Assembly: GCA_902558885.1 (NCBI GenBank) | Contig: CACEFQ010000004.1 | Coordinates: 62,001-126,000 of the forward strand | Length of the DNA stretch: 64,000 nucleotides | Direction: 5' to 3' | From: an uncultured SAR116 cluster alpha proteobacterium | GTDB taxonomy: Bacteria > Pseudomonadota > Alphaproteobacteria > Puniceispirillales > Marisalimonadaceae | Shown here: positions 1 through 64,000 of the stretch, one piece after another | How positions within the stretch are numbered: the stretch's first letter is position 1 | Layout of the letters: every line of letters starts with the position of its first letter | Notes under the pieces: generated by a model | Database searches by the model: none | What the model saw: only the letters and a program-made list of their open reading frames with translations | Told to the model about the DNA's origin: nothing | Translations under genes and position numbers: made by a program

Positions 1-116
1 GTTATTTGAGATTTAACAATAGTATATTGATCAAATATTAAAAAATCTAAAAATGTATCCTTGGTCAGCCAAAATAACGGTTTATAATCAGACCTTTTTT
101 TAACTATGTTTTTCAT
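1..116 (-). CDS. pepN: Aminopeptidase N, N-terminal fragment (runs off the window)
   Basis: Minus-strand reading from ATG at 116: MKNIVKKRSDYKPLFWLTKDTFLDFLIFDQYTIVKSQIT; resembles the PepN N-terminus (DYxPxxxLIxxxxLxFxLxxxxTxVxS). Absent from the ORF track because truncated. Confidence 0.5.
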   Translation of the reverse strand, partial: MKNIVKKRSDYKPLFWLTKDTFLDFLIFDQYTIVKSQI

Positions 117-127
117 AATACATTATT

Positions 128-526
128 TTAGCTTTCTCTAGTATTAGTATATGCAAGACTTGAATGTTCTTCACAATAGGGTCTTCCAGGAACTATTGCA
201 GTACCACAAAAAGCAAACCCAGGTAATTTTGGATCACCGATTGGCCAACAACATCTATTTCTAGACCATTCAACATCTCTTAACAAAATTTTTAAAGGTA
301 ACTCTCTACTATTTTCTGAAACATTAGATACATGATTTTTTCTAGGATCTCCTGACTTAGAAATCGGAGAATTTCTTTTTGGCAAGCCCATTCTGTGGGC
401 TTTCCCTGCAATTGCATTTCTTGAAACACCAATTTCGTTTCCAATTTTTGTAATTGGAAGACCATCATCCCAAAGTTTTCTTAATTTATTTAATTTTTCT
501 TCATTCCAAACAAAGTTATTTTCCAT
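128..526 (-). CDS. gcrA: GcrA family cell cycle regulator
   Basis: N-terminal WNEEKLNKLRKLWDDGLPITKIGNEIGVSRNAIAGKAHRMGL and C-terminal CCWPIGDP..FCG....GRPYCEEH motif typical of GcrA. Confidence 0.92.
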   Translation of the reverse strand: MENNFVWNEEKLNKLRKLWDDGLPITKIGNEIGVSRNAIAGKAHRMGLPKRNSPISKSGDPRKNHVSNVSENSRELPLKILLRDVEWSRNRCCWPIGDPKLPGFAFCGTAIVPGRPYCEEHSSLAYTNTRES

Positions 527-539
527 TATGTTTCCTTCA

Positions 540-1337
540 TCACCAAAGATCTAAAAAGTTACCTGCTAAATCAATCTGACTTTCTATCATATATTTTCCA
601 TAATGAACAGGCCGACCTAAATTTTTTGCTTGTTTTAATAGTGCAGTTTCTAAAGGTTGCATTATAATGTCAGCTATAACTGATGTTGATGAAGTTTTAT
701 TCACATCGAAAGGTAGTTTATCATCTTTATGCAAACCTAAACTAGTAGCATTAATTATTATATCACAATCATTCAATAAGTAGTTATCTTTATATTCAGT
801 TACTTCTACTAACAAATCCTTATCAATAACTTTTATTTTCGTCATCAATTCATTTGCTTTAACAAAATTACGATTTATTAATTTCAAAGATTTAATTTTT
901 TGTTTTGCTAAAGAACAGGCAATGGAAACCGCAGCACCTCCAGCACCAAAAATACAAACTTTTTTATTTTTTAACAAAAAATTTTGTGATAAAAATCCTG
1001 CAATAAAGCCTTGACCATCAAAATTATTTCCAATTAATTTTCTATCTTTGTCAAATTTTATCCAATTTACAGACTGAGTAAATTCTGCTTCTTGTTCAAG
1101 ATGGTCGCACAAATTAACAACTGTTGTTTTATGGGGAATAGTAACAGTCATTCCTTCAAAATTTTTAATTGTTTTTAAAGAAGCAATTAAATTTCCTAAA
1201 TTATCCTTCTCTACATGAATAGGAACCATAACTGCATTAATGTTTTTTTCTTTGAAGATAGATGTGAAAATAGTTGGAGCTTGCACATGATCAATTGGAT
1301 CAGCAAGACACCCATAAATTTTTGTAGAACCTAACAT
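540..1337 (-). CDS. aroE: Shikimate dehydrogenase
   Basis: GxxxxPxxHxxxP-like N-terminus, TIPHK motif, FGAGGAAxSI NADP-binding loop, NATSLGL. Confidence 0.9.
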   Translation of the reverse strand: MLGSTKIYGCLADPIDHVQAPTIFTSIFKEKNINAVMVPIHVEKDNLGNLIASLKTIKNFEGMTVTIPHKTTVVNLCDHLEQEAEFTQSVNWIKFDKDRKLIGNNFDGQGFIAGFLSQNFLLKNKKVCIFGAGGAAVSIACSLAKQKIKSLKLINRNFVKANELMTKIKVIDKDLLVEVTEYKDNYLLNDCDIIINATSLGLHKDDKLPFDVNKTSSTSVIADIIMQPLETALLKQAKNLGRPVHYGKYMIESQIDLAGNFLDLW

Positions 1338-1340
1338 GAA

Positions 1341-1721
1341 TTAGTTATTATTAATTTTTTGAAAATTTAAAGAAGCAGAATTAATGCAATATCTCAATCC
1401 TGTTGGTTCTGGTCCATCAGGAAAAACATGTCCAAGATGTGCATTGCATTTAGCACAATGCACCTCTGTTCTCTGCATGAAAAATGAATTATCAACTGAT
1501 TTACCAACTACTTCTTCTGAGACTGGTTTATAAAAAGAAGGCCAACCTGATCCTGAATCATATTTTGTTTCACTTAAAAAAAGAAGTTGATTACAACAAA
1601 TACAATTATACTCACCAACATCTTTTTTATCCCAGTACGCTCCAGAATAGGCAGGTTCAGTTTCGTGTTGTTGGGTTATTCTATATTGTTCATCTGTCAA
1701 ATGTTTAATATTTTCACTCAT
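1341..1721 (-). CDS. msrB: Peptide-methionine (R)-S-oxide reductase MsrB
   Basis: CxxC pairs, [11 protein letters not shown], [24 protein letters not shown]. Confidence 0.95.
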
Positions 1722-1802
1722 CTTGATATTGCCAAAAATTTAATAATTATATATTAATATTCTATTTTTATTATAAAATCAGAAAAAAATAAATTTGTAT
1801 TT

Positions 1803-2408
1803 TTATGATTTTAAAATTTTTCTTATAAATAAAACTCTGGTTATAAAAGTCATCCAACATAAAACCCCAAAAATGTAAGCAATATAATTTATATACTCAT
1901 AAAAAAAAAGCATCATCGTAAAACACACAATTGTTTCAAATCCCTCAGTGATTCCACCCGCATAAAAAAAAGATTTTTTTTGACCGTCTGAAATTAATAA
2001 TTTATTTTTTTCTACAATCCATGCTGAAGCCAGAAAAGTTGTTTGGGTAGCAACAAAACTTAATAATAAAAAACATATAGAATAAGAGTTTTCTATATCT
2101 AAAAAAATAAATGATATTGGAAATAAAGAGTAAAATAAAAAATCTAATATGATATCATAGAGTGCACCAATATCTGTTTCTCCAATTAATCTAGCTAATG
2201 CTCCATCTAATCCATCACAAAATCTATTTAGAAATAAGAAAATAGCTCCATAAAGAAACATTCCATCAACTATAAAATAAAAACTACAAAGTCCAAAAAA
2301 GAAGCCTAAAAATGTAATTGTATTGGGGTTAATGTTAAATTTTAATAATTTTTTAGCAAATCCATTTAAAATAGGTTTCAAAACCTTATTTATTTTTGCA
2401 TCAATCAT
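1803..2408 (-). CDS. CDP-alcohol phosphatidyltransferase family protein
   Basis: DGLDGALARLIGETDIGALYDIILDF matches the DGxxARxxxxxxxxGxxxDxxxD motif; several TM segments. Confidence 0.88.
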   Translation of the reverse strand: MIDAKINKVLKPILNGFAKKLLKFNINPNTITFLGFFFGLCSFYFIVDGMFLYGAIFLFLNRFCDGLDGALARLIGETDIGALYDIILDFLFYSLFPISFIFLDIENSYSICFLLLSFVATQTTFLASAWIVEKNKLLISDGQKKSFFYAGGITEGFETIVCFTMMLFFYEYINYIAYIFGVLCWMTFITRVLFIRKILKS

Positions 2409-2417
2409 TAAAAAAAC

Positions 2418-3446
2418 TTAATTTATTCTGTTAGGTATTATAAATATTTGTTTAGGGTAAATCAGGTCAGGATTTTTAATTTTATTTTTATTAAGTTCAA
2501 CAATATCAAGATATCTATTACCTAATCCTAACCTTTGATATGCTATATTCCAGAGAGCGTCTCCTTTTTGAACTATAATTAATGTTTTCCCATTAGCATT
2601 TTCAATACTTTTACCACTAATTATGATTGAGTTCTCGCTCAACACTTTCCCATTTTTACCTAACAAAACAGCAAATACTTTTTGTTTACCAGCAATTAAT
2701 TTTCCTGGAATTGATAAAATCCATTCACCATTAATTATTTTAGTTGAGGAAGTTTCCTGTCCAGTAAAACCTGCATTTACTTGAACACCATTGTGAGCAA
2801 TTCCTGACAAAACAAGTTGTCCTATTTTTGAGTCATGTGTAATTGCTAGTATTTTTATCTGAGGTTTTTTTATAAATTCTATATTTGTTTTGTCACCGTG
2901 TTTTGTGTTCTGTTCCTTTTTTTGCAAACCAGGAGCTTGAATAACTTTGGCACCTAATTTCCCTTGACTATCAAAAACAGCAACAATTGGTACATCATCT
3001 TCTTTTCCAGTTACATTTATAGCAACAGATTTTTTTGCAATTATTACTTTATTTTCTTCTGTCGTTTGCCTGAAAGATAAAAAATACTCTCCACCTTTTA
3101 ATTGCTTTTGTGGAACAGCAACAAAATCTCCAATTTTGTCACTTGTTGTGACAGCAATTACTTCGGAATTAGAAATAACTTCTATTTTTGAATTGGGCAA
3201 ACCTTTCCCAGCAATTACAAGACTGCCATCTGGTCTTACCCTAACAACTTCTAATTTAATTGTTTCAGCAGTTTCTTCTCTAGTTGGTTTAACTATGATT
3301 GGTTTGGCATCAATTACTTCTTTCACTAGAGGTACAATTACTTCTTTATTATCAACAGTTTCAGTTTCATGAAAAGCTACAAATAACGCTAAGGCTGCTA
3401 TTATTGCACCTGTCAATAAAAAATATATTGCTTTTGAAGACTTCAT
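2418..3446 (-). CDS. LysM domain-containing protein
   Basis: C-terminal LIIVQKGDALWNIAYQRLGLGNRYLDIVELNKNKIKNPDLIYPKQIFIIP is a LysM repeat; N-terminal TM anchor. Confidence 0.85.
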   Translation of the reverse strand: MKSSKAIYFLLTGAIIAALALFVAFHETETVDNKEVIVPLVKEVIDAKPIIVKPTREETAETIKLEVVRVRPDGSLVIAGKGLPNSKIEVISNSEVIAVTTSDKIGDFVAVPQKQLKGGEYFLSFRQTTEENKVIIAKKSVAINVTGKEDDVPIVAVFDSQGKLGAKVIQAPGLQKKEQNTKHGDKTNIEFIKKPQIKILAITHDSKIGQLVLSGIAHNGVQVNAGFTGQETSSTKIINGEWILSIPGKLIAGKQKVFAVLLGKNGKVLSENSIIISGKSIENANGKTLIIVQKGDALWNIAYQRLGLGNRYLDIVELNKNKIKNPDLIYPKQIFIIPNRIN

Positions 3447-3532
3447 ATAAAACCTTGTCTAAGTGTATATTGTATTTTAAAATAAATAATTAGAATAATA
3501 TATAAATTTTTCAAATTTGTTGTTTATAAGAG

Positions 3533-4099
3533 GTGATTTTGAGAAAAAAAATATGTGTTTTTGGTGGCTCTAAATCAGGTAAAAATATTGAAAATATAAA
3601 ATCTGCTAAACATGTCGGTCAAATCATTGCAGAAAACAACATTGATATTATTTTTGGTGGTGGTGAAAATGGGATAATGGGTTCAGTATCTGAAATAGCT
3701 ATTAAGTATGGTTCCAAAACAACAGGTATAATACCTAATTTTTTAATAGAAAAAGATATACAAGAAACAAAATATTCGAAAAAATTTAATAGTAATTTTA
3801 TCATTACTGAGAATATGCACCAAAGAAAAAAAATGATGTATGAAAAATCTGATGCTTTCTTGATTTTGCCAGGTGGTGTAGGAACACTTGACGAATGTTT
3901 CGAAGTTTTAACATGGTGCCAATTAAATCAAATTGTTAACAAAAAAGTTGGAATTATCAATTTTAACAATTTTTGGGATCCTCTTATCTCTTTAATCAAT
4001 CATCTTATTAAAGAAGAATATATGGGAAAACATAATTTAAATTATTTTGAAGAATTGAGAAACACTAATTCTTTAAAAATTTTTCTAAAAGATATTTAA
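3533..4099 (+). CDS. LOG family protein (TIGR00730)
   Basis: GGSKSG start, FGGGENGIMG, and PGGVGTLDECFEVLTW motif. Confidence 0.9.
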   Translation: MILRKKICVFGGSKSGKNIENIKSAKHVGQIIAENNIDIIFGGGENGIMGSVSEIAIKYGSKTTGIIPNFLIEKDIQETKYSKKFNSNFIITENMHQRKKMMYEKSDAFLILPGGVGTLDECFEVLTWCQLNQIVNKKVGIINFNNFWDPLISLINHLIKEEYMGKHNLNYFEELRNTNSLKIFLKDI

Positions 4100-4172
4100 A
4101 AAATTTATTATTTTATGTATGTATAGTTTTAGATAAAACATACAACTTTTATCAAAAAATAAAGGATTAGAA

Positions 4173-5537
4173 ATGTTAGATTTAATGAAAATAGCTATAA
4201 CTGAAGCTGAAAATGGTGACTTAGGAAGTTGTATTGGACAACTCTACCAAAACACTGATGTAAGACCAAATGGTTATCCAAATGCAATAGTTTGGAAAGG
4301 TGGAAAACATGATGGAATTGTGAAGCCTATATGCCATTCATTGACAGACGCTTACGCATTATTAGGAACTATTGCAGCTGCAGACATTTTAAATCTTCCA
4401 TTTTTCGCAGTACCAATGTGGTCACAAATACGACATGACACTAAACTTGAGGCGCTAAGCTGGTTTGGAAATATGCAGAATACATCTATAAAGTGGTCAA
4501 CTGCTGGTGATGCATATGTTAATGATGGTTCGGGAAATAAAGTTGTTGTAATGGGTAAATCTGGGAATGCTCCTCTTAGAACACAAGCAGGAGTATTTTG
4601 TAACGTTAGACCATATGGTCCAATCACAGTTGTAAGATGCATGCCATGTTTGCCCTATTCACAAGATAAGTCTAAATTTAGTGTTAATGAAAAAAATGGT
4701 ATTGTGCATACTGAAATGAACACTCCTGGGATTCAGATGGCTTATGCCTGTCGTCTATTTTTAAAGATGATTAATGATACTGGGAAATTAGGAAGAGTTG
4801 CATTTAAACCAACACAAGCTATGGAAGATGGAATTAATGCAGGTATATTAATTTGGCTTCTTGAAGGAACTAAATTTACTATAGGTCGCAAGTGGGCTGT
4901 GAATGCTTATGAAGAACATAAAATAAATATTGATAAAATAATTTCTCTTTTACCTAAGAACTTTAAAGAAGGTATGGAAAATTGGTCTGGAAGAATTGAG
5001 CAACATATTTCTGATACAAACTACGGATTGCTTGTATGGGATATAATTAACAAACAAGAATGTGTTGTATTAGCAACTGACTTAGATGGAGATAGATTAA
5101 CTGATTTACTTGCAGATATATCTGACCCATTAAGAGATTTTGGTTCAAAAATTCTAAATTTCGTTAATAGTGATGTAGACATTGATACTGCTTGGAAATC
5201 TATGGGTTACACAACTGGTAACGGAAGAGATATGACTTCAGTTATGCATAGAATGTCTGGTCCACCTATTCATGAGCAAACATTGGGTTCAGCTGATGCA
5301 ATGCTATTAAGACTTCTTGATGGTGATGAAACAATGGGTGGAACAAAAAAGCCTTATGACCCAAGAATTCATTTTGTTTTGATTAGAGACGCATACATAG
5401 ATGCTAATCCAGATAATGATGAGCTCAAAGATTGGTTGGATAATGTTTTAATTTTATTTGATTCGATATATGGTAGCAATAGACCTGGATTTATAGATGG
5501 TTACAAAGAACTCAAAAAAGTAATAAAACCTTGGTGA
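4173..5537 (+). CDS. Hypothetical protein, 454 aa, no family recognised
   Basis: Long uninterrupted ORF with normal codon use and no TM or signal segments; no family motif recognised. Confidence 0.8.
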   Translation: MLDLMKIAITEAENGDLGSCIGQLYQNTDVRPNGYPNAIVWKGGKHDGIVKPICHSLTDAYALLGTIAAADILNLPFFAVPMWSQIRHDTKLEALSWFGNMQNTSIKWSTAGDAYVNDGSGNKVVVMGKSGNAPLRTQAGVFCNVRPYGPITVVRCMPCLPYSQDKSKFSVNEKNGIVHTEMNTPGIQMAYACRLFLKMINDTGKLGRVAFKPTQAMEDGINAGILIWLLEGTKFTIGRKWAVNAYEEHKINIDKIISLLPKNFKEGMENWSGRIEQHISDTNYGLLVWDIINKQECVVLATDLDGDRLTDLLADISDPLRDFGSKILNFVNSDVDIDTAWKSMGYTTGNGRDMTSVMHRMSGPPIHEQTLGSADAMLLRLLDGDETMGGTKKPYDPRIHFVLIRDAYIDANPDNDELKDWLDNVLILFDSIYGSNRPGFIDGYKELKKVIKPW

Positions 5538-5539
5538 TT

Positions 5540-6709
5540 TTAATTTAAGGCTGGTTCTAATCTATCCATTACTTCATTTATAAAGCTTTCCTGAGCTGCA
5601 AAACATATTCTCAAATGACCTTCACCTGACTCTCCAAATGCAATACCTGGTGCCACACCAACATTAGTATCTATGATTAACTTTTTTGCATATTCTAAAG
5701 AATCTTCTATACCTTTTACTTTAAAAAAAGCATAAAATGCAGCTTCTGGAACACTACATTCAACTTGTTTCCAATTAACCAATCTTGCAAACATTATATC
5801 TCTAGATTTCTTTAAATTTTGACGTACTTCTTTTGTGAGAATTTTATAGTTTTGTAATGCTGAAATTAAACCATTTTGAAGAAATTCTGGAACACCAGTT
5901 GTTGTGATTTGAACTAATTTAGCTATGTGAGATCCTAACTCTTCAGGGTGAGTTATCCAACCAATTCTCCATCCAGTCATATTAAAGCTCTTTGAAGCTG
6001 AATTGATGACTATTAATCTATCACTTGGTTTAGATAATTGAAGAAAACTTGGTGATACATTTTCATTAAACATAATTTGATGATAAACTTCATCAGAAAT
6101 TAACCAGCAACCCATTTCCCTGACATGATTTAAAAGAATTTCTTGCTGTTTTTTTGACATAACCCAGCCTGTTGGATTTCCAGGACTATTGACAAAAACC
6201 ATTTTTGTTTTATGCGTAATCGAATCTAATAGTTTTTCAAAGTCCAATTTCCATTCACTATCTATAAGTTTTAGTGCAACTTCTTTTATGTTTCCTTTTC
6301 TTAACAAAACTGATGATCTAATATTAGGCCATACAGGACCAACCATTATAACTTCATCACCATCACTTATAATCAAATCACAGATCAACCTAAGGCCCAT
6401 CATTCCGCCTGTAACTACACTATGATGTTCAGGTTTGGTATTAATTTTAAAAACTTTATTCATATAATTTGAAATTTCTAAACGTAATTGTGGTATTCCA
6501 TTTTGGTAAGTATAAAATGTTTTTCCTTGATTTAAAGCCTCAATAGTTTTGTTGTTGATTAAATTACTTGTAGATGTGTCACCTTCACCAAACCAAGCTG
6601 GATAAATATAATTTCCACTCTCCAATTGATATTTTCTACCAAAATTTGCAATTTGCATAATTGCAGTTTCTTTAAAAGAAACTATTTCTTCATTTAAATT
6701 ATCTAACAA
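5540..6709 (-). CDS. PLP-dependent class I/II aminotransferase
   Basis: NSPGNPTGWVMS, SDEVYHQIMF, SASKSFNMTGWRIGW PLP-lysine motif. Confidence 0.92.
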   Translation of the reverse strand: MLDNLNEEIVSFKETAIMQIANFGRKYQLESGNYIYPAWFGEGDTSTSNLINNKTIEALNQGKTFYTYQNGIPQLRLEISNYMNKVFKINTKPEHHSVVTGGMMGLRLICDLIISDGDEVIMVGPVWPNIRSSVLLRKGNIKEVALKLIDSEWKLDFEKLLDSITHKTKMVFVNSPGNPTGWVMSKKQQEILLNHVREMGCWLISDEVYHQIMFNENVSPSFLQLSKPSDRLIVINSASKSFNMTGWRIGWITHPEELGSHIAKLVQITTTGVPEFLQNGLISALQNYKILTKEVRQNLKKSRDIMFARLVNWKQVECSVPEAAFYAFFKVKGIEDSLEYAKKLIIDTNVGVAPGIAFGESGEGHLRICFAAQESFINEVMDRLEPALN

Positions 6710-6724
6710 TTTATTCTCTAAGTT

Positions 6725-9397
6725 TTATGTTTTATGTTTAATGTAATCTTTTATCTTATTAACAGCTTGTAGACTATTTTTTGGATCTGACCCTCCAGAT
6801 TGAGCCATATCCGGCCTCCCACCACCTCCTTTACCTCCTAGGATCCCTGATACTTCATTTACCATTTCAACTGCACTAATTTTAGAAGTGAGTTTTTTCT
6901 CTACAGCAATTACTATAGAAGCTTTATTATCAATTTTACTAATTAAACAAACAATATTTGAATTATTATTTTTGATAAAATTTTCGGCGTTAGGTTTTAA
7001 CTCTTTAACAATTAAATCATCATAAATTTTATACTCAAATACTATTCCATTTATTGTTTCTTTAGTTGAATTATTATCATAATTTATATGAGATTTGTTT
7101 TTAAGAAGTTTTAATTCTTTGTTCATTTTTTGATTTTCTAAAACTAATTGCTCAATTTTTTTTGTAACCTGAGCACTATTTGTTTTAAGAGAAGAAGAAA
7201 TAAATTTAATTTTATCGATCTCGTTTTTATAATAGTCTATTGCAGCCATACTTGTTAAAGCTTCAATTCTGCGAACTCCAGATGAAACACCAGTTTCCGA
7301 CAATATTTTAAAGGTTGAAATTTCAGAAGTTTTTTTAACATGTGTGCCTCCACATAATTCAACTGACCAAGCATCTCTTTCATTGTTTATACTTTTTCCA
7401 ATTGATACTACTCTAACTTCATCTCCATATTTTTCTCCAAATAGAGCTATAGCACCTTTTTCAATAGCCTTACCAGGAGGCATAACTTTAGTGGTAACTT
7501 TGTCGTTACAAAATATTCTATAATTTACTTCATCTTCAATTTCTTTAATTAATTTAGAAGAAATTGGTTTTTGATGACTGAAGTCAAATCTTAATTTTTC
7601 ATTTGTAACTAATGAACCTTTTTGAGCGACATGCAAACCTAATTTTTGTCTTAATGCTTCATGAAGGAGATGTGTTGCTGAATGATGAGAACATATTTGT
7701 TTTCTGAAATCTAAATCAATTATTTGTTTAATTGTATCACCAACTCTTATTTTTCCTGATAAGATTTCTATTGTTGAAACAAATATAATTTTACCGTTTC
7801 CAATGGTTATTTTTTTAGAATTTAAAATATTTGCCTTACAATTTTTCCCCACAATAAAGCCTTTATCAGATATCTGACCACCAGATTCAGCATAAAAAAT
7901 TGTCTCATTGCATATAATATCAACTTGTTCATTAGCTAAAACACTATCTAAAATTTTATTGTTTTTTATAATTAAATCAATTTTAGTTTCAAAAGTATTT
8001 TCCTCATAGCCTCTAAAATTAGTTGTAGGTAAATCTAATAATAGTTTTAAAATATCTTGATTATATGCATTATCACCTGAACCTGACCAAGCTAGTCTTG
8101 CTTTAGTTTTTTGTTCATTCATTGATTTTTCAAAGCCTTGATAATCAACCTTCCACCCAAATGTTTTTAATACATCTTCTGTCAAATCTAAAGGAAAACC
8201 ATAGGTATCATACAATTCAAAAGCTTTTTGACCTGAGAGTACACCTGGAGAAATTTTTTCATCAATTACATTCATTAATAAACTCATACCCCTATCAAGG
8301 GTGTCTTTGAATTTAATTTCTTCATCCTTTATTGTATTTTCTATAGTCAATTTTTGTGATCTTAATTCTGGAAAAGCTTCACCCATTTGTTCAATTAAAA
8401 ATTTAACTAACTTGAATATCACTGGATCATTAGCACCTAAAAGATGTGTGTGGCGCATCGCTCTTCTCATTATTCTTCTTAATACATATCCTCGACCTTC
8501 ATTACTGGGCAAAACACCCTCGGCAATTAAAAAAGAAATTGATCTTAAATGATCCGCTACTACTCTATGAGAAACAATATTATCTTTTGTTTTTTCTACA
8601 CCAGTTATTAATGAAGAAGCATCAACTAGATATTTCATCATATCTGTTTCATAATTATTATGAGTGTTTTGTAGCACAGCTGATATTCTTTCTAAACCCA
8701 TTCCTGTATCGATACTTGGCTTAGGTAAATTAACTCTTTCATTTTTAGAAATTTGTTCAAATTGCATAAACACTAAATTCCAAATTTCAATAAATCTATC
8801 ACCGTCTTCATTTTCAGAACCAGGAAACCCTCCTTCAATTGAAGGACCGTGATCATAAAATATTTCTGAACAAGGACCACAAGGACCTGTATCACCCATA
8901 CTCCAAAAATTATCACTAGTACTAATTTTGATTATTTTTTCATTACTCAAACCAGAAATTTTTTTCCATAGATTTTCTGCTTCTATATCATCGTGAAAAA
9001 TTGTAACTAGTAATTTTTCTTTAGGAAGTTCATATTCTTTTGTTAGCAATTCCCAAGCTTGATATATTGCTTTTTCTTTAAAATAATCTCCAAATGAAAA
9101 ATTACCTAACATTTCAAAAAATGTATGATGTCTAGCTGTTCTACCTACATTTTCTAGATCGTTATGCTTTCCACCAGCACGCAGACACTTTTGTGAGCTT
9201 ACAGCTCTATTGTAGTTTCTTTTTTCTAATCCAGTAAAAACATTTTTAAATTGAACCATACCAGCATTTGTAAATAGCAGGGTAGGATCATTGTTCGGAA
9301 CAAGATTACTTGATGTTATAACTTCATGATTATTTTTATAAAAATAATTTATGAACTTAGAACGAATTGCATTTACTGAATTTTTAGTCTTATTCAT
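6725..9397 (-). CDS. alaS: Alanyl-tRNA synthetase
   Basis: Full-length 890 aa; SQKCLRAGGKHNDLENVG, GPCGPCSEIFYD, HSATHLLHEALR, CGGTHV. Confidence 0.97.
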   Translation of the reverse strand: MNKTKNSVNAIRSKFINYFYKNNHEVITSSNLVPNNDPTLLFTNAGMVQFKNVFTGLEKRNYNRAVSSQKCLRAGGKHNDLENVGRTARHHTFFEMLGNFSFGDYFKEKAIYQAWELLTKEYELPKEKLLVTIFHDDIEAENLWKKISGLSNEKIIKISTSDNFWSMGDTGPCGPCSEIFYDHGPSIEGGFPGSENEDGDRFIEIWNLVFMQFEQISKNERVNLPKPSIDTGMGLERISAVLQNTHNNYETDMMKYLVDASSLITGVEKTKDNIVSHRVVADHLRSISFLIAEGVLPSNEGRGYVLRRIMRRAMRHTHLLGANDPVIFKLVKFLIEQMGEAFPELRSQKLTIENTIKDEEIKFKDTLDRGMSLLMNVIDEKISPGVLSGQKAFELYDTYGFPLDLTEDVLKTFGWKVDYQGFEKSMNEQKTKARLAWSGSGDNAYNQDILKLLLDLPTTNFRGYEENTFETKIDLIIKNNKILDSVLANEQVDIICNETIFYAESGGQISDKGFIVGKNCKANILNSKKITIGNGKIIFVSTIEILSGKIRVGDTIKQIIDLDFRKQICSHHSATHLLHEALRQKLGLHVAQKGSLVTNEKLRFDFSHQKPISSKLIKEIEDEVNYRIFCNDKVTTKVMPPGKAIEKGAIALFGEKYGDEVRVVSIGKSINNERDAWSVELCGGTHVKKTSEISTFKILSETGVSSGVRRIEALTSMAAIDYYKNEIDKIKFISSSLKTNSAQVTKKIEQLVLENQKMNKELKLLKNKSHINYDNNSTKETINGIVFEYKIYDDLIVKELKPNAENFIKNNNSNIVCLISKIDNKASIVIAVEKKLTSKISAVEMVNEVSGILGGKGGGGRPDMAQSGGSDPKNSLQAVNKIKDYIKHKT

Positions 9398-9467
9398 ATG
9401 TTAAACTAGCTAATTATCTACACCTCTTGATAACATCAATTTAACAAAATACAAAACTTCATTAAAA

Positions 9468-10538
9468 TTATTTTTCTTTCTCAGGAATTTGTTGGTCTGG
9501 ATTCATTAGAATTTCTTCGACCAGAACTGTATTTCCTTTAATTTTTTCCTCTAATTCTATGGCTATTTCAGAATTTTCATTGAGAAAGTTTTTAACATTT
9601 TCTCTACCTTGACCTATCCTTTGATCGTTATAAGAAAACCATGATCCAGATTTTTCAATTATATCTGCAGATACACCCAAATCAACTATCTCACCATTTT
9701 TAGAAATACCCTCACCATACATAATATCAAATTCAACTGTTCTAAATGGAGGTGCAACCTTATTTTTTACAACTTTAACTCTAGTTTGATTACCAATTAT
9801 ATCATCTTTATCTTTAATTGCTCCTATTCTTCTGATATCTAATCTAACAGATGCATAAAACTTAAGGGCGTTTCCACCTGAAGTTGTTTCTGGATTACCA
9901 AACATAATTCCTATTTTCTGTCTAATCTGATTAATAAATATTACTAAACAATTGGACTTAGAAATCGATGAAGTTAACTTTCTTAAAGCTTGGCTCATTA
10001 ATCTAGCTTGTAGCCCCATATGACTATCACCCATGTCACCATCTAGCTCAGCTCTAGGAACTAAAGCTGCTACAGAATCAACTACTAAAACAGATATAGC
10101 CCCTGATCTAACTAAAGTATCAGCTATTTCTAATGCCTGTTCTCCTGCATCTGGTTGAGAAATTAATAGATCATCAATATTTACTCCTAATTTTTTTGCA
10201 TATACTGGATCAAGAGCATGTTCTGCATCTACAAAAGCACAGGTCCCTCCTGTCTTTTGTGCTTCTGCTACAACATGCAATGCTAGTGTTGTTTTTCCTG
10301 AGCTTTCAGGTCCATAAATTTCTACAATTCTTCCTTTAGGTAACCCACCTATACCGAGGGCAATATCTAAACCTAGTGAACCAGTAGATACAGCCTGCAC
10401 ATCTAAATTTTCTCCAGATGTACCTAACTTCATAACAGAGCCTTTACCAAAAGCTTTTTCTATCTGTCCAATTGCAGCCTCTAAAGCTATGTTTCTATCT
10501 TTATCTTGATTTGACATTTTTATAACCTCAGCACTCAT
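9468..10538 (-). CDS. recA: Recombinase RecA
   Basis: [13 protein letters not shown] Walker [38 protein letters not shown]. Confidence 0.98.
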
Positions 10539-10629
10539 TCTCTATCTCCTTACTGACACACGATTAAAATTCTTTCAACTAATAAATACTTTGTCATAAT
10601 ATTCACCTTTTGTTCTCTTGTCAACAGAT

Positions 10630-10644
10630 GTTCTTATTTTGTTC
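10630..10644 (-). promoter_or_regulatory. Putative LexA (SOS) box upstream of recA
   Basis: GTTC-ttatttt-GTTC: exact GTTC-N7-GTTC direct repeat, about 92 bp upstream of the recA start. Confidence 0.7.
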
Positions 10645-10674
10645 TATATTACTAATTTTTAAATTTATAACAGA

Positions 10675-11184
10675 TTATTCGTCTTTATGGATTTTTTCCA
10701 TTTTTTCATGTCGTTCCTGTGCGTCTACACTTAATGATGCAATTGGCCTTGCTTTCAAACGACCTAATCCAATTGGTTCACCTGTTTCTTCACAATATCC
10801 ATATGTTTTTAAATCTATTCTTCTTAATGCAGCGTCGATTTTGCTAATAAGTTTTCTTTCCCTATCTCTAGTTCGTAACTGAATAGATGCGTCGGATTCT
10901 ACCTGGGCTCTATCAGCCATATCAGGTCTTTGTAAACCTTCAGCAGATAAAGTACCCTTGGTATCAGTTGCCTCTTCAAGCAATTCTGATTTCCAATTAA
11001 GTAATTTTTGTCTAAAATACTCTAGTTGATTGTCATTCATAAACTCTTCATCGACAGATGGCTTGTAGTCTTCTGGAAGAATTATTCTATTTCCAAGTAA
11101 ACCGCCTCGATCAGCACCATTTTCAAAATTTTCTTCTTTTGTTTCTAGTATTTTTTTTGACGAACTCACTTTTATACTTCCCAA
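10675..11184 (-). CDS. dksA: RNA polymerase-binding protein DksA (Cys-less alphaproteobacterial type)
   Basis: YGYCEETGEPIGLGRLKARPIASLSVDAQERHE. Confidence 0.9.
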   Translation of the reverse strand: MGSIKVSSSKKILETKEENFENGADRGGLLGNRIILPEDYKPSVDEEFMNDNQLEYFRQKLLNWKSELLEEATDTKGTLSAEGLQRPDMADRAQVESDASIQLRTRDRERKLISKIDAALRRIDLKTYGYCEETGEPIGLGRLKARPIASLSVDAQERHEKMEKIHKDE

Positions 11185-11345
11185 AAATTTTAATAATGAC
11201 TGTTATATAAAAACTTTAAAAAAGTTCAAGCACGAAAATAAAAATTTAATTTTTGATTAAAATCTGTGCTAAAAATTTGATAAATAATAAGTTGAAAATT
11301 TTAGATATAGTATTATTTAAATAGTATTAATTTAAGGGTAAATAA

Positions 11346-12566
11346 TTGAATTATTCTGATATATTTAAATCATCCATAAACAAACTTAAAAATGAGGGTA
11401 GGTATAGGTATTTCAATGAAATTGAAAGAAAAGCTGGTATGCACCCTAACGCGTTGTGGATATCAGAATCAAAAAAAAATAATATAACTGTCTGGTGTTC
11501 AAATGATTATTTGGGCATGAGTCAAAATAAACTTGTTATAGATACAATGATAAATTCAGTAAAAAAAATGGGAACAGGTTCAGGTGGAACACGAAATATA
11601 TCTGGAAACAGCAATGCTATTGTACAATTGGAAAATGAGCTGGCTGATTTTCATTTGAAGGAAAAAGCTGTAGTATTTTCATCTGGATATGTTGCAAATG
11701 AATCAACAATAAGTACTCTTCTGAGTTTATTAGAGGATGCAGTTGTTTTTTCTGACGAAAAAAATCATGCATCAATCATTTCAGGTATAAAAAAATCAAA
11801 ATCATTAAAAGAAATTTTTAAACATAACGATTTAAAACACTTAGAAGCTTTAATTCAAAAATATCCAGAAAAAAAACCTAAAATTATTGTATTTGAATCC
11901 ATTTATTCCATGGATGGTGATTTTGGAGATATATCTGGAATATCAAAAATAGCAAAAAAATATAATGCATTAACTTATTTAGATGAAGTTCATGCTGTTG
12001 GTATGTATGGGAAAAAAGGATCGGGTGTAACTGAAGCATTAGGATTACAAAATTCTATTGATATAATTCAAGGAACATTAGGAAAAGCATTTGGAACAAT
12101 GGGGGGATATATTGCCTCTTCAAACATAATCTGCGATGCCATAAGAAGTTATGCTAGTGGATACATATTTACAACAGCATTGCCACCGGCACTTGTAAAA
12201 GCTGCAAGTACTTCCATAAGTTATTTAAAAAAATCTGATAAAGAAAGAAAGATGCAACAAAAAAATACAATTTTACTCAAAGAATACCTGGCAAAAGAAA
12301 ACATAAATTTTATAGATAACAAAAGTCACATAGTACCAATAATGGTAAATAACCCTATAAGATGTAAAGAAATCAGTAATATTCTGTTAAATGAGTTTAA
12401 ACATTACATACAACCAATTAATTATCCAACTGTTCCAGTTGGGACTGAAAGATTAAGAATTACACCAGGCCCTTTACATACAGAAAAAATGATTTCTGAT
12501 TTAACGATTGCACTTAAATATGCTTTCAACAAAACTGATAGATATAATCACTCAAAAATAGCATAA
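11346..12566 (+). CDS. hemA: 5-aminolevulinate synthase
   Basis: MHPNALWI...[55 protein letters not shown]. Starts at a TTG in the track. Confidence 0.95.
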
Positions 12567-12586
12567 CAATTTTAAAAGATATTAAA

Positions 12587-13618
12587 TTGACTATTATAAA
12601 AAAAACTAATGATCACCCAGTTTTTCCTGATAAAAATAAGATTGGAGTATTACTTGTTAATTTAGGAACTCCTGATGGGACTGACTATTGGTCTATGAGA
12701 AGATATTTAAAACAATTTCTTATGGACAAGAGAGTTGTAGATCTTTTTAGACCTTTATGGTGGTTAATATTAAATGGCCCTATACTTACATTCAGGCCTT
12801 CAAAATCTGGAAAAGCTTACAAAAAAATTTGGGATGAAAAAAATCATGGATCACCATTAAGGGGATTTACTATTAAACAAACAAACAAAATACAAAATTC
12901 TTTTAAAATTAATCCTAATATTTTCATAGACTATGCTATGAGATATGGAAATCCAGGAATAGATAAAATTTTAAATAAAATGACAAAAAATGGATGTTCG
13001 AAAATTCTATTAGTTCCACTTTATCCTCAATATGCAGCTAGCACTACTGCAACTGTTAAAGACGAAGTTTTTAAATGGTTGCTAAAACAAAGATGGCAAC
13101 CAGATATCCGAACAGTTCCTCCTTGGTTTGATAATAAAAATTATATAAAAGCCCTAGCTTTTACTATCAAAAAACATTTAAAAGATACAGATAAAATAGA
13201 CAAGTTAGTAATATCTTTCCATGGTATACCAAAAAGATATTTCATGGCTGGTGATCCTTATCATTGTCATTGTATTAAAACCGCCAGATTACTTAAAGAA
13301 GAATTAAAATGGCCACAAAATAAAGTTTTAGTTACTTTTCAATCTAGATTTGGCCCTGAAGCATGGCTTCAACCTTATACTGACGAAACAATTATAGAAT
13401 TAGCTAAACAAGGATCAAAGAATATTGCTGTGATTGCTCCAGGTTTCATCTCTGATTGCCTAGAAACACTTGAAGAATTAAATGTTGAGGCAAGAGAGTT
13501 GTTTTTTGAGAATGGTGGAGAAACTTTTCAATATATACCTTGTTTAAATGATAACGAATATTCTATTAAATTTTTAAATGAAATAGTTAAACAAAATTTA
13601 TTAGGGTGGAATAATTAA
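12587..13618 (+). CDS. hemH: Ferrochelatase
   Basis: GVLLVNLGTPDGTDYWSMRRYLKQFLMDKRVVD, VPLYPQYAASTTATV, SFHGIPKRYFMAGDPYHCHC. Confidence 0.95.
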   Translation: MTIIKKTNDHPVFPDKNKIGVLLVNLGTPDGTDYWSMRRYLKQFLMDKRVVDLFRPLWWLILNGPILTFRPSKSGKAYKKIWDEKNHGSPLRGFTIKQTNKIQNSFKINPNIFIDYAMRYGNPGIDKILNKMTKNGCSKILLVPLYPQYAASTTATVKDEVFKWLLKQRWQPDIRTVPPWFDNKNYIKALAFTIKKHLKDTDKIDKLVISFHGIPKRYFMAGDPYHCHCIKTARLLKEELKWPQNKVLVTFQSRFGPEAWLQPYTDETIIELAKQGSKNIAVIAPGFISDCLETLEELNVEARELFFENGGETFQYIPCLNDNEYSIKFLNEIVKQNLLGWNN

Positions 13619-13708
13619 ATTGTAAAAAATTTTAGAAAAAATTTAGAATTGATTTGATAAAGTTAGTATTTACATTTCAAATATTAACCCTTATAAAATA
13701 TAAAAACA

Positions 13709-13782
13709 GCGGGTATTGTGTAGTGGTAAGACCTTAGCCTTCCAAGCTAATGACGCGAGTTCGATTCTCGCTACCCGCTCCA
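13709..13782 (+). tRNA. tRNA-Gly (anticodon TCC)
   Basis: GCGGGTA/TACCCGC acceptor stem, TTAGC-CTTCCAA-GCTAA anticodon arm, GCGAG-TTCGATT-CTCGC T-arm, encoded CCA. Confidence 0.95.
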
Positions 13783-14134
13783 TCTAATGAAACTCAGTCG
13801 TCCTAAGCATGAGATATGCAGCATATTTTGTAATATGTGTGCTTATAGAACAGACCAAATGCTAGAACCATTTAAATGTTTCTTACTTATGTAAAAAGCA
13901 TTTGCAAAATATATAAAACTTAGAGTTAAAGAATTAAAAGAATATATTTTGTTAAATTATTTTTTCAATTCTATATATATAATTGCCCATTTCTATAACA
14001 CATTCGGACTCTTACAACTTGCCTTCTTTTTGTGCTGTAAAACTATACTTTAGTGGTTGCTATATAGTTGTTTCCATTAGATGCACTTATGTGGCACTTC
14101 AAATTTTAAATTTTTATAATTTATACAAAATATC

Positions 14135-14842
14135 TTATTTAAAGTCATATGTTGTAATTTTTTTTAAAAATAGTCTTGCCCACATATATAAAATAGAAAA
14201 GCCATTATAAAAGATTTTCATTTTTGACTCCCCACCAATTCTTTTAGGTTCATCACCAGGTATCTCAGATAATTTCAATTTGTTAACTTGTGCTAATCCT
14301 GTAATTAATGGTTCAAAAACAGGGCCTTTATTATACAATGATATTTCATTCCAATTAAAAGCTGATTTTCTAAAGCATCTAAATATAGTTAATGAATCAG
14401 TTATTCTATTTGGTCCTAAAAAATTAAACATAAGAGAAAAAATATAATTACCAAAAGCCGTGACAATAGTATCATCATAAGATTTTGCATTATCTAAATA
14501 TCTAGAAATTACAACGACGTCATAACCTTTATTAATTTCAATAACTAATTTTTCTAAATCATCTGGCTTACAGTTACCATCAGGACTAAATTCAATTACA
14601 TAGTCATTTCGAGATAAATTGACCGCTTCAAGGATAGCATTCTCTAATCCTGGTTTTGTCTGATAAATGATATTATTAAATCCATTTTTTTTTAAAAAAC
14701 TTACTGAACCATCTGTTGAATGCCCGTCAACAATTAAAATTTCATCAAACAAAGATTTTTTTATTTTAGGTATTATTACAGTGAGTGAATCAAGTTCGTT
14801 TAAAATAGGAATAATCAATGTGATTTTTAGTTTTTTTTTCAT
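14135..14842 (-). CDS. Family 2 glycosyltransferase, DPM1-like polyprenyl-phosphate glycosyltransferase
   Basis: TLIIPILNELDSLTVIIPKI, ILIVDGHSTDGS, FSPDGNCKPDDL, RITDSLTIFRCFRKSAF. Confidence 0.85.
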   Translation of the reverse strand: MKKKLKITLIIPILNELDSLTVIIPKIKKSLFDEILIVDGHSTDGSVSFLKKNGFNNIIYQTKPGLENAILEAVNLSRNDYVIEFSPDGNCKPDDLEKLVIEINKGYDVVVISRYLDNAKSYDDTIVTAFGNYIFSLMFNFLGPNRITDSLTIFRCFRKSAFNWNEISLYNKGPVFEPLITGLAQVNKLKLSEIPGDEPKRIGGESKMKIFYNGFSILYMWARLFLKKITTYDFK

Positions 14843-14872
14843 ATTTAAACAGCCTTATGATCAATTCAGTCT

Positions 14873-17800
14873 TTATTTTGGTTTCAAAGCCTCTGAAAAG
14901 GATCTATAGATAAAAAAAGGAAAAGCAAATAAAAAAATACTTATGAAAGAATAAATCTGAAATATAAGTAATTTGTCAGTGAATTCAAACTCAATTGTAT
15001 TTTTTCCTTTTGGAACTATAATAGATTTATAACCTACGTTAGCTCTGTAAATCGATACATATTGATCATTAATTTTTGCTTTCCATCTTTTATCATAGCT
15101 ATCAGAGTATATTAACCAGCTACTTTCAGTATTATTAGAAATCAATTTAATTTTATTATTTGTGAATTTTTTAATTTTTAAGCCATTAGATAAAAATTCT
15201 TTTTCAAATGATTGATTGGTTTTTATTTTAAAGCCCTTATCTAGCTTTGTAAAAGTTTTTTCAGGTTTTATATACGCGGCGCCTTGTATTTTATACAAAG
15301 ACTTTTTTGAGATTCTTATTTCGGTAGTGTAAACAAAATCATTAATCCCAAGAGTGCTTTTTGAATAACTTTGTCCAAAACTTAATGATGTATTTTGTTT
15401 ATTAAAGTTATAGTTTAACTTATCCGATTTTGAGGCTAAAACTTTGCCGTCTTGAAGAAAGTATAAAATATTATCCTTTTTCTGAAAGGCCATATGTACC
15501 CATTTATTTAAAGGAGCAACATTATTAGTACTAAGTTTTCCAAGAGTTGACCCTAAAAAAACAGTATTATTATTATATAAATCCACTGAAATTCTATTTT
15601 TGTTATAACCCATCCAATCTATGATATAATTATTCTGATTATTAGGAATGTCCCCAATTCTTCTTGAGAACCATTCAATGGTCCAATCTTTATTTTCAAA
15701 ATTATATTTATCTGAAGGTTTAAGCTGCCAACCTGTTTTATTACCAATTATGCTTTCTCCACCACTAAAAACTGACACAGGAATTGACCTGTTTTTATTA
15801 TTAGTTGTTTTAAGATAAGAAACATCATTCATAATTCTAGAATGAAATTTTGTTTTCAATTCATCAACCTCTAAAGAATTAACTTTACTAAATAAAGAGA
15901 TTATATTTTTATCATTAGGAAAAGATGGTAAAAAATCCGCAGTAGGATTAATATTTTTAAAATTCAAATTATTATCTGTTAAAATAATATCATTATATTC
16001 AACCTTATCAAGAACCATAGAATTAACTAAGTTAATTTTTGTCTTCCATGTGTTAGCTAAGTTTGGCTTTTTATTAAAATGTAATAATGGAACTGAACAT
16101 CCATTAGATTTTTTAAAATAACTATTTTCATTTAGTATTTTATCTATGTAACCCGAGCCTTCAACAATTATGGTATTATAGTAACTGTCAGAATGAGTAT
16201 AGTTTAAACCTAATCCATATTTTAAAACTCTATAGTAATCAAACATTTCTTTTGAAATTGTTTGGGCAGATAAAAATGGCTCACAAGTATAATAACCACT
16301 TCCAGAAAGCCATAATTCATGTACATTCCAATTAAAATTATATTTATTCATATATTGCTCTAAATAGTTTCTTTTTTTATTTAATTCTTTTTTGCTTAAT
16401 TTATATTTTGGTAAAATAAAATCTTTTACAAAGAATTCTTCTTTACCTTCTATATTTTGAGCTTTTATTTGATGAATTAACTTTAAATGACTAGGATGAT
16501 TATAATGTAAGCTTTTTAGTTTATAATTAATTGAAAAAACAAAACAGAAAATTAAACTATAGAAAAAATATGATATAGGAAGTTTATATTTTATTATATA
16601 ATTTATTTTCCATAAAAAATTTGGAAGGTTTAGATAGAAAATAAATATAAGTAAAATATGAAAAATTAATAAATAAAAATCTAGTTTTAAAAATTCTTCT
16701 ATATTGCTTATATTTGCGGGAATTTCTTTTGTAAAATAGATATGAAATATAGTATAGATAATTATTAAGGAACCTGAAGAAGTAAATTTATTTTTAATAA
16801 AATAATTTAAATAATTTTTAGAAATTAATATTAAGGTGTTTTCTCCTTTCTTAAAATAAATAGCCATTCCATAAGCCGCTAAGATTAAAAAATTAATTTT
16901 TAGAATTATTTCTAAAGCAAATGGTATTATCCTTACATATGAGAAGCCAGGTATCCAATAAAGAAGACTCAAAAGTATCCAAGAGGTTTCCTGAATATAT
17001 AGTAATAAAATAATGATTGTTGAACAGAAGATAGTTTTTTGAAATATATAAATCTTATGATCTAAAGAATAAAAAATAAAAAAAACACATAAAGGACTAA
17101 TATATAAACCAATATCTAAATGAGTATTTAAATCAATAAATCGATTTAAATTATTAAATATATTAAATAACGAATGATCATCAGATAATTGATTTATAAA
17201 TGTATTAAAAGAAAACCCTAAACCATTATCTCTGCCACTTCTAAAAATTTGAATATTTTCGAGAATTAGCTCACTTGAAACAAAGTAAAAATAAGTAAAT
17301 GTGTAATAAATGGATAATATTAAAATTAAAAGTACTCTATAATCTTTAAATAAGTTGAATGTTTCTTTAATTTTTTTAAAAATATTATGAAAAATTCTGT
17401 AATTTTCTTTTGATTTAACATTAAAATAAGTAAATGTTAGAAATAGTAAAACTACAAAATAAAAGGATAAAATATTTATATAAGGTAAATTCCCAAATAA
17501 AGATAATAACCAAGTCAAAATCAATCCTATTAAACTTGATCTATTTGGAGTAACTACTAAAGAATATATATACATGATAAAAAAAGGTAATAAATAATAG
17601 TTTTTTAGACTAAAAGTATTCCAGTAATTAAAATCAGTTCCTATAATAAAGATACCTATTAAAAAGAAAATAATGATATTAGAAAAACCAAGTTTTTTTA
17701 AAAATAGTGAAAATCCAGTAGCACCAATCAATATATGAACGAAGTTGGATAATATAAATAAAAAATAAACATTCTGTATCAAAAACATTTTACCTAAAAG

Positions 17801-18079
17801 CATCAAAATATAATCAATGCCAGTTAATATATAATACCAATAAGTTAAAGATTGCCCTGATTTAAAGAAAGGATTCCATAAAGGAAATTCAGAGTTTACG
17901 TATAAACTATCATAAATAGTTTTAAATGCGAAATAAGTTACCCCTGTATCATTGCCAAAATAGGCATAAAATTGGGATTGATATATTTGATTGAATAAAA
18001 AGAATATACAAATAAGAGGGAAAAGAAAACTTATCACCATAAAAATGTTTTTGGGATATTTTAAAATATAATTAATCAT
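14873..18079 (-). CDS. YfhO-like multi-pass membrane protein (putative GT-C) with an embedded LamG/concanavalin A-like domain
   Basis: About 12 hydrophobic segments in the N-terminal half; C-terminal SSWLIYSDSYDKRWKAKINDQYVSIYRANVGYKSIIVPKGKNTIEFEF is YfhO-like; DWTIEWFSRR...WVHMAFQKKDNILYFLQDGK...EIRISKKSLY is LamG-like. Confidence 0.75.
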   Translation of the reverse strand: MINYILKYPKNIFMVISFLFPLICIFFLFNQIYQSQFYAYFGNDTGVTYFAFKTIYDSLYVNSEFPLWNPFFKSGQSLTYWYYILTGIDYILMLLGKMFLIQNVYFLFILSNFVHILIGATGFSLFLKKLGFSNIIIFFLIGIFIIGTDFNYWNTFSLKNYYLLPFFIMYIYSLVVTPNRSSLIGLILTWLLSLFGNLPYINILSFYFVVLLFLTFTYFNVKSKENYRIFHNIFKKIKETFNLFKDYRVLLILILSIYYTFTYFYFVSSELILENIQIFRSGRDNGLGFSFNTFINQLSDDHSLFNIFNNLNRFIDLNTHLDIGLYISPLCVFFIFYSLDHKIYIFQKTIFCSTIIILLLYIQETSWILLSLLYWIPGFSYVRIIPFALEIILKINFLILAAYGMAIYFKKGENTLILISKNYLNYFIKNKFTSSGSLIIIYTIFHIYFTKEIPANISNIEEFLKLDFYLLIFHILLIFIFYLNLPNFLWKINYIIKYKLPISYFFYSLIFCFVFSINYKLKSLHYNHPSHLKLIHQIKAQNIEGKEEFFVKDFILPKYKLSKKELNKKRNYLEQYMNKYNFNWNVHELWLSGSGYYTCEPFLSAQTISKEMFDYYRVLKYGLGLNYTHSDSYYNTIIVEGSGYIDKILNENSYFKKSNGCSVPLLHFNKKPNLANTWKTKINLVNSMVLDKVEYNDIILTDNNLNFKNINPTADFLPSFPNDKNIISLFSKVNSLEVDELKTKFHSRIMNDVSYLKTTNNKNRSIPVSVFSGGESIIGNKTGWQLKPSDKYNFENKDWTIEWFSRRIGDIPNNQNNYIIDWMGYNKNRISVDLYNNNTVFLGSTLGKLSTNNVAPLNKWVHMAFQKKDNILYFLQDGKVLASKSDKLNYNFNKQNTSLSFGQSYSKSTLGINDFVYTTEIRISKKSLYKIQGAAYIKPEKTFTKLDKGFKIKTNQSFEKEFLSNGLKIKKFTNNKIKLISNNTESSWLIYSDSYDKRWKAKINDQYVSIYRANVGYKSIIVPKGKNTIEFEFTDKLLIFQIYSFISIFLFAFPFFIYRSFSEALKPK

Positions 18080-18786
18080 TTAATTTTTTTATTCATTTTT
18101 TTTATTATTAAATTGGACAATAATGGAAGCAAACCAATTAAAATTAGATAAAATGCAGTTTTTAAACTTAAAATATCAGAGGCTGAGTTAATAGTTTCTA
18201 AATATGCTCCTGAATTTGCAATTATAAAAGCACCTGGAATGGTGCCAATCAAAGAAATTAAAAAAAATTCAATGAATTTAATAGATGTAAATGGCATAGT
18301 TATATTAACAATAAAATTAGGAACAATTGGAATTACCCTTAGTGCAAACAAGTAATAAATTCCATGATTATTAACTTCTGTTTTTATAAAACTAATTTTT
18401 TTAAAAAAACTTTTCTTAATTTGCTCTTTGTAAAATGATCTTATGAAGAGAAAAGTAATTATTGATCCAAGGTTCGACGCGATAATAGTTGTCAAAAAAC
18501 CAATTATTGAACCAAGAAAAAAACCACTAGTTAATGTTAAAAAAATCATTGCCCCTGGCAAACTTAAAAATGAATTAAATACAATCATTACAAAAATAAT
18601 ACAAAATATAAAAAGTAAATTTGTATCTTTGTATGTAATTATTATTTGTTTTTGTTTGAAAAGAATTTGTGTCAAATCAATTTCTAAAAAAAAAAATAAA
18701 AGAAACATAAAAAATGGAATTAATAAAAGAATGTACAGAAAAATATTTTTTACATTATAATTTTTAAATTCTGATTTATTTAACAT
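18076..18786 (-). CDS. TVP38/TMEM64 (VTT domain) family membrane protein
   Basis: LSLPGAMIFLTLTSGFFLGSIIGFLTTIIASNLGSIITFLFIRSF and LRVIPIVPNFIVNITMPFTSIKFIEFFLISLIGTIPGAFI. Confidence 0.88.
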   Translation of the reverse strand: MLNKSEFKNYNVKNIFLYILLLIPFFMFLLFFFLEIDLTQILFKQKQIIITYKDTNLLFIFCIIFVMIVFNSFLSLPGAMIFLTLTSGFFLGSIIGFLTTIIASNLGSIITFLFIRSFYKEQIKKSFFKKISFIKTEVNNHGIYYLFALRVIPIVPNFIVNITMPFTSIKFIEFFLISLIGTIPGAFIIANSGAYLETINSASDILSLKTAFYLILIGLLPLLSNLIIKKMNKKIK

Positions 18787-19305
18787 TATTCCTACTCAAT
18801 AATCTCAACTCTATAACCATCTGTTTTTTTCCATTTTTCAAAGTTTTAAACTACTTTGAAACTCATAATTATTATAGAATAATAATAAATTTTATACTCT
18901 TAAAAATACCTTTTAATACCATAACTATAGATTAAGAGAAAAATAAAATTAAAACATTTTAATTTGAGCTCAGCATGTAACCAAGCACAGTAGATCCAAA
19001 AATAAAACAAAATGAAAAAGAAAAAAAACAATTTAAAATTAAAAGAGTTTATAATTGAAGAAAATGATTTGTTAAGTTTCTTAAGAAAAAGTTTTGTTTT
19101 ACAATAACAAGGATTTTGACGTGTAAGTTCTCTGTATTAAGACACTAAATTAAGATTAAACATTTAGCGCAGACCAAGCAATAGACCATTTTGTGCCTGT
19201 TGTCACAGATTCATCTATACATAAAATGAGGGTAGAGCTTGTTTTCAACTACAAGTGGCGCGCTTGTAGATGAGCATAACTTCTTGGTTCACTAAAGGTA
19301 AAGAT

Positions 19306-20181
19306 TCAGCTTTCTCTCTTGTTTTGTTGTAATAGAAGTGTAAAAAAAACACTTAATAATATAACTAAACCTCCAAATATAGTAATTAAAGACGGATTTT
19401 TTTCATACCATAAAAAATTCAAAATAATAGAAATTGGTGGAATTAAATAGAGAAACAACGAAGCTTTATTGGCTCCATAATAACCAACTGAAAAGGTCCA
19501 AGTTAAGTAACCTAATGCAGTTGGAAATAATGCTAACCATAAATAGGTTAATTTTATTTCATTAGAAGTTTCAGAAATAAAATAATAAGTTTCTGGGAAC
19601 CAAAATAACATAGGCATGGTTCCAAAAATTATTGTATATGCAGTAGAAGTTATTGCACCATATATCTTAACTAAAGGTTTTACTATATGAAAGTAGATTG
19701 CAGTTAAGATGGCGGCAAATAATATCAAGCTTGATCCACTTCCAATTTTTAAGCCACCTTCTTGATCAAAAGATATTAAACCAACCCCAAACATACAAAT
19801 AATTATTCCTGACCAATGTATATATGAAACTTTTTGTTTCAAAATAAAAAAACCAATTAAAGCAGTAAATAATGGGTTACAATTGACAATGAAGCTTCCT
19901 GCCCCAGCTGAAACACTCTCTTGTCCATGGTTAAGAAATAAATTATATAAAAAAATACCAATAAACCCTGCAAAGAAGTAGCGTAATAAGTGTTTTAATT
20001 TTAACTTTTGTTTATAATTATAAATGCACCAAATAATAGAAAGAAGAGCTGCCAAAGAAAATCTTCCTGTAGCCAAAATGAAAGGACTTGAACTTTCTAA
20101 AAGAAATGACATTGCTGGAAATGAAGATCCCCAGAAAAAAACAGTAGAAAATATTGCTAACATTGGAACTATTCTTTTCAT
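19306..20181 (-). CDS. DMT family (EamA) transporter
   Basis: FFWGSSFPAMSFLL..., ten TM-like segments, two EamA-like repeats. Confidence 0.88.
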   Translation of the reverse strand: MKRIVPMLAIFSTVFFWGSSFPAMSFLLESSSPFILATGRFSLAALLSIIWCIYNYKQKLKLKHLLRYFFAGFIGIFLYNLFLNHGQESVSAGAGSFIVNCNPLFTALIGFFILKQKVSYIHWSGIIICMFGVGLISFDQEGGLKIGSGSSLILFAAILTAIYFHIVKPLVKIYGAITSTAYTIIFGTMPMLFWFPETYYFISETSNEIKLTYLWLALFPTALGYLTWTFSVGYYGANKASLFLYLIPPISIILNFLWYEKNPSLITIFGGLVILLSVFFTLLLQQNKRES

Positions 20182-20203
20182 TAATTATACAATAGTAAAT
20201 TTT

Positions 20204-20929
20204 CTAGTTTTTAGGGAGGGATAATTTACCTAAGACATTATACTTAGATAAAAGATTTTGAACAAAACCATTTTCTATATTTTTTTTTACAAAATTATTA
20301 ATAAAATTTTCAGCCTCTAAATTTCCAGGTTTACTTCCAATACATTGATTTATAAAAGTGAATGATTCATTTAATATAAAACAGTCAGTTGTTTGTTTTA
20401 TATCATCAACTAATTTAGGTCTTAATCCAGCCAATACTTCGTATTTATTTTCTTGAAAAATCAAAAAAGATTCATCTATAGATTTTGCTCTTATTATATC
20501 TGCATTTTTTATATTCTCTGTTAACCAAAGATCATATGCACTTCTTTCGGCAACGGCAATTTTAATTCCTTTTTTATCAACATCTTGTAATGTTTTAATA
20601 TTAATACCATTCCTAATTAGGAAAGTTGATTCAATAGTTGTGTATGGGATACTAAATGTTATCGATTTGGCTCTTGCCGGCTCATTTGCAATATTTCCAA
20701 TATCCCAAGCATCCTCTGTAATTGCATCTGCTAGTTCACCTGGCCTATTAAAAGTAATTAATTTAATATCTACATCTAATTCTTTAGCAAGTGCTCTTGC
20801 CATGTCTGGAGAAACTCCTTGTGGATCGCCATTACTCTCTTTACTAGTAACTAATAAAAAGTTACTTAAATTTATAGCTGCTCTAAGGAAGCCTTTCGGA
20901 GCTAACTGTTTAATTACATTTTCTTTCAA
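20204..20929 (-). CDS. Substrate-binding (SBP_bac_3 fold) protein without a signal peptide
   Basis: GFLRAAINLSNFLLV...GVSPDMARALAKELDVDIKLITFNRPGELADAITEDAWDIGNIA; N-terminus lacks a hydrophobic leader. Confidence 0.8.
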   Translation of the reverse strand: MKENVIKQLAPKGFLRAAINLSNFLLVTSKESNGDPQGVSPDMARALAKELDVDIKLITFNRPGELADAITEDAWDIGNIANEPARAKSITFSIPYTTIESTFLIRNGINIKTLQDVDKKGIKIAVAERSAYDLWLTENIKNADIIRAKSIDESFLIFQENKYEVLAGLRPKLVDDIKQTTDCFILNESFTFINQCIGSKPGNLEAENFINNFVKKNIENGFVQNLLSKYNVLGKLSLPKN

Positions 20930-21135
20930 AAAAATCTCTTAAAATAATTATTTATAGTTGATATATACACTCAAAAAATCTGATTATAAACTGAAATTTA
21001 ATTAATTTATCTTTAATAACAAAAGCAAAATGTTTAAAATTTAAGCAAATTTGATTTTATTTGAACATTTTTCATACATATTTTTGTATTTTTTAAAAAA
21101 TTAAATATGTTTGCCTTATTATATAGGGGGATTAT

Positions 21136-22440
21136 ATGAATTTTTTTACTTACAAAAATAAGACTAAAGTTATTAATGTAATATCAACATTAATCTTAAC
21201 TTTAATTTCGTTTCCAGCTTTTGCTAATATTAATAATGGTGATACAGCCTGGATATTGACATCAACTGCTTTAGTATTATTTATGACTTTACCAGGATTA
21301 GCTTTATTCTATGCAGGACTAGTAAACTCAAAAAATGTTGTATCAGTATTAATGCAACACTTCTCCCTTGCTTGTGTGGTTTCTGTCATTTGGGTGGTTT
21401 TAGGTTACAGTTTAGCGTTTTCTGAAGGAAATGCATGGATTGGTGGTCTTGGAAACGTGTTTATGAACTCAATTGAACTAGAAACACCATCCGGGAGTGT
21501 GCCTGAAAGCCTTTTTGCTACATTCCAAATGACTTTTGCAATTATCACCCCTGCTCTTATGATAGGAGCGTTTGTAGAAAGAATTAAGTTTTCAGCAATG
21601 TTAATTTTTTTAAGTTTTTGGGTTTTAATAGTATATGTTCCCGTAACGCATTGGGTTTGGGGTGGTGGTATTTTATCATCTTGGGGAACAATGGACTTTG
21701 CTGGAGGCATTGTTGTACATGCTACAGCTGGCACTGCTGCTTTAGTTACTGCCTTAACACTAGGTAAGAGAAGAGGTTTTCCAAAATCTATTACTCCGCC
21801 ACATAGTCCTATATTGACTATGATAGGAGCTTCAATGCTATGGATTGGATGGTTTGGTTTTAATGCTGGTTCAGCTTTAGGTGCTAATGAAGGCGCGGGC
21901 ATGGCTATGTTAGTTACACATATATCTGCTGCAACTGCCTCATTAGTTTGGATGTTTATTGAATGGAAAAGATTTGGCAAACCATCTTTAATTGGCATAG
22001 TTACTGGAATGGTTGCTGGACTGGCTACCGTTACACCTGCTTCAGGATACATAGGTGTACCTGGAGGGTTGATTTTAGGATTTTCAGGTGGGCTCCTATG
22101 TTATCTTGCTGTTGATTACATCAGAGGCAAACTTCAAATAGATGATAGCCTTGATGTTTTTGCGGTTCACGGTGTAGGTGGTATTTTAGGTACATTACTC
22201 GTTGCATTTCTAGCAACCTCTACATTCTCTGGATTAGGTCTTGCTGAGGGACAGACAGGAGTATCGCAGTTTATAATACAACTTAAAGCAGTTGTACTTA
22301 CTGTCATCTGGACTTCTTTTTTTACATATTTAATTCTAAAACTTACATCTTTAGTTGTTTCGTTAAGAGTAGATGAACAAGAAGAAATTGAAGGTTTAGA
22401 CTTGCGTTCTCATGGAGAAAAAGGATATCATTCAGATTAG
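21136..22440 (+). CDS. amtB: Ammonium transporter
   Basis: LPGLALFYAGLVNSKNVVSVLMQH, DFAGGIVVHATAGTAALVTAL, WIGWFGFNAGSALGAN, DVFAVHGVGGILGTLL. Confidence 0.96.
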   Translation: MNFFTYKNKTKVINVISTLILTLISFPAFANINNGDTAWILTSTALVLFMTLPGLALFYAGLVNSKNVVSVLMQHFSLACVVSVIWVVLGYSLAFSEGNAWIGGLGNVFMNSIELETPSGSVPESLFATFQMTFAIITPALMIGAFVERIKFSAMLIFLSFWVLIVYVPVTHWVWGGGILSSWGTMDFAGGIVVHATAGTAALVTALTLGKRRGFPKSITPPHSPILTMIGASMLWIGWFGFNAGSALGANEGAGMAMLVTHISAATASLVWMFIEWKRFGKPSLIGIVTGMVAGLATVTPASGYIGVPGGLILGFSGGLLCYLAVDYIRGKLQIDDSLDVFAVHGVGGILGTLLVAFLATSTFSGLGLAEGQTGVSQFIIQLKAVVLTVIWTSFFTYLILKLTSLVVSLRVDEQEEIEGLDLRSHGEKGYHSD

Positions 22441-22451
22441 GAGATCTCATC

Positions 22452-22790
22452 ATGAAATACTTTATTGCGATTATAAAACCTTTTAAACTTGATGATGTTA
22501 GGAATGCCTTAACTGAAATTGGAGTTGAAGGTTTAACTGCATCAGAAGTACGTGGATTTGGAAGACAAAGAGGACAAACCGAAATTTATAGAGGAGCAGA
22601 ATATAGTGTATCATTTGTTCCCAAGCTTAAAATCGAAATAGCAGTTTCTGATGATATGGAAGATGCTGTTCATGAAGCTCTGCTCCAAAGTGCTTGTACA
22701 GGACAAATTGGAGACGGAAAAATATTTGTCTTGGACCTTCATAGTGCAACTAGAATAAGAACAGGTGAAACTAAAAACAACGCACTTTAA
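22452..22790 (+). CDS. glnK: P-II family nitrogen regulatory protein
   Basis: MKYFIAIIKPFKLDDVRNAL, T-loop GFGRQRGQTEIYRGAEY, GQIGDGKIFVLDL...RIRTGE. Confidence 0.95.
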   Translation: MKYFIAIIKPFKLDDVRNALTEIGVEGLTASEVRGFGRQRGQTEIYRGAEYSVSFVPKLKIEIAVSDDMEDAVHEALLQSACTGQIGDGKIFVLDLHSATRIRTGETKNNAL

Positions 22791-22795
22791 TTTAT

Positions 22796-23920
22796 TTAAA
22801 TATGCCATTCAGCTAATACATCATTATTTTTTTCAAAACTTAAATGCTGTTTTTTTATTCTTTTCAGGTTATTTTTATTATCTAATTGTTGAATTGCCCA
22901 TATAGCTGCACCTCTAACCAAAAAAGATCGATCTTTTATTAATAAATTTACTAATGTAGGTATTAATTCTTTATTTTTACTGTTCCCTGCAGCTATGCAA
23001 CAATTCCTTAGGAACCTATCCCTACCAATCCTTTTTATTGGTGACCCACTAAATTTTTTTCTAAATTCTTGATCAGAAAGTTTCAATAATTCATTTATAT
23101 TAAAATCATATTTATTATCGTTAAAATTAATTTCTTTTGTAATTTTTGCATATTTGTTCCAAGGACAAATTGCTAAACAATCATCACACCCAAATATTCT
23201 ATTACCAATGGCTGTTCTAAATTTTTTTGGTATAGCATTTCTGTGCTCAATAGTTAAATATGAAATACACTTTGAAGCGTCTAACTTGTTTTCTCCCAAA
23301 AATGCATCTGTTGGGCAAATATCAAGACATTTTGTACAAGAACCACAATAATTTTTTTCTTTTGCGTCATACTCAAAAGAATGATTTACAAGAATAACTC
23401 CTAAAAACAGCCATGATCCAAAATCCCTTGAAACTAAATTTGTATGCTTGCCTTGCCATCCTAAACCAGACTTTTCTGCTAAAGGTTTTTCCATTAAAGG
23501 AGCAGTATCAACAAAAACTTTGATTTTTGTTTTTTTTTCTTTTGGTAATTTAGAAATTAATTTACTTGAAAATAACTTAAGTCTGCCTTTGATTATTTTG
23601 TGATAATCTTTTCCTTGAGCATAGACAGAGATGTTCCCTAAATCTTTTTTTTTTATTTTTTCTAAAGGATTATTTTTAGGACCATAATTCAAACCAAGTA
23701 TAATTGCAGATTTTGCCTCTTCCCATAAATTTAATGGTGATTTCCGTCTATCATAACTATCTGCAAGCCAGTTCATTTCTCCATGAAAGCCTAAATCAAT
23801 AAATTCTTTTAGTCTTACGTCTGTGTTTATTGGTAAATTAGTATCTGTAATCTTGCAAATATCAAATTTAAATTCTTTAGCTAAGTCTTGTATTATTTTT
23901 TTTTCATCAAATTTGTACAT
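22796..23920 (-). CDS. queG: Epoxyqueuosine reductase
   Basis: GEMNWLADSYDRR, SGLGWQGKHTNLVSRDFGSWLFLG, two 4Fe-4S Cys clusters CGSCTKCLDICPT / CDDCLAICPWN, C-terminal HEAT-like part. Confidence 0.93.
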   Translation of the reverse strand: MYKFDEKKIIQDLAKEFKFDICKITDTNLPINTDVRLKEFIDLGFHGEMNWLADSYDRRKSPLNLWEEAKSAIILGLNYGPKNNPLEKIKKKDLGNISVYAQGKDYHKIIKGRLKLFSSKLISKLPKEKKTKIKVFVDTAPLMEKPLAEKSGLGWQGKHTNLVSRDFGSWLFLGVILVNHSFEYDAKEKNYCGSCTKCLDICPTDAFLGENKLDASKCISYLTIEHRNAIPKKFRTAIGNRIFGCDDCLAICPWNKYAKITKEINFNDNKYDFNINELLKLSDQEFRKKFSGSPIKRIGRDRFLRNCCIAAGNSKNKELIPTLVNLLIKDRSFLVRGAAIWAIQQLDNKNNLKRIKKQHLSFEKNNDVLAEWHI

Positions 23921-23946
23921 ATCATAAATAATTATTATTATTTAGG

Positions 23947-26124
<2,178 letters not shown>

Positions 26125-26147
<23 letters not shown>

Positions 26148-27072
26148 CTACAACTTCATTCATTAGATTTTTTACTATTAAACACTGTACTTTTGCTTCT
26201 CTCATTCTCTTTTCAGCAACTTGCAAATTGTCATTTTCAAGTGCTGTTAATGGATTTGAATTCATTAAATCTTTGGCTTTTAATTCAGCAAAGTTTTTAT
26301 TATCAATTAAAGCTCTTCTGATATCTCCATCCGTAATGACACCCTTTAATTCTTCCTTCGTACCAACCAGGGCAAGACCAAGACGACCTTCTGTCATTTT
26401 AACTAAAACGTCTTGGACTATAGAGTTTTGATCAATAAATGGTAAATTATTTTGTTTCATCTCATCCTTAACGCTTGATAGCAATCTTCTACCAAGAGAA
26501 CCACCAGGATGAGTTAAGGCAAAATCTTCTTGCTTAAAGTTTTTTAATTCCATTAATGAAACAGCAAGGGCATCCCCTAAAACCATTGTAATCATGGTTG
26601 ATGTGGTAGGTGCTAAATTTAATGGACATGCCTCTCTATCAACTGAAGTATCCAAAACTATGTCAGATAAGTTAGCTAAAGTTGAATTTTTAACTCCAGT
26701 TAAAGCAATTATATTAACATCAAGCCTTTTCAAAGCTGGAATTAAAGCAATTATTTCACCTGTTTCTCCTGAATATGAGATTAGTAGAACAACAGATTTT
26801 TTTTGAACCTTTCCTAAGTCTCCATGTATAGCTTCAGCTGGATGAAGAAAAATGCTAGGCGTTCCAGTAGATGCAAGTGTGGATGATATTTTTCTTCCAA
26901 CAAGCCCTGATTTTCCCATCCCACAAACAATAATATGTGTAGAAGAATTATTCATATATTCTACAGCTTTTGTAAATTCATTTCCAAGCATTTTTTCAAA
27001 TCTCTCAATACCTAGCTTATAGGCTTGAGTTAAACTTAATGCTGTTTCTATTGCTTTCATATAAATCACCAT
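26125..27072 (-). CDS. kdsD: KpsF/GutQ family arabinose-5-phosphate isomerase (SIS + CBS)
   Basis: GMGKSGLVGRKISSTLASTGTPSIFLHPAEAIHGDLG; CBS-domain C-terminus with GVITDGDIRRAL. Confidence 0.92.
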
Positions 27073-27131
27073 TTAATATGAATATGTTTTAACTTGAAAT
27101 TATTTAAAATACCACAAAAAGGACGAAAATT

Positions 27132-27893
27132 TTGAAGATTCACTTTAGTATTGCTAAAAATCAAAAAGCCAAACTAGTTTCTAATGATTTACTTAAGTTA
27201 TATGGACAAGAAGAAGTTTCTAAGGCTGAGGTTATTGTAGCTGTTGGTGGAGATGGAGCTATGTTAGCTGCTATGCGTGAAAGTATCTTATATAACATCC
27301 CAGTTTTTGGATTGAATAGGGGAAACATAGGATTCTTAATGAACGAATATAATAATTCAAATCTAATTGACAGATTAAAAGAAGCTAACGAGATTATAGT
27401 TCACCCTCTTGAAATGATAGCTTTAGACACAAAAAATCAAAAACATACCGAACTTGCTATTAATGAAGTAGCTATTTTTAGAAGAACTCACCAAAGTGCT
27501 ATAATTTCAATTAAAATTGATGATACAGAAAGATTAAATGAATTAACGTGTGACGGGGTTATGGTTGCAACACCGGTTGGGTCGACTGCTTATAATCTAT
27601 CTGCACATGGGCCCATATTGCCAATTGGATCAGAAATTTTAGCTCTTACACCAATAAGTCCTTTCAGACCAAGAAGATGGAGAGGAGCATTGATCAAAAA
27701 TAATTCTATAATAGAGTTTAATGTTATTAATCCTAAAATGAGGCCTGTAAGCGCAAGTGCTGATGCCTTTGAAGTAAAAAATATATCAAAAGTTTCTATT
27801 TCTCAAAAAAATGACATAAATCTTAGAATTCTTTATGACAAGACAAACAGTATGGAGGATAAATATCTTAGAGAGCAATTTTCTATTGGCTGA
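27132..27893 (+). CDS. nadK: NAD kinase
   Basis: AVGGDGAMLAAMR, FGLNRGNIGFLMNEY, TCDGVMVATPVGSTAYNLSAHGPILP. Confidence 0.93.
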   Translation: MKIHFSIAKNQKAKLVSNDLLKLYGQEEVSKAEVIVAVGGDGAMLAAMRESILYNIPVFGLNRGNIGFLMNEYNNSNLIDRLKEANEIIVHPLEMIALDTKNQKHTELAINEVAIFRRTHQSAIISIKIDDTERLNELTCDGVMVATPVGSTAYNLSAHGPILPIGSEILALTPISPFRPRRWRGALIKNNSIIEFNVINPKMRPVSASADAFEVKNISKVSISQKNDINLRILYDKTNSMEDKYLREQFSIG

Positions 27894-27895
27894 TT

Positions 27896-29692
27896 TTAAT
27901 TGAGGTTTTCTTGCTGCCTAATCCACATTTCGGCATATAAACCGTTCTTGTTAATAAGGTCTTGATGATTACCTATTTCAATGATTGTGCCATTATCTAG
28001 TACGATGATTTTGTCTGCATCAATTATTGTTGATAATCTATGGGCAATTATAAGTGTAGTTTTTTTACTGGATAATTTTTTAAGAGATTTTTCAATTGAT
28101 TTTTCAGTTTTTGTATCTAGTGCAGATGTTGCTTCATCAAAAACAAATATCTGAGGATTTTTCAAAAGGGCCCTGGCAATAGCAACTCTTTGTTTTTCTC
28201 CTCCTGATAGTTTTAATCCTCTCTCACCTACAACAGTTTCGTATCCTGCTTCAAGATTTGAAATAAACTTGTCTATAGAAGATAATTTAGCTGCATTAAC
28301 AATTTCTTTCATAGAAGAATTAGGTTTTGAATAAGCAATATTATATTTAATTGTATCATTAAAGAGGACTGTATCTTGAGGAACCACTCCTATATTTGAT
28401 CTTAAAGAATTTTGAGTTAACTCAGATATACATTGACCATCAATATAAATTTTACCTGAAGTTGGATCATAGAATCTAAATAAAAGCTTTGATATAGTAG
28501 ATTTACCAGCACCAGTTGGTCCTACAATAGCAACTTTTTCTCCTGACTCTATATTGAAGGTTAAGTTCTTTAAAATTTTGCGTTTGCCAAATGAGAAATT
28601 TACATTGATAAATTCAATTTTTCCTTTTTTAATTATTAATTCATTAGCATTTTCATGATCAATTATATCAGGTTTTTCGTCAACAAGAGCAAACATTCTA
28701 CCCATATCTAATAATGATTGTCTGATTTCTCTATAAACAAAACCTAAAAAGTTTAATGGTAAATATAATTGTAACAAAAAAGTATTAACAACCACAAAAT
28801 CTCCAACAGACATATTCCCTTTTGCTATATCTTCGCCAGCAATACCCATAACTAAAAAAAGTCCTAATGCTATTATTCCACCTTGACCTATATTTACTAT
28901 TGATAGAGATGCTCTTGCTTTTACAGCAGAATCTTCATAAGTTTTCATAGCTTTGTTAAATCTATCTGCCTCCATAATTTCAGCATTAAAATATTTTACA
29001 GTTTCATAATTTAATAAACTATCTATAGCTTTAGTAGATGCGTTTTCATCGGCTATGTTCATTTTTTTTCTGATGGCGATTCTCCATTCAGTTACCTTAA
29101 TTGTGAAAACTATGTAAATTATAACTGTTAATATTGTGATAGCCGAGTATCTAAATCCAAAAGTTACCCATAAAACTATTCCGACTGTAATTAACTCAAC
29201 TAAAACTGGGACTATTTCAAAAACTGTAAATCTTAATAAAAATTCAATGCCTTTTGCACCTCTATCAATAGCTCTAGTTAATCCACCAGTTTGTCTATTT
29301 AAGTGGAAAGTTAAAGATAAATTATGCATGTGTTTAAATGCTTTTAGAGCAGCTCCTCTCACAGCTCTTTGTGCAACTCTTGCAAAAACAAACTCTTTAG
29401 CTTCATCAAAAAAAACTTGTCCCAATCTAGCTAAGGAATATGATCCAATGACAAACCAAAGTAAACTTAAGTTTATTGAGTTTTTATCAGAAACTAAATC
29501 AACTGCTTTACCATATAAGAATGGTGTATATACACTGACGAGTGTTGCTAAAATCAAAAATATTAAGGCTAAAGTTATTCTAATTGGCATTTCTTTATTG
29601 CCTTTTGGAATAACAAATCTTAACAATTCATTTAAAGTTCTAAGTGGTGTTAAAATTTTATCACTTGAAGAAAATGCTTCTGCATTTTTCAT
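27896..29692 (-). CDS. ABC transporter, fused permease/ATPase (Atm1/HMT1-like)
   Basis: TM domain plus GPTGAGKSTISKLLFRFYDPTSG Walker A, LSGGEKQRVAIARALLKNP signature; YETVKYFNAE motif of Atm1-like exporters. Confidence 0.92.
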   Translation of the reverse strand: MKNAEAFSSSDKILTPLRTLNELLRFVIPKGNKEMPIRITLALIFLILATLVSVYTPFLYGKAVDLVSDKNSINLSLLWFVIGSYSLARLGQVFFDEAKEFVFARVAQRAVRGAALKAFKHMHNLSLTFHLNRQTGGLTRAIDRGAKGIEFLLRFTVFEIVPVLVELITVGIVLWVTFGFRYSAITILTVIIYIVFTIKVTEWRIAIRKKMNIADENASTKAIDSLLNYETVKYFNAEIMEADRFNKAMKTYEDSAVKARASLSIVNIGQGGIIALGLFLVMGIAGEDIAKGNMSVGDFVVVNTFLLQLYLPLNFLGFVYREIRQSLLDMGRMFALVDEKPDIIDHENANELIIKKGKIEFINVNFSFGKRKILKNLTFNIESGEKVAIVGPTGAGKSTISKLLFRFYDPTSGKIYIDGQCISELTQNSLRSNIGVVPQDTVLFNDTIKYNIAYSKPNSSMKEIVNAAKLSSIDKFISNLEAGYETVVGERGLKLSGGEKQRVAIARALLKNPQIFVFDEATSALDTKTEKSIEKSLKKLSSKKTTLIIAHRLSTIIDADKIIVLDNGTIIEIGNHQDLINKNGLYAEMWIRQQENLN

Positions 29693-29719
29693 GGTTTATT
29701 CCTAAAATTTTTAGAATTT

Positions 29720-30079
29720 TTATGCTACAGTAAAACTTTCACCACATCCACAGCGTGCAATTTCATTGGGATTATTAAACTCAAAGCCTGAGCTAAATTT
29801 TTGTTCTTTATAGTCCATCTCAGATCCTATCAAAAACATTATTGCAGCAGGGTCAATACAAATAGTGATATTTTTTGAAATAATTTTCTCTTCAAATGGT
29901 TTAATTTCCTTTGCGTATTCCACATTATATTTCATTCCAGAACAACCAGCTGTTTTTATCCCAATTCTAAGACCAATAACTTCTGAGTCAGCTTTACTCA
30001 TTAAATCTTTAACTCTATTAGCTGCTGCATCTGTTAACGTTAATAAAGGTTTGTTTTCATTATTCATTTTAGGCTCCAT
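29720..30079 (-). CDS. Iron-sulfur cluster assembly accessory protein (HesB/IscA/SufA)
   Basis: GLRIGIKTAGCSGMKYNVEYA ... CGCGESF. Confidence 0.93.
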   Translation of the reverse strand: MEPKMNNENKPLLTLTDAAANRVKDLMSKADSEVIGLRIGIKTAGCSGMKYNVEYAKEIKPFEEKIISKNITICIDPAAIMFLIGSEMDYKEQKFSSGFEFNNPNEIARCGCGESFTVA

Positions 30080-30084
30080 GAGAA

Positions 30085-30513
30085 TTAATAAATATCAAGT
30101 GCCAATTTTGCATCTTCACTCATTCTATCCTTAGTCCATGCAGGTTCCCAAACAAGCTCCACCTCAATTAAGCCAACATTTGGTATTTTTGCAAGTGTAT
30201 TTGCAACTTGTCCTGGCATTTCTCCAGCTACAGGACAACCTGGAGCTGTAAGAGACATTTTAATTTTTAAATCATTTTTATCAATTAACCTAATATCATA
30301 TATAAGTCCCAAATCATAAATATTTACTGGTAATTCGGGGTCATGAATAGTTTTAAGGCTCTCGACTATTTCACTTTTATCAATTAATCTAATAGATATA
30401 TTATTTTTTTTACCTGCTGTTGCAATAAAAGGTGCATGAGGATCAGAGGAAGGGTTATGAGGCATAAAAGCTGATAATGGAAGTTTGTCATTACTATTCA
30501 TATTACACACCAA
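30085..30513 (-). CDS. SufT-like MIP18/DUF59 protein
   Basis: TIHDPELPVNIYDLGLIYDIRL ... MSLTAPGCPVAGEMP ... VWEPAWTKDRMSEDAKLALDI. Confidence 0.92.
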   Translation of the reverse strand: MVCNMNSNDKLPLSAFMPHNPSSDPHAPFIATAGKKNNISIRLIDKSEIVESLKTIHDPELPVNIYDLGLIYDIRLIDKNDLKIKMSLTAPGCPVAGEMPGQVANTLAKIPNVGLIEVELVWEPAWTKDRMSEDAKLALDIY

Positions 30514-31726
30514 ATATTTTTTTTACTTTTGTAAGTGAATTTGCTAACTGATCAAAATCTTCTTTTGTTGAATAGGCTCCCACCGATGCTCTGGTAGTTG
30601 AAATTAATTTAAAAGCATCCATTAAAGGCTGCGCACAATGATGTCCTGCTCTCACTGCAATCCCTTCTCTATCAATAATTGTAGCAATATCATGTGGATG
30701 AGCACAATCCATTGTAAAAGATACAACACCTGTTTTATTAGGAGCTTTACCAAATACAGTTACGCCATTAATTGAGTCTAGTAGAGAAGTACCATAGTCA
30801 ATAATATTTTTTTCGTGACGGCCTATTTCCTCAATTCCAATTTCATTAACCCAATCAATTGCTTCTCCTAAAGCAATTGCTTGAACAATTGGGGGTGTCC
30901 CAGCTTCAAATCTTAAAGGAGGATCAGCATATGTAGATTTTTGGATTTTTACAATATCTATCATATCACCACCACCTAAGAACGGTGGCATCTTATCTAA
31001 CAAGTTATACCTTCCGAACAAAATTCCTATACCAGTAGGACCATATAATTTATGTCCTGAAAAACAGTAAAAATCACAACCCAGATCAATTACATCAACT
31101 TTTTCATGGATAATACCCTGGCAACCATCTACTACACTTATTGCTCCACATTTTTTAGCTATTTCGCAGATTTCTTTAACAGGGAAAGTAGTTCCTAAAA
31201 CATTAGAAACATGAGGAAAAGCAATAATTTTAGTTTTATCAGTGACTAAATCTCTAATAATTTCTGGATTAAATTCAGAGTTTGGATCGACATGTGCAGC
31301 TTTTATCTTAACATTTTTTTGTTCTGCAATAATTTGCCATGGGACTATATTAGCATGATGTTCTGCAATAGTAATAATTATTTCGTCGCCAGCAGATAAA
31401 TTATTCATTCCCCAACTATATGCTACAAGATTTAATGCTGCAGTAGCACCAGATGTAAAAATTACTTCATTTTCAGAGCAATTTATAAATTTAGCTACTT
31501 TTATTCTTGAACCTTCGTAGTTGGCAGTTGCCTCTTCAGATAACTTGTGAAGACCTCTGTGAACATTAGAATAATTAAAGGAATAAATTTTACTTATAGC
31601 ATCTAATACTCTTTTAGGTTTTTGCATAGATGCAGCGGAGTCAAGATAAACAAGTTTTTTATCCCAAACTTTCCTTTGAAGAGCTGGAAATTGATCTTTA
31701 ATAAAATTTGTATCATATACTTTCAT
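30503..31726 (-). CDS. sufS: Cysteine desulfurase SufS
   Basis: YLDSAASMQKPKRVLDAI, HHANIVPWQ, FSGHKLYGPTGIGILFG, VRAGHHCAQP. Confidence 0.95.
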   Translation of the reverse strand: MKVYDTNFIKDQFPALQRKVWDKKLVYLDSAASMQKPKRVLDAISKIYSFNYSNVHRGLHKLSEEATANYEGSRIKVAKFINCSENEVIFTSGATAALNLVAYSWGMNNLSAGDEIIITIAEHHANIVPWQIIAEQKNVKIKAAHVDPNSEFNPEIIRDLVTDKTKIIAFPHVSNVLGTTFPVKEICEIAKKCGAISVVDGCQGIIHEKVDVIDLGCDFYCFSGHKLYGPTGIGILFGRYNLLDKMPPFLGGGDMIDIVKIQKSTYADPPLRFEAGTPPIVQAIALGEAIDWVNEIGIEEIGRHEKNIIDYGTSLLDSINGVTVFGKAPNKTGVVSFTMDCAHPHDIATIIDREGIAVRAGHHCAQPLMDAFKLISTTRASVGAYSTKEDFDQLANSLTKVKKIFGV

Positions 31727-31730
31727 ATAA

Positions 31731-32990
31731 TCATATTTCTTTACTAATAATTTCTGACAACGTTAGCTCAGCTTCTTCAAAAACAAAATTTTGAATAGAT
31801 CCTTCAACTGACTCATTAATGATATCTTTAAGAAAAGCGGTTATAAGTATTTGTTTTGCTTTTTTTTCTGAAATACCTCTGCTTTTAAGATAAAACAGTT
31901 GCTCATCGTCTATCTCTCCAACAGTTGCACCATGTGCACAAATTACATCATCCGCATAAATCTCAAGTTCAGGTTTTGCATTTGCAATTGCATTTTCTGA
32001 TAAAAGAATAGCCCTACTCATTTGTTGTCCATCAGTTTTCTGCGCATCTGGCGCCACCCTAACTTTACCTTGAAAAACGCCTGTAGATTTCCCTCCCAAT
32101 ACACCTCTAACAATTTGTTTTGAAGTACAGTTGGGTACGTCATGATAAATAGCTGTCGTTAGGTCATGATGTTGATTTTTAGAAGACAAATATACTCCAT
32201 TAAGGTTTAGATTACAGTTTTCTCCTTTTAGATAAGCATGTGTTTCTGAGCGTGTAAACAAGCCACCTTTAATTAGAGAAAAAGAGTTATAATTAGATTT
32301 ATCTGCTAAAAAAGCGCAATTAGCTGACAAATTGTAAGATTGTTGATCATCATTAAAAATTTTTAGTGAATTAATTGACGCATTTGTTTTTAGTTCAACT
32401 AATTGTAAAGGCATAATGAGAGAACTTAAATGGTTAAATCGTTCAATTACTTTTATGCTACTGTTGTCTTTCAATTCTATATACAAAGCTGGATGAACAG
32501 ATAAGTTGTTATCACCACCTTCATAAATTATTTCAAAAAAATCTCTTAACTTTACATCTTTTTCAATTGTTAATTTTACTATTGAAGGGGTACATGAAAA
32601 TGAAACATTTGTAGAAGGATGATCCTTCAAGTTACTATCTTTGAATTTATGAAAGCATCTAAGGGAATCCTCTTCTCCTAAAATATTCAAAGACGAACCA
32701 GGTGGTAATTTTGATGATAAATCTTCTCGAAAAGCACCATCTACAAATCTTATTATTTTAGAACCGTTAAACTTTGACAAAGAAGCATTTTTTTTTTGGA
32801 AATTAGGTGTTATTGGAGTTATCTTTTTCCTGGACAAAACACCTAACCTACTTAATCTCCAAGTTTCTTCTCTAGGACTGGGCCAACTTTTGAAATCATT
32901 CGATGCTAGTTTTCTAAAACTTTTTTCTTCAAATTGACTAACGTATTCTTTTACAGAAGTGATATAATTATCTTTAACATTATGCAGCAT
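31731..32990 (-). CDS. sufD: Fe-S cluster assembly protein SufD
   Basis: RGVLGGKSTGVFQGKVRVAPDAQKTDGQQMSRAILLSENAIANAKPELEIYADDVICAHGATVGEID. Confidence 0.94.
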   Translation of the reverse strand: MLHNVKDNYITSVKEYVSQFEEKSFRKLASNDFKSWPSPREETWRLSRLGVLSRKKITPITPNFQKKNASLSKFNGSKIIRFVDGAFREDLSSKLPPGSSLNILGEEDSLRCFHKFKDSNLKDHPSTNVSFSCTPSIVKLTIEKDVKLRDFFEIIYEGGDNNLSVHPALYIELKDNSSIKVIERFNHLSSLIMPLQLVELKTNASINSLKIFNDDQQSYNLSANCAFLADKSNYNSFSLIKGGLFTRSETHAYLKGENCNLNLNGVYLSSKNQHHDLTTAIYHDVPNCTSKQIVRGVLGGKSTGVFQGKVRVAPDAQKTDGQQMSRAILLSENAIANAKPELEIYADDVICAHGATVGEIDDEQLFYLKSRGISEKKAKQILITAFLKDIINESVEGSIQNFVFEEAELTLSEIISKEI

Positions 32991-33732
32991 TAATCAAACC
33001 TGCATAACCATTTTTTTCAACTTCCAATGCTAGTTCAGGGCCTCCAGACTTTATAATACTACCATCAGATAAAATATGAACAAAATCTGGAACTATGTAA
33101 TCTAACAGCCTCTGATAATGCGTTATTACAACTATTGCATTATCATCATTTCTTTGAGCATTTACTCCATCAGAAACTATTTTTAATGCATCGACATCTA
33201 GACCTGAATCAGTTTCGTCTAAAATTGAAATTTTTGGCTTAAGCATTGCCATTTGTAATATTTCAAAACGTTTTTTTTCTCCACCAGAGAAACCAACATT
33301 TACAGCTCTTTTTAACATCTCATCTTTAACAAACATTTTTGAAGCAACTTTTCTAGCTTCTTTAACGAATGCTAAATGATCTAGCTCTTCCTCTCCTAGA
33401 AACTTTCTTCTAGAGTTAACAGCTTCTCTTAAAAAACTCATCCCACCTACACCTGGTAATTCAACAGGATATTGAAAGGCTAAAAATAAACCAGATCTTG
33501 CTCTCTCGTCAGCCTCCATCTCCGACAAAGATTTACCCTCTAAAAAAACTTCTCCACTTTCTAATTCATAGCCATCTCTTCCGGCTAACATGTATGATAA
33601 AGTACTTTTACCTGAGCCATTAGGTCCCATAATAGCATGAACCTCACCCTTGTTTACTGTTAAAGATAAACCTTTTAGAATATCTTTATCATCAATTTTT
33701 AGTTTAGCATTTTTAATTTCAAGTAGTGACAT
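32980..33732 (-). CDS. sufC: Fe-S cluster assembly ATPase SufC
   Basis: GPNGSGKSTLSYMLAGRDGYE, FSGGEKKRFEILQMAMLKPKISILDETDSGLD. Confidence 0.96.
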   Translation of the reverse strand: MSLLEIKNAKLKIDDKDILKGLSLTVNKGEVHAIMGPNGSGKSTLSYMLAGRDGYELESGEVFLEGKSLSEMEADERARSGLFLAFQYPVELPGVGGMSFLREAVNSRRKFLGEEELDHLAFVKEARKVASKMFVKDEMLKRAVNVGFSGGEKKRFEILQMAMLKPKISILDETDSGLDVDALKIVSDGVNAQRNDDNAIVVITHYQRLLDYIVPDFVHILSDGSIIKSGGPELALEVEKNGYAGLINAA

Positions 33733-33763
33733 ATTTCTTCCAATATAAATTAACTATTTTAAA

Positions 33764-35215
33764 TTACCCTACCGAGCCTTCCAAACTGATTCCTATGAGT
33801 TTTTGTGCTTCAACTGCAAACTCCATGGGTAGTTCTTTCATAACTTCTTTACAAAAACCATTGACGATTAATGATGTGGCCTGTTCAGTATCAAGACCTC
33901 TTTGTAAACAATAGAAAAGCTGATCTTCAGATATTTTTGAAGTTGTTGCTTCATGTTCAACCCGAGCATGAGGTGTGAATTGATTAATGTAAGGTACAGT
34001 ATGTGCTCCGCATTTATCACCAATTAGTAAAGAGTCGCATTGAGTAAAATTTCTTGAGCCTTTTGCATTTTTTTGGATTTGAACTTGTCCTCTATAAGTG
34101 TTTTGAGCTTTACCAGCTGAAATTCCTTTTGAAATAATTGTTGATTTTGTATTTTTTCCAATATGGATCATTTTTGTACCAGTATCAGCTTGTTGTGCGT
34201 TGTTAGCAACAGCTACTGAGTAAAATTCGCCAACAGAATCATCACCTTTAAGAACGCATGAAGGGTATTTCCATGTGATAGCAGAACCAGTTTCTACTTG
34301 AGTCCATGAAATTTTAGATTTTTTTCCAAGACAATTTCCTCTTTTAGTAACAAAATTGTAAATACCACCCTTACCTTCTTTGTCACCTGGGTACCAGTTC
34401 TGAACTGTTGAATACTTTATCTCTGCGTTATTCATAGCAACTAATTCTACTACTGCTGCGTGAAGTTGATTTTCATCTCTTTGTGGGGCAGTACATCCTT
34501 CTAAATAAGATACATATGTATTATCTTCTGCAATAATAAGGGTCCTTTCAAACTGTCCAGAATTTTGTTCGTTAATTCTGAAGTAGGTTGATAACTCCAT
34601 AGGGCACGTAACGCCTTTTGGTATGTAGACAAAAGACCCATCTGTAAAAACAGCAGAGTTTAAAGCAGCATAATAATTATCGCTAATTGGTATAACTGAT
34701 CCAATATATTTTTTTACAATTTCAGGATGAGACTGAACTGCTTCAGAAATAGGACAAAAAATTATACCTTCTTTAGCTAATTTTTCTCTAAATGTGGTTG
34801 CTACTGAAACAGAATCAAATACATAGTCTACAGCAACGCCTGCTAACACTTCTTGTTCTTTAATTGGTATACCCAATTTTTCATAAGTCCTTAATAATTC
34901 TGGATCAACCTCATCAAGACTATTTAATTTTGGTTTGGTTTTAGGAGCTGAATAATAATAAATGTCTTGAAAATTAATTTTAGGAAAATCAACCATAGCC
35001 CAATTAGGTGCTTCCATTGAAAGCCATTTTTTATAAGCTTTTAGCCTCCATTCCAATAACCATCTAGGCTCTTTTTTCTTATGTGAAATAAACTTAACAA
35101 TATCTTCACTTAGTCCAAGTGGAGCTTTTTCAGCTTCAAGGTCAGTAACAAAACCATATTTATAAGTACTAGAAACTTCCTTTACTTTATCAATTGTTTC
35201 TTGTGTAGCAACCAT
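33764..35215 (-). CDS. sufB: Fe-S cluster assembly protein SufB
   Basis: KYKYGFVTD-type start, [45 protein letters not shown]. Confidence 0.96.
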
Positions 35216-35226
35216 TTGATTTCCTT

Positions 35227-35688
35227 TTAATTAATTTTATCAATCAAAATATCTTTATTATCATTTATTAAAAATGGATTTTCGTAACTTAAAAGTTCTT
35301 TTAAAGATATATCTTTTAAAGATTTTCTAATAATTTCATTAATTTTGTTCCATTTTCCACCTAAAAAACAAATATCACTGGCTTCACAAAAACTCTCAGA
35401 TTTGTTAACACAAGATGTTAAAGTTATAGGCCCATCGAGCGCTTCTATAATTTCTACAACTGAAATTTCTGACGAATTTCTGTTTAACATGTAACCACCA
35501 AGTGATCCACGATTTGCCTTAATAAAATTACTTTTTGAAACTAGTAATTTTAACAGCTTTTGAACTGTATATAATGCTAGTCCAGTTTCTTTTGATAATT
35601 CAGTCGCCGACATATAATACCCAGGTCTTCTAGCTAACGTGCCGAGGCATACAACAGCGTAATCGGTCATTTTACTGAGTTTTATCAT
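35227..35688 (-). CDS. Rrf2 family transcriptional regulator (IscR/SufR-like); start corrected to ATG at 35688
   Basis: [20 protein letters not shown]...[19 protein letters not shown]; Cys cluster [15 protein letters not shown]. The track start at 35706 is a GTG lying inside the operator-like palindrome. Confidence 0.9.
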
Positions 35689-35698
35689 ACACTCTATA

Positions 35699-35717
35699 TA
35701 GTACACTTCTAGTACTA
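35699..35717 (-). promoter_or_regulatory. Operator-like palindrome upstream of the Rrf2 gene
   Basis: TAGTAC-acttcta-GTACTA, perfect 6-bp arms, 11-29 bp upstream of the corrected start codon. Confidence 0.55.
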
Positions 35718-35737
35718 ATTAAAGATTAAAGTTAAAA

Positions 35738-36196
35738 TTAATTTCTAACTTCATTTCTTAAGTGATATTTTCCTTTTTTCATGCCACTGAAAATTTCATC
35801 CAAATCTGGATGTTCAAGTGGACCATTTTCACCATCATCTACTAGATTTTGCTGAGAAACATAAGCTGTGTAAAAAGTTTCTGTATTTTCAGCCATCAGA
35901 TGATAATAAGGTTGATTTCGAGAGGGCCTAATTTCTGCAGGTATAGATTGATACCATTCTTCAGTATTTGCAAATTCTGGATCAACATCTACAATAACAC
36001 CTCTAAAAGGATAAATACGATGCTTTACAATATCTCCTATATTAAATAAAGGATCCCTGAAAACTTTAATATTATTTGAGTTTTTTGTTTTAGAAATAGT
36101 GTTATCTATTTTGACTTCATCTTTTTTTTTGCTAGACATTTTTTTTACCTTAAATTCTTTGATAAAATTTATAAAGTTAAGTCTTTGACTTAACAT
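35738..36196 (-). CDS. hspQ: HspQ-like heat shock protein (true start probably internal, MSSKKKDE)
   Basis: [56 protein letters not shown]. Confidence 0.9.
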
Positions 36197-36362
36197 TTAA
36201 TACTTGTCTACCTTTGTACATGCCCGTTTTCAGGTCAATATGATGAGGTCTATGTAGTTCACCAGTATCTTTGCTTTCAACATACGCATCAGGACTTAAG
36301 GAATCATGAGAACGCCTCATGCCTCTTCTAGATCTAGTAATTTTACTTTTTGGTACAGCCAT
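36177..36362 (-). CDS. rpmF: 50S ribosomal protein L32
   Basis: [22 protein letters not shown]. Confidence 0.96.
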
Positions 36363-36393
36363 AATTCACTCTCAGCTTTTTAAATATAAAATA

Positions 36394-36469
36394 TGGTGGA
36401 GCTGGACGGGATCGAACCGACGACCTCCTGCTTGCAAAGCAGGCGCTCTCCCAATTGAGCTACAGCCCC
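36394..36469 (-). tRNA. tRNA-Ala (anticodon TGC)
   Basis: Reverse complement GGGGCTGTAGCTCAATTGGGAGAGCGCCTGCTTTGCAAGCAGGAGGTCGTCGGTTCGATCCCGTCCAGCTCCACCA folds as a canonical tRNA. Confidence 0.96.
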
Positions 36470-36604
36470 ATACATACATAATTGTTTAGATATCCCTAGA
36501 AAGCCATATCGTCAAGATTTTTTATATATAAAAGTCAAATTATTTAACATTTATATCAAGATACTATATGTTATTTAGCTGTATAACTGTCAATAAGGAA
36601 TAAA

Positions 36605-37597
36605 ATGTTTTTTGGTGAAGTAAAAACTAGGTCATCTTTAGGTGGAATTCTATCATCCTCCATTGAAATTTATAAAAATAAAAAAAAAATAAAAATTTCA
36701 AAAGGAACAGTTATTAACAAAAATTTACTTGATCTTTTGTTGTTAAATAACGTTGAACATATAAATTGTGCTAAGTTGGATAATGATGAAATTGATGAAA
36801 ACTCAGCGGTTCATGAGATATCAAAAAAGATTATTACTTCAAAGAAATCAAATATTAAAATTCAAGGCCCCAAAAATGGAAGATGTAACTTAATATCCAG
36901 TGTTGATGGGATAATAACATTTGAACCAAGCCAACTGTTTTCTATTAATTCAGTAACAAATGACGTTGGCATAGCTTCTTTAAAAGCGTTTTCAAAGGTC
37001 AAGAAAAATCAGATAGTTGCATCAATTAAAGCTATTCCTTTTGGAATTAAAAAAAATTATCTTCAAAATATAATCAAAGTTTCTCGAGATTGTTTTAAAA
37101 TTTTACCTTTTCAAAAAAAGAATATTCATCTTATTCAAACAACTAATCAAAATACTCGTGCAAAAATTTTAGAAAAAACTTTAGAAGCTACAAAGGATAG
37201 GTTGTTATCTTGTGGAATTAATAAAATCGTAGAAAAAGAATGTTCCCATGATTTTAAATCTATATGTGAACAATTAAAAAAAAGTGTTAATGAAGATGCA
37301 GATATAATTTTAATTTTCGGAACATCTGCTATATCTGACATTAATGATATAATACCTAAGTCAATAATTAAGATTAATGGTACGATTTTACGTTTGGGAA
37401 TGCCAGTTGAACCTGGAAATTTAATTCTGCTAGCTGACATTGTGATTCCAAAAAAACATATTTCAATAATTGGGATGCCTGGGTGTGCAAGATCAAAAAA
37501 AGAAAATGGAGTTGATTGGATTCTATGGAGAAAATTATGTGACTTAAAAATTTCTTTGGACGACATAAATCATATGGGAAATGGGGGTTTGTTATGA
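36605..37597 (+). CDS. Molybdopterin-binding (MoeA/MoaB-like) protein
   Basis: DADIILIFGTSAISDINDIIPKSI...GTILRLGMPVEPGNLILLADI...IIGMPGCARSKKENGVDWIL. Confidence 0.78.
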   Translation: MFFGEVKTRSSLGGILSSSIEIYKNKKKIKISKGTVINKNLLDLLLLNNVEHINCAKLDNDEIDENSAVHEISKKIITSKKSNIKIQGPKNGRCNLISSVDGIITFEPSQLFSINSVTNDVGIASLKAFSKVKKNQIVASIKAIPFGIKKNYLQNIIKVSRDCFKILPFQKKNIHLIQTTNQNTRAKILEKTLEATKDRLLSCGINKIVEKECSHDFKSICEQLKKSVNEDADIILIFGTSAISDINDIIPKSIIKINGTILRLGMPVEPGNLILLADIVIPKKHISIIGMPGCARSKKENGVDWILWRKLCDLKISLDDINHMGNGGLL

Positions 37598-37968
37598 CAA
37601 AGATTAATTTTAATATTTATCATAACCCAAGATGTTCAAAATCCAGAAAAGCATTGGAAATTCTCAATTCTAAAACCAAAGACTTTAAAATAATAAAATA
37701 CTTAGAAGATGGAATTGATATTGTTGAACTCAAATCTATACTAGGCTTAAATAAAATATCTAAAGACGAAATAATAAGAACGAATGAAATTTCATATAAA
37801 GAATTGAAATTAACAAAAAAAGATTTGTCTAAAGATGCAATAATTAATTATATTTATAAATTTCCAATTTTATTGCAAAGGCCAATAATTTGTAAATATC
37901 AAAATAATAAGCTAGTCCAATCAGTTATTGGAAGGCCTCCAGAAACAGTCCTAAGTTTGTTTGACTAA
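37594..37968 (+). CDS. ArsC/Spx family protein (arsenate reductase-like)
   Basis: YHNPRCSKSRKALEIL ... LLQRPIICKYQNNKLVQSVIGRPPETV. Confidence 0.88.
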   Translation: MTKINFNIYHNPRCSKSRKALEILNSKTKDFKIIKYLEDGIDIVELKSILGLNKISKDEIIRTNEISYKELKLTKKDLSKDAIINYIYKFPILLQRPIICKYQNNKLVQSVIGRPPETVLSLFD

Positions 37969-37971
37969 ATC

Positions 37972-38961
37972 TCAAGTTTTAGCTTGGCCAATGTGAGATT
38001 GATTTTTTTTTCTAGAAAGTTCAATTTGTTTTTGTCTTTCTTTAAATCTCTTTTTTTGTTTGTCATTTGAAGATTTAAAGCAATGATGGCAACTCTCTCC
38101 TTGGACAAAATACTTATGCATTTTATCATTTTGACTTATAGGCATTCTACAAGCAAAGCACATTTCATAATGACCTAGTTCTAAGTTGTGATCAACAGAA
38201 ACTCTATAATCAAATACAAAACAACTACCATTCCATTTACTTTCATTTTTTGGTATTTTCTCAAGATATTTTAAAATTCCACCCTCTAAATGATATACTT
38301 CCTCAAAACCAAGAGACTTTAAATAAGATGTAGATTTTTCGCATCTAATACCACCAGTACAAAACATAGCAACTTTTCTATTTTTAGTTTCAAGATCTTT
38401 TTTTATTAAATTTTTAGCAACCCAATCTGGAAATTCTCTAAAATTTTTTATATTTGGATTGATAGCATTTTCGAAAGAGCCTATTGATACTTCATAACTA
38501 TTTCTTGTATCAATTAACAACAAATTTTTATCTGAAATTAAATCATTCCAATCTTCTGGCTTAACATAATTTCCAACACTCTTGTTGGGTGAAATTTGTG
38601 GCAATCCAAGAGTAACAATTTCTTTTTTTAGTCTTATTTTCATTCTGAAGAAAGGGTTTTGATAGGCAAACGAGTATTTAGGCTCTAAATCAATTAAAAA
38701 ATCTAAACACCAGAGTTTTTCTAATACAAATGTAATCTCATTTGTTTTTCCTGCTATTGTTCCATTAATACCCTCTTTTGCTATTAAAATTGTACCTTTT
38801 ACTTCAGTCATGTTGAAAATTGATTTTAATGAATTTTGAAATGCAAGAGTATCTGGAACTTCAAAAAATTTATAAAAAGCAACTACAACTTTAGCATCTA
38901 GTGCATTTAGTTTTTTTTCATTTAGTTTTAAAAAATTAAGATAATTTGATTTAGGTGACAT
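37972..38961 (-). CDS. trhO: Rhodanese-like tRNA uridine hydroxylase TrhO (YceA)
   Basis: KGTILIAKEGINGTIAG, LLIDTRNSYEV, MFCTGGIRCEKSTSYLKSLGFEEVYHLEGGILKYLE, Cys-rich C-terminus. Confidence 0.92.
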   Translation of the reverse strand: MSPKSNYLNFLKLNEKKLNALDAKVVVAFYKFFEVPDTLAFQNSLKSIFNMTEVKGTILIAKEGINGTIAGKTNEITFVLEKLWCLDFLIDLEPKYSFAYQNPFFRMKIRLKKEIVTLGLPQISPNKSVGNYVKPEDWNDLISDKNLLLIDTRNSYEVSIGSFENAINPNIKNFREFPDWVAKNLIKKDLETKNRKVAMFCTGGIRCEKSTSYLKSLGFEEVYHLEGGILKYLEKIPKNESKWNGSCFVFDYRVSVDHNLELGHYEMCFACRMPISQNDKMHKYFVQGESCHHCFKSSNDKQKKRFKERQKQIELSRKKNQSHIGQAKT

Positions 38962-39067
38962 TTTGATTTATTTAAAATTTAAATATAGAAGATTTACGTT
39001 TATTAGCATAAATAAGTATATAAGTTAAAAAAAATTTAAAATTTCTAAACTAATATGGAGAATTTAT

Positions 39068-39514
39068 ATGTCTGAAATAATTATGGAACAAATTACCCTA
39101 GAAAAAGCAAATTTGATAATCCAAAACTCGATTAAAAAAGCAAGAGAAATTAAAATTAATCCTATAATGGTTGTCGTATTAGATCATCGTGGTGCAATCA
39201 AAGCATGTTTAGGAGAAGATGGAATTAGCAGTTTACGTTTTAAGATTGCACATGGTAAAGCAAATGGAGCTTTTCAAATGGGGATGGGATCAAGAGCATT
39301 ATTTAATAGAGCTGAACAGCAAGCTTATTTCATTAATGCTGTTAACGCACTTACAAATGGTGAACTAGTTTCAGTCCCAGGAGGTGTTTTGATGAGGGAC
39401 AAAAATAACAATATTATAGGTTCTTTAGGTATATCAGGTGACACATCCGACAATGATGAAATTGCTGCTGTTTTTGGAATCGAAGCGGCTGGATTTAAAG
39501 CTGATATTGGATAA
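39068..39514 (+). CDS. GlcG/HbpS family heme-binding protein
   Basis: VVVLDHRGAIKACLGEDG ... KIAHGKANGAFQMG ... VPGGVLMRDKNNNIIGSLGISGDTSDNDEIAAVFGI. Confidence 0.85.
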   Translation: MSEIIMEQITLEKANLIIQNSIKKAREIKINPIMVVVLDHRGAIKACLGEDGISSLRFKIAHGKANGAFQMGMGSRALFNRAEQQAYFINAVNALTNGELVSVPGGVLMRDKNNNIIGSLGISGDTSDNDEIAAVFGIEAAGFKADIG

Positions 39515-39519
39515 GTTAA

Positions 39520-40167
39520 TTAAAAAAACAGTAATATAAGAACTGGTAAAAAAGTCAAAATTAATAATAAAAGAATACCTATTAATGGTTTTTCATTGAT
39601 TGAAACAATGTTTGATATCTCAATTCTTGAGTAGCCATCTATAACTCTTTGTATAATTTTCATTTTTTTAAAAAATTGATAATAGATAATAGCTATGATG
39701 TGTATTCCAATTAAACTATATAATAAATAGTGAAGAATATTATGAATATAGGTCAAATAACTAGTATGATTTGGTATAAGAAAAGCAAGTGGTGCGTCAT
39801 ATAAAATATCATCACTTGAAAACAAACCTGATACAGATATTGATAATAAAGCTATTATAAATATTAGAGTAGAATAGCATCCTATCGGAGTTCTAACTGA
39901 TGTAATGCTATTAATTTTTGAAAATTGGAATAAAGCATCAATTATTGAAAGGTTAAAGCTTTTAAATCTCGAATAATAAGTACCAAAAAATCCCCATAGA
40001 ATCCTAAAAGAAATCAAACCTAGCAATGCTACACCAAAATATTGATGTAGATTTAACATATCTAATTTTGCTGATAATATAGAACCTATGACAAGAATAA
40101 TTAAACTAATGTGAAACAACCTCAATGGGAGATCCCATATTTTTTTATTTCTTATATTTTCTTTCAA
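39520..40167 (-). CDS. Cytochrome b561-type membrane protein
   Basis: KKIWDLPLRLFHISLI, LHQYFGVALLGLISFRILWGFFGTYYSRF, HNILHYLLYSLIGIHIIAI (His ligands in TM helices). Confidence 0.87.
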   Translation of the reverse strand: MKENIRNKKIWDLPLRLFHISLIILVIGSILSAKLDMLNLHQYFGVALLGLISFRILWGFFGTYYSRFKSFNLSIIDALFQFSKINSITSVRTPIGCYSTLIFIIALLSISVSGLFSSDDILYDAPLAFLIPNHTSYLTYIHNILHYLLYSLIGIHIIAIIYYQFFKKMKIIQRVIDGYSRIEISNIVSINEKPLIGILLLLILTFLPVLILLFF

Positions 40168-40220
40168 AATAATTTTTCTTTATGTTAATTATAATTTTTT
40201 TATATATATAGTTATTAAAA

Positions 40221-40853
40221 ATGAATTTAAAATGGAATAGTAAAATGCTGACTGCATTTTACGAGATCACAAAAATAGATAATAACTTCAAAAAAATATT
40301 TGATGAGTTTGGATTGCCAGAAAATCGAGCCATAAGAAAAAATTTTAAGAGCATTGTAAAAATAATAATAGGACAACAAATCTCAACAAATGTTGCAAAA
40401 AAAATATATAAAAAACTTACTCAAAATAATATGTTGAATGAAGAGATTTTATCAAGAGCCAGTATTGAAGAACTAAAGCATTTTGGGTTATCTACACAAA
40501 AATCATTCTACATTAAGAATTTAGCTACATTGTCATTAAATAAGCAATTAGTTATAAGTTCACTAGATAAACTTTCAAGTGAAGAGGTGACCGATGTGTT
40601 ACTACCAATAAAGGGAATTGGGCAATGGACGATTAACAACTTCAAAATCTTTGCCTTACAAGATGTAAATGCTTGGCCGTCAGCTGACTTGGCGCTTCAA
40701 GAATCTGTTAAAATATTGTTGAATTTGATTAAAAGACCAAATCAAGTCGAAATGGAAAAATTAGGAAAAAATTGGGAACCTTACAGAGGCGCAGCTGCCT
40801 TGTTCCTTTGGCATTTTTATAATAAAACTAAGATAAAATCTTCAAAATCATGA
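40221..40853 (+). CDS. DNA-3-methyladenine glycosylase-like HhH-GPD protein (copy 1)
   Basis: FKSIVKIIIGQQISTNVAKKIYKKL ... LLPIKGIGQWTINNFKIFALQDVNAWPSADLALQ ... WEPYRGAAALFLWHF. Confidence 0.88.
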   Translation: MNLKWNSKMLTAFYEITKIDNNFKKIFDEFGLPENRAIRKNFKSIVKIIIGQQISTNVAKKIYKKLTQNNMLNEEILSRASIEELKHFGLSTQKSFYIKNLATLSLNKQLVISSLDKLSSEEVTDVLLPIKGIGQWTINNFKIFALQDVNAWPSADLALQESVKILLNLIKRPNQVEMEKLGKNWEPYRGAAALFLWHFYNKTKIKSSKS

Positions 40854-42631
40854 TCACTAAAAATAAATTAGTTAAAATAATTGAATTAGCAAAGGAATGT
40901 AATGAATGTGCTCTTTATCATTTCAAAAAATTTGATAATAAATCAGTAAGTTATAAAGATGATAATTCACCATTAACAAATGCTGATATTAAAGTTAACA
41001 ACATTGCTGTTTACGGACTACAAAAATTATTCCCGAGTATAGAAATCATTAGTGAAGAGTTTTATAATTCAAAACATATTTTTAAAAACAAAAAATATTT
41101 TTGGCTAATTGATCCTATAGATGGAACAAAAGAATTTATAAATAAAAGCCCAAATTTTACTGTTAATTTTGCTCTTATAAAACACAACTCACCCATTTTT
41201 GGTTTAATTGCTCAACCAACAACAGGAACAATTTGGTACAATTTTAATAATAAGGCATGGAGATTAGATAAAGATCAAGATTTTTACTTTTCTCAAAGAA
41301 TACAATGTAAAGAAATAAATTATCAAAAACTTAGAACTCTCAGCAGTTTCAATCATAGATCAAAAGTATTAGAGGATTGGATCTCTTTTGTTAAACCACT
41401 CTCATATCAAGACATAGGATCTAGTATTAAATTGTGTTATTTAGCTGAAGGCAAGGTAGATTTTTATCCAAGAACAACACCTACTATGGAATGGGATATT
41501 GCAGCAGGTCATAGTATTTTAAAATCCGCTGGTGGTAACGTGATTTCTGATTCTGGTATTGAAATTAAATATGGAAAAATGAAGTTCCTAAATAATATTT
41601 TTCTTGCTCACGGGAAAACACAGAGTATACCTAATACATTTTTAATAAAGTTAAAAAACATAAACTTTGATAATTATGACAAAGATTTACAAGAAAGTAT
41701 TACTGAATTAAAAAAAGAAAATTTGGTAGTGTTTCCAACAGAAACTGTCTATGGACTTGGAGCTATAGGTAATAGTAAAAAAGCCATTAAAAGTATATAT
41801 GATGCAAAAAAACGACCATCAAACAATCCTCTAATTGTTCATACTTTTGATAAAAAAGAAGCAGAAAAATATGGTGAATTTACAAGTGCTGCAGATATCT
41901 TAACAAAAAGATATTGGCCTGGTCCATTAACCGTCATTTTACAGACAAAACAAAATAATTTAGCAAAATTATTATCCCAAGGTAAAAGTACTATAGCTAT
42001 TAGAGTACCATCTCATCCTTTTGCCAGAGATATGTTGGAGCAGTTAAAAACACCTGTCTTAGCTCCAAGTGCAAATAAATCTGGTGGCGTGAGCCCAACA
42101 GAAATCAGTCACGTTAAAGATGATTTTGGACCTAAATTCAGAGGAAAAGGTTGGAATTTATCTAAAATAATTGATTATGGATCGTGTGAAGTTGGTATCG
42201 AGTCAACAGTAGTTGATTGTAGAGGCGATCTTCCAATTATACTTAGACATGGTTATGTAACTTCAGAAATGATTTCAGATATATTTAATTCAGACATTTT
42301 AGGTCCTCAACACTTTAATAAATTAATATCACCTGGGCAAATGAAAAGCCATTATTCTCCAAAAGCTAATGTCTATATAAATCAAAAGTCACATGTTAGT
42401 GATAGTGCTTGGCTAACTTTTGGAAATCTTCCAAAAACATTGCAGAAAGAAAAGATTATGTTTAACTTAAGTCCAAGTGGAAATTTATTTCAAGCTTGTA
42501 ATTTGTTATATTCTGGTCTGCGATATCTAGATTCATTTGGAGTTAAAAATATTCAAGTTATGCCTATTCCCATGAAGGGCATTGGTATTGCAATAAATGA
42601 TAGATTAAAAAGAGCATCTTTTAAGAATTAG
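40850..42631 (+). CDS. Fusion protein: CysQ-like inositol-phosphatase-family domain + Sua5/TsaC threonylcarbamoyl-AMP synthase
   Basis: N-terminus SPLTNADIKVN, IISEEFY, WLIDPIDGTKEF, MEWDIAAGHSILKSAGG; C-terminus FPTETVYGLGAIGNS, KRPSNNPLIVH, RYWPGPLTVIL, AIRVPSHPFARDML, SPGQMKSHYSPKA. Confidence 0.92.
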   Translation: MITKNKLVKIIELAKECNECALYHFKKFDNKSVSYKDDNSPLTNADIKVNNIAVYGLQKLFPSIEIISEEFYNSKHIFKNKKYFWLIDPIDGTKEFINKSPNFTVNFALIKHNSPIFGLIAQPTTGTIWYNFNNKAWRLDKDQDFYFSQRIQCKEINYQKLRTLSSFNHRSKVLEDWISFVKPLSYQDIGSSIKLCYLAEGKVDFYPRTTPTMEWDIAAGHSILKSAGGNVISDSGIEIKYGKMKFLNNIFLAHGKTQSIPNTFLIKLKNINFDNYDKDLQESITELKKENLVVFPTETVYGLGAIGNSKKAIKSIYDAKKRPSNNPLIVHTFDKKEAEKYGEFTSAADILTKRYWPGPLTVILQTKQNNLAKLLSQGKSTIAIRVPSHPFARDMLEQLKTPVLAPSANKSGGVSPTEISHVKDDFGPKFRGKGWNLSKIIDYGSCEVGIESTVVDCRGDLPIILRHGYVTSEMISDIFNSDILGPQHFNKLISPGQMKSHYSPKANVYINQKSHVSDSAWLTFGNLPKTLQKEKIMFNLSPSGNLFQACNLLYSGLRYLDSFGVKNIQVMPIPMKGIGIAINDRLKRASFKN

Positions 42632-42636
42632 AGAAA

Positions 42637-44094
42637 ATGGAAAATACTTCTTTAGAAATAAAGCTTAAATCACTAAATTTAAAACATAAACCAATATTCA
42701 CAAAAAATGATCATATTAAATATGTTCAAGATTGGAGAGGTCAATATAAAGGAGATGCTGCTGCAATATTAAAACCAACCAGCACGATAGAAGTTTCACG
42801 TATTTTGAAACTTGCTAATGATAATAAAATTGGTGTGGTGCCTCAGGGCGGAAATACAAGTCTTTGTGGAGCTGCAACACCAGATAATAGTGGCACGTCA
42901 ATCGTAGTTTCATTTGAGAAAATGAATAAAGTTCGACAATTTAATAAAGAATCTCAAACAATAACAGTGGAATCTGGAGTTGTTTTAAGTCAAATTCATG
43001 ATGTTGTGGAAAAAGAGAATTTATTTTTTCCTTTGAGTTTAGGGGCTCAAGGTTCATGCTTGATTGGTGGCAATTTATCTACTAATGCAGGTGGTGTAAA
43101 TGTTTTAAAGTATGGAAATACTAGAGAACTCTGCCTTGGTCTAGAGGTTGTTTTGCCAAGTGGTAAAATTATGAACTTAATTTCAGAACTTAAAAAAGAT
43201 AATACAGGTTATGATTTAAAAAATCTTTTTATAGGCGCTGAAGGAACACTTGGAATCATTACAGCTGCAACTCTAAAACTTTTCCAATTACCTAAAATGA
43301 TTACGACCTTATTTGTAGAAGCAAATGAGATTTGTAATGCGGTGAAGTTATTAAATACTTTCAAAGCTCATTTCCCAGACAGAATTGAATCTTTTGAACT
43401 TATGCCAAAAAGTTTTTGGGAAGTTGCAAAAAATAATATTGATAATATTATTATGCCCCTTGAAAAAATGCCTGAAATGGGCATTTTAATAGATGTTTCT
43501 AGTTTTTCTGACAATGAAATTACTCCTCAGAAAAATGGTGAAGTTCAAATTATAAAATCAATTGAAGATGTGTTAGAAAAATGTTTTGAAGTTAATCTAA
43601 TTTCTGACGCCACTATTTGTATAAATGAAAATCAAAAAAAAGCACTGTGGTCTATAAGAGAAGCAGCCGCTGAGTCTGAAAAAAAAGAGCTTGAAAATTC
43701 AAATCTAATAAAGTGTTTAAAACATGATATATCTTTACCAGTTGAATCAATTGATAATTTCCATAAAGATGCACAAGTTATGATTTCTAATTTTTTACCT
43801 AACCTTAAAACAATTTATTTTGGTCATTTAGGCGATGGTAATCTTCACTATAATGTTTTTGGGAACGGATCTTTGCCTGATGGGTTTGAAGGAAAAAGTT
43901 TAGAGTTAACAAAAGAACTATACAAAATTGTTCATAATTATAATGGTTCATTTTCTGCTGAACATGGAATTGGCCAGTTGAAAAAAGATAGTTTAAAAAC
44001 CCATAAAGATGAAGTAGCATATTCAATTATGAGGATAATTAAAAATCAATTAGATCCACAAGGAATAATGAACCCAGGGAAAGTACTATTTTGA
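42637..44094 (+). CDS. FAD-binding oxidoreductase, GlcD/D-2-hydroxyglutarate dehydrogenase type
   Basis: VVPQGGNTSLCGAATPD, GGNLSTNAGGVNVLKYGNTRELCLGLEVVLPSG, FGHLGDGNLHYNV, EHGIGQLKKDSL, DPQGIMNPGKVL. Confidence 0.92.
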   Translation: MENTSLEIKLKSLNLKHKPIFTKNDHIKYVQDWRGQYKGDAAAILKPTSTIEVSRILKLANDNKIGVVPQGGNTSLCGAATPDNSGTSIVVSFEKMNKVRQFNKESQTITVESGVVLSQIHDVVEKENLFFPLSLGAQGSCLIGGNLSTNAGGVNVLKYGNTRELCLGLEVVLPSGKIMNLISELKKDNTGYDLKNLFIGAEGTLGIITAATLKLFQLPKMITTLFVEANEICNAVKLLNTFKAHFPDRIESFELMPKSFWEVAKNNIDNIIMPLEKMPEMGILIDVSSFSDNEITPQKNGEVQIIKSIEDVLEKCFEVNLISDATICINENQKKALWSIREAAAESEKKELENSNLIKCLKHDISLPVESIDNFHKDAQVMISNFLPNLKTIYFGHLGDGNLHYNVFGNGSLPDGFEGKSLELTKELYKIVHNYNGSFSAEHGIGQLKKDSLKTHKDEVAYSIMRIIKNQLDPQGIMNPGKVLF

Positions 44095-44148
44095 ATTTTA
44101 ACTAATTAAATAAATTAATTTTATTTTTAATAATTGAAGTAAGAAAAA

Positions 44149-46338
44149 ATGAAAATTTTAAGTATATTCTTTATATTAATAATCATGCTCTCCAGTAAAT
44201 CTTTTGGAGAAGCCAAAAATGATTTATCTCCAAATACCAAAGAAATAGAATTTACGAGTGATTCAATAAAGGTAGATGAAAAAAACAAAATAGTTACGGC
44301 TTCAGGAAATGTTGTAATAATAAATGAAAATAGAAAAATTATTGCAGATAAGGTGGTTTACGATCAAAATATTGATAAAGCTGTAGCAACAGGCAAAGTT
44401 GTATTAACAGAAAAAGATGGTTCTATATATGAATCTAATGAGGTGGTTTTAACTAATGAATTTAAGTCTGTTGTTGCAATTCCACTTTTTGGCAAATTAA
44501 AAGATCAATCAAATGTAAGTGCTAAAAAATTTGAAAAAAATGATGATGGAGAAACTTTCTTTAACGAAGGTGTATATACAGCTTGTGAATGTGACTTAAA
44601 AAAACAAGAAACACCTATATGGAGATTAGAATCTACACAAATTCAACATGATCCAAAAACACAAACTATTTACCTCAAGCACCCAGTAATGAAGATATTT
44701 TCTTTACCTGTGTATTACTTACCATATCTAAGTTTTCCTGATTGGACAGTTAAAAGAAGGTCAGGCTTTCTTACACCTACTTATGGATACTCAAATAGAA
44801 ATAGATTTCATATAAAAGTTCCATATTATTATGCTCCTGAAAATGATCCAACATGGGACATGACATTTACCACTCACCAAAATGGAAAAACTGGTCATTC
44901 AGACCAATTAAATATTAGAAAACGATATGATAATACATATTTGCAAACAAATATTTATAAAGGAAATTTGAACACTAACAAATCAAATGGTGACGATGTA
45001 TTTGCTATAAATTTAAAAGCCACATCTTCTTTAAAAAATGAATGGAATATGACAATTGAAGGTAAGTATGCTGATCAAGAAACATTTATGAGAAGATATG
45101 GATTTGATAATGACACAAGTTATAAAAGTTATGTTGAATTAGAAAAAATAAATGAAAATTCAATATCAAATATCCAAATTTACAACATCCAAAACCTTGA
45201 TGAAACAAGCAGTGATAACGAACCTGTTTTAGCCCCCTCAGTATCGCATCACATTTTTAATACTAATGAAAAGCATGCTTTTAATTATGATATTAAACTT
45301 AATGCTCATTCGATATATAATGATGAAAGTTACGATATAAAAAGATGGTCTGGTTTTGGAAATATAAACAAGAAATTATATTTTGGAAATTTATTATTAG
45401 ACACTGATGCTAATATAGGCCTTGATCTATATTCTATACAAGGAAGACCGTCAACCGATACAAATAATAATAGATATATTGATAGAATTTCATCTGGATT
45501 ATCTATAGCTGCAAGTAACCAGTTTAATTTTATAAATGAAAACACTAGTTTTAAAATAGAACCTAAAATTCAATTAAGCTCTGTTCTTACTACTGATAGA
45601 ACAGACGAAGTTCCTAACAGAGATTCTTCTGAGTTTATTTTAGATCAAGCTAACTTATTTTTAAATAATCAATATCAAGGAAGGGATAATATACAGTCAA
45701 ACGATAGATTAAATTTTGGTTTTACTGCTCTAGCAATGACAGAAAATTTGGGTGATTTGAATTTTTTTGTTGGACAAAGCCAAAAATTAAGTGGCACCCA
45801 AAAAAATATTTCTATTGCTAATAAAGATAGGCAATCTCATATAATTAACACAATAAGCTGGAATATAAATAAGATATATAATTTTTCCTGGTTTTCTCTT
45901 TATAATCATCATGATTTAAAATCTGACACCTCAGATTTTCAATTCAACGGATCTATTGATGGTTGGTCATATTCTGCTAATCATAGATCAGTTAATAAAG
46001 AATTTGTTTCCAATAATAATGACAGAGAAGAATTAGTATTAGCTTTATCAAAAAACTTTTCAAATTGGAAAACAAGCTATTCAAGAAAATATGATCTGAA
46101 AAATGACGACGAAGAACTAATTTCTGAAACTCTAGGATTAGAATATGCTGGTACTGGTTATATGTTTGACAACTGCCTAACTATTTTATTTGAGTATAAA
46201 AGTACTGGTGGGGTTGCCGATAGAGATATATTACCTGAAGACTCTGTTTATTTGACATTTAGCTTCAGAAATATTGGTGATTTCAAATATCAACCTAAGG
46301 CTTTTACAAGAGTGTTGGATGAAAGTATAAATAACTAA
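44149..46338 (+). CDS. lptD: LPS assembly outer membrane protein LptD
   Basis: Signal peptide, OstA-like N-domain (ITASGNVVI..ADKVVYD), PVYYLPYLSFPDWTVKRRSGFLTPTYGYSNRNRFHIKVPYYYAPE, C-terminal beta-barrel. Confidence 0.92.
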   Translation: MKILSIFFILIIMLSSKSFGEAKNDLSPNTKEIEFTSDSIKVDEKNKIVTASGNVVIINENRKIIADKVVYDQNIDKAVATGKVVLTEKDGSIYESNEVVLTNEFKSVVAIPLFGKLKDQSNVSAKKFEKNDDGETFFNEGVYTACECDLKKQETPIWRLESTQIQHDPKTQTIYLKHPVMKIFSLPVYYLPYLSFPDWTVKRRSGFLTPTYGYSNRNRFHIKVPYYYAPENDPTWDMTFTTHQNGKTGHSDQLNIRKRYDNTYLQTNIYKGNLNTNKSNGDDVFAINLKATSSLKNEWNMTIEGKYADQETFMRRYGFDNDTSYKSYVELEKINENSISNIQIYNIQNLDETSSDNEPVLAPSVSHHIFNTNEKHAFNYDIKLNAHSIYNDESYDIKRWSGFGNINKKLYFGNLLLDTDANIGLDLYSIQGRPSTDTNNNRYIDRISSGLSIAASNQFNFINENTSFKIEPKIQLSSVLTTDRTDEVPNRDSSEFILDQANLFLNNQYQGRDNIQSNDRLNFGFTALAMTENLGDLNFFVGQSQKLSGTQKNISIANKDRQSHIINTISWNINKIYNFSWFSLYNHHDLKSDTSDFQFNGSIDGWSYSANHRSVNKEFVSNNNDREELVLALSKNFSNWKTSYSRKYDLKNDDEELISETLGLEYAGTGYMFDNCLTILFEYKSTGGVADRDILPEDSVYLTFSFRNIGDFKYQPKAFTRVLDESINN

Positions 46339-46907
46339 TCCATAACATATATAAATTCTTTTAATAACTTTTCGGCTAATTTTTTATTAAATACTTGAGG
46401 AACTTTAAAAAATACTTGGCGACCACATTTTTTATATATTTTTAAAACCTCTTCAACAACATGATAGTGAGGTCTATCTACATAGTCATCAAAAATTATT
46501 ATACTACCTTCTTTTGCATTAATGAGGCTAAACAAAAAACAAGCTACACGAAACCTTCCATCAACTAAAATTACATCGGCTTTAAGATCAAAATTCCAAA
46601 CATTACTGATATAATCAATAAAATATTTCCTGTATTTATAGGTTTTAGGTCGCCCCCAATTTCCTATTTCACCAAGATTAATCCAATTAATATCTATTCT
46701 TTTTTTATTTTTGGATGCATTAATTTTGTTAATCCATTTTTTATCTGTATCAACAGATATTATTTTACATGATGTGTTTTCTAATACCCAAATAGTAGAG
46801 TTGCCAACTCCATATTCAAAGTAAACATCACAATTTTTTAAATATCTTTTGAAAAGATAATCATCTCCATCAAAAAGAGGTTTTTCATCTTTTGATTTTT
46901 TTTGCAT
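46335..46907 (-). CDS. SAM-methyltransferase-fold protein
   Basis: VYFEYGVGNSTIWVLENTSCKIISVDTDKKWINKI ... ADVILVDGRFRVAC...IIIFDDYVDR. Confidence 0.75.
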   Translation of the reverse strand: MQKKSKDEKPLFDGDDYLFKRYLKNCDVYFEYGVGNSTIWVLENTSCKIISVDTDKKWINKINASKNKKRIDINWINLGEIGNWGRPKTYKYRKYFIDYISNVWNFDLKADVILVDGRFRVACFLFSLINAKEGSIIIFDDYVDRPHYHVVEEVLKIYKKCGRQVFFKVPQVFNKKLAEKLLKEFIYVMD

Positions 46908-47074
46908 TATTTATTTAAGTCTCTTAAAATTGCAAAAAAATTGAACCAGTAAAAACGCAGTTTACCCAAGAAAGTTTTATTCATCTTTAATTTATTATGC
47001 TTTTCAATGCCACAAGATGTTTTTATTCTTAATCTTTTCATCAAATTAACCGAAAATTTTAATATGCTATACAT
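46907..47074 (-). CDS. Small ORF (55 aa) between two methyltransferase-like genes; not in the ORF track
   Basis: ATG at 47074, MYSILKFSVNLMKRLRIKTSCGIEKHNKLKMNKTFLGKLRFYWFNFFAILRDLNK; stop TAA overlaps the next ATG (TAATG). Confidence 0.5.
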   Translation of the reverse strand: MYSILKFSVNLMKRLRIKTSCGIEKHNKLKMNKTFLGKLRFYWFNFFAILRDLNK

Positions 47075-47097
47075 AACATATACAAATAAATATTAAA

Positions 47098-47733
47098 TTA
47101 TTTTTTATGAAAAAGAACTATATTTTCTGCTGGGAAAAATACCTGCCAATTCCTTTGAAACCCAATATGCTGAAAGGTTTGCTTTTTATAAAAAACAACA
47201 TGTGTTGGATCTCTTCTATAATACCAGTTTTCAAACTGATCATTCTTTGGAAGAAATGTAGTCATCACACCAAACCAAGCATTATTATCTAGCAGATCAT
47301 TAATTTTATCAAATTCTTCATAAGGATTAAAAAAATGTTCAACTACCTCAGAACAAGTAATAAAATTATATTTTTTTAATAAAACTTCCTTATTAGGAAA
47401 AAAAAATGGATCATATAACTCTACTTTAAATCCATTACTTTTTAATATGTTTGCTAATGCAGGAGCAAACCCGCAACCATAATCTAAGCCTATGTCGTTA
47501 GTTGAAATTTTATCTATCATCGGTTCAATTAATTTTAAAAGAAAAGCTTTATAATTTATATCAGTTGTTGAATTATTATGTTTTAAATAATGTTTTTTTT
47601 CATAATTAATGGATACGTAATTTTTTGGATCTAAAAATTTTGCACCACAAATATGACATTCCCAATATACTAATGCCCCTAATTTTAAAAACAAATTAGG
47701 CTTAGGACTTCTACAAACGTTGCATCTATTCAT
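47098..47733 (-). CDS. Class I SAM-dependent methyltransferase with N-terminal zinc-ribbon
   Basis: CNVCRSPKPNLFLK...CHICGAKFLDP; GLDYGCGFAPALANILKSNGFKVELYDPFF; ITCSEVVEHFFNPYEEF. Confidence 0.88.
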   Translation of the reverse strand: MNRCNVCRSPKPNLFLKLGALVYWECHICGAKFLDPKNYVSINYEKKHYLKHNNSTTDINYKAFLLKLIEPMIDKISTNDIGLDYGCGFAPALANILKSNGFKVELYDPFFFPNKEVLLKKYNFITCSEVVEHFFNPYEEFDKINDLLDNNAWFGVMTTFLPKNDQFENWYYRRDPTHVVFYKKQTFQHIGFQRNWQVFFPAENIVLFHKK

Positions 47734-47807
47734 AAATAATACTTTTCGAAACTATAAATAAAATATTATATTATATTAAAAAAAATAATTTTTATTATAA
47801 AATAAGT

Positions 47808-48299
47808 ATGACAGTAATGAATTGTTTAAATCATTTTTATTTCAAAAATCTAAACTCAAAATTAATTATTCTTTTAAGTATTTTAGGTTTGTTACCATTT
47901 TTCTTTGGATTAATTGATCTATTGTTAAATAAAGATAATTTATTTTTTATAATCAATTTACCAAAATATTATGGTTCAGTTATTTTAACATTCTTAGGTG
48001 CTGTATATTGGGGAATTATTCTCAATGACAGTCATAAAAATTTAATATCTGAAAAAGTTAAAACATACATCATATGCTGGTCAATTATCCCTTCATTGTG
48101 TAGTGGTTTAATTTTAATTTTTAATCACAACATAACAATAATTATTTTAGCGTTATGCTATATCATTGTTCAATTTGTTGATGAGTTTATTATAAAATAT
48201 TTTAAATTTCCTATTTGGTATTTATTTCTAAGACGATCATTAACTATGATCGTTATATTAATTTTAATATTTACCTATTTTTTAGTTATGAATATTTGA
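47808..48299 (+). CDS. DUF3429-like membrane protein
   Basis: LLPFFFGLI..., YYGSVILTFLGAVYWGIILND, RRSLTMIVIL. Confidence 0.7.
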   Translation: MTVMNCLNHFYFKNLNSKLIILLSILGLLPFFFGLIDLLLNKDNLFFIINLPKYYGSVILTFLGAVYWGIILNDSHKNLISEKVKTYIICWSIIPSLCSGLILIFNHNITIIILALCYIIVQFVDEFIIKYFKFPIWYLFLRRSLTMIVILILIFTYFLVMNI

Positions 48300-48303
48300 T
48301 TAA

Positions 48304-49437
48304 ATGAAAATGTTTACAACATCAAGATCTCAGCTAATTAAAAACATAATTAATTTTAGTGAAAATGAACTATCAAATTATTCAAAAAAAAGAAATTTTG
48401 ACTTTGGCCCCCCTCATAAAAATGTTTCTAAACTATCTCCTTATTTAAGAACAAGATTTATAAGTGAAGAAGAAGTTTTAAAAATCGCAGTTAGTAAAAA
48501 TAATATAAAAAATATTGAAAAATTTATTGAAGAAATTTTCTGGAGAACATATTGGAGAGGTTGGTTAGAATCACATCCTTGGATATATCATGAATATTTA
48601 GATACTAGTAAACATCAACTCTTGCCAAAGAAAACTGGAATAAAATGTTTTGATAAATGGAAAGAAGAATTAATTGATACTGGATATTTGCACAATCACT
48701 CTCGAATGTGGTTTGCTAGTATTTGGATTTTTACCTTAGGTTATAGCTGGCAATCTGGTGCTGAATTTTTTAAAAGAAATTTACTAGATTTTTGTCCTGC
48801 TTCAAATACCTTAGGATGGCGATGGGTGGCAGGTTTGCAAACAATCAATAAGCCATATTTAGCGTTGTCGGATAATATAAACCACTTTACAAATGGTAGG
48901 TTCAACCCCATTGGTCAGCTTAATGAAAAGGTAAAGTTAAATTATATAGAACAGAATAGTAGTCATGTATTAACATTTATAAAACCTGAAAAAATTGAAT
49001 TTAAAAATTTTGATAACATAGGAATCATTTTAAACAGAAATGATTTATCTCTGAATCATATTTTTAAAAATAAGGAAATAACTTATGAATGTTGCGTTTA
49101 TTCAAATGAACATGAGAATAAATTGATAAATGAGTTCAACAAAAATATTATCCAAGATATTATAGAAAATAACAAAAATTTTGAAATTACAGAAAATCAT
49201 AATCAAATTTTTAATTGGTTAGCTAATAAAAAAATCAAAAATTTAATCTTACCGTATGAAACTGTAGGAAATAAAATTTTTAACATTGAAAAATTTAAAA
49301 ACAAATTAAAACAATTAAATATTCAATATAATTTTTTCTTAAGAGATTGGGATCGTAATGCTTTCCCTTATGCTACGAAAGGTTTTTTTAAATTTAAAAA
49401 AAATATACCTAATCTAATTAATCTAGCTAAAATTTAA
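48304..49437 (+). CDS. Photolyase/cryptochrome-family protein with N-terminal FAD-binding domain
   Basis: YLRTRFISEEEVL, EIFWRTYWRGWLESHPWIYHEYL, TGYLHNHSRMWFASIWIFTLGYSWQSGAEFFKRNLLDFCPASNTLGWRWVAGLQT. Confidence 0.85.
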   Translation: MKMFTTSRSQLIKNIINFSENELSNYSKKRNFDFGPPHKNVSKLSPYLRTRFISEEEVLKIAVSKNNIKNIEKFIEEIFWRTYWRGWLESHPWIYHEYLDTSKHQLLPKKTGIKCFDKWKEELIDTGYLHNHSRMWFASIWIFTLGYSWQSGAEFFKRNLLDFCPASNTLGWRWVAGLQTINKPYLALSDNINHFTNGRFNPIGQLNEKVKLNYIEQNSSHVLTFIKPEKIEFKNFDNIGIILNRNDLSLNHIFKNKEITYECCVYSNEHENKLINEFNKNIIQDIIENNKNFEITENHNQIFNWLANKKIKNLILPYETVGNKIFNIEKFKNKLKQLNIQYNFFLRDWDRNAFPYATKGFFKFKKNIPNLINLAKI

Positions 49438-49616
49438 ATATAATTATAAATGGGTCATTCTACAGTAACATACTTTATTTAGAATGATATATTAACTTAA
49501 TTGATCATAATGTATTATCTAATTCAAACTAAAAACAATGTCCCTATAATTAATAAACACCACAATAGTGTTTCTACACTCACAACTTTATAAAATAATT
49601 TTATTTCTTTTCTCAA

Positions 49617-50120
49617 TTATATTTTATTTTTATTTGGTTTTTTATTATAAGCATTTTGATAATTTTCAGATAATTTATTCATTTTATTAAAGAATTCAAT
49701 TTCTGAAAATGGCTCACACTTTCTAATATTATATTTTTCAGTTTTTGTAATATTCATTTTACTTAGAATTAATGTTTTTCTATCTAAAGAATAAGCGTAA
49801 ATATTTAAACTATCTTTATAGGTCCATTTAATTTCATTTTCATCAGAAAAAAATCTTTTTTTCTTTCGCAGAGTTGTTTTAGTATTCTCACCTACTTTAA
49901 TTTTATCACCAATTTTTCTTATATAATATATTGCTACTTTATTAATTTTAAAATGAAATCCAATTTCTGTTGGTACATTATTTGGCATATATGAAGAAGG
50001 GTCTAAATGTTCTAACTTACAGTCTAAACACTTACAAACAATTCCTTTACCATCTACACTTCCATAAGATGGAAAAGACTGTATTAAAAGTATCACAGTT
50101 ATTATAAAAAATAATTTCAT
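49617..50120 (-). CDS. Small exported protein, QSFPSYG-GKGIVC family
   Basis: Signal peptide MKLFFIITVILLIQSFPSYG followed by SVDGKGIVCKCLDC; paralogous start to 57199..57471. Confidence 0.7.
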   Translation of the reverse strand: MKLFFIITVILLIQSFPSYGSVDGKGIVCKCLDCKLEHLDPSSYMPNNVPTEIGFHFKINKVAIYYIRKIGDKIKVGENTKTTLRKKKRFFSDENEIKWTYKDSLNIYAYSLDRKTLILSKMNITKTEKYNIRKCEPFSEIEFFNKMNKLSENYQNAYNKKPNKNKI

Positions 50121-50539
50121 TTCACATTCTTAAAAATTTAATTTATATTATTACTAAATGTTCTTTTAAATTAATTATTTTACAATCTTTAAATTTTTTC
50201 AATGTTTTTAATCTTTTTGTCTATTCATATAAACAAACTTTGTTGTCCAGTTAAAACCATTGAATATAAGAATGTTATTCTAATTTCAAAAATCAGTTTT
50301 TTATTTCCGAACTTATATCAGATAGTTATTTGATAAGTTTTAATTACATATCTCTTTGAAGATTTAGTGTTTTTATGGATAGTTGTTTAGTTTCAATTAC
50401 AACATTAAATTTAATATAGAATCGATAAATACCATATATAATTCTTATTATATTCAACTGAGAATGAATGGTTTGGGTATGGGGTAAAAAATAATTAAGA
50501 ATTATACTTATCTTTAAAATCAAAAGTTTTAATAATCAG

Positions 50540-50568
50540 TTGACATAAATCATAATAATACATAATAG
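50540..50568 (+). promoter_or_regulatory. Putative sigma-70 promoter of the XRE regulator
   Basis: TTGACA (50540-50545), 17-bp spacer, TAATAG (50563-50568); ATG 8 nt further, implying a leaderless mRNA. Confidence 0.5.
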
Positions 50569-50573
50569 TATTA
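50556..50573 (+). promoter_or_regulatory. Operator-like palindrome TAATAC-N6-GTATTA
   Basis: Perfect 6-bp arms around ATAATA, overlapping the putative -10 element and ending 3 bp before the ATG. Confidence 0.5.
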
Positions 50574-50576
50574 ATT

Positions 50577-50987
50577 ATGAATAATATAAAAAATATTATT
50601 AATCCACTTGAAAGAAGAAGAGTTCAGTTTGGATATAGTCAACAAGAAATATCTAAACTTCTTGGTATTACTCAATCTCAGTATTCTAGAATTGAAAAAG
50701 GTGTTTCAGATCCCAATAAACATCTGAAGAAATTATCGGAGATATTTAATTGTGAAGCAAATGAGGTTTTTCAAGGAAAAATATTAAGAGAAATAGACGA
50801 CGATTTTTTGAATGATCCAACTAATAGTTTTCAAAGAATATTTCATAAAAGAAAACCTGGTTATGTAAATTTGAAAATAGAAGGATGGTTCACAAGAAAA
50901 CAAATCACAGATAATTATGAAATGTTGATTAAAGAATTAGGGGAGTGGAAGGTTAATAAAGATGGAATTAGATGGAAACACAAATAA
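50577..50987 (+). CDS. XRE-family HTH transcriptional regulator
   Basis: RRRVQFGYSQQEISKLLGITQSQYSRIEKGVSDPNKHLKKLSEIF; uncharacterised C-terminal extension. Confidence 0.85.
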   Translation: MNNIKNIINPLERRRVQFGYSQQEISKLLGITQSQYSRIEKGVSDPNKHLKKLSEIFNCEANEVFQGKILREIDDDFLNDPTNSFQRIFHKRKPGYVNLKIEGWFTRKQITDNYEMLIKELGEWKVNKDGIRWKHK

Positions 50988-51158
50988 TAGTAATAATATT
51001 TTTCGAGAAGTTATTTCATCAGTTCAAAATATTATACTGTAACGGAATAGATTCCAAATTACTATATTGCTTCTAAATAAAGTAATAAACTTCATAATGT
51101 TAAATATAAAATTTTTATACTTATTTATTTTTGACATTTCATGTACTTGTTTATTAAA

Positions 51159-51761
51159 TTAATATTTAGGCATACCTTTATCTACCCATTGCCATAAAAC
51201 CCTACAAGCATAACTCTTATAAGGATGCCAATTACAAATAATTGAATCCAATAACTTTTTTTCACCATAGATTCTTTTTATTGCTTTGGATAAGGTTGCA
51301 TCTCCATATGGAAAAATATTTTCAAAATTTAATGTACCCATGACAAAAATAGACGCTGTCCAGATCCCTATACCTTTAATTTTACATAAATTATTTAAAA
51401 TTTCATTTTCATTCATACATTTAAAATTTAGAAAATAATTTGGATTATCCAATATGACTTTACATAAACCTTTGATATAACAAATTTTAGCATCTGAAAT
51501 ACCACATAATTTTAGTTTTTCATTACTAATAAAAAACATATTTTTAGGGTTAAATGTTTTGCTTCCATATAATGTTTCAACTCGATTTAGGATATTTCTT
51601 GCTGCTGAACCTGATAATTGTTGACCAATTATAATTTTTACTAATGAAGAAAATTCATTATTTGCATTTTTATATTCAATAGGTTTAGTGGCATCTATTA
51701 TTTTCCCTAAAATTATATCTTGATGAGATAAAGTTTCTAAAATAAGGTTAAATTTTTTCAT
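51159..51761 (-). CDS. DNA-3-methyladenine glycosylase-like HhH-GPD protein (copy 2)
   Basis: FSSLVKIIIGQQLSGSAARNIL ... LCKIKGIGIWTASIFVMGTLNFENIFPYGDATLSKAI ... WHPYKSYACRVLW. Confidence 0.88.
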   Translation of the reverse strand: MKKFNLILETLSHQDIILGKIIDATKPIEYKNANNEFSSLVKIIIGQQLSGSAARNILNRVETLYGSKTFNPKNMFFISNEKLKLCGISDAKICYIKGLCKVILDNPNYFLNFKCMNENEILNNLCKIKGIGIWTASIFVMGTLNFENIFPYGDATLSKAIKRIYGEKKLLDSIICNWHPYKSYACRVLWQWVDKGMPKY

Positions 51762-51932
51762 AATGACAACTTTAATTTTATATAATTATTATGAAAATAT
51801 AATTAAAATGTTCAAACTAATCCTCCTAGTTTTGAGCTAATTAATAATAGTAAATTTTTTTAATTATAATGTAATTTTTGTTAAAAAAGATAAAAAAATT
51901 GATTTTATAATATTAATTTGTAATATTTTTTT

Positions 51933-53399
51933 ATGTATAAATTAAAGGATCATCCAGAATTCTTAATATATCAAAAATTTATTGTATCTCATAAAAATTA
52001 TACAACCCTTCCAAACAAACATAATAATTTAGGAAAAATTACTTGGGTAAGAACTGAGAAAGCATCTCCTAAAAGAGCAAAATGGTGGGATGAAAAAGTA
52101 ATTTTTTTTAAAGTTAATTCTCGATCTGATGTTGCTAGATTAATTCATCCAAAAGAGTTAAAAGGTTTGAAACCTTGTTCTGTATGTGGAAAAAAACTAT
52201 CCATTTTTTATCTTTATCCTAACAAAATGCTTTTGAAAAAAATCAACCTCAAATCTAATGAAAAATTTAAATCATACGATAAAACAATTTTTCAAATAAT
52301 AGATAGTTTAGTAAAAGAAAATAATGACAATTTTAAATTCATAGCAAGTATCTTTAAAATAATAAGTTCAACAAAAAATATTGATGAATTAAAAAATCAT
52401 ATAAAAACTAAATTCGTACTGCCCTGTAAAAAAGGGTTACTAGGTCCTGGAGTTATGAGTAATGCTCCCGATCGACTTGATGGATTTCATACCTATAATG
52501 GTTGTTGTAGAGAAACAAAAGATACTGGAAGACACAAATCAAATATGTCAAAATATACCAGGGATAGAAGAGCATTTGAATATTGGAGTGAAGGCGATTT
52601 TGTATTAGCAAATAGCATGATGGGACAATTTAGAGTTTATAATTTACCCTTTTTTTGTCCTGAAAACGGATGTAATAGAAAAAGTAAACCATCAGCAGAT
52701 CACGTTGGACCTATTTCTCTAGGGTTTACTCATAGGGTAAATTTTAAAGCAATTTGTAGTACTTGTAATTCAAAAAAAAATAACCGAATGACATATTCTG
52801 ATGTAATAAATTTAATTAATGATGAGAAAAAAAATTTAAATGTTATTTCTTGGCACTCAAAATATTTATGGAATAAATTAAAAAATAAAGTAAAAAATAA
52901 TGAAGATTCAAAGAATTTATCAAAATTAATGCGAAAGAACATGCATTTTGTACTTTCAACTTTCTCTTTAATTAATAATTGGAATAATGGAAATTCTTTT
53001 TTAAAAACCTTTTTGAATGTTAACTTTGCAAACAATAAATATAGTATCTATAATTTCTCACCAAAAAATTTAAATAAAATAGAGTATCTAAGTGATATAT
53101 TTGATTTACAGAAAAAAATTCTAGAACAACCAGATACTATTTTTATACTTAAACAATTTTCTGATGCTATGACTAAAGAAAAATCAAAAGAAGATTATTT
53201 AAGAGTGTCGTTTGAATGTTTAAAGGAATACTCTGCAAAGAATAATAGAAAATATGGTATTATATGCTCAAATGAGCAAAAGAAAAAATTATTTAAACTT
53301 AAAAAATTAATTTTGACTAATCAATTTGATGATAGCAAGGATTTACTAAAAAGTGTTTTTGAATTAAATGCCTCTTTTTTAGAAATGGAATTTAAATAA
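51933..53399 (+). CDS. Type IIS restriction endonuclease, Alw26I/Eco31I/Esp3I-like (HNH)
   Basis: ITWVRTEKASPKRAKWWDEK start; HNH core SADHVGPISLGFTHRVNFKAICSTCNSKKNNRMT; zinc-binding cysteines; adjacent cognate methyltransferase. Confidence 0.85.
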   Translation: MYKLKDHPEFLIYQKFIVSHKNYTTLPNKHNNLGKITWVRTEKASPKRAKWWDEKVIFFKVNSRSDVARLIHPKELKGLKPCSVCGKKLSIFYLYPNKMLLKKINLKSNEKFKSYDKTIFQIIDSLVKENNDNFKFIASIFKIISSTKNIDELKNHIKTKFVLPCKKGLLGPGVMSNAPDRLDGFHTYNGCCRETKDTGRHKSNMSKYTRDRRAFEYWSEGDFVLANSMMGQFRVYNLPFFCPENGCNRKSKPSADHVGPISLGFTHRVNFKAICSTCNSKKNNRMTYSDVINLINDEKKNLNVISWHSKYLWNKLKNKVKNNEDSKNLSKLMRKNMHFVLSTFSLINNWNNGNSFLKTFLNVNFANNKYSIYNFSPKNLNKIEYLSDIFDLQKKILEQPDTIFILKQFSDAMTKEKSKEDYLRVSFECLKEYSAKNNRKYGIICSNEQKKKLFKLKKLILTNQFDDSKDLLKSVFELNASFLEMEFK

Positions 53400-56263
53400 C
53401 TCTCTAAAGTAATAGTTTCATTAAGATATTTTTGATAAGAAGAATGCATTTCTAAAAATGCATAAATTTCAGTTTCAGTATTACTTGCATTTATATTTTG
53501 AAGATTTGAGATAGCATCTTTGACTGTTACAAAGTTACTTTCATCTTCTATTAATGGATCAATGTTCAAAAAAAAGTTCTTTTTTAGAGATCCTATTATA
53601 ATAACTCGTTTTCTTCTTTGGGGCACACCAAAATGACAGGCGTTTAAGACTTGTGAACTTACATTATATCCAAGAGTTGAAAATTCATTTATTATTGATT
53701 TAAATGTTTTTCCTTTATCTGTTGATAAAAGACCTAAAACATTTTCAAAAACAAAAACTTTAGGTTTAATTTTATTAACTAAATCAACAAACTCTTTAAA
53801 TAACTTATTACGAGGATCATCAACCAATCTCCTTCCAGCAGTAGAAAACCCTTGGCAAGGAGGACCACCACAAATAAAGTCTATCTTAATATTCTTAATT
53901 TTATCTAAAATTAAATTTTTGGTTTCTTCCAAACATATATCACCTAATATAAACTCACTTTTGGAATGATTAAATTTATATGTGTTGCCTGCATGAGAAG
54001 AAAAGTCATTTGCTACAATTATTTTAAAACCTGCCTTTTTAAATCCTTCACTTAGACCACCAGCACCACAGAACAAACTTATAACATTTCCTAATCCAAA
54101 TTCATTTTTCAAATATTTAGCAATAACATAAGATAAAATTGGCGGGACAGCATTTCCAATTTGATTTGCAATTGCAGACTTTGAACCAAAAAATTGATAA
54201 TTATCAGTAAATGATTGTAACCTTGCTGCTTCTCTAGGACTAATTAATCTGTGCAAAGGGTTATCTGATTTACTATCATTTGGATGTATATATGTACCAT
54301 TTCCAGGTCTAGTTATGTAAGTTCCAATTGTGTAAGACGGTTTATCCCATCTTAATCGCCCGTAATATGTTGTTCTTCCACCTGTTTGTCTGATTTTTTC
54401 TAATCTTTGGGATGGTATAGAAATTGGAATATTTTTCCAATTACCCCCCTCTGGTATTGATTTGACCATTTTCAAATCTATGTCGCTTAACTTATTAATA
54501 GTATGATTTGTAATTTTTGTTCTACTATTTGAAATTTGATCTTTCATTTTTTCTACATTTTTATCTGAATAATTCTTCAAAATTTCTAAAATTTCACTTT
54601 CATTTAATCCATAATTTTGGAAAATTAAAATGTTAAGATCTATAACTTTATTTAAGTTACCAGAATTAATTTCTGAAACATAATTAATTAGTTTTTTATT
54701 ATTAGATAATAAAATATTGATTGGTAGTTCATCTAATTCATAATTATTAATATGATTATTACTACTAAATTTCCTAAATCTCCAGTCCATCAAATAAGAA
54801 TTTAAAATACCTAGAATTCCATCAATATTATAGTTTGCATTACATGAAATAAAATTACAGGAATTACCAAGAATATATTTTGGAGGTATTTTGGAAAACT
54901 TTAATCTTTTGTTTGTTAATTCATTAGAAATCTGATGACAAACTAATCTAAATTGATTTGATAATTGTGTTTTATTAGAATTTCTTAGAGTTAAAAAATC
55001 TTTTCTTACAAATTTATTATTTTCTCTAAAAGACCATTCATTTAAATTTTTTCCCTGTATCAGGTTATTTTTAGTTTTATTCTCACAAATGTATTTTTTG
55101 TCTAGGGTTAAATCCAACTCTCCTCTTAGATTTAAGATTCCAGATAAATCTTTTATTTTTTTATACTTATGTATCTTTTTAAGGATATTTAAGTCGATCT
55201 GACTTAATTTTACTAGAGAAAAATTACTGTCTATGATTTCAAATTCATTGAAATTAAAAATGATTTCTTTATCTGATTTTTTATCAGAATAATTAATTAA
55301 TGAAATCTGGTTGTTTGGATTATTTGATTTTTTTGATCCAAAAAAACACATGGATTGGGATACAGATTTGAATTCTTTTGACTCTTCATTTAACAAAAAA
55401 ATTTGTTTAACAATTGTATTTTTAAAAATTAATTTTCTTAGTTTCATTGAAGTATAATCGGACAATATAGTAGAAGGTATAATAATACCAACACATGCCT
55501 CTTTGTTGGTAAACCTTTCATATATTAATTCAACAAATACTTTATATAGATTTAATGTGCCTAGTTGATAATTAAATTCTTTCCTTAAATTATTATTAAT
55601 TTCTGAATAATATTTTTTGTACTCCTCATATTTCTTTCCTTCAAATTCTTTTGAGGTTACTTTAAGATTCCTAAATGGTGGATTTGTTAGGATAATATCA
55701 AATAAAAGTTCTTTACCAAAAACAGAAGAAAAGTTCCTTAATACATTATTTTTATTATGGATTATGTTACCTTTGAAAATATTCTTTTTTGATATTTCAA
55801 ATTTTATATCAAACCTAATTTCAATAAATTTTTGAATAATTTTTTTTGCTATATTTATTGCTTCAACATCTATATCTGCAATATAAATTTTCTCAAGAAA
55901 CTGGAGCGTATGAACTTTATTTAACTTAAAATTTGCTTTAATATAATCTAAATAAGTAATTACAAATATACCCAAACCTACACAAGGTTCAAAAAAATAT
56001 TTTTCATGAATATTTTTTTTTACATATTGTAAAGTTTCAACTGTGATATTAAACGCCGTCTTAAAGTTTGTGTAATATATACCATGAAGTTTTCGTTCAG
56101 TTGTTTTAGAAATTATCTGATTATCTTTAAAATTTTCATAAAACTCTAAAATTTCATTAATTTGATTTATATAATTAGATTTTGAAATTTTTCTAATCAT
56201 AGAATCTATTTCACTTAAAAAAGTATTTTTATTAATAGAAATAGTTGATGTTTTCTTTATCAT
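53321..56263 (-). CDS. Fused DNA methyltransferase: N-terminal m6A MTase + C-terminal circularly permuted m5C MTase
   Basis: m6A: GIYYTNFKTAFNI, FEPCVGLGIFV, DIILTNPPFRN. m5C motifs in order IX/X (REAARLQSFTDNY, QIGNAVPPIL) then I (ISLFCGAGGLSEGF), IV (GGPPCQGFS), VI (FVFENV), VIII (QRRKRVIIIGS). Confidence 0.93.
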   Translation of the reverse strand: MIKKTSTISINKNTFLSEIDSMIRKISKSNYINQINEILEFYENFKDNQIISKTTERKLHGIYYTNFKTAFNITVETLQYVKKNIHEKYFFEPCVGLGIFVITYLDYIKANFKLNKVHTLQFLEKIYIADIDVEAINIAKKIIQKFIEIRFDIKFEISKKNIFKGNIIHNKNNVLRNFSSVFGKELLFDIILTNPPFRNLKVTSKEFEGKKYEEYKKYYSEINNNLRKEFNYQLGTLNLYKVFVELIYERFTNKEACVGIIIPSTILSDYTSMKLRKLIFKNTIVKQIFLLNEESKEFKSVSQSMCFFGSKKSNNPNNQISLINYSDKKSDKEIIFNFNEFEIIDSNFSLVKLSQIDLNILKKIHKYKKIKDLSGILNLRGELDLTLDKKYICENKTKNNLIQGKNLNEWSFRENNKFVRKDFLTLRNSNKTQLSNQFRLVCHQISNELTNKRLKFSKIPPKYILGNSCNFISCNANYNIDGILGILNSYLMDWRFRKFSSNNHINNYELDELPINILLSNNKKLINYVSEINSGNLNKVIDLNILIFQNYGLNESEILEILKNYSDKNVEKMKDQISNSRTKITNHTINKLSDIDLKMVKSIPEGGNWKNIPISIPSQRLEKIRQTGGRTTYYGRLRWDKPSYTIGTYITRPGNGTYIHPNDSKSDNPLHRLISPREAARLQSFTDNYQFFGSKSAIANQIGNAVPPILSYVIAKYLKNEFGLGNVISLFCGAGGLSEGFKKAGFKIIVANDFSSHAGNTYKFNHSKSEFILGDICLEETKNLILDKIKNIKIDFICGGPPCQGFSTAGRRLVDDPRNKLFKEFVDLVNKIKPKVFVFENVLGLLSTDKGKTFKSIINEFSTLGYNVSSQVLNACHFGVPQRRKRVIIIGSLKKNFFLNIDPLIEDESNFVTVKDAISNLQNINASNTETEIYAFLEMHSSYQKYLNETITLESYLNSISKKEAFNSKTLFSKSLLSSN

Positions 56264-56541
56264 TTTAAATATACATTTTAGGTTGAATAATACTTCAGTT
56301 GATTAATTAAAAAATGTCATGTTTTTATTTTATATTTTAACTAATAAAGAATAAAAATAAATATTAGAATTAAACATATCATTAACAAAAACTTTTCAGC
56401 ACCAAAACTAATTCTGAATCTATTATACAGTTACTGAATGGTTCGGAAGAGTATTTATAATTATCTTCAAATTAATTTAAAAAAAGTCTTTTTTTATTAT
56501 AAAAATATCAATTGTCGGTTTAATTTTAAGAGTTTCTGTTA

Positions 56542-56730
56542 CTATTTGTTTTTCTTTTTTTCTAACCTCCAGAGAACAAAGAATAAAATTATAAGTGCTG
56601 GTTGCAAAATTACAAATATAAGAATATTTGCTAGGTAATACCCATATCCAAACTCCCCTGGACTGCCTCCAATTACCTGCAGCACATAAACGCAAAACAT
56701 AAAAAAATCAGTAACTAATTTCTCAAACAT
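56542..56730 (-). CDS. Small membrane protein (62 aa)
   Basis: MFEKLVTDFFMFCVYVLQVIGGSPGEFGYGYYLANILIFVILQPALIILFFVLWRLEKKKNK: two hydrophobic segments and a Lys-rich tail; the most protein-like of three overlapping ORFs here. Confidence 0.55.
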   Translation of the reverse strand: MFEKLVTDFFMFCVYVLQVIGGSPGEFGYGYYLANILIFVILQPALIILFFVLWRLEKKKNK

Positions 56731-56809
56731 ATTTTTTCAACTATAACGGTCTTTTAACATTATTCTACGGATAACGGGAATGCAAGATTTTGAGGTTGTT
56801 CGTTTAATA

Positions 56810-57202
56810 TTATTTGAAGCAGCGCCCAGTTGTGATCGTATTTTCTAATTCTAAATATCCACCAGAAAAAAATATATTAAAGTTGCCGGTATTTTTTTCA
56901 TAATGGATTATTTGCAACGTGGTCGCGCTAAATTCAGAAATGCCAACAAACCTTTTATCATTTTGGTAAGCAATTTTAAATTCTTTTTCCCACTTTTGAT
57001 TATGTTGTGTGTAAACATAAGTAATGGTTCTACTATCTTCTTTGATTAAAATTGTGGGGAAAATTTTTGGATGAGTTTTATAATCCTGAGATTTGTGAAT
57101 TCCCCACATAGCAAATGCTTCGCACGAAATTATAGTTTGTGAAGCAACTTGGGAACTTATCATTGTCAATAATAAAACCAACCAAATAATTGATTTTTTC
57201 AT
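56810..57202 (-). CDS. Small exported protein (start at MKKSIIW, 57202)
   Basis: Signal peptide MKKSIIWLVLLLTMISSQVASQ then TIISCEAFAMWG; ATGA overlap with the upstream ORF's stop. Confidence 0.65.
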   Translation of the reverse strand: MKKSIIWLVLLLTMISSQVASQTIISCEAFAMWGIHKSQDYKTHPKIFPTILIKEDSRTITYVYTQHNQKWEKEFKIAYQNDKRFVGISEFSATTLQIIHYEKNTGNFNIFFSGGYLELENTITTGRCFK

Positions 57203-57471
57203 TTCGTAAACTCCTTCCACACCTTACCTTGGATAAGAGGATATTTTAAAATAACAACATCATCATTTTTTTTATCTAAGTAATTTAAAGTTACATTACC
57301 ATCTAAAAAACTAAAACCTCTTAATTTAGGAACAGTATTTATTTCATTTAATTCATCTAAAGTATCTAAAAATTTCTCATCAAAACAAATTATTCCCTTA
57401 CCATTTGGATTACCAAATGAAGGAAAAGATTGAAGTATTAATATAATTGTTATGAGTAATAGTTTTTTCAT
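57199..57471 (-). CDS. Small exported protein, QSFPSFG-GKGIIC family
   Basis: MKKLLLITIILILQSFPSFGNPNGKGIICFDEKF...RGFSFLDGNVTLNYLDKK; same leader and core motif as 49617..50120. Confidence 0.65.
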   Translation of the reverse strand: MKKLLLITIILILQSFPSFGNPNGKGIICFDEKFLDTLDELNEINTVPKLRGFSFLDGNVTLNYLDKKNDDVVILKYPLIQGKVWKEFTK

Positions 57472-57617
57472 TATTCATTGTCCTTATTTGGATTTTTAAT
57501 CCAAAGAGTCAATTTCCCAAAACACAACCAATTGAATATTATAATTAGTGATATAAATCCTAAATTTACTAAAAGAATAAAAAGTATACCTTCTAAATCT
57601 ATTCCACAGTATCCCAC
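57471..57617 (-). CDS. Possible small membrane ORF (GTG start, 48 aa) coupled to 57199..57471
   Basis: VGYCGIDLEGILFILLVNLGFISLIIIFNWLCFGKLTLWIKNPNKDNE; stop overlaps the next ATG as TAATG; no ATG start available. Confidence 0.35.
   Translation of the reverse strand: MGYCGIDLEGILFILLVNLGFISLIIIFNWLCFGKLTLWIKNPNKDNE
57599..57611. repeat. 13-bp direct repeat of the glmS 3' end (distal copy)
   Basis: CTATTCCACAGTA, identical to 59075-59087. Confidence 0.85.
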
Positions 57618-57647
57618 TAGGTTTCCTATAAACTAACCACCTAGTGG
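57614..57647. repeat. Inverted repeat CCACTAGG-N18-CCTAGTGG
   Basis: Perfect 8-bp arms at 57614-57621 and 57640-57647. Confidence 0.85.
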
Positions 57648-57734
57648 AATTCCCTTTCCCACATCAAAGTCTACACTTTTCAATAGGGTAGCATCAGTTA
57701 AGTCGCACCCTTTCTTGTTGTCCCTTAAATTTTT
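57636..57734 (-). pseudogene. Pentapeptide-repeat gene remnant (stop-to-stop fragment)
   Basis: Minus-strand frame KNLRDNKKG-CDLTD-ATLLK-SVDFD-VGKGIPLGG between two TAG stops, no start codon; three tandem pentapeptide-like units. Confidence 0.4.
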
Positions 57735-57795
57735 CTAATCAAAGACACCAAAGACAATTTGTATGTGGATTGCTGATTATTTTTAAAGTATTTTG

Positions 57796-58890
57796 TCAGT
57801 ATACTTTGGTTTTGACAACTTTATAAAGTGGTAAAAGACCACATTTCTCCTTAAATGTTTTATTTTTTTGCAACTCCCTCAAATCTCTAGAATGCAAATC
57901 GCTTTCAGCATCTTCTTTATGTTTCGCTAGATGCATTCTCTGGTAAATTTTGCCTTTTGTATCTATTTCAATAACATTACTTATAGATGTTATATTGAAC
58001 CGATCTTCACCTATTTTCTCTATTCCTCTGATAGTTCGAAATTGACCCTCTAACAAATGAGTTCTTTTATTATCATCGTCTATCAAAACTATGGAGTGCC
58101 GCAAATATCCCTTTTTTAGACGGCGATCAGAGGCGATATAACCGGCGTTAATTTTATGAGGTTCATGCACTAAATTTAAATTTTTAAAATATTCTATCGG
58201 TGTTCCGTCAGATCCAACGATTACAAACATTTGAAAATTCCTAAGCGATATAAGCGTGTTGCCATTATTATGTCGGTCTACACCATTTGCGTGTGCCCAA
58301 TCTATGCCATTTTTTTTAAGAGTTCCTCTCTTATACATAATTTCCACTCTTCTTTTTGAGAAATCTGTTAAAAACTTGTCCCTGTCAGGAAAATATTTTA
58401 CATGAGACCATTTCCAAACTATCTCCCCAGACTTGTTAATCTCCCTTACCTCGTCTTCACCCTTATTTACCCAACCTCTGGTATAAATATAGTTTCCATT
58501 AGGAAGCATATCGATATCATGCGAGATAAATTCATCCTCAACTATTGTCTTTAACCTTCCATCTCTTCCAAGTATATATGCACCCTGCCTGGGCAAAACA
58601 AACAGGAATTGGTCAGTAGATTTAAGATATTTAATATCTGCACCTTTACATATATTACTAGTTACTTGCAGGAGTGTTTTTGGAAACTCCCATTCCCATA
58701 TAACCTCACCATTCTTTGCAACTTCTACGATTCTATTTTTATTCGTAACTGTATCAACAAAAGCAAATGCTCGTTTGTCAGAAGATGGTTCACTGATAAC
58801 AACATTAAATAATTTTTCATTAGCAAAAGCACAAAAGTTGAAGCATAGAAAAAGAAAAATCACAAAAAATGATATTCTTTCAACTTTCAA
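57796..58890 (-). CDS. Exported arylsulfotransferase (ASST)-like beta-propeller protein
   Basis: Signal peptide; repeats VEVAKNGEVIWEWEFP, DIDMLPNGNYIYTRG, EINKSGEIVWKWSH, DWAHANGVDRHNNGNTLISLRN, VHEPHKI. Confidence 0.82.
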   Translation of the reverse strand: MKVERISFFVIFLFLCFNFCAFANEKLFNVVISEPSSDKRAFAFVDTVTNKNRIVEVAKNGEVIWEWEFPKTLLQVTSNICKGADIKYLKSTDQFLFVLPRQGAYILGRDGRLKTIVEDEFISHDIDMLPNGNYIYTRGWVNKGEDEVREINKSGEIVWKWSHVKYFPDRDKFLTDFSKRRVEIMYKRGTLKKNGIDWAHANGVDRHNNGNTLISLRNFQMFVIVGSDGTPIEYFKNLNLVHEPHKINAGYIASDRRLKKGYLRHSIVLIDDDNKRTHLLEGQFRTIRGIEKIGEDRFNITSISNVIEIDTKGKIYQRMHLAKHKEDAESDLHSRDLRELQKNKTFKEKCGLLPLYKVVKTKVY

Positions 58891-59074
58891 TTTTTTCTCC
58901 CAAAGATTATATTTTAGAAATATGGTATTTTATAAAATTTGACTTTGCAAATTAAGAATATTGAATTTTATGGATTTTTTTAAAATACAAACACTCCAAT
59001 AATTTAGTGTTCTAGTTTTTATAGAAATTGAAACTAAACACCTGAAGTTGTAAATGATTTGGTTTATAGGAAAC

Positions 59075-59087
59075 CTATTCCACAGTA
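59075..59087. repeat. 13-bp direct repeat (glmS copy)
   Basis: CTATTCCACAGTA covering the last glmS codons and stop; repeated at 57599-57611. Confidence 0.85.
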
Positions 59088-60922
59088 ACTGATTTTGCTA
59101 AATTCCTTGGCTGATCAACATCAGTGCCTCTTTCATTAGCCACGTGATAAGCTAATAACTGAGCTGGAATTGCCATAAGAAATGGTGATAATAATGATTT
59201 AAAGTCAGTTTCAAAATTTGGTATTTCTATTTTGTAATGAGCAAAAGGAGCCTTTTTAATACAATCTCTATCTGCAATCAAAATAATTTTTGCACCTCTT
59301 GAGTAAGCTTCCTGCAGATTACTGATTGCTTTATCTTCATTACCATCTGATACTAAAAACATAATTACTGGCACTTGGTCTTCTATAAGTGCAATTGGAC
59401 CATGTTTCATTTCACCAGCTGCAAATCCTTCAGCATGAATATAACTAATTTCTTTGAGTTTCAATGCACCCTCTAATGCAAGAGGGTACAAAAGCCCCCT
59501 TCCAAGAAAGATTATGCTTTTTGCATTTTTTATATTCTGAGCTACGGACTTTATTTCATTTTCCATATTTAACATTTCTGCAATAGCACTAGGCAATGAA
59601 AGTATATAAGAACAAATTTTTTGCAATTGTTCTTGTGTAACAATATTAAATTTTTTCCCAAGAGCAACAGCAATCATAAACAAAATAACTAACTGAGACG
59701 TAAAAGATTTTGTACTTGCTACCCCTATTTCTGCTCCTGCTCTAGTATATAAACTATAATTGGCTTCCCTATCTATTGTGCTACCTTCAACATTTACAAT
59801 TGCATTAGTATTTAATCCAAGTTCTTTACCATGCCTTAATGCCATAAGCGTATCCAAACTTTCACCAGACTGTGAAATTACTAACATAGCACTTTGACCA
59901 AAAACAGAAGGTTTTCGATATCTATATTCTGATGCTAAATCAATTATAACTGGTAAATCAGCAAGTTGTTCTATCCAATATTTACCAACCATCGCAGCAT
60001 AATAGCTTGTCCCAGCAGCAGATATGAGCAGTGTATTTTTATTTTTAAAACCTAATTTATTTAGATCTATGTTTATTTCATAGCTATTTTTGATAAAAGT
60101 TGAAATTATTTGAGGAATTACTGAAGGTTGTTCAAATATTTCCTTTTCCATAAAGTGTCTATAACCACCTTTTGTAATTAAACCAATTTCAGCTTTGATA
60201 TTGATAATTTTTCTATCAACATTCTCTTCATTAATATTAAAAATCCTAACATTGTCCAAATCAATTAATGCATGATCACCGTCTTCTAGGTAAATTATCC
60301 TTTGCGTTAAATGATCTATTGAGTGAGCGTCTGATCCAACAAAATTCGATTTTTCACCTAAACCAATGGCTAAAGGTGATGAATTTCTTGATACAAAAAG
60401 TTCATTTGGAAAGTCTAAACTCATTGCAACAAAAGCAAATGCACCTTTTATATCTTTTAAGACAAGTCTACCTGCTTGCAAAAAGTTATTTCCTAATTTT
60501 ATATATTTCATAAAAAGATGTGGCAATACCTCAGTGTCTGTCTGACTTTTAAAAACATATCCATCTGAAATAAGTTGATTTTTTATAGATTCATAATTTT
60601 CAATAATCCCATTATGAACAACAGCTACTTTAGATTCGCTAGTCAATGGATGAGCATTTTTAACATTAACATTTCCATGTGTAGCCCACCTTGTATGACC
60701 AATAGCTATTGAAGAATCGGATTGTAAATTTGCTTTGGATACTTTACTTAACTCTTCAATTAAATTTATTAATTTACCTTCTGATTTAATAGTATGGAGG
60801 GCTCCACCTGAAACTGAAGCAATACCAGCAGAATCATAACCTCTATATTCAAGTTTTTTTAATCCTTCAACAACGAGATCACTTGCATTCTGTTTTCCGA
60901 TTACTGCAACAACACCGCACAT
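59075..60922 (-). CDS. glmS: Glutamine-fructose-6-phosphate aminotransferase (isomerizing); start corrected to MCGVVAVIG
   Basis: MCGVVAVIGKQNASDLVVEGLKKLEYRGYDSAGIA; SIS domains; C-terminal QPRNLAKSVTVE. The track start (60964) adds 14 residues before the catalytic Cys. Confidence 0.97.
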   Translation of the reverse strand: MCGVVAVIGKQNASDLVVEGLKKLEYRGYDSAGIASVSGGALHTIKSEGKLINLIEELSKVSKANLQSDSSIAIGHTRWATHGNVNVKNAHPLTSESKVAVVHNGIIENYESIKNQLISDGYVFKSQTDTEVLPHLFMKYIKLGNNFLQAGRLVLKDIKGAFAFVAMSLDFPNELFVSRNSSPLAIGLGEKSNFVGSDAHSIDHLTQRIIYLEDGDHALIDLDNVRIFNINEENVDRKIINIKAEIGLITKGGYRHFMEKEIFEQPSVIPQIISTFIKNSYEINIDLNKLGFKNKNTLLISAAGTSYYAAMVGKYWIEQLADLPVIIDLASEYRYRKPSVFGQSAMLVISQSGESLDTLMALRHGKELGLNTNAIVNVEGSTIDREANYSLYTRAGAEIGVASTKSFTSQLVILFMIAVALGKKFNIVTQEQLQKICSYILSLPSAIAEMLNMENEIKSVAQNIKNAKSIIFLGRGLLYPLALEGALKLKEISYIHAEGFAAGEMKHGPIALIEDQVPVIMFLVSDGNEDKAISNLQEAYSRGAKIILIADRDCIKKAPFAHYKIEIPNFETDFKSLLSPFLMAIPAQLLAYHVANERGTDVDQPRNLAKSVTVE

Positions 60923-61014
60923 TTTGTACCCCTTTTTATAAAGTTTAATTAATATAATTTTCAACGTAAATTTTAAAGCTTTATATTTGCAAACTTAAGA
61001 GATATAACATTTTT

Positions 61015-62304
61015 ATGGAAATTTGTTCAATTATATTAAGTGCAGGAAAAGGAAGTAGGATGCTATCAAGTATACCTAAACCTTTACATTTAATTTCTGG
61101 GAAGACTATGCTTCAATGGGTCATTGACGCTAATAAATCTGCTGGAATAAAAAAATCGGTAATTGTTATCCCAAAAGAATTTGATAAATTAGAAATAAAT
61201 AATTACATGATCAAGGCAATCCAAAAAAAGCCTTTGGGCACAGGTGATGCTGTTAAAAAGGGGATTGCTTTGCTCAAAAACTTTGAGGGTGTTGTACTTA
61301 TATGTTTTGCAGATACTCCCTTTATATCTTCTAAGACACTTAAAAAAATTGTGAAATCTTTTAATAATGGTAATGATCTGGTACTAACAGGCTTTAAAAA
61401 AAATGAGAAGAATAAATATGGCAAAATAATTTTTGATCAAAAGAAAAAACCTTGTGAAATTTTGGAATATAAAGACACCAAAAACAAAAAAATAAATTCA
61501 AATTTCTGTAACGGTGGAATTATGGGAATACATAGTTCTTGTCTAAAACACCTAGATAAAATTAAAAAAAATTCACTTTCAGGAGAATATTACCTAACAG
61601 ATATTGTAAAGATTTTGAGTAATGAAAATAAAAAAATAACATTTATTGAAATTGATGAAGAAGAGATAATAGGAATTAACAGTCAACTAGACTTGTCAAT
61701 TGCAGAGAGTATTTCGCAAAATTTAATCCGTAAGAAGGCTATGATGAATGGGGTCAGGTTAATTGACCCTAATTCTACCTTTATTAATCATGATACAAAA
61801 TTTGGTAAAGATGTAATAGTACAACCTAATGTGGTATTTGGAAACAATGTAGTTATCGAATCATTTGTTGAAATTAAATCTTTTTCACACATAGAAGAAT
61901 GTAGAATTAAAAAAGGTTCAAAAATCGGACCTTTTGCAAGGATTAGAGGTGGAACTATTATTGGGGAGAAATCTAAAGTTGGTAATTTTGTTGAAATCAA
62001 AAAAAGTAACATATCCGAAAAAGTTAAAATTAATCACTTGTCATATGTTGGTGACACTGAAATAGGATCTTCAACTAATATCGGGGCCGGTACAATTACA
62101 TGTAATTTCGATGGCAAAAATAAAAATAAAACAAAAATAGGCAAAAATTCTTTTGTTGGCTCAAACTCAACAATTATAGCTCCAATTAAAATAGGTGACA
62201 ACGTGACAATGGGTGCAGGAAGTGTTTTTAATAAAAATGTACCTAATAATTATCTTTCAATTGGTAGAGCCTATCAAATAAATAAAAAAAATAAAAAAAA
62301 TTAA
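61015..62304 (+). CDS. glmU: Bifunctional UDP-N-acetylglucosamine pyrophosphorylase / glucosamine-1-phosphate N-acetyltransferase
   Basis: ILSAGKGSRMLSSIPKPLHLISGKTML; C-terminal left-handed beta-helix hexapeptides; NIGAGTITCNFDGKNKNKTKIG. Confidence 0.96.
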   Translation: MEICSIILSAGKGSRMLSSIPKPLHLISGKTMLQWVIDANKSAGIKKSVIVIPKEFDKLEINNYMIKAIQKKPLGTGDAVKKGIALLKNFEGVVLICFADTPFISSKTLKKIVKSFNNGNDLVLTGFKKNEKNKYGKIIFDQKKKPCEILEYKDTKNKKINSNFCNGGIMGIHSSCLKHLDKIKKNSLSGEYYLTDIVKILSNENKKITFIEIDEEEIIGINSQLDLSIAESISQNLIRKKAMMNGVRLIDPNSTFINHDTKFGKDVIVQPNVVFGNNVVIESFVEIKSFSHIEECRIKKGSKIGPFARIRGGTIIGEKSKVGNFVEIKKSNISEKVKINHLSYVGDTEIGSSTNIGAGTITCNFDGKNKNKTKIGKNSFVGSNSTIIAPIKIGDNVTMGAGSVFNKNVPNNYLSIGRAYQINKKNKKN

Positions 62305-63101
62305 TAACCTCTGTGAGACAAACGATTATGTTTAAATAATCCTGGGGTAATAAGGATTTTAAATTGATTGTTTCTCCACCAAGAATTATTTAACTCGATT
62401 TCAATGTTTTTAAAACCATTAATGTGTTTTTTTGATTTAGTTTGTTCTGCTTTTTTTATGATTGTTTCTAAAAATTCATCTCGATCAACTAATATTGCTA
62501 AATTAGCCCAAGTCAAAACAGAACTAGGTACCAAATAAAACCTCTCATATATTTTTTTCACAATTTCAGGATGAATTTTATCAGGCTCTTTATGATAATA
62601 AGTAGAAGTCCCAATAAGTCTGTGGGCTTTTAGAGGTCTAAAGAATCTTTTAGTTCTTGAAATGAAATTATCTGACCAATAGTTTTTGTACTTTATTAAT
62701 CCTACAAAGGGTTCACCTGGGTTTGTTCTACTCCTTAATCTAACTTGAATAAACTTATATTTAATTAATAAATTTATTGATTTTTTTAATTGTGAATAAG
62801 TTTCTTTTTCATTCTCAACTAATTCCAAATCATTTTCCAACAATAAAATTGGGCCTTTAGGCATTTCTTTAGCAAGTTTTTTAAAACCACCAAGAATACC
62901 CAAATTTTCTTTGATTAATATTGGTTTATAATTATATTTTTCAACAATTTTTATACCCTCTTCTTTATATTCTGGTAAACAAACAAATTTATGTTTTGTC
63001 ATATTCGAAAGACCATTTTTTTTATAGGAATGTAAAGAGTTTTCTAAACTATCATATCCTCTCCAACTCAAAATTCCTATTGCAAAAGATAACTTTTTCA
63101 T
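62301..63101 (-). CDS. Glycosyltransferase-like protein (GT-A fold)
   Basis: FAIGILSWRGYDSLENSLHSYKKNGL ... ENLGILGGFKKLAKEMPKGPILLLENDLELVE (NxGxxxGxxxxxxxxxxxxxLxLxNDxxL-like). Confidence 0.7.
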   Translation of the reverse strand: MKKLSFAIGILSWRGYDSLENSLHSYKKNGLSNMTKHKFVCLPEYKEEGIKIVEKYNYKPILIKENLGILGGFKKLAKEMPKGPILLLENDLELVENEKETYSQLKKSINLLIKYKFIQVRLRSRTNPGEPFVGLIKYKNYWSDNFISRTKRFFRPLKAHRLIGTSTYYHKEPDKIHPEIVKKIYERFYLVPSSVLTWANLAILVDRDEFLETIIKKAEQTKSKKHINGFKNIEIELNNSWWRNNQFKILITPGLFKHNRLSHRGY

Positions 63102-63116
63102 AAATGTAGCACTAAG

Positions 63117-64000
63117 TTAATTTTTTAAAATTCGATTCTCAAATTCTCGTAAACGTCTATAAACGCTTGCTAACTCAATAATTGTTGGCCACGCTCTTAG
63201 CAAATATTGCATAGAACCTTCAACTCTACCAAATGCTCTTATTATTTGTTGCATTACACCAAGAGTGACAACTCCTGCAACTATAGCTGGAGCTAAAAAA
63301 ACATAAGCAGACAAAACATTAGCTTGCATATAAGCCATTCGTCCAATATTGAAGTACAAATATCTAATAAAACTAAAAAAATGTATAGATCTGACATCTT
63401 CAAATAATTCTTCAATTTTTTTAGGACGAACAGTATTATCATCTTCGGCAATAACAAGGAGCTTTCTGTATGCAGCCTCCTTTTTTTGCAGATCATATTC
63501 AACACCAACAAGTCTTAAAATCCATCCAAGTCCAATTAAAAAAATTGTACCTCCGATTGTCCATAACAGAGCACCAGTTATTAATCCATATTCCCAATCT
63601 CCAAAAAAATATATTGGTATACCTACTGACAACCCTAATAAAATTGGAATAAATTGAATAAGAACCATTATTGATTCTATCAAACTTGTGCCTAATGATT
63701 CCATTATGCGCGAGAATTTAATTGTATCTTCTTGAACTCTTTGTGCCGCACCTTCAATTTTAGATGCTTTATCATACACAGAGTGATACCACTCAACCAT
63801 AGCAGTTCGCCATCTAAAGAGATAATGTGCAGTAAAAAAAATCATCACAACATATACTGAAACATAAAGCCCTGCTAATGAGATAAATGAAAACAAACTA
63901 TCCCAATACTCTTGCATTGTAATTGAATTGGGCTTAGATAGAGCTTTTTGAATCATATCATAAAACTTACCAAACCATTCGTTAATTTTAACATCAATTT
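63117..64000 (-). CDS. sbmA: SbmA/BacA-like transporter, 5' part beyond the window
   Basis: RWRTAMVEWYHSVYDKASKIEGAAQRVQEDTIKFSRIMESLG; the frame stays open through 64000 (KIDVKINEWFGKFYDMIQKAL), so the 63956 start in the track is internal. Confidence 0.9.
   Translation of the reverse strand, partial: IDVKINEWFGKFYDMIQKALSKPNSITMQEYWDSLFSFISLAGLYVSVYVVMIFFTAHYLFRWRTAMVEWYHSVYDKASKIEGAAQRVQEDTIKFSRIMESLGTSLIESIMVLIQFIPILLGLSVGIPIYFFGDWEYGLITGALLWTIGGTIFLIGLGWILRLVGVEYDLQKKEAAYRKLLVIAEDDNTVRPKKIEELFEDVRSIHFFSFIRYLYFNIGRMAYMQANVLSAYVFLAPAIVAGVVTLGVMQQIIRAFGRVEGSMQYLLRAWPTIIELASVYRRLREFENRILKN

Follow-up and report, generated by a model that had tools for sequence, protein, structure and literature searches.

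A candidate mobile surface-glycosylation cassette with a VTT-domain protein in the translocase slot, located at tRNA-Gly of an AT-rich alphaproteobacterium

A stretch of 64,000 nucleotides from an AT-rich alphaproteobacterium (the whole stretch is referred to here as the window) carries a three-gene operon that is best explained, with a probability of roughly 0.6, as a mobile surface-glycosylation cassette resembling gtrABC, in which a VTT-domain protein of the COG0398 type occupies the translocase slot. The operon probably adds sugars to the cell surface. This reading follows from the anatomy of the operon, the homology of its family 2 glycosyltransferase (GT2), the YfhO C-terminal domain of its large membrane protein, the pairing of VTT and GT2 genes elsewhere, the failure to find a GtrA and the island origin of the genes. 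Three-component systems of this kind are already known; on the best reading, what is new here is the unexpected VTT protein in the translocase slot of a mobile cassette of that type. The general idea put forward in an initial annotation of this DNA is therefore kept, whilst its views on conservation, on the subfamily of the VTT protein and on the state of the evidence for a GT-C fold are corrected.

Operon anatomy and the island at tRNA-Gly

The three genes lie head to tail on the minus strand, in the order VTT, BIG, GT2. The first gene (18076-18786) encodes a protein of 236 aa that matches the Pfam VTT_dom family at 1.9e-21 (77.2 bits against a cut-off of 33.9). The second, BIG (14873-18079), is open throughout and encodes a large polytopic protein of 1068 aa, whilst the third (14135-14842) encodes a GT2 of 235 aa, a member of the SPDGN subfamily (FSPDGNC), that matches Glycos_transf_2 (PF00535) at 8.4e-19 (68.5 bits against a cut-off of 23.3). 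The VTT and BIG genes overlap by 4 bp (18076-18079; ATGA on the minus strand) and BIG is separated from the GT2 gene by 30 bp (14843-14872). Open reading frames and Pfam matches thus agree with the earlier description of three co-directional genes of these kinds, joined by this overlap and gap.

Sequence comparison with sister genomes supports the operon being the horizontally acquired cargo of a tyrosine-integrase element that would have brought it to tRNA-Gly(TCC) (13709-13782, plus strand; ARAGORN, Rfam) and then decayed, because the ends of the region are shared with integrase-bearing islands and the site is empty in relatives. The island starts at most about 35 bp from the 3' end of the tRNA. 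Its left end (13783-13899, plus strand) matches the left ends of the islands of sister genomes G033 and G035 at 82% and 81% over 118 columns. The opening codons of a tyrosine-integrase gene survive there as a remnant (MCAYRTDQM.. for MCAWRVDQM..), whilst the remainder of that gene is missing; in both of these sisters a tyrosine integrase adjoins the tRNA (Phage_integrase at 8.4e-15 for the G033 copy). The right end (19127-19284), located beside an EamA gene, matches that of the G033 island at 85% over 159 columns and had no match in direct orientation at the empty sites. Six sister genomes (G028, G037, G039, G045, G016 and G012) possess such an empty site, with ferrochelatase, tRNA-Gly and the EamA gene in series within about 0.2 kb; the genes on either side are highly conserved, nine sister genomes sharing the ferrochelatase at 94-96% identity. 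The operon is poorer in G+C than most of the flanking DNA, at 19-26% in 1-kb windows as compared with about 27-38%. Across the genus, the tRNA-Gly(TCC) beside ferrochelatase is an island hotspot (13709-19284 in the window; L209-L217), which is empty, integrase-bearing or filled with other cargo depending on the sister species.

The initial annotation had proposed conservation of the gene neighbourhood in related genomes as a check, and its lack as a refutation; such conservation is not found. BIG is absent from the other 135 genomes of the order, occurring in only one of 136, the window's own, and the order holds no close GT2, the best being 31% identical; a conserved operon is thus ruled out among these relatives. 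As the operon is island cargo, its absence from relatives is no argument against function.

The glycosyltransferase and the large membrane protein

On the basis of its sequence, the GT2 is proposed to be a polyprenyl-phosphate sugar synthase in the role of DPM1, ArnC or GtrB. A profile of the SPDGN family matches DPM1 (5mlz) at 8.1e-15 and ArnC at 2.1e-13 which, together with the PF00535 score above cut-off, places this protein in the DPM1/ArnC kind and bears out its earlier description as DPM1-like. When aligned to 5mlz and the ArnC structures, residues 85-90 read SPDGN where the DxD motif of DPM1/ArnC reads DADLQ. Since serine replaces the first aspartate of this motif, metal and nucleotide binding in SPDGN enzymes may differ from that of DPM1 and ArnC. 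The window protein exhibits all the characters of the subfamily, namely SPDGN[CS] in place of DxD and the DEP.RIGG and SRYL..A.S.DD blocks.

These enzymes constitute an unnamed subfamily that is scattered over many phyla, in which relatives of the window protein are 36-49% identical to it. They were found in four other genomes of a class sample of 385 (G162, G493, G409 and G179; E < 1e-35) and in six other genomes of a phylum sample of 399, whilst a species-wide scan recovered them from Omnitrophota, Elusimicrobiota, Nitrospirota, Verrucomicrobiota, Planctomycetota, Bdellovibrionota, Myxococcota and others. The nearest relatives, at 49% each, belong to a Gammaproteobacterium MAG (L057) and to Reyranella (L056). 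Among viruses the GT2 was seen on a single IMG/VR contig (L218; 41%), with neither a VTT nor a polytopic transferase alongside. In L057 (4969-6678) a small polytopic protein of the PF03706 family (LPG_synthase_TM) lies 3 bp directly upstream of the GT2, in the place taken elsewhere by a VTT, and the small membrane partner of these enzymes may therefore be exchangeable. Many SPDGN GT2 genes also cluster with GHMP-type kinases, TPP-dependent E1/transketolase-like pairs and radical SAM-type proteins (L233, L058, L059, L068, L073, L074, L077 and L150), an arrangement that suggests a route to some unusual sugar common to several phyla.

BIG is proposed to be a sugar transferase of the GT-C type, a fold suggested by its topology and partner genes, with D44 of GNDTG as the candidate acidic residue of the first periplasmic loop. 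Hydropathy indicates about 12 transmembrane segments in residues 8-518 and one near the C-terminus, between which lies a long periplasmic-type stretch (about aa 520-1030). The earlier view of this protein as YfhO-like is borne out for its C-terminal domain only (about aa 980-1036). A whole-genome search with PF09586 (YfhO) matched the C-terminus at 34.1 bits against a cut-off of 28.5 (profile positions 663-831 of 835), a match missed by hmmscan under its default filters, and hhalign aligned BIG with YfhO over residues 981-1035 only (E 2.1e-6). The sole hmmscan match was a weak one to Laminin_G_3 over residues 793-906 (19.5 bits, below the cut-off of 27.6). Neither hhalign nor phmmer found YfhO homology in the N-terminal membrane domain and, with the exception of the window's own gene, phmmer returned no match below E 0.02 for residues 1-545 over the loci. 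A scan of genome contigs with BIG as the sole query and searches of phage and plasmid records likewise gave no match. AlphaFold2 yielded no usable model of the whole protein (mean pLDDT 34.5). This low confidence, together with an N-terminal half that has no significant relative among the loci, counts against the reading of the operon as a gtrABC-like cassette.

Other SPDGN GT2 genes, too, have a membrane protein with a YfhO C-terminal domain directly upstream (L030) or nearby (L078, L075 and L233). L233 thus has all three components, with IS genes between the YfhO-type protein and the VTT-GT2 pair. Presumed transferases with a periplasmic beta-sandwich recur: the GT2-adjacent polytopic proteins of L073 and L051 end in F5/8 type C domains, which are beta-sandwiches of sugar-binding type. 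At L086 (2663-5539) a related GT2 is adjoined by a PMT_2-type membrane protein with PA14 domains, a presumed transferase bearing a periplasmic domain of sugar-binding type.

The very large periplasmic part of BIG, with its possible laminin-G-like fold, would also suit an operon that builds a glycan chain or glycosylates a secreted protein, in the manner of PMT or oligosaccharyl transferases, instead of placing single side sugars on an LPS-like glycan. Two further observations lean in this direction: O-antigen ligase/polymerase (Wzy_C) has no match in the genome, which is 76% complete, a result that also counts against the cassette reading, and gene fragments of TPR and GT41 proteins, the latter of the protein O-GlcNAc-transferase family, occupy the same island site in sister genome G034. 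However, the documented activity of YfhO and GtrB-type partners is the addition of single sugars to polymers (PMC8035078, PMC3688519), which renders chain synthesis or protein decoration an unlikely role.

The VTT protein and its pairing with SPDGN glycosyltransferases

DedA proteins of the COG0586 type have been implicated in the recycling of undecaprenyl phosphate (Und-P) (PMC10127716, PMC12826051), a precedent that the initial annotation had extended to the window VTT. The extension fails, as the protein is by its residues of the COG0398/TVP38 type and lacks those of COG0586 Und-P flippases (PMC10127716). At the first re-entrant tip, YqjA has LENG..PGD whereas the window VTT reads VFNS..LPGA (LPGA at 76) and has no acidic residues; at the second, GRFIAFVR of YqjA is matched by LRVIPIVP, which keeps one of the two arginines (R150) and has proline in place of the other. 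This pattern, with no acidic residues and one of two arginines, is that of COG0398, the subfamily nearest to eukaryotic TMEM41B/VMP1, for which no bacterial substrate is known (PMC10127716). The tree places the window VTT among the housekeeping COG0398-like proteins of its order (support 97/97), a group to which E. coli YdjX is weakly joined, although the window protein forms a long branch whose exact place within the group is unsure. Tip residues and tree together rule out membership of the COG0586 Und-P flippases. Likeness to COG0398 proteins (TVP38/TMEM64-type, including E. coli YdjX and YdjZ) thus extends to the tip pattern, an R-x-x-P-x-x-P motif and the tree grouping; unlike them, the window gene is paired with a GT2 of putative polyprenyl-phosphate type, a pairing unreported for COG0398 in the papers found. 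The AlphaFold model of the protein (pLDDT 76) matches nothing in the PDB at E <= 0.001, which says little because we know of no solved DedA-family structure that it could match. The genome of the window also encodes a third, short VTT of 146 aa (G000:C1:75049-75354; L003), which groups with E. coli YqaA of the COG1238 type.

A neighbourhood check covered 39 outside members of the SPDGN GT2 family with scores of at least 230 bits, and at six of these loci a Pfam-confirmed VTT gene stands directly upstream on the same strand, with gaps of -32 to +85 bp. The six belong to Gammaproteobacteria (L061), Omnitrophota (L072), Rhizobiaceae (L073), Rhodocyclaceae (L080), an unclassified source (L082) and a genome of the same phylum as the window (L146, G523). 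The other 33 have no VTT directly upstream, which counts against the cassette reading; at L077 a VTT lies 2.8 kb downstream of the GT2. An independent plasmid search provided a seventh pair, on pDMC1 of Solidesulfovibrio magneticus (L233), where an annotated 'VTT domain-containing protein' lies 77 bp upstream of a 'glycosyltransferase family 2 protein'. The more distant GT2 loci L083-L135 have no adjacent VTT, the only one there (L127) being 1.5 kb away. Since genomes hold few VTT genes among thousands, adjacency by chance should be far rarer than observed. The initial annotation had placed the VTT at the position expected of GtcA, and this is reinforced by the seven outside loci, in which the pairing recurs in other phyla. 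No description of a VTT-glycosyltransferase pairing was found in the literature searched.

In the GT2 tree the paired enzymes occupy at least four places, with unpaired relatives in between; the pairing is therefore not one clonal lineage, and this spread argues for repeated gain or loss over a single clone. The VTTs paired with these enzymes form a separate branch (99/99) that does not include the window VTT. Leave-one-out profiles of the paired VTTs give the window protein 45-52 bits, as compared with 129-300 for held-out members, so that tree and profile scores rule out its membership of that clade. Over 369 phylum genomes searched with the paired-VTT profile, G523 alone scores as a clade member, although its 339 bits are not independent because it is itself part of the profile; the next score is 152. 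As the window VTT lies on another branch than the paired VTTs, the pairing arose at least twice and, because different branches were recruited, the window protein does not qualify as their orthologue. Such convergence speaks for COG0398 VTTs and SPDGN GT2s being functionally linked. Counting against the cassette reading are the position of the window VTT off the paired branch, its lack of the COG0586 Und-P-binding residue set (PMC10127716) and the fact that BIG stands between the VTT and GT2 genes in the window.

The position of the window VTT amongst housekeeping COG0398-like proteins of its order (97/97) would also accord with a model in which GT2 and BIG constitute a two-component pair and the VTT is a co-transcribed phospholipid scramblase or housekeeping paralogue that flips no sugar carrier; the VTT alone may even be a chance, non-functional neighbour. 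The absence of the Und-P flippase residues points the same way, as does the occurrence of homologues beside unrelated genes, such as a pyridine-nucleotide-disulfide-reductase-like one (L020, L021), which fits a link to aerobic metabolism (PMC10127716). Such a model has to contend, however, with the 4-bp overlap between VTT and BIG in an island whose other two genes are of glycosylation type, and with the fact that, in several phyla, SPDGN GT2s are paired with VTTs of a second branch, and is considered somewhat unlikely. Alternatively, the VTT could return spent Und-P instead of flipping the loaded carrier, thereby easing the drain of the cassette on a shared carrier pool. Reactions of the YfhO/GtrC type free Und-P on the outer face, COG0586 members of the DedA superfamily recycle it (PMC10127716, PMC12826051) and, although no GtrA was found in the genome, another unlinked flippase could serve the loaded carrier. 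The COG0398-type residues of the window protein, with no acidic residue at the first tip and one of two arginines, nevertheless speak against proton-motive-force-driven uptake of the COG0586 kind, and recycling instead of flipping is judged improbable.

Relation to known systems, mechanism and meaning

The multi-component transmembrane glycosylation system CsbB-GtcA-YfhO of Firmicutes (PMC8035078, PMC7389260) shares with the window operon a GT2 that is, in the window, of putative polyprenyl-phosphate type, a small membrane protein and a large polytopic YfhO-domain protein with an extracellular domain region. It differs in that the window has a VTT for the GtrA-family flippase, a short SPDGN-type GT2 (235 aa) with at most one weak hydrophobic segment and a Gram-negative host without teichoic acid; in addition, the YfhO kinship of BIG is demonstrable for its C-terminal domain only. 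The Gram-negative setting had been taken by the initial annotation to call for a wholly new acceptor, which is unnecessary, as gtrABC O-antigen glucosylation is a known Gram-negative counterpart (PMC3688519). The gtrABC operons of Salmonella and Shigella are horizontally acquired O-antigen modification operons with a poorly conserved GtrC (PMC3688519), and the window operon resembles them as a horizontally acquired set of three putative surface-glycosylation genes with the predicted roles of a charging GT2 (GtrB), a translocase slot (GtrA) and a poorly conserved polytopic transferase (GtrC). In contrast to gtrABC, it lacks a GtrA homologue, and BIG was not found to resemble a known GtrC in sequence. 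In support of the initial annotation, the GtrA family (PF04138) has no match in the operon or elsewhere in the 76% complete genome. The ArnC/ArnEF/ArnT pathway of lipid A modification likewise combines an ArnC-kind GT2 with a polytopic transferase; however, the window operon has no ArnE/F- or ArnT-type Pfam match and no L-Ara4N genes.

In the proposed mechanism, the GT2 would charge Und-P with a single sugar taken from a housekeeping nucleotide sugar at the cytoplasmic face, as its homology to DPM1 and ArnC suggests. The VTT, occupying the GtrA/GtcA slot, would then move the loaded carrier, or the returning spent carrier, across the membrane, a role to which the recurrent gene pairing points. 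BIG, as a YfhO-related protein with periplasmic domains of beta-sandwich type, would hand the sugar on to a glycan or protein exported to the surface. By analogy with gtr operons, the likely benefit would be an altered surface chemistry, for example towards phages.

A more far-reaching and tentative proposal, possible but held at well below even odds, is that COG0398 VTTs include polyprenyl-phosphate-sugar translocases, drawn from two branches on at least two occasions to partner SPDGN GT2s in replacement of GtrA. Flippases for polyprenyl-phosphate sugars are poorly known beyond GtrA, ArnEF and Wzx, and the recurrent, phylogenetically scattered VTT-GT2 pair provides a concrete and testable candidate substrate for COG0398 VTTs. 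In the AT-rich alphaproteobacteria of this genus, surface-glycosylation cassettes appear to come and go at the tRNA-Gly island hotspot. If the VTT does act as a sugar-carrier translocase, bacterial surface glycosylation would be linked to the fold of the eukaryotic scramblases TMEM41B and VMP1.
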